Positions 1 through 50,884 of a stretch of 50,884 nucleotides of DNA are shown here, in pieces. Under the pieces are notes generated by a model. It was not told the origin of the DNA. It saw nothing but the letters and a program-made list of their open reading frames with translations, and made no database searches. Position 1 is the stretch's first letter; every line of letters starts with the position of its first letter. Position numbers and translations under genes: made by a program. The stretch covers positions 1-50,884 of the forward strand of contig WLEB01000004.1 of NCBI GenBank assembly GCA_009704505.1. The letters run 5' to 3'. This DNA is from Actinomycetota bacterium (lineage in GTDB: Bacteria > Actinomycetota > Actinomycetes > Nanopelagicales > Nanopelagicaceae).

Positions 1-276
1 ATCAAAAAACAGTGCAAAACACTATCTTTTCGCTATTGAAAGCATGACGAATTAAGCCACTATTGGCATTGACTTATGGCACGCTGTTGAGTTCTCAAGG
101 TACGGATGCGCACTGGTCCCCAGGATTCCTCCTAGTTTTCAGGGCAGACCACCAAACTTAGTGCACGCACGCAGACGCGGTCAAACCGGTCTAAATGAGC
201 TTCTAATTTGGCTAATACTCAATTACTCGAGTATCTGTGCCTACTGTCCGGCCTAAATCGTCCGTTCCCAGCAAGG
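1..276 (-). other. rRNA operon leader (16S gene starts beyond left edge)
   Basis: On the minus strand this segment contains TTGAGAACTCAACAGCGTGC (window 79-98), the conserved element of actinobacterial 16S leaders that takes part in precursor processing. The leader reads toward position 1 and ends in a T-rich stretch without reaching the 16S 5' end, so the 16S gene should begin just left of the window. A 6-bp inverted repeat (ATACTC/GAGTAT, 215-234) lies within the transcribed leader. No ORF or tRNA is visible here. The placement after tyrS matches the tyrS-rrn order known in mycobacteria. The leader motif is seen directly; the 16S gene itself is inferred. Confidence 0.72.
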
Positions 277-282
277 AGCGTA

Positions 283-311
283 ACTATACCTTCGGGGGTT
301 AGGGGGGTCAA
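283..311 (-). promoter_or_regulatory. rRNA operon promoter
   Basis: Minus-strand sigma-70-type promoter with -35 TTGACC (306-311) and -10 TATAGT (283-288), separated by exactly 17 bp. It is followed by a GC-containing discriminator, with a predicted start near 276. It sits between the tyrS stop (486) and the rRNA leader, so rRNA need not depend on read-through from tyrS. The 311-485 stretch between the promoter and tyrS holds no gene and no convincing terminator. Confidence 0.65.
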
Positions 312-485
312 ATTGAGGGGGTGAGGCGAGTCCTATCTAAACCCCTATTTTGGCTAGGTGACGACGGCCTTTAATCGCTACCTAGTTCTTGTAGAAACAT
401 TGAATTATGCAAGCCGGCTAACGTTTTTCGAGATAGGTAGAAAAGGCCTAGGCACTTGGTTGTTAACTAAGCGAGTACGAAATGG

Positions 486-1751
486 CTAGAGCAATTCAAC
501 AGCCGCTAAGTCTCTTTTACCCTTCCTCAAAACTGCATATTTACCGCATAAAAAGTCAGTTTTTGAGGGTCGAAAATCTTCTCCCGAAATTTTTTCATTA
601 TTGAGATATGCACCACCCTCTTTAACGATTCGCCTTGCTGCAGACTTCGAATCAACGACCCCCGTAGCAGCAATGAGATCGACCCATGTTGGAATCTCTT
701 GTCCGGAAGAGACAGTTGTTCGCGGAAGTTCGGATAATGCAGCAGTTAATGTTGGTAGATCCAACTGAGAAAGATCGCCTTGGCCGAACAAAGCTTTAGC
801 TGCTTCCTCAACACGCGCTGCAACATCTGGGGAATGGACTAGGGCCGTTAATTCTCGTGCCAATTCACGGTGGGCTTCACGTAATCCAGGATTCTCATTG
901 TGCTTAATTTCAAGACTTGCAATCTCTTCATGAGATTTAAATGAAAACACTTTGAGGAAGTTGATGACATCTTTATCATCTGTATTTAACCAGTATTGAA
1001 AAAAAGCATATGGTGATGTCATCTCAGGATCTAGCCAGACTGAGCCGCCCGCGGTTTTTCCAAACTTAGTTCCATCAGCTTTTGTCAGTAATGGGACCGT
1101 GAGTGCGTGAGCATTTCCCTGTTCAACTCGCCGAATCAGATCTAATCCGGCGACAATATTTCCCCACTGATCCGATCCTCCTAATTGGAGGGTGCAGTTG
1201 TATCTCTTATACAGTTCTAGATAATCAAAACTTTGCAAGACCTGATATGAAAACTCTGTGTAACTAATTCCACCAGCCTCTAATCGAGATGAAACCGAAT
1301 CACGAGCAAGCATTTGATTGACACTAAAATGTTTGCCTATGTCGCGTAGGAATTCAATTGCACTCATCGGTTGAGTCCAATCCAGATTATTGACTACTCT
1401 GGCAGGGTTTTTTGGGGCATCAAAATCTAGAAAAGCAGAAACTTGTTTCCTGATTCTTTCAACCCATTCTGCAACAACATCAGAACTATTTAGCGTTCTT
1501 TCCTCGTTTTTACCGCTTGGGTCCCCCACCAAACCAGTCGCTCCTCCAACGAGAGCTAAAGGATTATGACCTGCCAATTGAAAGCGGCGAAGCACCAACA
1601 AGACAACGAGATTTCCAACATGCAGAGAAGGAGCAGTCGGATCAAATCCCACATACAAGGTCAAAGGGGATTTTAAAGATTCAGCCAACGCCGCTTCATC
1701 GGTGGATTGGGCTAGTAAACCCCTCCAACGAAGATCTTCGATTAAATTCAC
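486..1751 (-). CDS. tyrS: Tyrosine--tRNA ligase
   Basis: Class I aminoacyl-tRNA synthetase that charges tRNA-Tyr in the cytoplasm. The 421-residue protein has the HIGH-type motif as HVGN at residues 44-47, the tyrosine-site signature GGSDQWGN near 193-200, and a KMSKS-type loop KFGKT near 230. A C-terminal S4 RNA-binding domain spans about residues 355-420. Length is normal for the bacterial family. The start is GTG at 1751, overlapping the argH stop as GTGA, so translation is coupled to the arg operon. The N-terminus (MNLIEDLRWRGLL) matches the usual actinobacterial start. The rRNA operon lies directly downstream. Confidence 0.97.
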   Translation of the reverse strand: MNLIEDLRWRGLLAQSTDEAALAESLKSPLTLYVGFDPTAPSLHVGNLVVLLVLRRFQLAGHNPLALVGGATGLVGDPSGKNEERTLNSSDVVAEWVERIRKQVSAFLDFDAPKNPARVVNNLDWTQPMSAIEFLRDIGKHFSVNQMLARDSVSSRLEAGGISYTEFSYQVLQSFDYLELYKRYNCTLQLGGSDQWGNIVAGLDLIRRVEQGNAHALTVPLLTKADGTKFGKTAGGSVWLDPEMTSPYAFFQYWLNTDDKDVINFLKVFSFKSHEEIASLEIKHNENPGLREAHRELARELTALVHSPDVAARVEEAAKALFGQGDLSQLDLPTLTAALSELPRTTVSSGQEIPTWVDLIAATGVVDSKSAARRIVKEGGAYLNNEKISGEDFRPSKTDFLCGKYAVLRKGKRDLAAVELL

Positions 1752-3175
1752 TGGTTCATCATCTCTGAAAACTTTGAGATCATGCGGGAGATTTCTTTCC
1801 GGGTTACCTCATTTTTTGCCTGTGCGCTTTGGATCTGAACCTTGACTAAGGCAGGGGCAGTCCCGCCGGCCGTAGTACGAGATTTCAACGCTCCATCTAC
1901 TGACAAGACCGCCAGTACTCCTTCATCCAACTGTGGATGAATTGCAATCAACTCTCCAGCCGTTAATTCGTGCAGTTCACGAGAAGTTTTTTCACACAGT
2001 GCAACACACTTGCCAGCTGATTCATGGGCAGCGGCAAAAGGGATGTTCTTTCTTACAAGATAATCTGCAATCTCTGTCGCCAATGAAAATCCCTTAGGGG
2101 CGGCATCTGCCATTTTCTCGCGATCAAATGTGGTGGTAGCGATCATCCCCGTGACTGCAGGTAGAGTTAAAAACAAAGTGTCAAAACTATCAAAGAGAGG
2201 TTCTTTATCCTCTTGAAGATCTCGGTTATAGGCAAATGGAAGAGCCTTTAAAACTGTCAGTACTGTTACAAGGTTTCCGATATGTCTTCCAGCCTTACCG
2301 CGTGCCAACTCGGCGACATCTGGATTCTTTTTCTGAGGCATGATCGATGAACCAGTTGAATATGCATCTGCAACTTTCGCCCAAGAAAACTCAGTTGAAG
2401 CCCACAACGTCCACTCTTCACCTATTCGAGAGAGGTGATTTCCGATCATCGAGAAGATAAATAGCGCTTCACAAACATAGTCACGATCACTCACAGCGTC
2501 GATGCTATTTTCGAAAGAGCTTTGAAAACCAAGGTTCTTTGCGGTGAACTCTGGATCAAGTGGAAGCGAAGAACCAGAAAGTGCACCGGCGCCTAACGAA
2601 CTAATGGAGGTACGGGACAGCCAATTCTCTATTCGATCCAAGTCACGGGCGAAAGCATGTGCGTGCTTTGCCAATTCATGGCCAAAAGAAAGTGGTTGAG
2701 CATGTTGAATATGTGTAAACCCTGGTGCCGGATCATCTACGTATTCGGCAGCTTTGGTTAATATCGCATCTTGAAGTTTTACAACTAAATCAGCAACTTG
2801 CAGCATGTGATCAATCGAAAACATCCGAAGATCTGTAGTTACTTGATCATTTCTGGAGCGTCCTGCCCTTAGTGCACCACCTGCTGAACCAATTTTTTCT
2901 GTTAAACCCCGTTCTAGAGCGCTGTGCACATCTTCATCGGTATCAATAGGAGCGAATTTTCCGTTAATTACTTCTTCGGCCAATTCATTCAGAGCTTTCA
3001 AGATTTTAGAAGCATCTTTTGAATCGATTAGTTTATTTCTTTCAAGAACTGCTAGATGCGCCTTGGACGATCGAATGTCATAGGGTGCAAGCCGCCAATC
3101 AAAGTGCACGCTTCTAGAAAGGGCAAAGACGCTGTCTTGCGGTGCTTCTGAAAATCGACCGCCCCAGAGAGCCAT
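1748..3175 (-). CDS. argH: Argininosuccinate lyase
   Basis: Catalyses the last step of arginine synthesis, splitting argininosuccinate into arginine and fumarate. The 475-residue protein starts with the family's typical MALWGGRF and carries the fumarase/aspartase superfamily signature GSSIMPQKKNP near residue 280; the catalytic serine lies in that loop. Other conserved blocks are GRSRNDQV near residue 105 and THIQHAQP near 155. The ATG shares its A with the argR stop (TAATG) and the stop overlaps the tyrS GTG. argG, normally just upstream of argH in actinobacteria, is not here. Confidence 0.97.
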   Translation of the reverse strand: MALWGGRFSEAPQDSVFALSRSVHFDWRLAPYDIRSSKAHLAVLERNKLIDSKDASKILKALNELAEEVINGKFAPIDTDEDVHSALERGLTEKIGSAGGALRAGRSRNDQVTTDLRMFSIDHMLQVADLVVKLQDAILTKAAEYVDDPAPGFTHIQHAQPLSFGHELAKHAHAFARDLDRIENWLSRTSISSLGAGALSGSSLPLDPEFTAKNLGFQSSFENSIDAVSDRDYVCEALFIFSMIGNHLSRIGEEWTLWASTEFSWAKVADAYSTGSSIMPQKKNPDVAELARGKAGRHIGNLVTVLTVLKALPFAYNRDLQEDKEPLFDSFDTLFLTLPAVTGMIATTTFDREKMADAAPKGFSLATEIADYLVRKNIPFAAAHESAGKCVALCEKTSRELHELTAGELIAIHPQLDEGVLAVLSVDGALKSRTTAGGTAPALVKVQIQSAQAKNEVTRKEISRMISKFSEMMNQ

Positions 3176-3657
3176 TACTTCCTCTTTCCTTCGGATTGGG
3201 CATACGCAAGAATTTCTTTGGCTAAGTGTGCCCCACCGGTGGCTTTCTTTGAGACTAAAATTATCGTGTCGTCTCCCGCGATAGTTCCAATAACTCCAGT
3301 TAGATTCGCGTGGTCTAGTGAACTAGCAAGGAATTGCGCCGCACCTGGTGGGGTATGAATGACGGCCAAATTAGCGCTTGAATCAACGGATAAAATCAAT
3401 TTCGATGGGACAGGGACGCTTCGTGCAATCGCACTATCACTCGAATCTCTAATTTGATATGTGCTTTCTCCCTTATTGTTGCGTGATCGAACGGCTCCTA
3501 TTTCTTCGAGATCACGACTTGCAGTCGCCTGCGTCACCTCATAACCACTCTTTTTTAGTAACACAACAAGGTCATGTTGTGAATGTACTTTTCCGCTTTC
3601 AATCAATGAAATCGCCTTTGCTCTTCTGGCAGAGACAGAGTGTGTATTAATTGCCAT
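3175..3657 (-). CDS. argR: Arginine repressor ArgR
   Basis: Hexameric arginine-responsive repressor of arginine biosynthesis genes. The chosen 160-residue form starts at the ATG at 3657 (MAINTHSVSARRAKAI), preceded by GAGGTG about 6 nt upstream. A longer in-frame reading from 3708 would extend deeper into argD and is unlikely. The N-terminal half is a winged helix (SQHDLVVLLKKSGYEVTQAT, then SRDL). The C-terminal half has the oligomerisation and arginine-binding region, including GTIAGDDTIILV. The start lies inside the argD 3' end (11-bp overlap). Its likely operator is the repeated site before argC at 7781-7810. Confidence 0.94.
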   Translation of the reverse strand: MAINTHSVSARRAKAISLIESGKVHSQHDLVVLLKKSGYEVTQATASRDLEEIGAVRSRNNKGESTYQIRDSSDSAIARSVPVPSKLILSVDSSANLAVIHTPPGAAQFLASSLDHANLTGVIGTIAGDDTIILVSKKATGGAHLAKEILAYAQSEGKRK

Positions 3658-4816
3658 GAGATAGCACCTCTCTAAAAATAGTGATGAACTTTTTGATCTG
3701 TGCGTCACTAACGATCAAAGCGGGTGCTATTCGAATAGTCGTAGGGTTAGCTGCATTTACTAACACACCTCGATCAAGTAGTTTTTGGGTGATCTCTTGT
3801 GCGGTAGCGCTGCCCAGTTCGATACCGATCAGAAGCCCAGCACCGCGCACTTGTTGAACCCCTTCAATCATTGCGAGCTCCTGGATCAAAAAGCGACCTT
3901 GCTTTTGAACTTTCTTGAGTATCTTTTTGCTTTCAATCGTCTTTATCGCTGCAAGGGCTGCAGCTGTTGTGATTGGATTTCCACCAAATGTTGATCCGTG
4001 CTCACCTGGCTGAAATAGATCCGCAGCCTTACCCAATGCAATCATCGCTCCAAGTGGTAAGCCGCCACCTAAACCTTTAGCAACTGTAATGACATCGGGA
4101 GTAATTCCAGAGTACTCATAACCGAACCAAGAACCGGTTCTTCCCATACCAGTTTGCACTGCATCAATTACTAGAAGACAACCCGATTTGTCGCATAATT
4201 GACGCAACTGCTGCAAATAATCATCTGGTGGAACTATGACCCCAGCCTCCCCCATGATCGGCTCAACAATCACCATTGCAGTCTTTTTTGAAATGCATCG
4301 TCGCATAGCTTCTATATCGCCAAAGGGGACATGCTTTACATTTTTTAACAACGGTAAGAATGGTTCGCGTTTTGATGGTTGACCAGTTAATGAAAGCGCT
4401 CCCATAGTCCGACCATGAAAAGAACCTTGTGTCGCAACGATATGGCTGCGTCCGGTCTTACGTGAAAGCTTTATTGCTGCTTCATTTGCTTCAGCCCCAG
4501 ACTGACAAAAGAAAACTTTCGCGCCCTTAGTTCCTGTACATGCTCCTAATTTTTCAGCCAAAGCGACGGCGTTAGGATGTGAATACAAATTACTAACGTG
4601 ACTAAGAGTTCTTACTTGCTTAGAAACTGCGCTCACAATACTTGGATGAGCATGTCCCAAAATATTTGTTGCTATTCCCCCAAGAAAATCAAGATATCTT
4701 TTGCCTTCACTATCTTGAACAATTAAACCCTTGCCTTTTACAAGTGTTATTGAAGGCGTTCCATAGTTATTTTGGATGGTTTTGGTCCATCGAATTCCAT
4801 ATTGTTTGTTTCTCAT
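3647..4816 (-). CDS. argD: Acetylornithine aminotransferase
   Basis: PLP-dependent class III aminotransferase making N-acetylornithine from N-acetylglutamate semialdehyde and glutamate. The 389-residue protein shows the cofactor-binding DAVQTGMGRTG block near residue 220 and the catalytic lysine in VAKGLGGGLPLGAM near 245. The C-terminus reads TTIRIAPALIVSDAQI, usual for the family. The ATG at 4816 overlaps the argB stop as ATGA. Downstream, argR begins inside the argD 3' end, with no room for argF, which commonly sits between these two genes. Confidence 0.96.
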   Translation of the reverse strand: MRNKQYGIRWTKTIQNNYGTPSITLVKGKGLIVQDSEGKRYLDFLGGIATNILGHAHPSIVSAVSKQVRTLSHVSNLYSHPNAVALAEKLGACTGTKGAKVFFCQSGAEANEAAIKLSRKTGRSHIVATQGSFHGRTMGALSLTGQPSKREPFLPLLKNVKHVPFGDIEAMRRCISKKTAMVIVEPIMGEAGVIVPPDDYLQQLRQLCDKSGCLLVIDAVQTGMGRTGSWFGYEYSGITPDVITVAKGLGGGLPLGAMIALGKAADLFQPGEHGSTFGGNPITTAAALAAIKTIESKKILKKVQKQGRFLIQELAMIEGVQQVRGAGLLIGIELGSATAQEITQKLLDRGVLVNAANPTTIRIAPALIVSDAQIKKFITIFREVLSHGN

Positions 4817-5598
4817 GCTGTGACCAATGTTCCGCCAAGGCCTGCTAATGCGTTGGCCAGAGATTTAGGATCAGTTCCATCAATTATTCGCACAGCTTTA
4901 ACTCCATAGGTCAATGCGTCCAAGGTTGCTTGAACTTTGGGTGACATTCCATCACTAAATGTCTCTTTAATTGAATTTAGCTCAACTGCAGTGATGGTTT
5001 CGATAAGTGATGATTCATCTGGCCAGTTGCGATAAATACCTGAAACGTCAGTCATTATTATCAGCACCGATGCATTCAAACCAGAGGCGATAGCGGCGGC
5101 GGCTGAGTCAGCATTAACATTTAATCCAGATTCACCATCTTCTGAAGCCGAGATTGGAGCGATAATTGGCGTGATCTGTTCATTGAGTAGTTGCAAAACT
5201 TGTGACGGATCCACGTGCGTGACTTTGCCCACGAAACCTATGTCCTGTATTTTTCCATCAACTAGGACTTCAATCTTTTCTGCAAAAATAGTCGGCAACG
5301 AGCGGGCTGAAATGGAATGGGCGTTAACACCAGCGTTTTGAAGTGAAAGTGCCAGCGCGGGACCAACTTCATTTACTAAGACATTTTCTACGATATCAAA
5401 AACTTGTTGTGATGTAACTCGTAATCCCGCAACCCATTGACTAGAAATGCCTGCCTTGTTTAGTGCGTCATTTATTTGAGGGCCACCACCATGAACAATG
5501 ACAATCTTTAACCCGTTTTTAAGAGCTTCTGAAATGGCCCGAGCAAAATCACCGTTCTGATCTCGCATAGCATTTCCGCCATATTTAACAACAATCAT
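4813..5598 (-). CDS. argB: Acetylglutamate kinase, short form
   Basis: Phosphorylates N-acetylglutamate in arginine synthesis (amino-acid kinase fold). At 261 residues it is shorter than the roughly 290-300 usual in actinobacteria. It begins directly at the phosphate-binding strand (VVKYGGNAM, residues 3-11), then HGGGPQIN near 36, and ends NALAGLGGTLVTA. The N-terminal helix that builds arginine-sensitive hexamers is absent, and so is the usual arginine-site C-terminal signature (H-x3-LE-x-FT type). The ATG overlaps the argJ stop as ATGA, and I found no in-frame upstream start near it, so the short form looks genuine. Arginine insensitivity is an inference. Confidence 0.95.
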   Translation of the reverse strand: MIVVKYGGNAMRDQNGDFARAISEALKNGLKIVIVHGGGPQINDALNKAGISSQWVAGLRVTSQQVFDIVENVLVNEVGPALALSLQNAGVNAHSISARSLPTIFAEKIEVLVDGKIQDIGFVGKVTHVDPSQVLQLLNEQITPIIAPISASEDGESGLNVNADSAAAAIASGLNASVLIIMTDVSGIYRNWPDESSLIETITAVELNSIKETFSDGMSPKVQATLDALTYGVKAVRIIDGTDPKSLANALAGLGGTLVTA

Positions 5599-6737
5599 GT
5601 TGAATACGCAGAGTTCTCGTGGACATAAGCGTGCGTTAAATCATTTGTCAGAACCGTAGCCATTGATGAACCGAACTTCATATCAATATCGATCGTTACT
5701 AAACGCTCTGAGAAATCGACAAGAGATTTGTCCTGATCTGGCGCACTATCGGTGCAAACTTGTATGCCATTGAGGCGCACATCAATAGTTAATGGGTCCA
5801 TCCCAGCCGATGCTGTACCAACAGCCGCTAGAACCCTGCCCCAATTGGGATCTCCACCGAAAATTGCAGCTTTGAGAAGATTGTTTCGTGCGCATGCACG
5901 AGCAATCTCAACAGCATCATTTTCTGAATGAGCGTTTATAACATTGATCTCTACCGTTTTTGATGAACCTTCTGCATCTGCGATCAATTGAGCAACTAAA
6001 TCTGTACAAATTGTCGTCAGATATTGCGCCAATTGCTGATCAGAAAGTGAAATTCCACCCGCTCCAGATGACATGAAAACAACAGTGTCATTTGTCGAGG
6101 TGCAACCATCAGAATCCATGCGATTAAAGGTTCGATCTATTACTTGCTTAAAGATACTTTCTGCATTTTCTGATACAACCGCATCTGTCATTACTACACA
6201 CAGCATTGTTGCCAAGGCCGGTGCAAGCATGCCGGCGCCTTTTGCAATCCCCGAGAAAGTGAAACCGTCACCGGCTACATTAGATATCTTGGCAACAGAG
6301 TCTGTCGTCATAATTGCTTGGGCGCTATGAGCTAAACCATCATTGTTCATCATCAATGAGATTTGCGATATGCCATTAAGAATCTTCTTCATTGGGAGAA
6401 ACTCACCAATAATTCCGGTGGAGCAGACTAGAACTTCACTCGATGACACCTGCAGAACCTTGCCTACATACTCTGCGGTTTCATGGGTATCTGCGAAACC
6501 CTGCGGACCTGTACAAGCGTTTGCGCCGCCTGAATTCAAAACTATTGCTCTGGCCATTCCTTGCGAAGCAACTTGTTTGGACCAGATGACGGGAGCTGCA
6601 ACAACCTTATTTGAAGTAAAGACTGCTGCACAAAAAAATTGTGGACCCAGATTTTGGATAATTGTCAGATCTAAGGATCCGTTGCTTTTTAGGCCGGCCG
6701 CAGCTGACCCGGAAATAAATCCTTGAGGAAGTTTCAC
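5595..6737 (-). CDS. argJ: Glutamate N-acetyltransferase / ornithine acetyltransferase
   Basis: Transfers acetyl from N-acetylornithine to glutamate, recycling the acetyl group; some members also use acetyl-CoA, which cannot be decided from sequence. The 380-residue precursor contains the self-cleavage site ALATML near residues 175-180. The Thr of that motif becomes the N-terminal nucleophile after autoproteolysis. The preceding KGAGMLAP and the C-terminal TNDLTHAYVHENSAYST are typical. The start is GTG at 6737, overlapping the argC stop as GTGA, and the stop overlaps the argB ATG. Confidence 0.96.
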   Translation of the reverse strand: MKLPQGFISGSAAAGLKSNGSLDLTIIQNLGPQFFCAAVFTSNKVVAAPVIWSKQVASQGMARAIVLNSGGANACTGPQGFADTHETAEYVGKVLQVSSSEVLVCSTGIIGEFLPMKKILNGISQISLMMNNDGLAHSAQAIMTTDSVAKISNVAGDGFTFSGIAKGAGMLAPALATMLCVVMTDAVVSENAESIFKQVIDRTFNRMDSDGCTSTNDTVVFMSSGAGGISLSDQQLAQYLTTICTDLVAQLIADAEGSSKTVEINVINAHSENDAVEIARACARNNLLKAAIFGGDPNWGRVLAAVGTASAGMDPLTIDVRLNGIQVCTDSAPDQDKSLVDFSERLVTIDIDMKFGSSMATVLTNDLTHAYVHENSAYST

Positions 6738-7756
6738 GCGCCTATCCCATCATGAAGCAACCCCGTTGTTTCATCGATTCCCACAATGATATTTGCGTTT
6801 TGAATCGCCTGACCTGCCGCTCCCTTACCAAGGTTGTCTATTGCAACTGAAACAACTAAACGATTTGTATTTTCATCGATTGCAACCTGCATCATTGCTT
6901 TGTTGGTTCCTGTCACTGAACTTGTCTTTGGGAGCTGTCCAAATGGAAGAACAGAAACAAAAGGTGCAAGCGCGTAGTAAGTTGTAAAGGCCTGATGCAG
7001 TTTTTCGACAGAGATCTGCTTGGTTAATTTGGCAGTTACTGTTGCAAGTATTCCACGGGGCATTGGCGCCAGAATTGGCGTGAAGGATACTTTCGCTTTT
7101 TCCTTACCAATAGAAGTAATCGCTTGTTCGATCTCTGGAATGTGTTGATGAACACCACCAAATTTATAGGAGGTTAAAGAACCCATAACCTCACTTGCAA
7201 TGAGATTGATTTTTGCATTTCTACCGGCTCCAGTTGTTCCGGATGCGGCAACTACAACAATGTCAGTTGAATCTATAAGTCCGATTGCTGGTGCTAACCC
7301 AAGAGAAATCGAGGTTGCATAGCATCCGGGGTTAGCTACTCTGGTTTGATTAGAAATTGCCTCTTTGTGAGATGTTGATAACTCTGGTAATCCATAGACC
7401 CAGGTGCCCGCATGCGCTCCCCCGTAGTATTTTTCCCAAGCTGATTTATCGCTTAATCTAAAGTCAGCTCCAAGATCAATGATTTTTACCCAGGATGGAA
7501 TCTTTTCAACTATTGCTGCCGATTCACCATGAGGTAGTGCAAGAAAAACCAAGTCTAGATCTTTAAAATCCACATCTTCATTTTTTACAAAGCGTGCGTG
7601 CCCATAGTTTTGTAGTTGCGGATGAACCGAACTGATCTGCTCTCCGGCGTTGGTGTGGGCGCTGACCACCTTCACATCAAAAAGAGGATGGAGAGAGAGC
7701 AACCGCAAAAGCTCTCCCCCGGCATACCCGCTTCCACCAATAACGCCAATATTCAT
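6734..7756 (-). CDS. argC: N-acetyl-gamma-glutamyl-phosphate reductase
   Basis: NADPH-dependent reductase and first gene of the arginine operon. The 340-residue protein has the nucleotide-binding GVIGGSGYAGGELLRLL at residues 3-19 and the catalytic cysteine in ANPGCYATS near residue 145. No Shine-Dalgarno precedes the ATG at 7756. Instead a -10-like TATCAT ends only 8 nt before it, suggesting a leaderless or nearly leaderless message. The gene sits 48 bp downstream of pheT, with an ArgR-type operator overlapping both the promoter and the pheT end. Confidence 0.96.
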   Translation of the reverse strand: MNIGVIGGSGYAGGELLRLLSLHPLFDVKVVSAHTNAGEQISSVHPQLQNYGHARFVKNEDVDFKDLDLVFLALPHGESAAIVEKIPSWVKIIDLGADFRLSDKSAWEKYYGGAHAGTWVYGLPELSTSHKEAISNQTRVANPGCYATSISLGLAPAIGLIDSTDIVVVAASGTTGAGRNAKINLIASEVMGSLTSYKFGGVHQHIPEIEQAITSIGKEKAKVSFTPILAPMPRGILATVTAKLTKQISVEKLHQAFTTYYALAPFVSVLPFGQLPKTSSVTGTNKAMMQVAIDENTNRLVVSVAIDNLGKGAAGQAIQNANIIVGIDETTGLLHDGIGA

Positions 7757-7763
7757 AGCTCAT

Positions 7764-7792
7764 ATGATAAAGCAGAGCTGATAATTATGCAA
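7764..7792 (-). promoter_or_regulatory. argC operon promoter
   Basis: Minus-strand -35 TTGCAT (7787-7792) and -10 TATCAT (7764-7769) with a 17-bp spacer. Only 7 nt separate the -10 from the argC ATG, so transcription should start at or next to the start codon. The -35 hexamer lies inside the first ArgR-type repeat, which would let the repressor block polymerase directly. Confidence 0.6.
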
Positions 7793-7810
7793 TTTTATGC
7801 ATAATTATGC
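7781..7810. promoter_or_regulatory. Probable ArgR operator (tandem ARG boxes)
   Basis: ATAATTATGC occurs at 7781-7790 and again at 7801-7810, exactly 20 bp (two helical turns) apart. The right copy is part of a perfect 12-bp palindrome GCATAATTATGC (7799-7810). TGCATAATTAT-type sites resemble known ARG boxes of enteric bacteria and Streptomyces. The site overlaps the argC promoter and the last codons of pheT, and the cognate argR is the fifth gene of the operon. The repeats are seen directly; ArgR binding is inferred. Confidence 0.65.
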
Positions 7811-10261
7811 GGTACGAAGGATCGCCCCACAGGCCTTAGAGGCCATAAGGGTTGCACTCTCACGCATTGCACTAATTTCCTCACCTGTAAGAGTTCGGGT
7901 TGGATCTCGAAAAACTAAGGTAAAAGCCAAGGAGATTTTGCCACCGCCTATTTTGTCGTAGCGATCAAAAAGTGTTATCGACTCCAATAAAGGCCCAGCC
8001 CCTTTTCGCAACGCTTCTTCAACATCTTTGGCGTTTACGCCTTCATCGACTATGAGCGCTACGTCTTGTAACGCAGCCGGCATCGTCCCAACAGTGTTTG
8101 GTCGAACCAGTTGCGAAGGTGGCAACGCATTTAAAGCTACGGCAAAAGCAGCGCTTCGTTCCGGTAAGCCATACGCTGCAATTATTCGGGGATGCAGTTC
8201 ACCTGCGTGGGCAACGGCCTTACCATCCACAAGAATTTCTGCACAACGCCCAGGATGCCAAGGCGCAAAATCTGATCTCGCAACGCTCCATTGCAAATTG
8301 CAGAGGTCGAGAATCTCTTCAACATAAGAGATGGCATCTTGCCAACCAAAACTGCGAGCTTTGCCTTGCCAATCTTCATTTTCAATTTTCCCGACAAGCA
8401 ACCCGGCCACATGGAAGCCCTGAGTTGGAATAGAAGCAAATATTGCTTCTATATCCTTTGGAGAGGGACGCTTTCCCAATTGGGGGGAAATAGTTGGCTT
8501 TAACACCTGTGAGCCGCGAAATATTGAGCCCATCTCAAATATGGCAAAATCTTTTGCGCCCCTGCTGATGTTTCTAGAAGCAACTTCGATTAACCCTGGA
8601 ACTAAGTGGACGCGCATGAGCGGTAGTTCATCTGACATTGGGTTTGCTAATTTGTAGGTTGCTGCACGCTCACCGACAAAACCCATCGAATCTATTGTTG
8701 CTTGATTCGTAAAGGGAAACGTTTGAACCTCAGCGAAGCCCTGATTAGCAAGATATAGAGAGATACTTCTACGTCTTTTTTGAGAAGGTGTAAGAGTGGC
8801 ATGAAGCGGACGCGGTGGAAGGACTGAAGGGATTTTGTCGTAGCCAATCATTCGCGCTACTTCTTCTGTTAGATCGGCTGGTGTATGTAAATCCAATCTC
8901 CATGACGGAGGTTGAACAGAAAAACTCTTCTCATCTACCTCACACCCCACAGTTCTAAGGTGTTGTGCAACATCTTTTGCACTTACTGCGAAGCCCAAAA
9001 CCTTAGAGACATACTCTGGATCCATCGTTATTTTGTTGGGCAAGGTGGGTTTACCATCAATAACAGTGGCAACATGTACAGCCGAACTATTCTCAGTCAG
9101 AAGTTGAACAAATCTAGCTGAGGCATACTGCGGAAGGTAAGGATCCACTCCGCGTTCTAATCGTCGAGATGCCTCAGATGAGAGCTTATGTCTGCGTGAA
9201 TTCTTGGCGATGCAAACCTGGTCAAAGACTGCGGCCTCAAGTGCTATCTCGGTCGTAGATTCGCAAATCTCAGAGTACTGACCACCCATAGTTCCGGCTA
9301 TAGAAAGAGGTTGTTCGTCATCGCAAACCATCAGATCATCGGGATCTAATGTTCGCTCTTGGCCGTCCAAGGTTACAAACTTAGAAGTTTTAGAAGCTCG
9401 TTTGATGGTTAATCCACCTTTGATCTTGGATTTATCAAATGCATGAAGTGGTTGACCTAACTCGAGCATTACATAGTTTGTTATATCGACAACCAAAGAA
9501 ATCGAACGCATTCCTGCCTTCTCTATTCGTCTGCGCATCCATAGCGGCGTCTGTGCTGACGGATCAAAATTACTTAAAGTGCGTAAATAGAAAACTGATG
9601 CTGTTGATTTATCATCAATCTTGGCTTTCACGCCTTTGCCTGTTTCAGGAAAAGTTAGTTCCCGTAAGCCATCAACGGGATCTTTAAAAGCCAACCCCAG
9701 TGATCCACCTACTTCTCGAGCAATGCCACGCATACTTAATGCGTACCCACGATCAGGATTTACTGCGATGTCAAAAACTACGTCATTAATCTGCAGAGCT
9801 TCGATGGCGTCAACGCCAACAGGTGCTTGGCTTTGGTCAAAAACTAGGATTCCTGCGTGATCGTCATTTAAACCTAATTCTCGTCCAGAGCAGATCATCC
9901 CATTTGAAGTCTTACCGTAAGTTTCTCGAGCTGAAATTGCGAATCCACCGGGTAGTACCGCTCCTGGTAATGCAGCAACAACAACGTCTCCAACAGCAAA
10001 ATTTGTCGCACCGCAAATAACAAAGCGTTCTGACCCATCGCCGCAATCGAGTCCAACATAGCGAATCGGTTTTTTATGCTCGGTAAGTTCTTCTATTGAA
10101 AGTACCTTCGCAAATTTAAGCGGTCCGGTTAAATCTGAGCCCTGCTTGATTATCTCTTCGACTTCAAAACCCACACGAATAAGTGCCTCGGCAATTTGTT
10201 CGGGAGTAACCTGTTTCGGAATTTCAACAAATTCCTTAATCCACGATAAAGGAGCGCGCAC
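7805..10261 (-). CDS. pheT: Phenylalanine--tRNA ligase beta subunit
   Basis: Beta subunit of the alpha2-beta2 phenylalanyl-tRNA synthetase. At 818 residues it has the full bacterial architecture: N-terminal region with the EMAP-type tRNA-binding domain (about 40-155), B3/B4 editing module (about 215-390), B5 domain, a catalytic-like core (about 480-700), and the C-terminal FDX-ACB anticodon-binding domain (about 725-818). The start is GTG at 10261, sharing its G with the pheS TAG stop. The 3' end carries part of the arg operator, so the arg promoter is embedded in the pheT terminus. No terminator is visible between pheT and argC. Confidence 0.97.
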   Translation of the reverse strand: MRAPLSWIKEFVEIPKQVTPEQIAEALIRVGFEVEEIIKQGSDLTGPLKFAKVLSIEELTEHKKPIRYVGLDCGDGSERFVICGATNFAVGDVVVAALPGAVLPGGFAISARETYGKTSNGMICSGRELGLNDDHAGILVFDQSQAPVGVDAIEALQINDVVFDIAVNPDRGYALSMRGIAREVGGSLGLAFKDPVDGLRELTFPETGKGVKAKIDDKSTASVFYLRTLSNFDPSAQTPLWMRRRIEKAGMRSISLVVDITNYVMLELGQPLHAFDKSKIKGGLTIKRASKTSKFVTLDGQERTLDPDDLMVCDDEQPLSIAGTMGGQYSEICESTTEIALEAAVFDQVCIAKNSRRHKLSSEASRRLERGVDPYLPQYASARFVQLLTENSSAVHVATVIDGKPTLPNKITMDPEYVSKVLGFAVSAKDVAQHLRTVGCEVDEKSFSVQPPSWRLDLHTPADLTEEVARMIGYDKIPSVLPPRPLHATLTPSQKRRRSISLYLANQGFAEVQTFPFTNQATIDSMGFVGERAATYKLANPMSDELPLMRVHLVPGLIEVASRNISRGAKDFAIFEMGSIFRGSQVLKPTISPQLGKRPSPKDIEAIFASIPTQGFHVAGLLVGKIENEDWQGKARSFGWQDAISYVEEILDLCNLQWSVARSDFAPWHPGRCAEILVDGKAVAHAGELHPRIIAAYGLPERSAAFAVALNALPPSQLVRPNTVGTMPAALQDVALIVDEGVNAKDVEEALRKGAGPLLESITLFDRYDKIGGGKISLAFTLVFRDPTRTLTGEEISAMRESATLMASKACGAILRTA

Positions 10262-11268
10262 TAGAGACCAACTCCAAACTGACGAGTAAACCTAATGTCA
10301 CCTTCAACGATGTCATGCATATCGGTTATACCGTGTCTGACCATTAATGTTCTTTCTAAACCCATTCCGAATGCAAAACCAGAATAGATTTCACTATCTA
10401 TTCCACATGTTGCCAAAACTTTAGGATTAACCATTCCGCAACCGCCCCATTCAATCCAGCGGTTATTGAAGAAAACATCAACTTCGGCGCTTGGCTCAGT
10501 AAATGGAAAAAAAGACGGTCTTAAGCGAGTTGTGACATCTGGGCCAAACATATGCCGTGCAAAGTTATCGAGAGTTCCCTTGAGATGAGCCATGGTTATT
10601 CCCTTATCGATAACCAAACCCTCTACCTGATGAAAGACAGGACTATGGGTTGAATCGAGTTCATCTGCCCGAAAAGTGCGTCCAGGACACACAATATAAA
10701 TTGGTGGCTCCTGAGTCAGCATCGTTCTCACTTGAACAGGTGATGTGTGTGTTCTAAGAACCATCCCTGATTCAACCGGCTCGATAAAAAATGTGTCTTG
10801 CATGGTCCGAGCAGGGTGATCGGCTGGAATATTTAGTGAATCAAAATTAAGCCATCCTGATTCGAGCTCTGGTCCCTCTTCAACTGAAAATCCTTGTTCA
10901 ATAAAGAAATCAGAGACTTCATTTTTTATGATCGTGATTGGGTGTAGTCCCCCGCGATGTCCGCGGTTTACCGGAAGAGTGATATCTACAACCTCTTCCA
11001 AAAGTATCTTCTGATCGCGTTGTGCTTCCAAGCTTTTTGTTGCAACCGATATGAATTCAGAAATCGAAGCCTTGGCCTCGCCGATTAACTTTCCAAAAAC
11101 TACTTTGTCTTCAGCAGACATGGAGCCAAGCGCGCGAGAAGCAAGGGCTACCGGTGACTTATCCCCCGCATGAGCCGTTCGCACTAACTTCAGCGAGTTA
11201 AGATCTTTAGCTGATGCACACGCCTCTTGCGCATCTTTTACCCATGCTGATATCTCTTCGGCGCGCAT
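10261..11268 (-). CDS. pheS: Phenylalanine--tRNA ligase alpha subunit
   Basis: Catalytic alpha subunit; class II synthetase attaching Phe to tRNA-Phe. The 335-residue protein has an N-terminal coiled-coil arm (about 1-95), motif 2 around residues 200-215 (PGRTFRADELDSTHSPVFHQ) and motif 3 as GFAFGMGLERTLMVRHGI near 305-322. The ATG at 11268 lacks a Shine-Dalgarno. A TAGAAT box ends 6 nt upstream, pointing to leaderless translation. It is followed without a gap by pheT. Confidence 0.97.
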   Translation of the reverse strand: MRAEEISAWVKDAQEACASAKDLNSLKLVRTAHAGDKSPVALASRALGSMSAEDKVVFGKLIGEAKASISEFISVATKSLEAQRDQKILLEEVVDITLPVNRGHRGGLHPITIIKNEVSDFFIEQGFSVEEGPELESGWLNFDSLNIPADHPARTMQDTFFIEPVESGMVLRTHTSPVQVRTMLTQEPPIYIVCPGRTFRADELDSTHSPVFHQVEGLVIDKGITMAHLKGTLDNFARHMFGPDVTTRLRPSFFPFTEPSAEVDVFFNNRWIEWGGCGMVNPKVLATCGIDSEIYSGFAFGMGLERTLMVRHGITDMHDIVEGDIRFTRQFGVGL

Positions 11269-11274
11269 GAACTA

Positions 11275-11280
11275 ATTCTA
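11275..11280 (-). promoter_or_regulatory. pheS -10 element (leaderless geometry)
   Basis: TAGAAT on the minus strand, ending 6 nt before the pheS ATG. A -35 is weak (CCGACC, 18 bp further up). The distance puts the transcription start at the start codon. Confidence 0.45.
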
Positions 11281-11320
11281 TCTGTTGAGTCTTTGCTAGG
11301 TCGGGATATTCGAAGGTTTT

Positions 11321-11350
11321 GGGCCTACACAATCACCCTGAGTGTGGCCC
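11321..11350 (-). terminator. Hairpin after the rRNA methyltransferase gene
   Basis: Inverted repeat with arms GGGCC-ACAC and GTGT-A-GGCCC (9 paired bases, one bulged A) around an 11-nt loop. It begins 11 nt past the methyltransferase stop. The following sequence is AAAACC on the minus strand rather than a U-run, so this is either a poor intrinsic terminator or an RNA-stabilising 3' hairpin. It separates the infC operon from pheST. Confidence 0.45.
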
Positions 11351-11360
11351 TGAAGTAGAT

Positions 11361-12170
11361 TTACTTGGGTGATAACAAAGATAAGTGATACATCACTATC
11401 GTTGCCGCAGCCGATAAGTTAAGACTTTCTGCATCTCCCGGCATGGGAATGTTTACGATCTCAACCCCATTCATTGATTCTATGGATGAAAGCCCGCGGG
11501 CTTCATTTCCAAATATGGCGACTACATCTCCACTTGGTTCAAACTCACTCAAAGGTTTTTCACCTTCTGCACCAAGAGATATGGCTTGTAAACCTAATTT
11601 CAAAACATCTGCAAGCCCCACCGATTGAAATACAGGAATATGCCATAGCGAACCAGCAGTGCTTCGAACTACCTTTGGTGAAAACATATCTACACTGCCC
11701 GGAGAGGTGATCACACCATCCATCCCAAAAGCGTCAGCTGACCTCAGAATTGTTCCCGCATTTCCAGGGTCTTGAATTTCTGAGAGGTATATGTAGCGAC
11801 GATTTCCATTGAGTTTGATCGAGGAAAGTTCACTTTTTGTTATAGAGCAAATCGCAAGAACTCCTTGAGGAGTAATCGTCTCACACATTTCCTTCATGAC
11901 TTCATCGCTCACGTCGATGATATTTGTTGCATTATTTAAGTGAAGATCCTTAACTTGCTCTAGTTTGGAACGCCCATTGCTCGTTAAAAATAATGTTTCA
12001 ATTAATGGACCTTTGAAACCACTCTTGTTATCTGAGGTCGACAACGCCTCTTTTGCACATTGCAACCCTTCAGCAACAAACAGACCAGAGTTTTTTCGCT
12101 CTTTTACACCGCGAGAACTAATAAGAGCCTTAACTCGCGCGATATGCGGCGAGTTAAGGCTCTCTATCAT
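11361..12170 (-). CDS. TrmH/SpoU-family RNA 2'-O-methyltransferase
   Basis: SAM-dependent RNA ribose methyltransferase of the SPOUT superfamily, probably acting on 23S rRNA. The 269-residue protein has an N-terminal substrate-binding part (about 1-110, with SRGVKERKNSGLFVAEGLQC). The SpoU motifs are all present: motif 1 LSEIQDPGNAGTILRSADAF near residues 130-150, motif 2 IFGNEARGLS near 218, and motif 3 IPMPGDAESLNLSAAATIVM near 238-257. The deep trefoil knot is therefore complete. The position right after rplT is where actinobacteria keep the TsnR/RlmB-like gene. The exact target nucleotide cannot be assigned. Confidence 0.93.
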   Translation of the reverse strand: MIESLNSPHIARVKALISSRGVKERKNSGLFVAEGLQCAKEALSTSDNKSGFKGPLIETLFLTSNGRSKLEQVKDLHLNNATNIIDVSDEVMKEMCETITPQGVLAICSITKSELSSIKLNGNRRYIYLSEIQDPGNAGTILRSADAFGMDGVITSPGSVDMFSPKVVRSTAGSLWHIPVFQSVGLADVLKLGLQAISLGAEGEKPLSEFEPSGDVVAIFGNEARGLSSIESMNGVEIVNIPMPGDAESLNLSAAATIVMYHLSLLSPK

Positions 12171-12179
12171 TAGAAGATT

Positions 12180-12539
12180 TTATGCTGATGCAAGGCTCTT
12201 GCGAGCTACATCAACAAGTGTCTTAAAAGTAGCTGGATCATTAGTTGCAAGTTCTGAAAGAACGCGACGATCTACCTCTACACCGGATGCTTTAAGACCT
12301 TGGATGAAACGGTTATAGGTAAGGCCATGTTCGCGGCAACCTGCATTAATTCTCTGGATCCATAAGCGACGAAAATCGCCCTTTTTATCTTTACGGTCAT
12401 TAAAGGCATAAACCATAGAGTGCGTAACTTGTTCTTTCGCCTTTGTGAAAAGACGAGAACGTTGACCGCGATAACCGCTGGCACGTTCTAAAGTTGTACG
12501 ACGCTTCTTAGCTGCGTGAACACCACGTTTTACTCTCAT
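12180..12539 (-). CDS. rplT: 50S ribosomal protein L20
   Basis: Early-assembly large-subunit protein that binds 23S rRNA. The 119 residues match the family's usual length. The N-terminus ([20 protein letters not shown]) is highly basic and the C-terminal globular part contains [15 protein letters not shown]. The ATG is preceded by AAGGGGT about 8 nt upstream. It lies 12 bp downstream of rpmI and 9 bp before the methyltransferase, so the four genes form one transcription unit. Confidence 0.98.
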
Positions 12540-12551
12540 CTAACTGACCCC

Positions 12552-12749
12552 TTACTTCAAACCAAGCATGCGCTTGGCTGTTACTGCGACGGTTGGTTTA
12601 GCGGCTGACTCTGTTGAAAGGCGACGAGTCACGCGTGAAGACTTGCGCTCAAGTAAGTGGCGCTTTCCTGCACGTTCATGCATGATCTTTCCAGAACCTG
12701 TAACGCGGAAGGTTTTTTTCGCTCCGCTATGTGTTTTCATCTTTGGCAT
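12552..12749 (-). CDS. rpmI: 50S ribosomal protein L35
   Basis: Small basic large-subunit protein of 65 residues with the classic [20 protein letters not shown] start. The gene begins 3 bp after the infC stop. The Shine-Dalgarno-like TGGAG lies within the infC 3' end, so translation is coupled. This is the standard infC-rpmI-rplT order. Confidence 0.98.
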
Positions 12750-12752
12750 CTT

Positions 12753-13343
12753 CTAAGCTCCATCCATTGTCTGCACAGCTGCATCAGCTTTTGCTTTACG
12801 CGCTGCTTTTGCCTCTGCAACTGCTTCTGTCTTCTTCTTCGTTGGTCCCAGAACCATTGTCATGTTTCGTCCCTCTTGCTTTGGAGCAAATTCGACAAAA
12901 CCAACAGCTGCTGTGTCTTCTGCAAGACGTTGTAGCAACTTGTAACCCAATTCAGGTCGCGTTTGTTCGCGTCCTCGAAACTTCATAGTCACCTTGACTT
13001 TGTCTCCACCTTTTAGGAACTTCTCCACTTGAGTGCGTTTGGTCTCATAATCATGATTTTCAATCTTTGGCGTTAATCGCACTTCCTTCACCACAATGTG
13101 GGTCTGGTTTTGGCGCGCTTCCCGTGCTTTTTGAGCTACTTCGTACTTGTATTTTCCGAAGTCCATGATCTTACAAACTGGTGGATTGGCTTCAGGTGCG
13201 ATCTCGACTAAGTCAAGACCTACTTCATCGGCCATCTTCAAGGCTGTATCGATATCGACTACTCCAACTTGCTCACCGGTATAACCGATCAAACGAATTT
13301 GAGGCGTGCGAATTCGATCATTAATGCGAGGTTCGGTGGTGAC
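12753..13343 (-). CDS. infC: Translation initiation factor IF-3, probable GTC start
   Basis: IF-3 binds the 30S subunit and discriminates against non-canonical initiation. The N-domain begins [10 protein letters not shown], and the linker and C-domain follow ([33 protein letters not shown]). A GTG at 13445 is in frame, but the 34 residues it would add do not look like IF-3 and no Shine-Dalgarno precedes it. A perfect AAGGAG (13350-13355) sits 6 nt before a GTC codon at 13341-13343, exactly where related proteins start. That gives 196 residues, normal for the family. infC is known for rare start codons used in autoregulation. The gene is certain; the GTC start is inferred. Confidence 0.93.
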
Positions 13344-13349
13344 TTTAGG

Positions 13350-13355
13350 CTCCTT
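13350..13355 (-). promoter_or_regulatory. Shine-Dalgarno that places the infC start
   Basis: AAGGAG on the minus strand, 6 nt upstream of GTC (13341-13343) in the infC frame. No ATG, GTG or TTG lies at a workable distance downstream in that frame, so the site supports a non-standard start. Confidence 0.6.
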
Positions 13356-13605
13356 CGGTTCGTTAACGCTTTGGTGTAACAGCGCTGCAAAAAGAAAACC
13401 GCAAGGGCAAGAGAAAAATCTCTTATCCGACAAACCAGCTCGCACTAGTGGCGATGAAGGTGGGAGCGGTAACTCCTCTTGCAGTGGTTGTTACTCCACT
13501 GGTCTGGGTCAAAGGCTACCCGCTTGCTCGCAAAAGGGGAAATTTAGGCGGAATCCCCATGACTTTACATGCGGTCCTCAACAGGAAATCACACCTGCCC
13601 GCCAC
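13356..13605. other. infC leader / divergent intergenic region
   Basis: About 250 bp without a supported gene between infC and the DUF3099 gene. Two inverted repeats stand out: AAGAGA-AAAA-TCTCTT (13409-13424) and AGTGG-N8-CCACT (13483-13500). A T-rich run follows on the minus strand near 13388-13400. A TTGACC hexamer (13507-13512, minus) has no convincing -10 at the right distance. The layout is what one would expect of a regulated leader for the infC operon, but no known leader family is recognised. Confidence 0.35.
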
Positions 13606-13611
13606 TACCCT
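13606..13611 (+). promoter_or_regulatory. -10 element of the DUF3099 gene (leaderless geometry)
   Basis: TACCCT ending 6 nt before the ATG at 13618. No Shine-Dalgarno is present. It matches the spacing seen before argC, pheS, sufR, ctaA, coaE and the thioesterase gene. Confidence 0.35.
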
Positions 13612-13617
13612 TATGGA

Positions 13618-13890
13618 ATGGGCAAAGAGAGAAAAGTTTTTGAGATCACCACGGCCCCTGCTGCCCTAACTCGCGATCAAGCTGGTCGCCAAAAACGCTA
13701 CTTCATTTCAATGATGATTCGAACCGCATGTTTCATCCTTGCTGTTGTATTGCCGAGCCCATATCGGTGGTTTGCACTTTTAGGAGCCGTAACACTTCCA
13801 TATTTTGCTGTCGTGATCGCCAACGCTGGACGCGAAACGATCTCCACCCGAGAAGATGTAATAAAAGATAAGCCCCTGGCACTTGATTAA
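13618..13890 (+). CDS. DUF3099 family membrane protein
   Basis: A 90-residue small membrane protein of unknown function, found mainly in actinobacteria. The N-terminal segment (EITTAPAALTRDQAGRQKRY) is the family's recognisable block. Two predicted membrane helices follow, about residues 28-44 and 48-64, then a charged tail. A longer in-frame reading from 13306 overlaps infC and its leader and is rejected. It lies 27 bp upstream of the SURF1 gene on the same strand and may be co-transcribed with it. Family assignment is from recognition of the pattern. Confidence 0.8.
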   Translation: MGKERKVFEITTAPAALTRDQAGRQKRYFISMMIRTACFILAVVLPSPYRWFALLGAVTLPYFAVVIANAGRETISTREDVIKDKPLALD

Positions 13891-13917
13891 TGGGATCTGA
13901 TTTTTGGAACACAATTC

Positions 13918-14643
13918 ATGTCTGGTGAAATTAAGGATGATTTAAACACCAAAGAATCTTGGGCATTCTTTAAATCTGTAATCGCTCTTCTCTTAATTGG
14001 TCTGTGTCTTTGGGGTGGGCAATGGCAGTATCAACGCGGAGTTGATCGTCACGAGAGAAATACGATTGTTAAAGAGAGAATTACCAAACCAGCTGTATCT
14101 CTGGATGAAATTTTCGATCTTTCCAGTGATCCGCAATCATTTGAATGGCGATTAGTGCGCTCAACTGGAGAATTTGATCAGAGCAAACAAATTCTTCTGC
14201 GAAATCGCTACTACGAAGGTAAATATGGATTCCAAGTCTTAACTCTTTTTCGCACATCTTCTGGCGATAAATTCTGGGTTGACAGAGGATGGGTTCAAGC
14301 TGGCGCAACTGCGTTAACAAAGCCCACGATAGTTCCACTTCCCTCAGGACAAGTAGATATAGAAGGGCGCATACGCCTTGATTCCTCTCTACCTCGAGGA
14401 GCTTTCTTTGCGATCAGTTCTGGTAATCAAGAGATCATCAGTAAGTTAAATGCTCAAAGCAGACTTGAAACTGAAAACTACTACATAGATTTAATCTCAG
14501 GTTCGATCCCTCAATTAACTCCTGCGGCTCCGGCGCAATTACCTGAGTTAAGTGATGGTCCACATATGGCATACGCACTGCAGTGGGTGTTCTTCGCTGG
14601 TTTGGCTGGTTACGGTCGAATATTAATTCGTCGTACCCGATAA
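13918..14643 (+). CDS. SURF1 family protein
   Basis: Membrane protein of the SURF1/Shy1 family, which assists cytochrome c oxidase maturation, probably in haem a insertion. The 241 residues show the expected layout: N-terminal membrane helix (about 17-34), then the conserved GQWQYQRG block. Family blocks VRSTGEFDQSK and RYYEGKYGFQVLTLF come near residues 80 and 100, with DRGWV near 122, and a final membrane helix lies at about 220-237. There is no clear Shine-Dalgarno. Its last 21 bp overlap the 3' end of the convergent ABC exporter gene. Confidence 0.9.
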   Translation: MSGEIKDDLNTKESWAFFKSVIALLLIGLCLWGGQWQYQRGVDRHERNTIVKERITKPAVSLDEIFDLSSDPQSFEWRLVRSTGEFDQSKQILLRNRYYEGKYGFQVLTLFRTSSGDKFWVDRGWVQAGATALTKPTIVPLPSGQVDIEGRIRLDSSLPRGAFFAISSGNQEIISKLNAQSRLETENYYIDLISGSIPQLTPAAPAQLPELSDGPHMAYALQWVFFAGLAGYGRILIRRTR

Positions 14644-16494
14644 ATCCTGGCGGTTATAAAGTTCTGAATAAAGACCACCTCGTTCGATCAGCTCAATATG
14701 GTTGCCTCGTTCAACAATAGATCCTTTTTCTAGAACCAATATTTGATCAGCTTCACGTACCGTACTTAAACGGTGAGCAATCACAATACTGGTTCTACCC
14801 TTGAGTGCATTCGCCAGTGCATCGTGTACCAGCTGTTCATTCTCTGAATCTAAATGAGCTGTAGCTTCATCAAGAATTACTATCGATGGGGATTTTAAGA
14901 GAAGTCGCGCAATAGCTAAGCGTTGTTTTTCACCACCTGATAAACGGTGACCGCGTTCGCCCACCATAGTATCTAGCCCATTTGGAAGCGAACTAATGAG
15001 ATCCCAAATTTGTGCAGCCTCGCAAGCGATTCGCATCTCCTGTTCTGTTGCATCCTCTTTTGCATACCTAAGGTTTTCAAAGATACTTTCATGAAAAAGA
15101 TGTGCATCCTGCATGACAACACCAAAGCTTTGTCGCAGTGATTCCAAAGTGATATCGCGGATATCGACACCATCAATTTCGATAGAGCCTTCGGTAACAT
15201 CATAAAGTCTGGGCAATAGCGCACTAATTGTCGTTTTACCTGCACCAGATGGACCGACCAATGCCGTAGTTGTGCACGGTTCTACGACGAAGGAAAGCCC
15301 ATGTAGTACCTGTCCAGATGGGACGGTTTCATCCTTGGCCGCAGATTCAAGTGATGCCAACGAAATCTCGTGTGCATTTGGATAAGAGAAATCAACATTC
15401 TTAAACTCTATTTTCCCTAGAGTGGCTTTGAAAGTTTTTGCACCTTCCTTGTCTTTAACCATCGGCTCTAAATCAAGAACTTCAAATACGCGTTCGAAAG
15501 ACACAAGTGACGTCATTATGTCTATTCTGACGTTAGATAACGCTGTTAATGGTCCATAGAGCCGGGCCAACAAAGCAGTAATGGCAAGCAGAGTTCCAAC
15601 GGTTAACTCTCCGCTAATTGCCAGATGTCCCCCAATGCCATAGGCAAAGGCCGTGGCAATTGCTGCAACACTTGTTAAGGCAATAAAGAAAAGGCGATTA
15701 AGCATGGCCATCTTTATTCCAATATCTGCGACTCGGCGTGCTCTGGTCGCGAAAGCAACGTGCTCACGTTCCTGTTTGCCGTATAGAGAAACCAGCATGG
15801 CGCCAGAAACATTAAATCTTTCTGTCATCACGCTAGACATTTGCGAATTCAGGTTAAAGGACTCGCGCGTGAGGGCTTGAAGGCGTCGGCCCACCCATTT
15901 AGTTGGATAAAGAAATAATGGCAATATCAGTAGCGAAAACAGTGTGATCTGCCAAGAGAGAATTAACATTGTTATACCGACCAAGAAAAGGCTTACGAAA
16001 TTACTTACCAGGCCAGAAAGTGTTGAAGTAAAAGCCTGTTGGGCTCCGATAACATCAGAGTTGATTCGAGAGATCAGGGCTCCCGTTTGAGTTCGAGTGA
16101 AAAAGGCAATTGATTGTTTTTGAACATGGGAAAAGACCAAAGATCGCAAATCATAGATTAAGCCTTCTCCAATTCTTGAGGAGAAATACCTCCCAAGAAT
16201 GTTAAAGGCAGCATCGGCCAGAGCGATAACACCAACAAAAAGTGCAAGCTGAGTTACTACAGCGCCATTGCCCGGGATGACACCATCATCTATTAGTTTC
16301 TTCAGCAAAAGAGGCGTTGCAACTATCAATGCAGCATCGATGACTACTGTTACTAAATAAATGTAAATGCTGAATTGATAAGGTTTGCCAAATGACAGTA
16401 TTCGCTTTACTGTCCCCGGCTTTAATTTCTGTTCCTTGATTGAAGGATCCGCCGTCATGGAGCGATAGTTAAGCCATGCGCCATGCATTGACAT
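14623..16494 (-). CDS. ABC exporter, fused membrane and ATPase domains
   Basis: A 623-residue half-transporter of the type 1 exporter class (MsbA/MdlB/Atm1-like), working as a dimer. The membrane domain has six predicted helices (about residues 38-330). The ATPase domain has Walker A GPSGAGKTT near 415, signature LSGGEKQRL near 523, Walker B IVILDEAT near 545, and the switch histidine in IAHRLSTV near 577. The gene starts 3 bp after the sufT-like stop, so it is probably translated with the SUF operon. The substrate is unknown. An internal ATG at residue 13 could be the true start. Confidence 0.92.
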   Translation of the reverse strand: MSMHGAWLNYRSMTADPSIKEQKLKPGTVKRILSFGKPYQFSIYIYLVTVVIDAALIVATPLLLKKLIDDGVIPGNGAVVTQLALFVGVIALADAAFNILGRYFSSRIGEGLIYDLRSLVFSHVQKQSIAFFTRTQTGALISRINSDVIGAQQAFTSTLSGLVSNFVSLFLVGITMLILSWQITLFSLLILPLFLYPTKWVGRRLQALTRESFNLNSQMSSVMTERFNVSGAMLVSLYGKQEREHVAFATRARRVADIGIKMAMLNRLFFIALTSVAAIATAFAYGIGGHLAISGELTVGTLLAITALLARLYGPLTALSNVRIDIMTSLVSFERVFEVLDLEPMVKDKEGAKTFKATLGKIEFKNVDFSYPNAHEISLASLESAAKDETVPSGQVLHGLSFVVEPCTTTALVGPSGAGKTTISALLPRLYDVTEGSIEIDGVDIRDITLESLRQSFGVVMQDAHLFHESIFENLRYAKEDATEQEMRIACEAAQIWDLISSLPNGLDTMVGERGHRLSGGEKQRLAIARLLLKSPSIVILDEATAHLDSENEQLVHDALANALKGRTSIVIAHRLSTVREADQILVLEKGSIVERGNHIELIERGGLYSELYNRQDLSGTTN

Positions 16495-16497
16495 CTT

Positions 16498-16809
16498 TTA
16501 TACCGTAAAACCAAGAGCGCGAAGCTGATCTCTTCCGTCGTCACTTATCTTGTCCGGACCCCAAGGTGGCATCCATACCCAATTGATTTTTACGTCACTA
16601 GTCATTCCTGCAAGGGCTGCACGTGTCTGATCTTCAATCACATCTTGTAATGGGCAGGCCGCAGAAGTTAAAGTCATGTTTAGGATTGCAATGTTTGCTT
16701 CATCGACCATAACATCGTAAATAAGCCCCAGATCCACAACATTAATCCCAAGTTCTGGATCAACTACATCCTTCATAGCTTCGGTAACATCATCGATTGA
16801 CGTTGTCAT
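16498..16809 (-). CDS. sufT: SufT/MIP18-type metal-sulfur cluster assembly factor
   Basis: A 103-residue DUF59-fold protein, implicated in Fe-S cluster maturation and carriage. It contains DPELGINVVDLGLIYDV (residues about 17-33) and the conserved reactive cysteine in TSAACPLQD near residue 53. It ends with the typical WMPPWGPDKIS block. The ATG overlaps the sufU stop as ATGA, placing it as the last assembly gene of the SUF operon. The symbol follows the usage for SUF-linked DUF59 genes. Confidence 0.88.
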   Translation of the reverse strand: MTTSIDDVTEAMKDVVDPELGINVVDLGLIYDVMVDEANIAILNMTLTSAACPLQDVIEDQTRAALAGMTSDVKINWVWMPPWGPDKISDDGRDQLRALGFTV

Positions 16810-17276
16810 TGTGAGCCCCCTCTTTCATCGACACTGTCTTGTGATTGTTTAATTCTATCTGCTGCATCTCTATAGGCCATCCATCCCAGCAACGCGCACT
16901 TAATACGCGCTGGAAACTTGGAAACCCCAGCCATCGCAACGGCATCTTCAAGAACTAGAGGATCTCCCTCTTTCGTACCTTTGCTGTGCATCAGTTCTAT
17001 GAACTGTTCAGTGATTGCACCCGCTTCATCCAAACTCTTATCAAGTAGTAAATCGCTGACTATGGAAACACTGGCCTGAGAAATTGAGCAACCAACTCCA
17101 TCCCAAGTAATCGACTGAATCTTTGATTCGCGGACAGTTAAATTCAGCGTGATTTCATCGCCACAGCTTGGATTTATGTGGTGTACCTGCACGTCATAAG
17201 TACCTGAAAGTCCCTTGTTAAGTGGATGTTTGTAGTGATCGAGAATCACTTCCTGATAAAGAGTGTCCAGTTCCAT
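16806..17276 (-). CDS. sufU: SUF-system sulfur acceptor/scaffold SufU
   Basis: Zinc-dependent sulfurtransferase partner of SufS (IscU/NifU-like fold), accepting persulfide for cluster assembly. The 156 residues carry the three conserved cysteines in NPSCGDE, GVGCSIS and IKCALLGW. The insertion between the second and third Cys is typical of SufU rather than IscU. The N-terminus LYQEVILDHYKHPLNKG is classic. The ATG shares a base with the sufS stop (TGATG), so the two partners are tightly coupled. Confidence 0.95.
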   Translation of the reverse strand: MELDTLYQEVILDHYKHPLNKGLSGTYDVQVHHINPSCGDEITLNLTVRESKIQSITWDGVGCSISQASVSIVSDLLLDKSLDEAGAITEQFIELMHSKGTKEGDPLVLEDAVAMAGVSKFPARIKCALLGWMAYRDAADRIKQSQDSVDERGGSQ

Positions 17277-18514
17277 CAGGCAAAATATTTCTGTGCATTG
17301 ACGATGCCGCTCACCAAAAGATCACACTCTGCTTCTTGATTGTAAAGGTATAGGGAGGCACGCGTTGTTGCCGGTACTCCAAGTTTGCGCGTTAGTGGCC
17401 ATGCACAGTGATGGCCAGTTCTAACAGCTATACCCTGGCTATCAAGATATTGACCTAAATCATGAGGATGTATTTCTCCGACAGTAAAAGAAATGCAAGA
17501 TCCTCTGTTTTCAAGATCTAATGGACCAACTATTTTTAAGGTTGGTATCTCCTGCAGTTTTTCCAAAAAGTATTTTGTGAGCGCCATCTCATGGTGAAAA
17601 ATATTATCCATTCCAATTTTGCTTAGAAAATCCAAAGCTGCGCCCAACCCAACGGCTTGAGCCATATTTGGAACACCAGCTTCAAATCTTTTAGGAGCAG
17701 GAGCCCAGGTCGCAGATTCCATTGTTACATTCTCAATCATGGATCCACCAAAGAGAAATGGAGGCAAATCCTCTAATTGATTGCTCCAAAGAACTCCTAC
17801 TCCAGTTGGACCAACCGCTTTATGACCTGAGAAAACAAGAAAATCAACTCCTAGCTTTTTGACGTCAATAGGCATGTGTGGAACTGACTGGCATGCATCA
17901 AGTACCACAACAGCACCAACTGCATGTGCGCGGGCAACAATTTCCTCCAAAGGATTTATTGTTCCAAGAACATTAGATTGATGAGTTATTGCTACAACTT
18001 TTGTGTCTTCAGAAATCACTGCATTTATAGAATCAAGATCCAATCGACCATTTGGCAGAACTTCAAACCAAGATATTTTTGCACCAGATCGCGATGCTAA
18101 CTGTTGCCAAGGGATGAGATTTGCATGGTGCTCCATCTCGGTAACGACAATTCGATCTTGAGAGGTCAAGGCAAAACGGGACCCGGATGGCGCGTTGCTC
18201 ATCGAGTATGCGATCAGATTTATTGACTCTGTTGCACTTTTCGTGAAGACAATTTCTTCAGATTTGGCCCCTAAGAAATTAGCTACTTTCTCACGCGCCC
18301 CTTCATATGCATCAGTGGCCTCTTCGGCCAATTGATGCGCTCCCCGATGCACCGCAGCGTTATGTGATCTGTAGAAATTACTCTCAGCCTCTATGACTGT
18401 TTCTGGTTTTTGACTCGTCGCTCCGCTATCTAAGTAGATGAGTTTTTTGCCACCACGAACCGTTCGTTCGAAGATTGGAAAATCTCGACGAATTGCGGCA
18501 ACATCAAAACTCAT
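17276..18514 (-). CDS. sufS: Cysteine desulfurase SufS
   Basis: PLP enzyme of class V fold that removes sulfur from cysteine as a persulfide. The 412-residue protein has the PLP lysine in FSGHKAVGPTGVGVLW near residue 232 and the catalytic cysteine in RTGHHCAWPL near residue 371. The cysteine sits in the short loop typical of the SufS (group II) type. The N-terminus starts MSFDVAAIRRDFPIF. It lies between sufC and sufU in the operon. Confidence 0.97.
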   Translation of the reverse strand: MSFDVAAIRRDFPIFERTVRGGKKLIYLDSGATSQKPETVIEAESNFYRSHNAAVHRGAHQLAEEATDAYEGAREKVANFLGAKSEEIVFTKSATESINLIAYSMSNAPSGSRFALTSQDRIVVTEMEHHANLIPWQQLASRSGAKISWFEVLPNGRLDLDSINAVISEDTKVVAITHQSNVLGTINPLEEIVARAHAVGAVVVLDACQSVPHMPIDVKKLGVDFLVFSGHKAVGPTGVGVLWSNQLEDLPPFLFGGSMIENVTMESATWAPAPKRFEAGVPNMAQAVGLGAALDFLSKIGMDNIFHHEMALTKYFLEKLQEIPTLKIVGPLDLENRGSCISFTVGEIHPHDLGQYLDSQGIAVRTGHHCAWPLTRKLGVPATTRASLYLYNQEAECDLLVSGIVNAQKYFA

Positions 18515-18522
18515 AAAACTAA

Positions 18523-19275
18523 TTACTTGCTGACGTAATCGGCATAGCCGTTGGCTTCAAGTTTCTCAGCCAACTCTGGCCCACCTTGTTCCACAATGCG
18601 ACCATTGGCAAAAACGTGAACAAAGTCAGGCTTTATGTATCGCAAGATTCTTGTGTAGTGAGTTATCAAAATAACTCCTAGGTTATTTGCATTTTTGGCA
18701 CGATTAACACCTTCTGAAACTATGCGCAAAGCATCAACATCTAGACCAGAGTCTGTCTCGTCCAGAATTGCCATCTTGGGCTTAAGAAGTTCTAGTTGCA
18801 TAATCTCATGACGCTTCTTTTCTCCACCAGAAAAGCCCTCATTGACATTTCTAGTTGCAAAAGCTGGATCCATGTTTAAAGCTTCCATGGCTGATTTAAC
18901 TTCGCCAACCCATGTTCGAAGCTTTGGAGCCTCTCCGCGCAACGCAGTTGCAGCAGTGCGCAGAAAGTTCGAAACTGAAACACCGGGAACTTCTACCGGA
19001 TACTGCATCGCCAAAAACAATCCGGCCTTCGCGCGTTCGTCAACACTCATTTCAAGAACGTCTGCGCCATCTAACGTAACCGTTCCACCTGTAATTGTGT
19101 ACTTAGGATGTCCTGCGATTGAGTAGGCAAGAGTTGATTTACCTGAACCATTTGGACCCATGATTGCATGAGTCTCACCTGACTTGATAGTTAGATCCAC
19201 TCCCTTCAGGATCTCGACCATTCCATCATCTGTGTTTACAGAGACCTGCAGGTTACGGATTTCTAGTGTGCTCAT
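18523..19275 (-). CDS. sufC: SUF complex ATPase SufC
   Basis: Soluble ABC-type ATPase that drives conformational change in the SufBCD scaffold. The 250-residue protein has Walker A GPNGSGKST near residue 41, the SufC-type signature FSGGEKKRHE near 148, and Walker B AILDETDSGLD near 170, which includes the SufC hallmark DETDSGLD. It starts 22 bp after the Rieske gene, behind a purine-rich GAGAGAAGAGAG ribosome-binding region. Confidence 0.97.
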   Translation of the reverse strand: MSTLEIRNLQVSVNTDDGMVEILKGVDLTIKSGETHAIMGPNGSGKSTLAYSIAGHPKYTITGGTVTLDGADVLEMSVDERAKAGLFLAMQYPVEVPGVSVSNFLRTAATALRGEAPKLRTWVGEVKSAMEALNMDPAFATRNVNEGFSGGEKKRHEIMQLELLKPKMAILDETDSGLDVDALRIVSEGVNRAKNANNLGVILITHYTRILRYIKPDFVHVFANGRIVEQGGPELAEKLEANGYADYVSK

Positions 19276-19297
19276 CTTTTTCTCTCTTCTCTCGTTA

Positions 19298-19594
19298 CTA
19301 AATCTCTACCGTGACGGAGTTTCCGTCGATCTTTACAGGAAATGTTTCTAACGCGATATTTGCGGGCAAAGTCAAAGCTTGGCCAGTTCGCAGGTCAAAC
19401 TCTGCACCGTGTAGCCAGCATTCGATTTTGAATCCATCAGTCTCTCCTTCGGAAAGCGACGCTTCTGAATGTGTACAAGTATCTGCAACAGCAAAGACTT
19501 CTTGGCCCACTCGTGCGACACAGATGCTCTTGCCATTTTTTTCAATGAGCACTGGTTTGCCTTCATGAATCTGGTCAAACTGTAGGTCAGACAT
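19298..19594 (-). CDS. Rieske-type non-haem ferredoxin in the SUF operon
   Basis: A 98-residue Rieske [2Fe-2S] protein. The cluster ligands are visible as C-T-H (near residues 40-42) and C-W-L-H (near 58-61), spaced as in oxygenase-type Rieske ferredoxins. The start is the ATG at 19594, overlapping the sufD stop by 8 bp. The longer frame extending to 19714 would run over sufD and is not supported. Such genes are a usual member of actinobacterial suf operons, probably as an electron carrier for assembly, though the role is not settled. Confidence 0.9.
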   Translation of the reverse strand: MSDLQFDQIHEGKPVLIEKNGKSICVARVGQEVFAVADTCTHSEASLSEGETDGFKIECWLHGAEFDLRTGQALTLPANIALETFPVKIDGNSVTVEI

Positions 19595-20675
19595 TATGTC
19601 CCGCCTTTTCAAGCTCATTATCAATGCGATCCATGATTCGATGTTGAATCTCTTCATTACCAATTTCCGAAACAATCTCATTGAAGAAACCTCGAACAAC
19701 CAGTCGTCTGGCATCTGCCATAGCGATACCGCGTGACATCAAGTAAAAGAGCTGCTCATCATCAAAGCGGCCTGTTGTGCTTGCGTGTCCTGCGCCAACA
19801 ATTTCGCCTGTTTCAATTTCCAGGTTAGGTACTGAATCAGCACGTGCACCATCAGAAAGCAAGAGATTGCGGTTTAGCTCGTAGGTATCAGTACCTTCTG
19901 CAGCTGCGCGGATTAAGACATCACCGATCCACACTGTGTGAGCATCTTGACCAGCTAATGCGCCTTTATAGTTCACATTCGATTTAGCATGTGGAACTGC
20001 GTGATCAATGTGATTTCGATGTTCAAAGAATTGTCCAGCAGTTGCGAAATAAACACCCAAAAGATCAGCCGATGCACCCGGTGCCTTAAAGGCTACTGTT
20101 GGAAGAATTCGCACAACATCTCCCCCAACTGTCACTGTAATCGATTTAAAGATTGCATCCTTATCAACTATGGCATGGTGGCGAGCTGTGTAGACGGATT
20201 TAGATTCAAACTCTTGAAGAGTTACAAATTTTAGATTAGACCCCGGAGCCAAGTAAATCTCCAGATCTTCTGCCAAAACAGTATCTGTCGTGTTTTCAAC
20301 GATCACAGTTGCAACTGCATGAGTTCCAAGAGAAATTCGAACACGTGAGAATTCAGCAGTATCCATCCCACCAGCTGAGCGACCCAAAAAGATCGGCTCA
20401 GTCAGCTCGGTATTTGCTGCGATAGCAAGATGTGCAACCGAACTCGCCGATCCCCTGACGCGTTCAATGATGACGTCATCGGATGCAGATAAAGGTTCTA
20501 GGTTCTCACGAATAAATGTAACTCCGGATGGCAGTGCACCTTTTGTAATCAATGACTCGCGATCTGATTGAACAGCCGTTCCATCATGTAGTCCACGCAG
20601 GCGTTTTAGAGGGGTGAAACGCCACGCCTCTTCTCTTCCCGTCGGAGTTAAGTAATTAGTAGTTAAAACAGACAT
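19587..20675 (-). CDS. sufD: Fe-S assembly scaffold protein SufD
   Basis: Component of the SufBC2D scaffold. The 362-residue protein has a variable N-terminal part and the right-handed beta-helix core shared with SufB. The C-terminal helical block includes GAGHASTTGRFDDEQLFYLM near residues 295-314, where the conserved histidine lies. It ends with RIDNELEKAGHNV. The ATG shares a base with the sufB stop (TAATG). Confidence 0.95.
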   Translation of the reverse strand: MSVLTTNYLTPTGREEAWRFTPLKRLRGLHDGTAVQSDRESLITKGALPSGVTFIRENLEPLSASDDVIIERVRGSASSVAHLAIAANTELTEPIFLGRSAGGMDTAEFSRVRISLGTHAVATVIVENTTDTVLAEDLEIYLAPGSNLKFVTLQEFESKSVYTARHHAIVDKDAIFKSITVTVGGDVVRILPTVAFKAPGASADLLGVYFATAGQFFEHRNHIDHAVPHAKSNVNYKGALAGQDAHTVWIGDVLIRAAAEGTDTYELNRNLLLSDGARADSVPNLEIETGEIVGAGHASTTGRFDDEQLFYLMSRGIAMADARRLVVRGFFNEIVSEIGNEEIQHRIMDRIDNELEKAGHNV

Positions 20676-22084
20676 TAACCTACGGCACCTTCCATCTGGA
20701 GTTCAATCAATCTATTGAGTTCTAGTGCATACTCCATTGGAAGTTCGCGCGCAATTGGTTCGATAAACCCACGAACAATCATCGCCATTGCTTCATCTTC
20801 ATTTAGTCCGCGTGACATTAAGTAGAAGAGTTGATCATCACTTACTTTTGAAACAGTAGCTTCGTGACCCATAGAAACATCATCTTCACGGATGTCTACA
20901 TACGGATAAGTATCAGAACGCGAAATGGTATCTACCAATAGAGCGTCGCATTTAACGGTGCTCTTTGAGTGATGTGCACCCTCTTGTACTTGAACAAGCC
21001 CTCTATAAGAAGTTCGTCCTCCACCACGTGCAACCGACTTAGAGATAACAGATGATGACGTGTACGGAGCAGCATGAACCATTTTTGCTCCTGAATCCTG
21101 ATGCTGACCTTCTCCGGCAAATGCAAGTGAAAGAGTTTCACCCTTTGCATGAGGACCCATTAAAAAGATCGCTGGATACTTCATAGTGACCTTTGAGCCA
21201 ATATTGCCATCGACCCATTCCATAGTTGCACCTTCAGCACATGTTGCGCGCTTTGTAACTAAGTTATAAACATTGTTTGACCAGTTTTGGATTGTTGTGT
21301 AACGAACACGAGCACCCTTTTTAACAATGATTTCAACGACGGCAGAGTGCAAAGAATCTGATTTATAGATTGGTGCTGTGCAACCCTCTACATAGTGAAT
21401 GTAGGAATCTTCGTCAGCAATAATCAAAGTTCTTTCAAACTGTCCCATATTCTCAGTGTTTATACGGAAATATGCCTGCAGTGGGATGTCAACGTGAACA
21501 CCCTTAGGTACGTAGATAAAGGATCCCCCTGACCACACGGATGTATTAAGGGCTGCAAATTTATTGTCTCCGACAGGAATAACGGTTCCGAAATACTCCT
21601 TGAAAAGTTCTGGGTGTTGTTTCAAAGCGGTATCTGTATCAAGGAAAATAACACCCTGAGCTTCAAGATCTTCACGAATCGAGTGATAAACCACTTCTGA
21701 TTCGTACTGGGCGGCAACACCGGATACAAGTCTTTGTTTTTCTGCTTCTGGGATACCTAATCGATCATATGTATCTTTAATTTCATCTGGCAGGTCATCC
21801 CATGTTGTTGCCTGCTTTTCGGTAGAACGCACGAAATACTTGATCGTGTCAAAGAAAATTCCTGAAAGGTCTGATCCCCAGTTAGGCATAGGCTTCTTCT
21901 CAAATAGGGCAAGGCCTTTGAGTCTTAGTTCCAGCATCCAGTCCGGCTCTGACTTCTTAGCAGAGATATCGCGAACAACATCTTCGTTGATTCCACGCTT
22001 TGCATTCTCACCAATTTCACTCTTGTCTGACCAACCATATTCATAGTTGCCAAGACCTTCGAGCTCTGGATGTGCTGTAGTCAT
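20675..22084 (-). CDS. sufB: Fe-S assembly scaffold protein SufB
   Basis: Central scaffold subunit on which clusters are built. The 469-residue protein shows the strongly conserved blocks [19 protein letters not shown] near residue 184, [10 protein letters not shown] near 230, and the cysteine-bearing [19 protein letters not shown] near 376. The C-terminal [20 protein letters not shown] helical region follows. Length is normal. The ATG overlaps the sufR stop as ATGA, tying scaffold synthesis to the regulator. Confidence 0.97.
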
Positions 22085-22773
22085 GCGCGTTCCCCGTTTC
22101 TTGATATTTTCGATTTTTTGTTAGTAGTTTGTAATTTTGGAATAAACGTTGTGCAGACACCATCACCGTGAGCAATAGTTGCTAAGCGCTGAACATGTGT
22201 CCCTAAAATCTTTGAAAGTGCCGAGGTTTCTGCCTCGCATAGTTGTGGAAACTCTGCTGCAACGTGCGCAATTGGGCAATGATGTTGAATTAACTCTTGA
22301 CCCATTGCTTTGTTATCTACACTCGCCGCGTAACCTTGCTCAGTTAAAAACGATGCTAGAGCCGCTGTCTTGTTTGTGTTCTTAGCCATTGAATCTAAAG
22401 CCTTACGTTCAATGTCATCGGCACGAGACTGTGCGAATCCATCTACGAGTTGATTGCCGGATTGAGAGGACATAAATTTAAGCGCTGCTACCGCTAAATC
22501 ATCATAAGAGTGTTCAAAGCGCTCCCGACCTTTGTCGGACATAACAAAGACTTTTGAAGGTCGGCCTCTTCCACGAATTGCAAGAGATCTCGGTTCCCGA
22601 GCTTCAATAAGCCCATCTGCAATTAAAAGCTCTAAGTGTCTGCGAATTCCTGTTGCAGTTAGCGCTAAGCGCTCCCCAAGAATCGCAGCAGTTGATGGGC
22701 CATTTTCCAGAATTGATCGAGCCACAAGATCGCGCGTGCGAACGTCCTCGCCAACCACCATCGAGCCTGTCAT
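22081..22773 (-). CDS. sufR: SufR-type Fe-S cluster-sensing transcriptional regulator
   Basis: Winged-helix repressor expected to hold an Fe-S cluster and control the suf operon. The chosen 230-residue form starts at the ATG at 22773. A longer frame to 22842 would cross the promoter. The helix-turn-helix spans about residues 10-75 ([20 protein letters not shown]), with the wing [10 protein letters not shown] after it. Three cysteines near residues 166, 179 and 207 (spacing C-x12-C-x27-C) in [15 protein letters not shown] and DGVCTTF are candidate cluster ligands. It heads the operon and overlaps sufB. Confidence 0.9.
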
Positions 22774-22780
22774 TTTCACA

Positions 22781-22805
22781 ACACTATTGTGTCGTAATTC
22801 GACAC
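22781..22805 (-). promoter_or_regulatory. suf operon promoter and probable SufR operator
   Basis: A -10-like TAGTGT (22781-22786, minus) ends 7 nt before the sufR ATG. Overlapping it are two palindromes: ACAC-TATT-GTGT (22781-22792) and GTGTCG-N5-CGACAC (22789-22805). The arrangement covers the spacer and -10, as expected for autorepression by SufR. ACAC/GTGT-type half-sites resemble, as far as I recall, the mycobacterial SufR site. Protein binding is inferred. Confidence 0.55.
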
Positions 22806-22842
22806 CTCCTGCCAGTTGGAACGCGCCTACCCCCGCAGTCAA

Positions 22843-22848
22843 TAGGCT
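22843..22848 (+). promoter_or_regulatory. ctaA -10 element (leaderless geometry)
   Basis: TAGGCT ending 6 nt before the ctaA ATG; no Shine-Dalgarno and no good -35. It lies about 40 bp from the divergent sufR operator. Confidence 0.35.
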
Positions 22849-22854
22849 TTACCT

Positions 22855-23751
22855 ATGTCCCGAACTGCAGTTGTAGGCTCAAGATTTTCAGCTGCCAGGG
22901 TTTTAATCCCCGCTAGCGCAGTACTTCTGTTTTTGCAGGCCGCACTGGTCGTAACGGGTGGAGCGGTTCGCCTAACGGGTTCGGGTCTTGGGTGTCCCAC
23001 GTGGCCGGAATGCACTCCGGGTTCCTATACACCGGTTCCCCATCAAGCCGAACCTGTCCTGAATGTTTGGATTGAGTTCGGAAATCGAATGCTCACCTTC
23101 GCACTTGTTTTAGCTTCACTAGTTGTAATCATTTCAGTGTTAAAAAGCGGACGAAGAGATCTGCGCTCACTAGCTATGGGTCAGTTTTTAGGAATATTCG
23201 GACAAGGAATCTTAGGCGGAATCACCGTATTAACCGATCTCAATCCAATTACTGTTGCACTCCACCTTTTGTTATCCATGGTCTTGATTGCTGGTGCATC
23301 ATCTATTCATATGCGCAGGTTTGCTCCTTCAATAAGTATTGAATCATCTAGGTTAACTCGCTCGCTGGCCAAAGCACATGTATCAATTATGTTTTTGGTG
23401 ATGATTTTAGGAACAGTCGTAACAGGGTCGGGTCCTCACGCAGGTGATGCTCAAGCACCACGTTTCTCATTTGACATAAGAACCGTCGCCATTTTGCATG
23501 CCGATTTTGTTATATTTCTTTTTGGACTCACTATTGCCTTCTATGTTGCTGTTGGCACTTCGCCTCAAACAAAGGTCAAATTGCGTACCTTTACTATAAT
23601 TGCCTTGGCTCAGGGAGTCATTGGCTATGTTCAATACTTCTTAGGAGTGCCAGCCTTAATAGTTGGTTTTCATTTATTGGGGGCTGCGGTTCTTTGGATC
23701 AGTGCATGGAGAGTTTTTCTTTCGACCAGAATAAGAATGGAAACAAAATGA
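22855..23751 (+). CDS. ctaA: Haem A synthase (COX15/CtaA family)
   Basis: Integral membrane enzyme oxidising the haem o methyl group to make haem a for aa3-type oxidase. The 298 residues contain about eight predicted helices, the first near residues 17-37. The first extracytoplasmic loop has the cysteine pair CPTWPEC (near 43-49), followed by IEFGNRMLT near 72. Histidine-bearing helices follow: ALHLLLSMVLI, LHADFVIFLFGL and GFHLLGAAVLW. Position 75 is Asn in a motif where many CtaA proteins carry His. The stop overlaps the tkt ATG (ATGA). Confidence 0.92.
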   Translation: MSRTAVVGSRFSAARVLIPASAVLLFLQAALVVTGGAVRLTGSGLGCPTWPECTPGSYTPVPHQAEPVLNVWIEFGNRMLTFALVLASLVVIISVLKSGRRDLRSLAMGQFLGIFGQGILGGITVLTDLNPITVALHLLLSMVLIAGASSIHMRRFAPSISIESSRLTRSLAKAHVSIMFLVMILGTVVTGSGPHAGDAQAPRFSFDIRTVAILHADFVIFLFGLTIAFYVAVGTSPQTKVKLRTFTIIALAQGVIGYVQYFLGVPALIVGFHLLGAAVLWISAWRVFLSTRIRMETK

Positions 23752-25793
23752 GTAAACCGGCCGGATGGACAACTCTTGATGATCGCGCCATTGCATATGC
23801 GCGCGCTTTAGCTGCAGATGCGGTCCAAAAAGTTGGAAACGGCCACCCAGGCACGGCAATGTCACTGGCTCCAGTTGCATATCTGCTTTTTCAACGTCAT
23901 TTAGTCCATGATCCAAGCGACTCACATTGGTTAGGCCGCGATCGTTTCATTCTCTCTTGTGGTCACTCATCGCTTACTTTATATATTCAACTTTTCTTGA
24001 GTGGTTATGGTCTTGAAATGAAGGACCTAGAAAACTTTAGAACGTGGGGCTCATTAACCCCTGGACATCCAGAGTATGGCCACACAGCCGGTGTTGAGAT
24101 GACAACTGGTCCTTTAGGTCAAGGAGTAGCAACTGCCGTTGGTATGGCTATGGCGGCAAGATACGAACGCGGTTTGTTAGATCCAGATTCACAGCAATCA
24201 AAATCGAGCTTTGATCACCGAATTTGGGTTATCTGCTCTGATGGCGACTTACAAGAAGGTGTCAGCGCAGAGGCTTCTTCTCTGGCCGGCACTCAAAGCC
24301 TGGGCTTGTTAAATGTTATTTATGACGACAATAGAATTTCAATTGAAGGTGATACACATAATGCCTTCACTGAAGATGTATCAGCTCGATACCGTGCATA
24401 TGGTTGGCACGTTATAGATGTTGCTGCGCAAGCAAATGGCGATGTTGACCTGATCGCACTTGATGCAGCAATGGAAGCCGCAAAAAAAGAAGTAAATAAA
24501 CCCTCATTGATACGAATGAAATCTGTCATTGCTTGGCCAGCACCTAAAGCACAAGGCACTGCTTCCTCCCATGGTTCTGCACTTGGAGTTGAAGAGATTA
24601 AGGCGACAAAAACAGTATTGGGTCTTAACCCCGAAGAAGATTTTGCGATGCCTGCAGAAGTTCTTGCACACGCACGAGAAGTAAAAAAGCGTGGCGCTGA
24701 AGTAAGAGCCACATGGGAAGAATCTTTTGCTCTTTGGGCAAAAAATCAGCCAGAGAGAGCCAAACTGCTAGAGCGATTAAGAGCCAAAGAACTTCCGAGT
24801 AACTGGGACAGCACCATTCCAGTTTTCCCAGCTGGAAAAGATATGGCAACCCGCGCAGCATCAGGCGAAGTTATTAATGCATTAGCAGAACACCTACCGG
24901 AATTCTGGGGTGGATCTTCTGATTTAGCAGGTTCCAACAACACAAGCATCAAGGGTGCTCAAAGTTTTCTACCAAGTACAAGTTCGATCGCTGGGGCTAA
25001 TCCCTATGGGCGCATCATTCACTTTGGCATTAGAGAACATGCAATGGGCGCAATACTCAACGGAATAGCACTACATGGTCTATCGCGTAGTTTTGGTGGA
25101 ACTTTTGCTGTCTTTAGTGATTACATGCGTCCAGCTGTCAGATTGGCGGCATTAATGAACATCGCCTCCACTTTTGTATGGACCCACGATTCCATTGGTG
25201 TCGGCGAAGATGGTCCAACTCATCAACCGATCGAACATTTCGCTGCATTGCGCGCCATCCCAGGTTTAGATGTAGTGCGACCTGGTGATGCAAATGAAGT
25301 GGCAGAGGCTTGGAAAACGATTATTACTAGAAATCGTCCTGTAGGAATTTTACTCTCTCGACAAAATTTGCCTGTACTTGACAGAACAATTTACGGTTCT
25401 GCAGCCAACGTTTCAAAGGGTGCATACGTTTTAAAGGACGCTAAAAAACCGCTGGTGATTTTGATAGCAACAGGCTCTGAACTCAGTCTTGCAGTTGAGG
25501 CAGCAGTAGCTCTTGAATCTGATGGAATAGCTGTTCGAGTTGTGAGCGCACCTTGCCTAGAGTGGTTTGACGAACAAGATAGGAGCTATAAAGAAAGCGT
25601 CTTGCCGCCAAACATTCTTAAGGTCAGCATTGAAGTTGGAATCGCCCAAGGATGGCATAAATACATCGGAGATACGGGACTAGCCATATCCCTTGAACAT
25701 TACGGTGCATCGGCTGATGCAAAGCGGTTATTTAAAGAGTTTGGATTTTCAGTTGAAAGCGTTGTTGCTCAAGTAAAGAAGTTGGTCAAATAA
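23748..25793 (+). CDS. tkt: Transketolase
   Basis: ThDP-dependent transfer of two-carbon units in the pentose phosphate pathway. The 681-residue form starts at the ATG at 23748 (MSKPAGWTTLDDRAIAYARA), overlapping the ctaA stop as ATGA; a longer frame from 23694 lies inside ctaA. The thiamine-site block is CSDGDLQEGVSAEASSLAG near residues 163-181. The second half has GIREHAMGAILNGIALHG near 425 and the DSIGVGEDGPTHQPIEH loop near 481. It is followed 2 bp later by tal. Confidence 0.97.
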   Translation: MSKPAGWTTLDDRAIAYARALAADAVQKVGNGHPGTAMSLAPVAYLLFQRHLVHDPSDSHWLGRDRFILSCGHSSLTLYIQLFLSGYGLEMKDLENFRTWGSLTPGHPEYGHTAGVEMTTGPLGQGVATAVGMAMAARYERGLLDPDSQQSKSSFDHRIWVICSDGDLQEGVSAEASSLAGTQSLGLLNVIYDDNRISIEGDTHNAFTEDVSARYRAYGWHVIDVAAQANGDVDLIALDAAMEAAKKEVNKPSLIRMKSVIAWPAPKAQGTASSHGSALGVEEIKATKTVLGLNPEEDFAMPAEVLAHAREVKKRGAEVRATWEESFALWAKNQPERAKLLERLRAKELPSNWDSTIPVFPAGKDMATRAASGEVINALAEHLPEFWGGSSDLAGSNNTSIKGAQSFLPSTSSIAGANPYGRIIHFGIREHAMGAILNGIALHGLSRSFGGTFAVFSDYMRPAVRLAALMNIASTFVWTHDSIGVGEDGPTHQPIEHFAALRAIPGLDVVRPGDANEVAEAWKTIITRNRPVGILLSRQNLPVLDRTIYGSAANVSKGAYVLKDAKKPLVILIATGSELSLAVEAAVALESDGIAVRVVSAPCLEWFDEQDRSYKESVLPPNILKVSIEVGIAQGWHKYIGDTGLAISLEHYGASADAKRLFKEFGFSVESVVAQVKKLVK

Positions 25794-25795
25794 AT

Positions 25796-26899
25796 ATGGG
25801 TCTAGCGAGTCTAGAAGAACTTCAAGGTTGCGCCACTTCATTCTGGTTAGATGATTTATCAAGGGCGAAAATCTCTGGAACTGACGCGCACTCACTTCCT
25901 TCGCGAATTGCAACCTCTGCCGTAGTAGGGGTAACCACAAATCCGAGCATTTTCAGTTCAGCTATCAGTAATGGTTCTGAATACGCACAAGACATTGAAC
26001 AGATGAAGGGATCCTCTGTTGATGACGTCATTGAAAAACTCACGACCGATGATGTCCGCGCAGCTTGCGATCTTCTCTATCCGATCTATAAAACTTCAAA
26101 AGGAATAGATGGTCGAGTGAGCATTGAAGTTGATCCCCGTTTGGCTCATGACACAGATGCAACCATCGAGGCAGGCCAAAGATTGTGGAAGCTTATCGAC
26201 AGAGCAAATGTAATGATAAAAGTTCCGGCAACGATTGAAGGTTTGCCTGCAATCACCGCTTTGCTAGCACAAGGAATAAGCGTCAATGTCACCTTGATTT
26301 TTTCTATTAAAAGATATGGACAGGTAATTGACGCCTTCATTAAGGGCGTGAAAGATTGTGATGATCCTTCCAAAATACATTCAGTTGCATCCTTTTTTAT
26401 TAGCAGAATAGATTCTTCAATTGATGCCAAACTAAAAGAGAATGGTTCGCCAGATGCAACAAAACTGCTAGGAAAAGCGGCCATTGCAAATGCTCATCTT
26501 GCCTATCAGTTATTTGAAAACAAGTTTAATTCACCTCAATGGAGCGCACTTGCATCAAAAGGTGCTCACAAGCAGCGACCATTGTGGGCATCAACCGGGG
26601 TAAAAGATCCTTCGTATCCCGATACAGCATACGTTGTTGAATTAATAGCTCCAGATACAGTCAACACTATGCCGCAATCAACTCTGGATGCTCTTATTGA
26701 TCACGGGGTTTTACGAGGTGACACAATTACCGGCAGATACCAGGATGCTGTTGAAGTTCTAAAAGGGTTATCTGCCTTGAATATTTCCCTGGATGATGTA
26801 ACCGCAGAACTAGAGATAGATGGCGTCAAAAAGTTCGCACAAGCATGGAGTGAACTCCAAAACAATGTCGAGACTGCATTAAAAAGTGAGCAAAAATGA
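25796..26899 (+). CDS. tal: Transaldolase
   Basis: Transfers dihydroxyacetone units between sugar phosphates. The 367-residue protein is of the longer actinobacterial type. It shows GVTTNPSIFSSAIS near residues 43-56, the Schiff-base lysine in VMIKVPAT near residue 140, and STGVKDPSYPDTAYV near 262. It begins 2 bp after tkt and ends overlapping pgi as ATGA. Normal length and intact active-site motifs. Confidence 0.97.
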   Translation: MGLASLEELQGCATSFWLDDLSRAKISGTDAHSLPSRIATSAVVGVTTNPSIFSSAISNGSEYAQDIEQMKGSSVDDVIEKLTTDDVRAACDLLYPIYKTSKGIDGRVSIEVDPRLAHDTDATIEAGQRLWKLIDRANVMIKVPATIEGLPAITALLAQGISVNVTLIFSIKRYGQVIDAFIKGVKDCDDPSKIHSVASFFISRIDSSIDAKLKENGSPDATKLLGKAAIANAHLAYQLFENKFNSPQWSALASKGAHKQRPLWASTGVKDPSYPDTAYVVELIAPDTVNTMPQSTLDALIDHGVLRGDTITGRYQDAVEVLKGLSALNISLDDVTAELEIDGVKKFAQAWSELQNNVETALKSEQK

Positions 26900-28431
26900 T
26901 CAAAATTAGTGGTGGCTCAATATCTAAAATTGATCGTACCTGCAGTGAGTACAAAGATCTTTTGCAAGCCCACAAAAGACTTGCACAACAAGATGCCACC
27001 TTGTGGGGTCCACAAGCCGAACCTGAGGCAGCGATTAGATTAAATTGGATAGATCTTCCAAATCGATCTAGAGAACTTTTGCCTTTGTTGGACGCGTTAA
27101 CAGCTAAGCATCGCGATAAGGATGTCGTCATTCTCTGTGGAATGGGTGGATCCTCATTAGCTCCAGAGGTGATTGCAGCCACCTATGAAAAACAGTTGTT
27201 TGTTATGGACTCCACCGATCCTTCCTATGTAGAACGAGCACTAAATTATGATCTTTCAAAGGTTTTAGTAATAGTAAGTTCTAAATCAGGCACAACGATT
27301 GAAACCACCAGTCAGCGCGCAATTTTTGAACAAGCATTTGTAAGTAAAAACCTTGATCCAAGGGCGCACATGGTTTTCATAACGGATCCAGGTTCAGCTC
27401 TAGATAATCAGGCCAGAGAACAGGGATTCACAGTCATTAATGCCGATCCCCATGTAGGTGGTCGCTTTAGCGCACTTAGCGCATTTGGACTTGTACCTGC
27501 TGCTGTATTAGGCATTGATGTTTCAGTTTTGCTTGACGATGCAGATGATGCGAAAGCGGCATTCCTTTCAGATCCACAATTAGTCTGCGATATTGCCTAT
27601 CTAATCTCCTATGTTGGAAGACAATATATCTCCTTCACTGATGCAGAAAGTTCCATGCCAGGATTGAGTGATTGGATAGAACAATTAGTTGCAGAATCCA
27701 CAGGCAAGAATAAAGTGGGAAGATTGCCAGTTGTAGTCAAATCATCTAGCAAGATCAAGGATGTTGAGATCTTTAGTGTGGCTTTTGGTGGAAGCGCAGA
27801 TTTAGTTGTTTCTGCCGACTTATCGGCCCAATTTATAATCTGGGAGTGGGTAACTTCCTTAGTTTGTTATGCACTAAAGGTTGATCCATTTAATCAGCCC
27901 AACGTGACAGAAGCCAAGGATGCAACATCTTCTCTATTGTCACAATGGAAGGGAACAAAACCCTTACTGACCCCTGATAGCCTCGATGGAGAGATTGAAA
28001 TTTTCGGTCAAGGAATTGATCTTAAGCAAGCGTTGAAATCACTGATTGCATCGATTCCTTCAGGTGGATACATCTCAATCATGGCTTATTTGGATCGAGC
28101 GGGAGATTCAAGAGTTGAAGAATTGCGCGAAATACTCACTCATAAGTCACAAAGGCCTGTGACTTTTGGTTGGGGTCCTCGCTTCTTGCATTCAACTGGC
28201 CAGTTTCACAAAGGCGGTCAACCCAATGGTGTATTTCTCCAATTAACAGGAGAGAGTGAGTGCGACCTTGACATACCCGGTCAGAAATTCACTTTAAGCA
28301 CGTTGATTACTGCACAAGCTCTTGGCGATGCGAATGCCCTGAGATTAAGGGAGTATCCATTGCTCAGAATCCATCTTAAAAATCGGGCCGAGGGCATTTC
28401 TAATTTACTAGCTGCCGCCGAGGCTCTGTAA
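26896..28431 (+). CDS. pgi: Glucose-6-phosphate isomerase
   Basis: Interconverts glucose 6-phosphate and fructose 6-phosphate. The 511-residue protein has two SIS sugar-binding domains: MGGSSLAPEVIAATY near residue 79 and SSKSGTTIETTSQ near 129. The C-terminal block is GWGPRFLHSTGQFHKGGQPN near 420-440. It is the type that pairs with transaldolase and is fused to it in some bacteria. The ATG overlaps the tal stop. It converges on rbpA with a 7-bp gap. zwf, opcA and pgl, which often follow in actinobacteria, are absent. Confidence 0.94.
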   Translation: MIKISGGSISKIDRTCSEYKDLLQAHKRLAQQDATLWGPQAEPEAAIRLNWIDLPNRSRELLPLLDALTAKHRDKDVVILCGMGGSSLAPEVIAATYEKQLFVMDSTDPSYVERALNYDLSKVLVIVSSKSGTTIETTSQRAIFEQAFVSKNLDPRAHMVFITDPGSALDNQAREQGFTVINADPHVGGRFSALSAFGLVPAAVLGIDVSVLLDDADDAKAAFLSDPQLVCDIAYLISYVGRQYISFTDAESSMPGLSDWIEQLVAESTGKNKVGRLPVVVKSSSKIKDVEIFSVAFGGSADLVVSADLSAQFIIWEWVTSLVCYALKVDPFNQPNVTEAKDATSSLLSQWKGTKPLLTPDSLDGEIEIFGQGIDLKQALKSLIASIPSGGYISIMAYLDRAGDSRVEELREILTHKSQRPVTFGWGPRFLHSTGQFHKGGQPNGVFLQLTGESECDLDIPGQKFTLSTLITAQALGDANALRLREYPLLRIHLKNRAEGISNLLAAAEAL

Positions 28432-28438
28432 AAATTAT

Positions 28439-28777
28439 TTAGTCGTCGTCTCCACGAAGTCGACGAAGTGCCTCTTCAAGAAGTCTCTCGCCTTCTGAAT
28501 CTGTGCGTCGTTCTTTAACGTAGGCAAGGTGAGTTTTATAAGGCTCATTCTTTATTGGGCTAGGCGGATTATTACGATCTCTTCCAGCAGGGTAACCGCA
28601 CTTTGGACAGTCCCACTCAGCTGGAATTACAACAGTCTCTTCAACTGCAAAAGATGGACGTACTTCATGTCCATTTGCACACCAATAAGAGACATAGGCA
28701 CGTGCAATTGAATCTCCACGCTCTGCCTCACCCATTGGGCCGGCTCCAACGCGACTTCCGCGAATTGCACTTGCCAT
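28439..28777 (-). CDS. rbpA: RNA polymerase-binding protein RbpA
   Basis: Actinobacteria-specific transcription factor that stabilises the RNA polymerase-sigma promoter complex. The 112 residues show the N-terminal tail, the zinc-type core with CANGH near residue 33 and CPKCG near 57-61, the basic linker, and the acidic C-terminal sigma-interacting domain ending LRRLRGDDD. An AAGGAG Shine-Dalgarno lies 6 nt before the ATG. secG ends 49 bp upstream on the same strand. Confidence 0.97.
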   Translation of the reverse strand: MASAIRGSRVGAGPMGEAERGDSIARAYVSYWCANGHEVRPSFAVEETVVIPAEWDCPKCGYPAGRDRNNPPSPIKNEPYKTHLAYVKERRTDSEGERLLEEALRRLRGDDD

Positions 28778-28792
28778 TTTGTGCTCCTTAGA

Positions 28793-28821
28793 TATTTACA
28801 AGAAAATTACTTGGTTTACAA
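28793..28821 (-). promoter_or_regulatory. Possible rbpA promoter
   Basis: TTGTAA (28816-28821) and TAAATA (28793-28798) on the minus strand with a 17-bp spacer. The implied start would fall within the Shine-Dalgarno, which argues against it; rbpA may instead be read from upstream. Confidence 0.3.
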
Positions 28822-28826
28822 CTGAA

Positions 28827-29054
28827 CTATTTGAGTAAAAGTGAAAGTGCAACTACTAGAGAAAACCACACTCCACCAGCAACAATGGTTATACGATCGA
28901 GGTTTCGTTCTACAACCGATGAACCACCGTAGTTAGAAGAAATACCTCCACCAAAGAGGTCAGAAAGACCGCTCCCCTTACCTTTATGCAAGAGCACCAG
29001 TAGGATCATGACAGTACTTGTAATCATTAAAGCTATCGAAAGACCTAGTATCAC
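28827..29054 (-). CDS. secG: Preprotein translocase subunit SecG
   Basis: Small accessory subunit of the SecYEG channel. The 75 residues form two membrane helices (about 2-21 and 54-73). The loop between them has the conserved GKGSGLSDLFGGG. The start is GTG at 29054, with AGGAG 8 nt upstream. The position after tpiA is the standard actinobacterial arrangement. Confidence 0.95.
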   Translation of the reverse strand: MILGLSIALMITSTVMILLVLLHKGKGSGLSDLFGGGISSNYGGSSVVERNLDRITIVAGGVWFSLVVALSLLLK

Positions 29055-29110
29055 TTTTTAAAACTCCTAGTTCGTAGAGGGTAAGGATACCCGCGTCATT
29101 GACTAAATGT

Positions 29111-29887
29111 TTACTCCGTTACCGCATAAAACTTAGCAATTTTGGCTAATTCCTCAGGATCTAGGCTCGCTCCACCAATCAGGGCGCCGTCTACATCTTC
29201 CATTTTCATGATGTCTACCACGTTGGAAGACTTGACCGATCCACCATAGAGAATCCTCATATTGCCGGCGATATCACTGGATCCGATATTTTCAATCTCT
29301 TCACGAATAGCGGCACAAACTTCCTGAGCATCTTCTGGAGTGGCGGTTTTGCCTGTGCCTATTGCCCAAACAGGTTCGTATGCAATCGTGATTTTCTTGA
29401 GCTCGGGTTTTGTAAAACCTTCTAAACCAGCGCGCACTTGGCGAACAACATGAGAGACATGCATACCGGATTCACGTACGGCTAGATCTTCTCCCACACA
29501 AAATATTGGCGTAAGTTCATTTGCTAGCGCCGCTTTGATTTTACGATTGATCAAAGCGTCGCTCTCGTTGTGAATGCTGCGACGTTCTGAATGCCCGATC
29601 ACAACATAGGTGCAACCAAGCTTTTTTAGCATCGACCCAGAGATGTCTCCCGTAAATGCTCCACTGCTTTCTGGAGAGAGATCTTGAGCGCCATACTGCA
29701 ACCGTAAACGATCGCCATCAACCAAAGTTTGAATGGAGCGTATATCTGTAAACGGAGGAATTACTGCCACATCTACAGCGTCATAATCTTTATCACTTAA
29801 CCCGTAGACAAGTTTTTGAGCAACAGCTATCGCCTCAAGATGATTCAAATTCATCTTCCAGTTGCCTGCCATCAAGGGCTTACGCAT
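29111..29887 (-). CDS. tpiA: Triosephosphate isomerase
   Basis: Interconverts dihydroxyacetone phosphate and glyceraldehyde 3-phosphate. The 258-residue protein begins [13 protein letters not shown], with the N-x-K active-site pair, and has the catalytic histidine in IGHSERR near residue 98. The catalytic glutamate is in [13 protein letters not shown] near 170, and the loop-7 block is [10 protein letters not shown] near 215. A GAGGAG Shine-Dalgarno precedes the ATG by 6 nt. It lies 37 bp after pgk. Confidence 0.98.
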
Positions 29888-29924
29888 CTATATCTCCTCT
29901 AGTTGCATCGGATTCTAGTATTTA

Positions 29925-31114
29925 TCAAGCTAACCCTAACGCAACTAGACCTGGAAGTTGTTTTCCTTCTAAATACTCCAGTGAAGCACCGCCTCCAGTG
30001 GAGATGTACCCAAACTGTGAGTCCTGAAAACCTAACGCTCTTACTGCCGCAGCAGAATCGCCTCCACCAACAACACTCATACCTTTGATCTGTGTTAATG
30101 CCTGTGCAACTGTCTTGGTTCCAGCGGCAAAGTTTGAAAATTCAAAAACTCCCATAGGTCCGTTCCAAAAAACAGTTTTGCAAAGAAGTATTTGAGCGGC
30201 ATAACTCTTGGCCGATTCTGGTCCAATGTCTAGGCCCATCTGATCTCGAGGAATTTCATCGACAGAGACCAAAGTGGGTGGAGCATCTGATGAAAATGAA
30301 GGAGCAACGACTATGTCAGTAGGTAGAAGAAGAGTTACCCCAAGTTGCTTTGCTTTCTCAATCAAAGCTTTAACCTCTTCTAGCATTTCGTTTTCTACTA
30401 AAGATGTGCCAATCTCTTTGCCCTGAGCTTTTAAGAAGGTAAAGACCATTCCTCCACCTATTGCCAGGACATCAACTTTTGCAAGAAGGTTTTCAATCAC
30501 TGCTAATTTGTCAGAAGTTTTCGCTCCCCCAAGTATTACTCCGTAGGGACGCTCTGGATTCTCAGTAAGCGATTTTAAGACTGTAACTTCTGCATCAATA
30601 AGGCTGCCGGATGCATGTGGAAGTAGTTTAGGAAGATCAAAAACCGAAGCATGTTTACGGTGTACTGCCCCGAAACCATCTCCAACATAGAACTCGGCAA
30701 AAGCGGCAAGCTCCTTAGCAAAGCTAGTCCGCTGGGCCTCATCTTTACTCGTCTCATCTGGCGCAAAACGAATATTTTCAAGAAGAACTATCTCTCCGGG
30801 CATCAATGCGCCAACTAATTTAGTTACAGCTTTTCCTGTGATTTCACCTGGGAATTTAACTTCCTTATTTAGCAGTTCACTCAGGCGTTTTGCAACCGGT
30901 GAGAGTGAAAGTTCTGCCGTCGGACCATCCTTAGGACGACCAAGATGGGCTGCAATGACAATTGATGCACCTTTACTCAACAAAAGTTGAATAGTTGGCA
31001 AAGATGCCTTTATTCGTCCATCATCTTTAATGACACCATCTTTAATTGGGACATTAAGGTCGCAGCGCAGAAAAACACGCTTTCCTTTTAAATCAACGGT
31101 TGAAAGCCCTGGCA

Positions 31115-31115
<1 letters not shown>
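29925..31115 (-). CDS. pgk: Phosphoglycerate kinase
   Basis: Makes ATP and 3-phosphoglycerate from 1,3-bisphosphoglycerate. The 396-residue protein has RVFLRCDLNVPIKDG near residues 13-27, the AHLGRPKDGPTAELSLSPV substrate block near 57, GGAKTSDKLAVIENL near 198, and the nucleotide-site GGGDSAAAVRALG near 348. The ATG shares a base with the gap stop (TAATG). Confidence 0.98.
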
Positions 31116-32252
<1,137 letters not shown>

Positions 32253-33230
32253 TCAATTAAGTAAATCTGGTGACAATCCGCTCTCTGTATCCGGAATTCC
32301 TAATTCTGCCGCTCTCTTATCGGCCATCGCCAACAAACGGCGAATTCGTCCGGCGATCGCATCTTTCGTCATCGCTGGAGTAGCAAGTGAACCGAGCTCT
32401 TCTAATGAAGCCTGGCCATGATTTATGCGCAACTCGCCCGCCTCTTTCAAATGATCCGGAATTGTTGGCCCCAAGATCTCCATGGCTCTTTGCACTCGAG
32501 CAGCAGCTGCAACGGCCGCGCGCGCGGAACGACGTAAATTTGCATCATCAAAATTTGCTAAACGATTTGCTGTCGCTCTGACTTCACGGCGCATGCGACG
32601 CTCTTCCCAGGCCATCACACTTTCATGAGCTCCAAGACGTGTCAGTAAAACACCAATTGCATCACCATCTCGAATAACAACACGATCTACACCACGAACT
32701 TCACGGGCCTTTGCTGCGATTCCCATACGACGGGCTGCGCCAACGAGAGCTAATGCTGCCTCTGGACCAGGACATGTAATTTCTAAAGAAGATGATCGTC
32801 CAGGTTCTGTCAAAGAACCATGTGCAATAAATGCTCCACGCCAAGCTGCTTCAGAGTCACAAATTGCTGCCGACACAACTTGCGGAGGTAAACCTCTCAC
32901 TGGTCGACCATTTGAATCAACAAGTCCAGTTTGTCGAGCAAGTGCATCACCTTCATTGATTACTCGGACCACATAACGAGAACCTTTTCGCAGACCACCA
33001 GATGATAGAACTGCAAGATCGGATTCATGTCCGTAAATATCGGCTATGTCTTTGCGCAATCTCCTGGCACTTTGAGATGTATCAAGTTCGACTTCAATCA
33101 CGATTTTACCGGCTGCCAAATGTAAGCCACCCGCAAATCGAAGTAGAGCCGACACCTCAGCCTTTCGGCAACATGGCTTTGTAATTGCGATGCGCGAAAG
33201 CTCATCTTTTACTGATGCAGTCATTGCCAT
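32253..33230 (-). CDS. whiA: DNA-binding protein WhiA
   Basis: Homologue of the sporulation regulator WhiA, conserved in Gram-positive bacteria and linked to cell division control in Streptomyces. The 325-residue form starts at the ATG at 33230 ([13 protein letters not shown]). A TTG frame start at 33242 adds four residues and is less likely. The N-terminal LAGLIDADG-like domain covers about 1-200 ([20 protein letters not shown]). A C-terminal helix-turn-helix covers about 220-310 ([17 protein letters not shown]). The yvcK gene that usually lies between rapZ and whiA is absent. Confidence 0.94.
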
Positions 33231-33346
33231 GGCGTAATCCAACCAGTTACTGCAGGCGAATGTGGCTCAAACTGAAAATATTTTTATTGAACATCCCTAA
33301 ACCTTGGGTTGATACTTTAAAAGCTAGCAATCGAAACGAAAAGTAT
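33231..33346 (-). other. rapZ-whiA spacer with a 15-codon micro-ORF
   Basis: This AT-rich 116-bp spacer occupies the place where yvcK is normally found. On the minus strand it contains ATG...TAA (33294-33247) encoding [15 protein letters not shown], preceded by AAGG about 9 nt upstream. It also contains an ATACTTT/AAAGTAT inverted repeat. Neither resembles YvcK. Coding status of the micro-ORF is doubtful. Confidence 0.25.
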
Positions 33347-34210
33347 TTATTCGCGGCCAACATCACGATGCGTGGGATGGGCGGAGATCTCGGTACCAAT
33401 TTCATTGAGCTGTTTTGCAATTTCAGCTGTAATTGCAACACTTCTGTGTTTTCCACCTGTACATCCAACTGCGATCGTTACAAACTTTTTGCCTTCGCGT
33501 AGGTAACCAGTCAGCATTGAATGTACGAGGTGAACATAGTTTGATACAAAATCACCCACTCCATCGCTTCCCAAAACCGCCGAACTCACCTCTTTGGTTA
33601 GCCCCGTAAGTGGGCGCAAATCTGGGTTCCAGTGTGGATTTGGTATGAATCGGCAATCCAAAACAAGGTCTGCATCAACTGGAATGCCATATTTATATCC
33701 AAATGACAATACGTTAATTCTGACGCCATTAACTGCGCCCTTACCAAAAATCTCACCTACGCGCTTTTCTAACTGATGAACATTTAAATTCGTTGTGTCT
33801 ATAGCGACATCAGATTGCGAGCGGATCTCTTCTAGCTTTTCTCGTTCTCGAGATATTCCATCAACGATTCGATCTTCTCCCTGAAGAGGATGGGGACGGC
33901 GAGTAGATTCAAAACGTTGTACCAATGCCTGATCAGTGGCATCCAGAAAAACTAAACGATAAGGAAGTGAATTTGTTTTTAACTGAGCTAATGCCTGAGA
34001 GAGTTCATCAAAAAACTCTCCCCCGCGCACGTCTACAACAACTGCCAACTCTTTCCCTTGCGGTCCAGTTCCCTTTGAAACTAAAGCAGATAGTAAAGAT
34101 GGAGGAAGATTATCTACAACATACCAACCTAAATCTTCTAAGGCATGTGCGACTGTAGATCTGCCTGCACCAGACATCCCGGTAAGGATCAGGGTTTCCT
34201 GTGAACTCAT
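33347..34210 (-). CDS. rapZ: RNase adapter / nucleotide-binding protein RapZ
   Basis: P-loop protein of the RapZ/YvcJ family. The 287-residue protein has Walker A GMSGAGRST near residues 12-20, a second nucleotide-site motif VDVRGGEFFDEL near 58, and the C-terminal CTGGKHRSVAI block near 255. In enterobacteria RapZ regulates amino-sugar synthesis through sRNA decay; in Gram-positives its target is unclear. It starts 3 bp after uvrC. Confidence 0.95.
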   Translation of the reverse strand: MSSQETLILTGMSGAGRSTVAHALEDLGWYVVDNLPPSLLSALVSKGTGPQGKELAVVVDVRGGEFFDELSQALAQLKTNSLPYRLVFLDATDQALVQRFESTRRPHPLQGEDRIVDGISREREKLEEIRSQSDVAIDTTNLNVHQLEKRVGEIFGKGAVNGVRINVLSFGYKYGIPVDADLVLDCRFIPNPHWNPDLRPLTGLTKEVSSAVLGSDGVGDFVSNYVHLVHSMLTGYLREGKKFVTIAVGCTGGKHRSVAITAEIAKQLNEIGTEISAHPTHRDVGRE

Positions 34211-34213
34211 GGA

Positions 34214-36130
34214 TTAATTATCGCTGATTTCCCCAGTTTCAGTGTTCACTTTTTGTGTAGAAATTCCCTCTAAATAGCTTTCAATGACCGAAGCAATCTT
34301 GCCACCTATCCCCGGGGTGGCAGCGATCTCATCTACAGAGGCTTTTCTGATTGCCGCAACTGAACCAAATCGTTCCAATAATGACGCTCTTCGCGCAGAA
34401 CCCAATTGTGGAATCTCATCCAAAATCGACTCCAACATTATCTTCGAACGCCTGGATCGATGGAAGGTGATGGCAAAGCGATGGGCCTCATCTCTGATTC
34501 GTTGAAGAAGATATAAACCCTCACTACTGCGCGGAAGGATCAATGGATCTTTAGAGCCAGGTATCCATACCTCTTCTAATCGCTTAGCTAATCCACATAA
34601 TGCAATATCAGTAATGCCAAGTTCATCTAGTGCGCGTTGAGCAGCGTTTACTTGTGGTTGTCCCCCATCAACAACGATTAACTGCGGCGGGTAAGCAAAC
34701 TTGCTGGGCTTTCCGCCAAGCTCTGCGACTTCGGCCTCATTTTCTTTACGATCATCAAGCAGGCGCTTCAACCTGCGAGTGATTACTTGGTGCATCGCAC
34801 GTGTGTCATCAAAGCCCTCACTGGTATCGATAATAAACCGTCGATACTCGCTCTTCTTAATCATTCCATCCTCAAAAACCACCATGGATGCCACTACAGA
34901 GGTTCCTGAAATATTTGAAATATCAAAGCACTCAATTCGAAGTGGAGTTCGTCCTAAGTTGAGATGTTCTTCAATTTCGGTAAGAGCCTTACCGCTAACG
35001 GCAGCGTCTGTTGCTCGCTTACTTAAGTATTGAATAAGTGAGTACTGAGCATTCCTCTTGACCGTGCCTAATAGCTCGACCTTCTCACCTCGCTGTGGAA
35101 CTTTGATCTCTACTTTGGTGGAACCAATTTGTCCTAACCACTGTTCTAGTTGTTCTCTATCGCCTGGCTGCGCACTCATGTAGATATTGCGCGGAACAGC
35201 AATTGCTCCCGTTCCATAAATCGAATACAAAAGAGCGGTTAACTCATCTTGGCCTTCAAGAACCATTTCTTGATCAACTATCCACGATCTTGAACCCTTT
35301 ACCGATCCCCGTTGCATAGAAAAGATTGATCCCGCTGCATGAAAACCATCATGGTAAATAGAAATGAAATCTCCATCTAATTCATCAGAGAAATTTCCCT
35401 CAGTTGATTTTTGAGCCTTTTCGAATGATTCAATCTGATCTCTCAACCGGGCAGCTCTTTCAAACTCCTCATTAGCTGCCGCTGTATCCATTTCTTCATG
35501 GAGTTTAGGAAGAATGTTTTCCATACCTGACTCCATGAACTCATTGAGGCGGCCAGCTAACTTTTTATGCTCCTCTTGAGAGATCCAACCAACACACGGT
35601 GCTGCACACTTTCCGATGTCACCCAATAAGCATTGACGTTTGCTGCGCTGTGCACGAGAAAAGTTTGATGATGAACACGATCTAACCGGGAAAACTTTGA
35701 GTAAAACATCAAAGGTGTTTCGCAGCGCCCACGCGTTTGTATAGGGTCCAAAGTACTTAAGACCAGGACGCTTGTCTTTTCGTGTAATAAAAATCATTGG
35801 GTAGTCATCATTGAGGGATAACGCTAAGTATGGATAGGACTTGTCATCCTTGAATTGAACGTTGTACTTAGGCTGGTACTGCTTGATCCAACTAAACTCT
35901 AAAGCTAATGCCTCTAACTCTGTACTGACGATTGTCCAATCAACACGTACCGCTTCATGTACCATGCGATTGGTTTTTGTAGCAAGGTTTGCTTGAAAGT
36001 AATTACTTAAACGGTTCTTAAGATTCTTTGCTTTACCAACATAAATGACCTTGTCTTTGTTGTCATAAAAGCGATAAACCCCTGGATGTTCAGGAATGTT
36101 GCTAGGCCGATAACTTTTTGGATCTGCCAT
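34214..36130 (-). CDS. uvrC: Excinuclease ABC subunit C
   Basis: Dual-incision nuclease of nucleotide excision repair. The 638-residue protein has an N-terminal GIY-YIG nuclease domain (about 13-95; GVYRFYDNKDKVIYVGKAK). The Cys-rich block CLLGDIGKCAAPCVG is near residue 165 and the UVR domain NEEFERAARLRDQIESF near 215. The RNase H-like second nuclease domain (about 380-540) follows, then C-terminal tandem helix-hairpin-helix (about 575-630). It starts 4 bp after the uvrA stop. Confidence 0.97.
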   Translation of the reverse strand: MADPKSYRPSNIPEHPGVYRFYDNKDKVIYVGKAKNLKNRLSNYFQANLATKTNRMVHEAVRVDWTIVSTELEALALEFSWIKQYQPKYNVQFKDDKSYPYLALSLNDDYPMIFITRKDKRPGLKYFGPYTNAWALRNTFDVLLKVFPVRSCSSSNFSRAQRSKRQCLLGDIGKCAAPCVGWISQEEHKKLAGRLNEFMESGMENILPKLHEEMDTAAANEEFERAARLRDQIESFEKAQKSTEGNFSDELDGDFISIYHDGFHAAGSIFSMQRGSVKGSRSWIVDQEMVLEGQDELTALLYSIYGTGAIAVPRNIYMSAQPGDREQLEQWLGQIGSTKVEIKVPQRGEKVELLGTVKRNAQYSLIQYLSKRATDAAVSGKALTEIEEHLNLGRTPLRIECFDISNISGTSVVASMVVFEDGMIKKSEYRRFIIDTSEGFDDTRAMHQVITRRLKRLLDDRKENEAEVAELGGKPSKFAYPPQLIVVDGGQPQVNAAQRALDELGITDIALCGLAKRLEEVWIPGSKDPLILPRSSEGLYLLQRIRDEAHRFAITFHRSRRSKIMLESILDEIPQLGSARRASLLERFGSVAAIRKASVDEIAATPGIGGKIASVIESYLEGISTQKVNTETGEISDN

Positions 36131-36134
36131 CGCT

Positions 36135-38984
36135 CTACTTCTTCGCTATGGTTTTTCGATTGGTTTTTAAAACCTCGCTCAAAAATTGACCCGTATAACT
36201 CTCTTTAACACCTGAAATCGCCTCTGGAGTTCCTTCTGCCACTACCGTTCCCCCACGGAATCCACCTTCGGGTCCCATATCAATAACCCAATCAGAGCAT
36301 TTAATGACATCGAGGTTATGTTCGATTACTACGACTGTATTTCCGGTATCAACTAATCGGTTCAAAACTGTGAGAAGTTTATTTACATCTTCAAAGTGCA
36401 ATCCAGTTGTGGGTTCATCCAAAACATAAATTGTCCGACCCGTAGAACGCCTCTGCAATTCGGTTGCCAGCTTTACGCGCTGAGCCTCACCACCTGACAA
36501 TGTTGGAGCCGATTGACCGAGTCGGACATAACCAAGTCCAACATCGTTAAGTGTTTTCAAATACCTTGCAATTGCTGGTACTGATTCGAAAAAGCCACCT
36601 GCCTGTTCAATGGGCATATTTAGAACTTCAGCAATTGTTTTCCCTTTGTAATGAACTTCAAGAGTTTCACGGTTATAGCGCGCTCCATGACAAACTTCGC
36701 ATGGAACATATACATCAGGAAGAAAATTCATCTCGATTGTTATCGTGCCGTCACCAGAGCAGTTTTCGCAGCGTCCACCTTTAACGTTAAAAGAGAAGCG
36801 ACCCTGCTGGTAGCCACGAATTTTGGCTTCACTTGTTTCAGCAAAAAGGGCTCGAATCTTGTCAAAGACACCGGTATACGTAGCAGGGTTTGATCGTGGT
36901 GTTCTACCAATCGGAGATTGATCAACGTGAACAACTTTGTCTAGAAGATCCGTGCCAGTTACAGTTCTATGTCTACCAGGCACTAAACGTGCTCCGTTTA
37001 ACTTGTTGGCCAAAACCACATAGAGAATGTCATTTACTAAAGTGGATTTTCCAGATCCACTCACTCCCGTAACGGCAACAAAAACTCCTAAAGGTACTTC
37101 TACTTCGATGTCTTTCAGATTGTTCTCTTTGGCGCCCTTGATTACCAGTGTTCGTTTAGGATCGACGGGGCGACGCTTCTTAGGAATATCTATGGATTTT
37201 CTTCCTGAAAGATAAGCACCCGTAATTGATTCTTTCGACGCTATGAGCTCTTCGTAACTTCCGGAAACTACAACATGACCACCATGTTCACCGGCTCCCG
37301 GTCCAATGTCCACGATCCAATCAGCAGTACGAATCGTCTCTTCATCGTGCTCAACAACAATTAATGTGTTTCCTAAATCTCTAAGGCGAGTTAACGTCTC
37401 AATTAATCTCTTGTTGTCACGCTGATGTAATCCAATGGAAGGCTCGTCAAGAACATAAAGAACTCCTACTAATCCACTACCAATCTGTGTTGCAAGGCGA
37501 ATACGTTGGGCCTCGCCGCCAGATAGAGAACCAGCAGGGCGCGCAAGAGAGAGATAATCCAATCCAACGTCAAGAAGGAAACCTAAACGCGCATGTACTT
37601 CCTTCATGACACGCTCGGCAATCTGTGCTTCGCGTTTGTTTAACTTGATTTGCTTGAGAAAGACAGCACAATCGGCAATTGATAACTCACAAATCTCGGC
37701 AATGTTCTTATTGCCAATAGTTACTGCCAAAACCTCGGGCTTCAAACGCGAACCATTGCAACTATCACAAGCTGTTTCACGCATATAGGCTTCGTACTTG
37801 TCACGGCTGTAATCACTATCAGTTTCACCATGCCTACGGTGAATAAATGGAATTACTCCCTCAAATCCAGTGGTGTAATTTCGTGTTCCATATCGCCCCT
37901 TGTATTTCATTTTAATTTCATACTCATACCCATTTAAAACGGCGTCACGGGCTTTAGCGGAGAGTTTTTTCCAGGGAGTATCCAGAGAAAATGAAAGTTC
38001 TTTTGATAAGGCTTCAAGTAGCCGCAAAAAGTAATCTCCGCCAGACCAAATAGCGATTGCGCCTTCATTTATGGAAATTGAATCGTCCGGAACAATCAAG
38101 TCACCGTCGACTTCCAACTTCGTGCCAATTCCAGAACATTCTACGCACGCACCAAATGGTGAGTTGAAGGAGAATGATCGTGGTTCTAATTCTTCGAACG
38201 AAAGTTCGCATTCATGACAGGCAAGGTGCTCGCTAAATGTGCGCTCTTTGTCCTTACCCTTTGAATCAACAAAATCTAAAACGACAATACCGGAAGCCAA
38301 TCGCAGCGCTGTTTCAATCGAATCGGTTAATCTCGTTTTGCTCTCAACTTTTGCCGTTAAGCGATCAATCACCACTTCAATAGTGTGCTTCTCCTGTTTT
38401 TTAAGTTTAGGAGCTTCATTAAGTGCTACAACTACTCCATCTATTCGTGCGCGGGAATACCCTTGCGTTATCAAGTCGGTAAAGAGTTCGACGAACTCTC
38501 CCTTTCTGGCCCTTACAACAGGTGCCAAAACTTGAAACTTTGTCGTAGGGGGAAGTTCCAGGATTTGATCAACAATTTGTTGAGGAGATTGCCGAGTTAC
38601 TGTTTTGCCGCACTTAGGACAATGCGGTGTACCAGCGCGCGCAAAAAGTAAACGCAAATAGTCATAAACCTCGGTGATTGTTCCAACTGTAGAGCGAGGA
38701 TTTCGATTGGTGGATTTTTGATCAATCGAAACTGCTGGAGATAGGCCCTCAATAAAATCAACATCTGGTTTATCCATCTGGCCCAAAAATTGACGAGCAT
38801 ATGCAGAGAGCGACTCAACATAGCGCCTTTGTCCCTCAGCAAAAATGGTGTCAAATGCAAGTGATGATTTTCCAGAACCAGATAAGCCAGTAAAGACGAC
38901 CAGTGATTCTCTAGGAAGCTCTATGGAAACATTTTTCAGGTTATGTTCGCGAGCACCGCGGACTATTAACTTATCGATGCTCAC
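36135..38984 (-). CDS. uvrA: Excinuclease ABC subunit A
   Basis: Damage-sensing ATPase of excision repair. The 949-residue protein has two ABC modules. Walker A sites are [12 protein letters not shown] near residue 33 and [11 protein letters not shown] near 645, and signature motifs [14 protein letters not shown] and [14 protein letters not shown] are both present. Zinc-binding cysteines appear in CPKCGKT, CHECELS and the CENCSGDG...CEVCHG finger. Length is normal. The gene starts 1 bp after the uvrB stop. Confidence 0.98.
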
Positions 38985-38985
38985 T

Positions 38986-41064
38986 TCAGACCCCGGCTTC
39001 TTCCATCATTCGCAGTTCTTTTTTCAAAATCTTGATCTCATCACGCAAACGGGCTGCGACTTCAAATTGGAGTTCTCCAGCGGCGTTCTTCATCTGTTCA
39101 GTCAGTGAGCCTATCAATGCAATCAAATCCCTGCGTGGAAGGGAAATGGATTTCCCATCAAAAAGACCCGAAACAGCGACTTTCTTTGCAGAGGATTTTT
39201 CATGAGACAAGAGCTCTTCTGTGTCTTCACTCTCTCGATTAATCAGGTCTGTAATATCTGCGATTTTTTTACGAAGTGGTTGTGGATCAACACCACGTTC
39301 TAAGTTATATGCAACTTGCTTGGCTCTCCTGCGATTAGTTTCATCAATTGCTTTGGCCATAGAGGCGGTTATGTTGTCTGCGTACATGTGAACCTCACCA
39401 GAGACATTTCGCGCTGCTCTACCTATTGTTTGAATCAAAGAAGTTGCAGAGCGTAAAAAGCCTTCTTTATCAGCATCGAGAATAGATACGAGTGAAACTT
39501 CAGGCAGATCTAAACCTTCGCGCAATAGATTTATCCCGATCAAAACATCATATTCGCCCGTTCTGAGTTCGCGTAGTAATTCAACACGACGCAATGTGTC
39601 GACCTCTGAGTGCAGATAACGAACATTGACACCTTTTTCTTGAAGGTAATCTGTTAGATCTTCAGACATCTTCTTTGTTAAGGTCGTTACAAGAACTCGT
39701 TCATTCCGAGCAGCTCGAATGTTTATTTCATGCAGCAGATCATCAATCTGACCCTTAATCGGCTTGATTACTATCGCCGGATCAACTAAACCTGTTGGAC
39801 GAATCACTTGCTCGACTACATTGTTGTTGACTTTTTCCAATTCATATTTTCCAGGCGTTGCAGAAAGGTAAAGTTTTTGCCCCGTTCTTTCAATGAACTC
39901 GGGGAATTTCAAAGGTCTGTTATCTAGCGCACTTGGCAGCCTGAAGCCATGTTCTACCAGCGTTCTTTTTCGTGATGCATCTCCTTCAAACATTGCGCCT
40001 AGCTGCGGAACAGTCACGTGACTCTCATCAATAACAACTAGAAAATCCTCTGGGAAATAATCCAACAAACAATGTGGAGCTGAGCCAGCTGGTCGATCAT
40101 CTAGGTGCCGGGAGTAATTTTCAATGCCACTGCAAAATCCGATCTGTTCCATCATTTCGATGTCAAAAGTCGTGCGCATTCTTAATCTTTGAGCTTCAAG
40201 CAACTTTCCTTGCTTCTCCAAGAGATTGAGTTGGATCTGCAATTCATCTTGTATATCTCCGATGGCACGTTTCATCGTTTCGGGTCCAGCGGCATAGTGA
40301 GTGGCAGGAAAGATGTACATCTCTTGCTCGTCGGCGATAATCTCACCGGTTAATGGATGCAGTGTAGAAATCTTCTCAATCTCATCTCCAAACATTTCAA
40401 TTCGAATCGCCAACTCTTCATACATGGGGATAATCTCAATTGTGTCGCCGCGAACTCTAAATGTGCCACGCTCAAATGCCATATCGTTTCGCTTGTACTG
40501 AACATCTACGAATTTCCTTAATAGCGCGTTACGTTCAATCTCATCGCCGACTCTCAGCCGAACCATCCGGTCAACGTATTCTTGAGGGGTTCCAAGACCG
40601 TAAATGCAAGAGACTGTGGCAACAACAATTACATCTCTCCTGGTCAGCAATGAATTAGTTGCAGAGTGACGCAACCTTTCAACCTCCTCATTAACAGATG
40701 AGTCTTTTTCGATAAAGGTATCTGTTTGTGGAACATAGGCTTCGGGCTGGTAATAGTCGTAATAGGAAACAAAATACTCAACGGCGTTGTTTGGCATAAG
40801 TTCGCGAAATTCATTTGCCAACTGTGCGGCTAACGTCTTATTGGGCGCCAAAACTAAAGTTGGTCTTTGAAGTTTTTCAATTAGCCAAGCAGTTGTAGCT
40901 GATTTTCCTGTACCTGTTGCTCCAAGAAGTACAACATTTTGTTCACCGGCTTTAATCCGGCGTGCAATCTCTTCAATTGCCTCAGGTTGATCGCCAGCTG
41001 GAACGTAGTCACTTATCACCTGGAAAGGGGCCACTGAGCGTTGTAGTTCAGTTACAGGGCGCAT
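38986..41064 (-). CDS. uvrB: Excinuclease ABC subunit B
   Basis: Helicase-like damage-verification subunit. The 692-residue protein has Walker [15 protein letters not shown] near residue 48, and the beta-hairpin region [19 protein letters not shown] near 99. The helicase motifs include [16 protein letters not shown] near 345 and QTIGRAARN near 548. The C-terminal UVR motif [16 protein letters not shown], which contacts UvrC, lies near 662. It lies 12 bp after coaE. The order uvrB-uvrA-uvrC in one unit is usual in this group. Confidence 0.98.
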
Positions 41065-41077
41065 TTTCCTAGCCTAC

Positions 41078-41665
41078 TTACAAAGTTTCGATGATGCTAT
41101 CCCAGATGTTTTCAACCTGACGCAAGAGTTCATCCTCGCTCCCGGTGTTTTCTATCAAGAAATCTGCAACATCTTCGCGTTCTTGAGCAGTGGCTTGAGA
41201 TGCTATTCGTGCGTCGATCTCTGATTTCACCATCCCCCGTGAACGTAGTCTTTCAACTCGGGTTTCGTAATCGGATTCAACTGTTATCACGAGATCAAAG
41301 CGATCTTGTGATTTTGTCTCTACTAACAATGGAATCTCATAGACAAGAACTTCATCATCTTTGAGTGAGGAAACAGCTGATTCAAATTTTTTCTTAACGA
41401 ATGGATGAATTATCCCCTCGAGTTTTGATTTCAAACTGGAGTCCTTGAATACCAACTCCGCCAGTACTTTGCGATCAATCTCTCCGTTGGACAGGATTGA
41501 ATCCCCAAAAATACTTACAACTTCATCAAAGCCCTTTGATCCTCTTTCTATTGCTTCTCGTGCGAGCTGATCGGCATCAACTACAAAAGCGCCCAACTCC
41601 GCAAAATATTGCGCTGCCAAAGACTTACCACTGCCTATTCCGCCGGTTAATCCGATAACGCGCAT
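41078..41665 (-). CDS. coaE: Dephospho-CoA kinase
   Basis: Final step of coenzyme A synthesis. The 195-residue protein has the P-loop GLTGGIGSGKS at residues 5-15, DADQLARE near 32, and the lid-region block LRSRGMVKSEIDARIASQAT near 138-157. It lacks the C-terminal GrpB-like extension found in mycobacterial CoaE. The ATG has no Shine-Dalgarno; a TACGAT box ends 6 nt before it. Confidence 0.95.
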   Translation of the reverse strand: MRVIGLTGGIGSGKSLAAQYFAELGAFVVDADQLAREAIERGSKGFDEVVSIFGDSILSNGEIDRKVLAELVFKDSSLKSKLEGIIHPFVKKKFESAVSSLKDDEVLVYEIPLLVETKSQDRFDLVITVESDYETRVERLRSRGMVKSEIDARIASQATAQEREDVADFLIENTGSEDELLRQVENIWDSIIETL

Positions 41666-41671
41666 GTGCCA

Positions 41672-41677
41672 ATCGTA
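41672..41677 (-). promoter_or_regulatory. coaE -10 element (leaderless geometry)
   Basis: TACGAT on the minus strand, 6 nt before the coaE ATG and just downstream of the rpsA terminator, so it probably starts the coaE-uvrBAC unit. The -35 is weak. Confidence 0.4.
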
Positions 41678-41720
41678 TCTTTACTATCTTCAAACACTGC
41701 GAGCCTTGCTAGGTCAAAAT

Positions 41721-41754
41721 AGAAAAGGCCCAGCGCTATCGCCAGGCCTTTTCT
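41721..41754 (-). terminator. rpsA intrinsic terminator
   Basis: Perfect 10-bp stem AGAAAAGGCC/GGCCTTTTCT with a 14-nt loop that can itself pair GCG/CGC. The minus-strand downstream arm is T-rich (CCTTTTCTATTTT). It lies 12 bp after the rpsA stop. Confidence 0.85.
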
Positions 41755-41766
41755 AATTTAAATTAA

Positions 41767-43113
41767 CTAAGCGGTTGGAGTTGATTCCTCTGGCGTTGCA
41801 GCTGCGTCAGCCACTTTGGCTTCGGCCTTTTGCTTCTTATGTGCCATAAAGCGTTCTTTAGCAAGTGAGTATTGTGCTTCCCACTCTTCGCGCTGGCTCT
41901 CATAGCCTGGCTTCCACTCCTGCGAATCTGCATCAAAGCCTTCAGGGTAAATGAAGTTACCTGCAGCATCGTATCTGGCTGACATTCCGTACTGAGAAGG
42001 ATCGAATGCTTCGATCTCAATTTCGTGACCTTCATTAGCTTGCTTTAGAGATAATGAAATTCGACGACGCTCTAGATCGATATCAATAATCTTTACGAAA
42101 AGTTCATCATCGACTTGAACAACCTGCTCTGGGATTTCAACATGGCGCTCTGCCAACTCTGAAATGTGAACAAGTCCTTCGATTCCTTCATGCACGCGAA
42201 TGAATGCGCCGAATGGAACGAGTTTTGTTACAACACCAGGAACTACCTGATTGATTGTGTGTGTTCGAGCAAATGCTTGCCAAGGATCTTCTTGAGTTGC
42301 CTTGAGAGAAAGTGAAACGCGTTCACGCTCAAAGTCCACTTCTAGAACTTCGACTGTAACTTCGTCCCCAACCTCAACAACTTCACCTGGGTGATCAATG
42401 TGCTTCCATGAAAGCTCTGATACGTGAACGAGGCCATCAACTCCACCTAGGTCAACGAATGCGCCGAAGTTAACAATTGATGAGATAACACCTGAGCGCA
42501 CTTGACCCTTTTCTAGTTGATTGAGGAAAGTTGTGCGTGACTCGGATTGAGTCTGTTCCAAAAATGCGCGGCGTGAAAGAACAACGTTGTTACGGTTCTT
42601 ATCAAGTTCGATAATGCGTGCTTCGACCTGCTTTCCAATGTATGGCGTTAGGTCGCGGACACGGCGCATTTCTACAAGTGAAGCAGGTAAGAATCCGCGA
42701 AGACCAATGTCTACGATTAGGCCACCTTTAACAACTTCAATAACTGTTCCAATAACAACTTCATCACGCTCTTTCTTGCCTTCAATATCTCCCCATGCGC
42801 GTTCATACTGTGCGCGCTTCTTTGAGAGAATGAGTCGACCCTCTTTATCTTCTTTTTGAAGAACGAGTGCCTCAATAATTTCACCGACTTTAACGATTGA
42901 ATTTGGATCTGCATCATGGCGAATAGAAAGCTCGCGTGATGGAATTACACCTTCGGTCTTGTAACCGATATCGACAAGAACCTCGTCGCGTCCTACTTGA
43001 ACAACTGCTCCTGAAACTAAGTCGCCGTCATTAAAATTTCTGATTGTGCCTTCGATTGCGGCAAGAAAATCTTCTGCTGATCCAATATCGTTTACTGCGA
43101 TTTGCGTTGTCAA
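41767..43113 (-). CDS. rpsA: 30S ribosomal protein S1
   Basis: mRNA-binding ribosomal protein. The 448 residues hold four S1 (OB-fold) domains at about 32-100, 118-183, 204-272 and 289-358, with motifs VLVDIGYKTEGVIP, GLIVDIGLRGFLPASL, FGAFVDLGGVDGLVHVSELS and PFGAFIRVHEGIEGLVHIS. A charged and Ala-rich tail follows. The start is TTG at 43113, with GGAG 5 nt upstream. The protein frame (TQIAVNDIGSAEDFLAAI) shows no alternative Met. It has its own promoter and leader and a strong terminator. Confidence 0.96.
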   Translation of the reverse strand: MTTQIAVNDIGSAEDFLAAIEGTIRNFNDGDLVSGAVVQVGRDEVLVDIGYKTEGVIPSRELSIRHDADPNSIVKVGEIIEALVLQKEDKEGRLILSKKRAQYERAWGDIEGKKERDEVVIGTVIEVVKGGLIVDIGLRGFLPASLVEMRRVRDLTPYIGKQVEARIIELDKNRNNVVLSRRAFLEQTQSESRTTFLNQLEKGQVRSGVISSIVNFGAFVDLGGVDGLVHVSELSWKHIDHPGEVVEVGDEVTVEVLEVDFERERVSLSLKATQEDPWQAFARTHTINQVVPGVVTKLVPFGAFIRVHEGIEGLVHISELAERHVEIPEQVVQVDDELFVKIIDIDLERRRISLSLKQANEGHEIEIEAFDPSQYGMSARYDAAGNFIYPEGFDADSQEWKPGYESQREEWEAQYSLAKERFMAHKKQKAEAKVADAAATPEESTPTA

Positions 43114-43167
43114 GTGAGCTCCGTAGGGATAGAAAGTAGTAGTTCCCGCTTTCGCGGCTGAAGGGCA

Positions 43168-43197
43168 AGAGTACGGTTCGTGCGCTCACCAGGGCAA
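43168..43197 (-). promoter_or_regulatory. rpsA promoter
   Basis: TTGCCC (43192-43197) and TACTCT (43168-43173) on the minus strand with an 18-bp spacer. The predicted leader of about 50 nt contains CCGC-GAAA-GCGG... read on the minus strand as a short hairpin with a GAAA tetraloop (43146-43157). This could be a regulatory structure for S1. Confidence 0.45.
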
Positions 43198-43260
43198 ATT
43201 CGGATTACTTTTTGAGCGTGAGAAGAAGGCCAAAACTTTCCAGAATGTGGCTAGAACTAT

Positions 43261-45891
43261 CTAATGTGCAGCCTCGTGCCATGTCAGACCTAATCCAGCA
43301 TTAACATCTAACGGAGCCTTCAATGGATAGGCCGCTCCCATTTCCTTTTTAACAAGGGCTGTAATGATTTCCTCTTCACCAGGTGAAACCTCAACAATTA
43401 GCTCATCATGGATTTGAAGGAGTAATCGAGATTTCAATTTTTGTTTTTCAATTGCGTTATTAACGTTGAGCATTGCGATTTTGATTATGTCGGCTGCAGA
43501 TCCTTGAATGGGTGCATTCAATGCCATTCTCTCGGCGACTTCACGTCGAGCACGATTATCATTCATCAGATCAGGCAGATAACGCCTTCTTCCCATGATT
43601 GTCTCTGTGTATCCAACTTTGCGGGCATCTTCAACCACGGTTTTCAAATAATCTCTAATTCCACCAAAACGTTCAAAGTATCTATCCATTAAATCCTGTG
43701 CAGCAGGAGGTGTGATATCTAACTGCGCAGATAAGCCATAAGAAGAAAGCCCATAGGCAAGACCGTAAGACATCGCTTTTATCTGACGTCGCATTTCTGG
43801 ATCAACCTCACTCGGCTTAACTCCAAAAATCTGCGAAGCAATCGTTGCGTGTAAATCTTCACCAGAAGTAAATGCCGCCAATAGTTTGGAATCATTTGAA
43901 AGGTGGGCCATGATTCGCATTTCGATTTGGCTGTAGTCAGCAGTCAAGAGTGAGGAATAGCCTTTACCTGCAATAAAACAGTTTCTAATTCTTCGACCCT
44001 CCTCAGTACGAACAGGAATATTCTGCAAATTGGGTCCAGTCGATGAAAGTCTTCCTGTAGCTGCCACGGTTTGGGCAAAGTGTGTATGAATTCGCCCATC
44101 TGCTGCGATCTCGGCAATTAGACCTTCCACTGTTGTTCCTAGTTTCTTTGTCTCTCGTATTCGAAGCAATGAAGTCAAAACAGGATGACCTGTTTTCTGA
44201 TGAAGCCAGTCCAGACTTTCCGCATCAGTAGTAAAACCTGTTTTTATTTTCTTAGTCTTCGGAAGTTTCAGCTCATCAAAGAGGACTACCTGTAATTGCT
44301 TAGGTGAGGCCACATTGAATTCATGACCAACACTTTGGTGGGCAGCTTTCGTCTCTCGATCAACTTCGCCTTGGAAATAATCTGCCAAAACTTCGAGCTC
44401 TTTTTTATTGACTGCAATTCCAACATTTTCCATACGGGCCAGTAATGCGGCCACAGGCATCTCCATTGTAAGAAAAAGCTCCATAAGTCCGCGGTCGTTG
44501 AGTTCTTCGGTAAGTGCCTGCCTGAGATCAAATAACGCAGATGCACTTGTGATCAGATATAACTGATTTGTTGATTGATCTATTATGGAAGCATCTGACC
44601 AGCGCTGGGTAATATCTATGAACTCTTGGGTTCGAACTCCAGGATTTACAAGATAGGCAGCCAGCGCAACATCAAAAACAACTCCTGACAAACCATTAAT
44701 TCGTGCCAAAGATTTCGCGTCGTGTGCAATCTTTTTGATATCAGGATCTTGAACCCAATCCCCCATCTGATCTGATTCAACAACTAGTACCTCTTTGGAG
44801 GAAATTGCAACGGCATACCGCACAATTTCTTCATCTACAATTTCAAATGAGATTGCGATCTCTCCATTGTGTTGTGCAATTCTTGTAGAGGTTTGCTCGG
44901 CTGTTAAAACTTCATGCGAAACAGCCTGTGAATTTTTATTTAATACCTCGGATTCGACTGAATTATCCAAAGTTTTTGTCTCGCCACCTCCATCTGGCGT
45001 GATCAAAATAGGCTTCATTCGCTCTTTTAGTGTCTTGAACTCTAGGGTTTTAAACAAGGGATCCACTGATGCTTCTGCGACTCCGGCCCAGGCAAGAGAT
45101 TGGATAGTAAATTCGATTGGAACAGAGCTAACTAACTGCGTGAGTTCTCTATTTCGTTCTACATCAGTGACACAGTTTTTTAGAGATTGACCGGCTTTGC
45201 CACCTAGGTCATCAACGTGTGCAAGCAGTTGCTTTAAGGATCCATATTCAATGATCCATTTTGCAGCTGTCTTTTCTCCAACTCCTGGAACAGAGGGCAA
45301 GTTATCGCTTGGATCACCGCGTAGAGCGGCAAAATCTGGATACTGTTCTGGAGTCATTCCGTATTTTTCCAGAAGCGCCGGCGCGTTCATGCGAACAAGA
45401 TCGCTTACACCTCGTTTTGGATATAGAACTGTTGTTTTCTCGCTAATCAATTGAAAAGAATCTCGATCTCCCGTGCAAATGAGTACTTGTGCCCCCTCTT
45501 TCTCGGCAGTCTTAGTAATCGTTGCAATGATGTCATCGGCTTCATAGCCTTGAATTTCAAAGGTTGAGATTCCGAAAGATTCAACAAGTTGATGCAAGTA
45601 ACTCATCTGCGATCGGAATTCATCTGGGGTTTTGGCTCGATTAGCTTTGTATTCTGGAAAAATCTCCGAGCGAAACGTTGTGCGAGAAACATCAAATGCA
45701 ACTGCCACATGTGTTGGTTTTTCTGAGCTGAGCAAGGAAAGAAGCATTGTTGCAAAGCCATAGATGGCGTTGGTGTGCTGACCAGTGGCTGTCGTGAAGT
45801 TTTCAGCCGGTAGTGCAAAAAATGCTCTATAGGCCATCGAGTGTCCGTCAATGAGGAGAACTCTTGCATCGGACTTATTGACGGCAGGCAT
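43261..45891 (-). CDS. polA: DNA polymerase I
   Basis: Repair and Okazaki-fragment polymerase of 876 residues from the ATG at 45891 (MPAVNKSDARVLLIDGHS). Starts at 45900 (ATG) or 45912 (TTG) are also in frame. The 5'-nuclease domain covers about 1-295. The middle 3'-exonuclease-like domain lacks the acidic DxE motif, so proofreading is probably absent. The polymerase domain has motif A DYSQIEMR, motif B RRQIKAMSYGLAYGLSSYGL and motif C IHDELIVE. The O-helix aromatic residue is Tyr (MSYG). A TATCTA box upstream implies a very short mRNA leader. Confidence 0.96.
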   Translation of the reverse strand: MPAVNKSDARVLLIDGHSMAYRAFFALPAENFTTATGQHTNAIYGFATMLLSLLSSEKPTHVAVAFDVSRTTFRSEIFPEYKANRAKTPDEFRSQMSYLHQLVESFGISTFEIQGYEADDIIATITKTAEKEGAQVLICTGDRDSFQLISEKTTVLYPKRGVSDLVRMNAPALLEKYGMTPEQYPDFAALRGDPSDNLPSVPGVGEKTAAKWIIEYGSLKQLLAHVDDLGGKAGQSLKNCVTDVERNRELTQLVSSVPIEFTIQSLAWAGVAEASVDPLFKTLEFKTLKERMKPILITPDGGGETKTLDNSVESEVLNKNSQAVSHEVLTAEQTSTRIAQHNGEIAISFEIVDEEIVRYAVAISSKEVLVVESDQMGDWVQDPDIKKIAHDAKSLARINGLSGVVFDVALAAYLVNPGVRTQEFIDITQRWSDASIIDQSTNQLYLITSASALFDLRQALTEELNDRGLMELFLTMEMPVAALLARMENVGIAVNKKELEVLADYFQGEVDRETKAAHQSVGHEFNVASPKQLQVVLFDELKLPKTKKIKTGFTTDAESLDWLHQKTGHPVLTSLLRIRETKKLGTTVEGLIAEIAADGRIHTHFAQTVAATGRLSSTGPNLQNIPVRTEEGRRIRNCFIAGKGYSSLLTADYSQIEMRIMAHLSNDSKLLAAFTSGEDLHATIASQIFGVKPSEVDPEMRRQIKAMSYGLAYGLSSYGLSAQLDITPPAAQDLMDRYFERFGGIRDYLKTVVEDARKVGYTETIMGRRRYLPDLMNDNRARREVAERMALNAPIQGSAADIIKIAMLNVNNAIEKQKLKSRLLLQIHDELIVEVSPGEEEIITALVKKEMGAAYPLKAPLDVNAGLGLTWHEAAH

Positions 45892-45914
45892 GGCCCCCAT
45901 CCTAGATAACAAGT

Positions 45915-45920
45915 TATGAT
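45915..45920 (+). promoter_or_regulatory. Thioesterase -10 element (leaderless geometry)
   Basis: TATGAT, a near-consensus -10, ending 6 nt before the ATG at 45927. No Shine-Dalgarno and no good -35. It lies in the short divergent region shared with polA. Confidence 0.5.
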
Positions 45921-45926
45921 TGTCTT

Positions 45927-46337
45927 ATGACGCAACAAGATTTACTGGCAATAATTAAAGAGCGAGGCAATGGCGATCTTGGTATCAAAATGGGTATCGA
46001 GATTATTGAAGCATCGGCCCAACGGTTAGTCGCAACAATGCCAGTTGAGGGAAACACTCAACCTGCTGGACTTCTCCATGGAGGAGCCAGTGTTGTTTTG
46101 GCCGAATCTTTAGGATCTATTGGGTCGCAGATTCATGCCGGTGCCAATCGCAAAGTAGTAGGTGTTGATATCAATGCCACTCATCATCGCTCGGCTCGCT
46201 CTGGTCTTATCACAGCCGTTGCAACGCCGATATCACTTGGCAAAACCCTGTGCTCCTACGAAATTGTGATCACAAATGAGGCTGGCGAAAGAATCTGCAC
46301 CGCCCGCATTACCTGCCTGATCCTTGCCGAGGTCTAG
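45927..46337 (+). CDS. PaaI/YdiI-type hotdog-fold thioesterase
   Basis: Small acyl-CoA thioesterase of 136 residues. The hotdog signature is visible as MPVEGNTQPAGLLHGGASVV near residues 40-58, including the HGG loop after the catalytic acidic region, and the following helix carries LAESLGS with the candidate catalytic Glu. The VGVDINATHHRSARSG strand is near 80-95. Such enzymes clear aromatic or menaquinone-pathway acyl-CoAs; the substrate cannot be told. The neighbourhood next to polA is common in actinobacteria. Predicted leaderless. Confidence 0.88.
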   Translation: MTQQDLLAIIKERGNGDLGIKMGIEIIEASAQRLVATMPVEGNTQPAGLLHGGASVVLAESLGSIGSQIHAGANRKVVGVDINATHHRSARSGLITAVATPISLGKTLCSYEIVITNEAGERICTARITCLILAEV

Positions 46338-46454
46338 GTCCGTTAGTTAAGGTTAGCCGCCTAGCCCGCTGACCAACCGGGTGCCAGCTTGAAACGAAGA
46401 ACCAGCCTGATGCATCCAAATCGCGATGCACGTTAACTAGATGTGGAGCGCGAC
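46338..46454 (+). other. liv operon upstream region with inverted repeat
   Basis: About 115 bp between the thioesterase and livH. It contains a perfect 6-bp inverted repeat TGCATC-N8-GATGCA (46411-46430), which could be an operator or the thioesterase 3' hairpin (no U-run follows). A TAACT-type AT-rich element (46433-46439) is a weak -10 candidate. A GGAG at 46445-46448 precedes TTG 46455 and supports that start. Confidence 0.35.
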
Positions 46455-47750
46455 TTGAATTTTGCGAGAAGGAAGAGCAGCGCTCGCTTCATCCTTTTAT
46501 TGATCACCATGTTAAGTGCAGCGGCGGGAATATCTCTGGTTGCAGCGCCTGCACACGCCGCTGATCCAGCTACAAAACTCTATGGAATTGTCACGAGTTC
46601 TACAGAACAACCACTTGCTGGAGTTGGAATTTCGATTGAAGGTCCAGATGGCTTTAGAGCTGAAGTAGAGACCGATTCGGCTGGCGCATGGGAAGTGCTC
46701 GTTCCAACAAAGGGAACCTATAGCGCAACAATTAATGAAGGTGATCTACCTTCAGGCCAAGCGCTTACTGACCCAACAAAAGGAACTGTTAAAGCAAATA
46801 TTTTTATGCCTGGGGTGGAACTTCGACTTCTCTTTCCTATAGGACCAGGAGTTGCAAAAGCCACCATGCTGGAACGTTCGGCGCAGTTAACTGTTGATGG
46901 CTTAATCCTTGGATTGATCATTGCTCTAGCAGCTCTGGGATTGAACTTAATCTTTGGAACAACTGGGCTAACTAACTTTGCTCATGGTGAGATTTTAACT
47001 TTTGCAGGACTTCTTACTTATTACTTCAGTGCAATAGCAAAACTGCCGGTTCTTGTAGCAGCACCAATAGCTGTTCTGCTCAGTGCCTTCGTATCAGGAT
47101 TCTTGCAAGATAGATATCTCTGGAAACCTCTCCGTAAAAGAGGCACCGGGTTAATTGCAATGCTGGTTGTCTCAATCGGTTTTGCAATCTTCTTACGTTA
47201 TTTCTTCCTCTTCCTCTTTGGTGGAGACACACGTCAACTTCCACAGTACGCCGGTCAAGCAGGGCTCGAACTTGGACTAGTTAACATCACACCTAAATCA
47301 ATTCTTACAACTGTTATTGGAATCGGATTTATTGTATTTGCAACGTTATGGCTGCTTCGTACCCGAATGGGTAAGGCCAGTAGAGCAGTTGCAGATAACC
47401 CAGCTTTAGCTTCTGCATCAGGAATTGATGTTCAAAAAGTGATCCGCGCCGTTTGGATCTTAGGTGCAGCACTTGCCGGATATGCAGGTGTCATTGTTAC
47501 CGTCAACCAAGGGGTCAGCTTTCTAATGGGACAGGACATGCTGCTGCTTATATTTGCAGCCGTTACTTTAGGTGGATTAGGTACAGCCAATGGGGCTCTT
47601 GTTGGCTCCCTGATTATTGGCCTTTTCGTTCAACTTTCCACGCTATTTATTCCTACAGAATTGAAGTATGTGGGTGCCTTGATTGTTTTGATCTTGATTT
47701 TAATCGTTCGGCCGCAGGGCATTCTGGGCCGGAAAGAGAGGATTGGCTAA
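46455..47750 (+). CDS. livH: Branched-chain amino acid ABC permease (LivH) with N-terminal extracytoplasmic domain
   Basis: Permease of a LivH-type amino-acid importer with an unusual front half. From the upstream GTG at 46443 the frame is 435 residues; GGAG spacing favours TTG at 46455 (431 residues). The protein begins with a signal peptide (basic ARRKSSAR, hydrophobic core, APAHAAD cleavage site). A beta-sandwich of the carboxypeptidase-regulatory type follows at about 45-115 (LYGIVTSSTEQPLAGVGISI). The LivH permease starts near 140 (GLNLIFGTTGLTNFAHGE), with the ATPase-contact loop VADNPALASASGIDV. It is followed directly by livM. Confidence 0.9.
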   Translation: MNFARRKSSARFILLLITMLSAAAGISLVAAPAHAADPATKLYGIVTSSTEQPLAGVGISIEGPDGFRAEVETDSAGAWEVLVPTKGTYSATINEGDLPSGQALTDPTKGTVKANIFMPGVELRLLFPIGPGVAKATMLERSAQLTVDGLILGLIIALAALGLNLIFGTTGLTNFAHGEILTFAGLLTYYFSAIAKLPVLVAAPIAVLLSAFVSGFLQDRYLWKPLRKRGTGLIAMLVVSIGFAIFLRYFFLFLFGGDTRQLPQYAGQAGLELGLVNITPKSILTTVIGIGFIVFATLWLLRTRMGKASRAVADNPALASASGIDVQKVIRAVWILGAALAGYAGVIVTVNQGVSFLMGQDMLLLIFAAVTLGGLGTANGALVGSLIIGLFVQLSTLFIPTELKYVGALIVLILILIVRPQGILGRKERIG

Positions 47751-48746
47751 ATGGACATTCTCTTTATTATTCAACAGACATTAAGCGCAACCCTTGGAGT
47801 TAATGCAATTATCTTTGCACTAGCTGCAATTGGTCTGAATATGCACTTTGGATACACAGGCCTTCTTAACTTCGGTCAGGCTGGCTTTCTAGCGATCGGT
47901 GCTTACAGTGTGGCCGTTCCGGTTATCACCTTTGGGCTTTCACTATGGCTTGCTCTATTAATTGGTATTTTCAATTCGATTCTCTTCGCACTTCTTTTAG
48001 GAGTTCCCACTTTAAGGTTGCGTGCAGATTACCTAGCGATCGTAACTATTGCCGCTGCAGAAATCGTTCGCCAGATCGCCCGCTCTGCCACATTTAATGA
48101 CTCATTGGGTGGATCTGATGGAATCACTGGAAAATTCGGTAAGGAGTTCTTCGATCTAAATCCCTTTAAAACAGGTCTAGATACTCCAATTCTTCGCTTC
48201 AATGGAAACGATCTTTGGGTCGTAATTACTGGTTGGGTTCTTGTAGCGATAATTACTTTCATTATGTGGATCATGGTCAACTCCCCTTGGGGTCGCGTCA
48301 TGCGCGCTATCCGTGAGGACGAAGATGCAGTTCGCTCATTAGGCAAAAACGTTTACCTATACAAGATGCAATCACTAATCATCGGTGGTGTCATCGGATC
48401 TATTGCTGGCTTTGTCTATGCCTTATCGCGTCAGTCAGTCCAACCAGATAACTATGGAACAGCGTTAACCTTCTTTGCTTACACCGTACTAATCCTTGGA
48501 GGCGCAGCAAGAGTCTTTGCGCCAATCGTGGGTGCAATGATTTTCTGGTTCCTGATCGTATTTATTGAACAAGTTCTTCGTGCAGGAGTAACTTCTAATT
48601 TAATTCCAGATTGGCTCATTGGAGTCAACCAAGTAGGCCAAATTCGATTCATGCTCATGGGTCTTGGATTGATGCTCCTAATGATCTTTAGACCACAGGG
48701 CATATTTGGCGATAAGAAGGAGTTGGCACTAGATGCAAAAGCATAA
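47751..48746 (+). CDS. livM: Branched-chain amino acid ABC permease (LivM)
   Basis: Second permease subunit, 331 residues with about eight to nine predicted helices. Family landmarks are GLNMHFGYTGLLNFGQAGF near residues 26-44, GVPTLRLRADYLAIVTIAAAE near 85, and the ATPase-contact loop AIREDEDAVRSLGKNV near 184. The ATG follows the livH stop without any gap (TAAATG). The final GLMLLMIFRPQGIFG is typical. The 3' end overlaps livG by 14 bp. Confidence 0.95.
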   Translation: MDILFIIQQTLSATLGVNAIIFALAAIGLNMHFGYTGLLNFGQAGFLAIGAYSVAVPVITFGLSLWLALLIGIFNSILFALLLGVPTLRLRADYLAIVTIAAAEIVRQIARSATFNDSLGGSDGITGKFGKEFFDLNPFKTGLDTPILRFNGNDLWVVITGWVLVAIITFIMWIMVNSPWGRVMRAIREDEDAVRSLGKNVYLYKMQSLIIGGVIGSIAGFVYALSRQSVQPDNYGTALTFFAYTVLILGGAARVFAPIVGAMIFWFLIVFIEQVLRAGVTSNLIPDWLIGVNQVGQIRFMLMGLGLMLLMIFRPQGIFGDKKELALDAKA

Positions 48747-49587
48747 TTCCGGTGCGAGCTTCGCCTTAACAACGGCTCAAACACCAGGATCTTCAAAGCC
48801 GGATCCAATTTTGATCGCAGATAAAATCATGCGCCAGTTCGGTGGTTTAACTGCCGTGAATGTGGACCATGTTGAAATTCAACGTGGATCTATTACCGCA
48901 CTTATCGGACCAAACGGTGCGGGAAAAACTACGTTCTTTAATCTGCTGACCGGCTATGACTCTCCAAACTCGGGAACATGGAGTTTTAACGGCAAATCAC
49001 TCAACGGTATTCCGCCACATAAAGTGGCAAGACTTGGAATGGTGCGCACATTTCAGTTAACCAAGGCTCTCTATCGCTTAACGGTAATTGAGAACATGTT
49101 GCTTGGTGCCAGAGCACAAAAGGGTGAATCAGTTCTTCTCTCAGTTTTCCCTTGGATCTGGCGCGCGCAAGAGGCTGCCATCCGTGTAAAAGCCACTTCT
49201 ATCCTTACAAACTTTAAACTTCTAGAAAAGCAGAATGATTTTGCTGCCGCTTTATCTGGAGGACAGAGAAAACTTTTAGAGATGGCAAGGGCGCTGATGG
49301 TAGAGCCAGAGATGGTGATGCTTGACGAACCGATGGCTGGTGTAAACCCTGCACTCAAGCAATCGCTCTTGGAACACATCAAAGAACTCCGCAGTGAAGG
49401 AAAGACAGTTCTTTTCGTTGAACACGATATGGATATGGTTCATGAGATTAGTGATTGGGTAATTGTCATGGCACAGGGCCAGATCATTGCCGAAGGTACT
49501 CCAGCAACAGTAATGGGAAATGCTCAAGTTATTGAAGCCTACTTGGGTGCTCACCACGATACAGATCTATCGAGTGAAGGAGCCTAA
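48733..49587 (+). CDS. livG: Branched-chain amino acid ABC ATPase (LivG)
   Basis: ATP-binding subunit, 284 residues. Walker A GPNGAGKTTFFNLLTG near residues 57-72, signature LSGGQRKLLEMARAL near 174, Walker B VMLDEPMAGVNP near 195, and switch histidine VEHDMDMV near 229. The ATPase domain is preceded by about 30 low-complexity residues. The ATG at 48733 lies inside the livM 3' end behind AAGGAG (10 nt spacing). No alternative start is available before the domain. Confidence 0.95.
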   Translation: MQKHNSGASFALTTAQTPGSSKPDPILIADKIMRQFGGLTAVNVDHVEIQRGSITALIGPNGAGKTTFFNLLTGYDSPNSGTWSFNGKSLNGIPPHKVARLGMVRTFQLTKALYRLTVIENMLLGARAQKGESVLLSVFPWIWRAQEAAIRVKATSILTNFKLLEKQNDFAAALSGGQRKLLEMARALMVEPEMVMLDEPMAGVNPALKQSLLEHIKELRSEGKTVLFVEHDMDMVHEISDWVIVMAQGQIIAEGTPATVMGNAQVIEAYLGAHHDTDLSSEGA

Positions 49588-49590
49588 GTA

Positions 49591-50328
49591 ATGAGTTCAT
49601 CTGAGACTACAGCATTGGTTTCTGCAAAGGATTTAGTAGCTGGCTACTTACCAGGAATCAATATTCTTAATGGATGTAATTTGTATGCCAATGAAGGCGA
49701 ACTCGTTGGAATTATTGGTCCTAACGGTGCTGGTAAGTCAACGCTACTCAAAGCGTTATTTGGACTTGTAAAGATACGCGAAGGCAATGTAACTCTATCT
49801 GGTGAAGAGATTACCAATATGAGAGCAGACCAGTTAGTAGCTAGAGGCATTGGTTTTGTTCCTCAAAGCAACAACGTTTTCCCATCTTTAACAATTGAAG
49901 AAAACCTTCAGATGGGTGCATTCCAATCTCCTGCTAAGTTCTCGGAACGCTTTGAATTTGTCACTGATCTTTTCCCAACTCTTGGAACGCGCCGCAAGCA
50001 GAGAGCTGGATCTTTATCTGGTGGAGAGCGTCAGATGGTGGCTATGGGTAGAGCTTTGATGATGAATCCTTCTGTACTGCTACTGGATGAACCTAGTGCT
50101 GGCCTCTCCCCTGCTCTTCAGGATGAAGTTTTTGTTCGCGTTCGTGAGATTAATAAGATTGGCGTTACTGTCATTATGGTTGAGCAAAATGCACGCAGAT
50201 GCTTGCAGATCGTTGATCGAGGTTATGTTTTGGATCAAGGTAAGAATGCCTACGAAGGCACCGGAAAGTCCTTATCAACTGATCCTAAAGTTATTGAACT
50301 CTATTTAGGCACCCTGGCCAAGAAGTAA
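49591..50328 (+). CDS. livF: Branched-chain amino acid ABC ATPase (LivF)
   Basis: Second ATP-binding subunit, 245 residues. Walker A GPNGAGKSTLLKALFG near residues 45-60, signature LSGGERQMVAMGRALM near 142, Walker B LLLDEPSAGLSP near 165, and the LivF-typical VEQNARRCLQI near 199. It begins 3 bp after livG and ends the operon, with a strong terminator about 57 bp downstream. Confidence 0.96.
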   Translation: MSSSETTALVSAKDLVAGYLPGINILNGCNLYANEGELVGIIGPNGAGKSTLLKALFGLVKIREGNVTLSGEEITNMRADQLVARGIGFVPQSNNVFPSLTIEENLQMGAFQSPAKFSERFEFVTDLFPTLGTRRKQRAGSLSGGERQMVAMGRALMMNPSVLLLDEPSAGLSPALQDEVFVRVREINKIGVTVIMVEQNARRCLQIVDRGYVLDQGKNAYEGTGKSLSTDPKVIELYLGTLAKK

Positions 50329-50384
50329 CTGTTACTCATACTCTGAGTTCTTTAACACCCTTAAACCTTTAAAACCTTTGAGAA

Positions 50385-50422
50385 TAAGAAAGGCCCGCCG
50401 GATAACCGGCGGGCCTTTCTTA
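50385..50422. terminator. Bidirectional intrinsic terminator between livF and the binding-protein gene
   Basis: Perfect 17-bp stem (TAAGAAAGGCCCGCCGG paired with its complement) closing a four-base loop. The A-rich left arm and T-rich right arm (CCTTTCTTA) make it usable from both strands. It sits between convergent genes ending at 50328 and 50439. Confidence 0.92.
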
Positions 50423-50438
50423 CTACGTTTTTAGCTAA

Positions 50439-50884
50439 TTACTCGCCCGCTGGCACATCACCAGAGATGAACTCTGCTGGAAGTGCTACGTACTTGTCAT
50501 TTGCTTCGTAAACATACACACCCATTGTTGCGTATGAAGGATCGCCATTGTCTGCGAACTCAATTGGACCAGATACACCGTCATAGTCGATGTCTGTTCC
50601 TTCTGCGATGAGAGCCTTGCAATCAGCAAAGGTTGTGCACTTTGTGCCATCCTTTGAAACAGATACTAGGTTGTCACGGATGGTCTTACCATCTGTTGCT
50701 CCACCCTGCTCTGCTGCAAGTGCGATCAAAACTACTGCGTCGTATGACTCAGCAGCATATGAGTAGTCTGTCAAAGCTGGATCTACTGAAAGTAGACGCT
50801 TCTGTAGCTCTCCATCAGCAAGTACGCCAGGAAGTGTTCCCTTAACGCCCTTCATGATTCCTGCAGGTAGATCCTTGTAAGCAC
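50439..50884 (-). CDS. ABC transporter substrate-binding protein, partial (Leu/Ile/Val-binding type)
   Basis: The C-terminal 148 or so codons of a periplasmic-binding-protein type 1 lipoprotein or secreted receptor. The frame stays open through the window edge and no true start is visible. Features include YAAESYDAVVLIALAAEQGG, the paired cysteines in GTKCTTFADCKAL typical of amino-acid receptors, and the C-terminal YATMGVYVYEANDKYVALP. It is the likely receptor for the neighbouring livHMGF transporter but lies on the opposite strand, converging on it. Function is by family resemblance. Confidence 0.88.
   Translation of the reverse strand, partial: AYKDLPAGIMKGVKGTLPGVLADGELQKRLLSVDPALTDYSYAAESYDAVVLIALAAEQGGATDGKTIRDNLVSVSKDGTKCTTFADCKALIAEGTDIDYDGVSGPIEFADNGDPSYATMGVYVYEANDKYVALPAEFISGDVPAGE

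Follow-up and report, generated by a model that had tools for sequence, protein, structure and literature searches.

The 50,884-nucleotide stretch of actinobacterial DNA analysed here, referred to as the window, encodes a LivH-type permease in which a signal peptide and a beta-sandwich domain are predicted ahead of the membrane core. The extension lies in one frame with the permease, is conserved and constrained among relatives, has a predicted fold of its own, stands in a liv gene neighbourhood and belongs to one clade among the rows sampled. According to the explanation proposed, a cleavable Sec signal peptide would take the prealbumin-like beta-sandwich of about 95 residues across the membrane, signal peptidase would then free the N-terminus of the domain, and a short linker would leave it close to where the first core helix meets the outer face of the membrane. 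The domain would serve as an accessory module where the transporter opens to the outside, next to the docking site of the binding protein, aiding either assembly of the complex or seating of the lipid-anchored binding protein. A probability of about 0.55 was assigned to this explanation as a whole (LivH with its N-terminus outside, an exported beta-sandwich and an accessory role in assembly or seating); the assembly/docking role taken by itself is assumed and is put forward tentatively.

The fused livH gene occupies positions 46443–47750 of the forward strand and forms a single uninterrupted frame from GTG 46443 (435 aa) or TTG 46455 (431 aa) to the stop codon at 47748–47750, which confirmed that the frame is open throughout, as the first-pass annotation had stated. 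The long extension that it had noticed ahead of the first membrane helix was also found. With window residue 148 aligned to residue 10 of E. coli LivH, the window protein has 147 residues (143 from TTG) where the E. coli protein has 9. TTG 46455, the start taken in the first-pass annotation, is probably better than GTG 46443, because a Shine-Dalgarno-like GGAG (46445–46448, forward strand), seen in the sequence, precedes it with a 6-nt spacer and because the start block GATGTGGAGCGCGACTTGAATTTTGC is identical between the window and L063, its closest relative in the start-region comparison, the flanking sequence being less alike. Residue numbers given here follow the GTG numbering. A five-codon ATG frame (MWSAT, stop TGA) at 46441–46458, identical in L063, overlaps TTG 46455 and may be due to chance or to translational coupling. 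Upstream of the livH start and the liv operon, an inverted repeat TGCATC-N8-GATGCA was noticed at 46411–46430; it is present in L063 with an altered loop, was not found at the same place in the other relatives compared, and is a possible operator. At gathering scores, no Rfam family matched the window.

The extension would not be made at all if translation began near Met142 and yielded an ordinary LivH, and an in-frame ATG is indeed present at residue 142, as it is in L063 and L065. The objection that a downstream start might be used was checked by the codon column, in which only 5 of 44 fused relatives, the window included, have a start-like codon (ATG, GTG or TTG). The upstream part moreover carries a conserved signal peptide, a confident fold and a dN/dS of 0.08–0.22. 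The internal start was rejected on the codon count and the dN/dS values, and the reading can hardly be credited.

The first part of the extension is a predicted Sec-type signal peptide (46455–46559, forward strand), the end of which reads ...LVAAPAHA followed by AD, with cleavage expected after APAHA at residue 39. A basic start, a hydrophobic core and an AxA motif were all found, and helix 13–31 of the AlphaFold2 model corresponds to this segment. A home-made script, used in place of SignalP and applied to 66 relatives including the window, detected a hydrophobic core in all 66, K/R ahead of it in 65 and AxA behind it in 63. The three rows in which the script missed AxA were L087, L098 and L131; for L098 the script chose the wrong segment, and its own sequence shows AHA. 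These counts bear out the fused signal peptide claimed at first pass. Because AxA stands behind the nine core helices, taken as a control, in only 144 of 594 cases (0–39 of 66 per helix), the signal peptide is presumably cleaved rather than kept as a helix.

The domain itself (46563–46844, forward strand; residues 41–134) is a prealbumin-like beta-sandwich with a predicted extracytoplasmic location, and it is joined to the first core helix by a linker (46845–46883, forward strand; residues 135–147) of 13 residues, the median among relatives being 14 and the maximum 50. The CarboxypepD_reg profile PF13620 matched residues 46–98 with an E-value of 7.2e-6 and 26.7 bits for the whole protein and with 30.5 bits for the domain alone, both below the gathering score of 32.3. 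The same profile matched 63 of 64 relatives at E<=0.01 (best E 1.6e-12), and at the same threshold SdrD_B matched 37 and SpaA 33 of the 64. In the AlphaFold2 model, built with 66 sequences (mean pLDDT 91), strands were placed at residues 44–128, with a pLDDT of about 90–98 for the block, followed by a weaker joint at residues 131–140 (pLDDT 71) and permease helices from residue 142. The separate beta-sandwich of the carboxypeptidase-regulatory kind that had been proposed from the letters is therefore supported by the predicted structure. A structural comparison of residues ~41–138 by VIA-align revealed matches across the whole predicted domain to SdrD B, CnaB, pilins and transthyretin-like proteins (Z 9–11), with an rmsd of 2.2–3.1 over 79–96 residues for many entries; Foldseek listed the same kinds of fold. 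The sequence search of the PDB with the fused protein gave no match at E<=1. With the A2 profile, an SdrD chain was found at 2.6e-8 and nine other entries at 0.0024 or worse, none of the ten being a LivH, and E. coli LivH as the query had a single match at E 0.4.

Conservation within the domain was limited. A Gly is the only invariant residue; with the nearly invariant columns counted as well, the list runs G, G, G, Y, L, P and F, with Leu and Pro adjoining. No conserved Lys or Asn column of the kind found in CnaB isopeptide domains was present in the domain alignment, and CnaB isopeptide chemistry was rejected on this ground. Judged by the model and the alignment, the domain looks prealbumin-like, without isopeptide or enzyme residues. 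Its identity to the window's domain was 21–45% among relatives, indicating rapid divergence. The domain dN/dS was nevertheless 0.08–0.22 in six pairs, so it is under purifying selection; the LivH core gave 0.012–0.047 in the five pairs that allowed its calculation, and in these the domain value was about 3–7 times that of the core. Chance or artefact as the origin of the extension is very unlikely, since PF13620 recurs in nearly all relatives, the domain dN/dS is low and the predicted fold is a confident one.

The same data bear on a domain that binds substrate, as a built-in trap or a second binding protein. The first-pass annotation had listed a substrate trap among its suggestions, and nothing in favour of it was found beyond the inferred place of the domain at the importer mouth. 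The listed structural matches of residues 41–138 are prealbumin-like rather than binding-protein folds of the kind fused in GlnPQ, although absence from such a list excludes nothing. The Gly, Tyr, Leu, Pro and Phe that make up the conserved columns, together with a binding-protein gene next door, argue further against this function, which we regard as very improbable.

Many of the best structural matches are domains of surface proteins and pilins, and with the SdrD_B and SpaA matches they favour an envelope-contact module, which would touch a wall polymer or another surface protein in the manner of the CnaB/SdrD-B repeats of Gram-positive surface proteins. A single domain on a short linker would, however, reach little past the membrane, and no conserved Lys/Asn column of the CnaB isopeptide kind was seen. 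In 60 of the 64 rows, moreover, the domain segment is acidic (net charge -6 in the window, median -10; extra residues ahead of the domain are counted in some rows), which does not point to binding of acidic wall polymers. Envelope contact was considered unlikely and was ranked third, after a role in assembly or seating and after the stability role discussed below.

The permease core (46884–47747, forward strand; residues 148–435) was recognized by PF02653 on residues 150–420 with an E-value of 2.4e-35 and 122.4 bits, well above the gathering cut-off of 26.8. It scored 107.4 of the 379 bits needed for the NCBIfam LivH equivalog NF008011 and 122.7 of the 250.3 bits needed for UrtB TIGR03409. Judged by these profiles, the core is LivH-like and is not an E. 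coli LivH equivalog. The PF02653 match starts at residue 150 in the window protein, at residue 12 in E. coli LivH and at residue 45 in RbsC. BLASTP gave an alignment of E. coli LivH with RbsC that was confined to the C-terminal half, so profiles were compared instead, and hhalign paired window residue 161 with RbsC residue 57. According to Selengut et al. (2010; PMC3098086), LivH and UrtB are without the first helix of RbsC.

Since a LivH-type permease lacks the first helix of RbsC and BtuC, the N-terminus of LivH should lie outside the membrane. Helix counting in the model from residues 308–325, which we take to be the cytoplasmic coupling segment, again placed the N-terminus outside. In line with the positive-inside rule, the predicted inner loops contained 13.1 K+R per 100 aa versus 5.0 in the outer loops (66 sequences), with two of the five inner loops nearly free of positive charge (0.0 and 0.3 K+R per 100). 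The missing helix, the helix count and the charge distribution thus point to the location suggested by the first-pass annotation, outside the membrane, on the face that receives the binding protein. A short tail can cross the membrane alone, while a folded domain of 95 residues needs a signal peptide; an outside N-terminus would therefore explain why one is present. This topology, as the account of the signal peptide, is the main addition to the earlier reading.

The fused gene is followed on the forward strand by livM (47751–48746), encoding the permease partner, and by the ATPase genes livG (48733–49587) and livF (49591–50328), both identified by profile matches. The 3' part of a substrate-binding protein gene (50439–50884, reverse strand) lies convergently and is open to the contig end, which cuts it. 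The matching region of a relative, L176, contains a full-length, lipobox-bearing homologue of this protein, 99% identical over the part compared, and the set of five genes, livHMGF and the binding protein, was found in the window with the full binding protein taken from L176. PF02653 starts at residue 17 of the window LivM, which has about 16 residues ahead of the core; in the E. coli LivM profile this part is longer by about 100. The window LivM, like LivH, seems from this comparison to be without the first helix, and both permease subunits may have their N-termini outside. The complex is assumed, from gene names alone, to be an ABC importer of branched-chain (hydrophobic) amino acids.

Among the named loci (the best 80 of 574), in counts where some loci end at a contig or locus edge, livM, livG and livF follow livH in 75 of 80 and a convergent binding-protein gene lies downstream in 60 of 80; the latter was also present in all six family regions. 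A hotdog thioesterase gene (TIGR00369; 45927–46337, forward strand) is the upstream neighbour of the liv operon. A thioesterase gene on the same strand precedes livH in 6/6 family regions and in 20 of the same best 80 named loci, and to our knowledge it has no link to amino-acid uptake. The order polA, thioesterase, livHMGF and convergent binding protein (window 41767–50884) was seen in all six family regions and in part in other Actinomycetota. Either the thioesterase or a divergent polA was found upstream, oriented as expected, in 24 of the best 80 of 574 named loci, both being present in 6/6 family regions; the polA–thioesterase neighbourhood was rejected as a general feature on this count.

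If the domain were a docking platform, as first suggested, it and the binding protein would be expected to change together. A mirror-tree analysis was performed on 43 of the 65 named A2 rows, those in which every gene was complete and a lipobox was present, using partial correlations of distances. For the domain and the binding protein, controlled for the LivH core, LivM, LivG and LivF, the partial correlation was -0.06, with 417 of 500 permutations as high. The values for the domain against LivM, LivG and LivF in the same 43 loci were 0.14 (1/500 permutations as high), 0.13 (12/500) and 0.10 (20/500), respectively. The test is a weak one, and no sign of a specific contact between domain and binding protein was seen in it. 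A docking platform is thus possible, with no support from coevolution. The domain would be unnecessary as a tether, because the binding protein has its own lipobox, detected in 50 of 52 complete frames.

The distribution of the fusion was examined in several draws of genomes. With the domain and first helix as the query, and matches through the domain counted by hand, at least 40 genomes, the window's own among them, proved to carry the domain in a draw of 296 from the phylum, one row being cut by a contig edge and the list running down to weak matches. Full-length matches came from 13 of the 61 family-draw genomes and 8 of the 101 order-draw genomes (own genome in both, five genomes common to both), so the fused LivH is a minority feature within the family; the other matches listed in these draws were unfused paralogues with up to 38% identity. 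The scan of named records returned at least 597 stretches, of which 574 were confirmed and the best 80 kept. All these 80 matches begin in the first 33 of the 152 query residues and therefore extend into the domain. Only two of the 80 titles are not actinobacterial; the others include Curtobacterium, Microbacterium, Arthrobacter, Geodermatophilus, Nonomuraea, Pseudonocardia, Ilumatobacter and Thermobifida as well as several Candidatus Nanopelagicales.

A close LivH core (E<=1e-40) was detected in 76 of 197 genomes of the class draw. Among the 78 listed matches, 75 lay in a frame open for 429 residues or more, a 38% paralogue in G561 included; the remaining three frames had 336 (G128), 299 (G436) and 163 residues (a second place in G505, near a contig end). 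Because open frames are weak evidence by themselves in GC-rich DNA, a search with the domain profile was run. It revealed the domain in all 29 of the best other class loci (L183–L211) and in none of 33 unfused loci, namely G128, G436, the window genome's own paralogue and 30 family paralogues. The search for the same fusion in other actinobacterial LivH proteins, advised at first pass, was thus successful, and the fusion is no oddity of the window gene, being widespread in one actinobacterial LivH clade.

A tree of 54 LivH-like cores was built by a quick search, with some long branches. Fused LivHs were represented by the window, 33 of the 65 named A2 rows and five family members; beside them stood G128, 12 unfused family paralogues, E. 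coli LivH and a UrtB. All 39 fused rows fell, together with G128, into one clade (SH-aLRT 98), which supports a single origin of fused LivH against the rows sampled, the unfused actinobacterial LivHs among them being G128 and the family paralogues. The fused LivH is an old design common to many actinobacteria. In a 67-core tree of fused LivH, L101 (titled Dehalococcoidia) and L143 (titled Acidobacteria) grouped with actinobacterial cores and so give no proof of fused LivH outside the phylum; misbinned contigs or transfer are possible. The LivH of L079, a record titled as a Bifidobacterium breve MAG, grouped with the window's family, and this title looks wrong.

G128 (L214) is nested inside the fused clade and is without the beta-sandwich. 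Its protein has a signal-peptide-like start, ...MLVPALALVLVMVPAISARAQ, ending in AxA (ARA), after which the core follows almost at once. This sequence is most simply read as the product of a domain loss that spared the signal peptide, in keeping with a topogenic requirement for the latter. The G128 protein also favours an explanation in which the signal peptide is the part that matters, forcing insertion of the first core helix with its N-terminus outside, and the beta-sandwich is mainly a passenger for folding or stability. The domain dN/dS of about 3–7 times the core value in five pairs and the linker lengths of 13 to 50 residues agree with such a passenger. Retention of the domain in 29 of 29 class loci under purifying selection, however, goes beyond what a neutral passenger needs, and E. 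coli LivH, if its N-terminus is outside, gets by without a signal peptide, on about 11 residues. The passenger was ranked second and is possible, if rather improbable. Against the accessory module, which was ranked first, stand G128, which does without the domain, and the absence of a nameable conserved non-structural residue in this fast-diverging domain.

Importer permeases of the LivH fold are usually described as bare membrane subunits. LivH of the E. coli LivFGHMJ system (308 aa; HAAT family, PF02653) has the same core as the window protein (34% identity over 310 columns) and the same set of partner genes, with about 11 residues ahead of the core and no extra domain. The type II importer permeases RbsC, BtuC and HmuU share the permease fold, and residues 144–424 of the predicted model matched HmuU, and likewise BtuC, with a VIA-align Z of 16. 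In RbsC, 44 residues precede the shared core, enough for a first helix, which LivH and UrtB lack. The fold of window residues 41–138 is common to CarboxypepD_reg, SdrD_B, CnaB and transthyretin-like domains; the window domain lacks the isopeptide Lys/Asn columns of CnaB and sits on an importer permease, in contrast to the wall-anchored stalks or peptidases of its fold relatives. GlnPQ and OpuA are ABC importers with substrate-binding domains fused to the permease polypeptide, and an extracytoplasmic domain fused to a permease is likewise predicted for the window LivH. The window LivH differs from GlnPQ and OpuA in that its fused domain seems to be prealbumin-like and the binding protein, a lipoprotein, is encoded separately.

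The same design principle was met in a long UrtB of 537 aa from Sinorhizobium meliloti pSymA (L212, 1709–3322). This protein has, by eye, a signal-peptide-like start, then an extra N-terminal region of about 215 residues and the permease core from residue ~245. The extra region gave a weak HEAT_2 match (E 0.0041) below the cut-off, looks helical by eye and seems unrelated to the beta-sandwich of the window. Because the two extra regions look different, those of LivH and of the one UrtB examined are read as separate gains. A Klebsiella plasmid UrtB of 308 aa has no extra N-terminal region; among actinobacteria, UrtB was found in 8 of 119 genomes, with open frames of 293–351 aa in seven and 788 in one. 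A literature search, from which subscription papers were mostly outside the scope, gave no description of such a LivH/HAAT permease or of a long UrtB, although the architecture can probably be read from the Pfam database by its users. LivH/UrtB-type permeases with an exposed N-terminus may have gained a signal-peptide-led outer domain at least twice. Such domains would then form a new class of importer element, of general occurrence and with a part in regulation or assembly; this generalization is doubtful at present. If it is true, outer N-terminal domains would act on the permease and not as binding proteins. A whole actinobacterial clade with a predicted outward LivH domain would be a natural marker of the outside N-terminus of LivH and UrtB, and this clade, together with G128 and the UrtB parallel, makes the role of the outer N-terminal domain testable.
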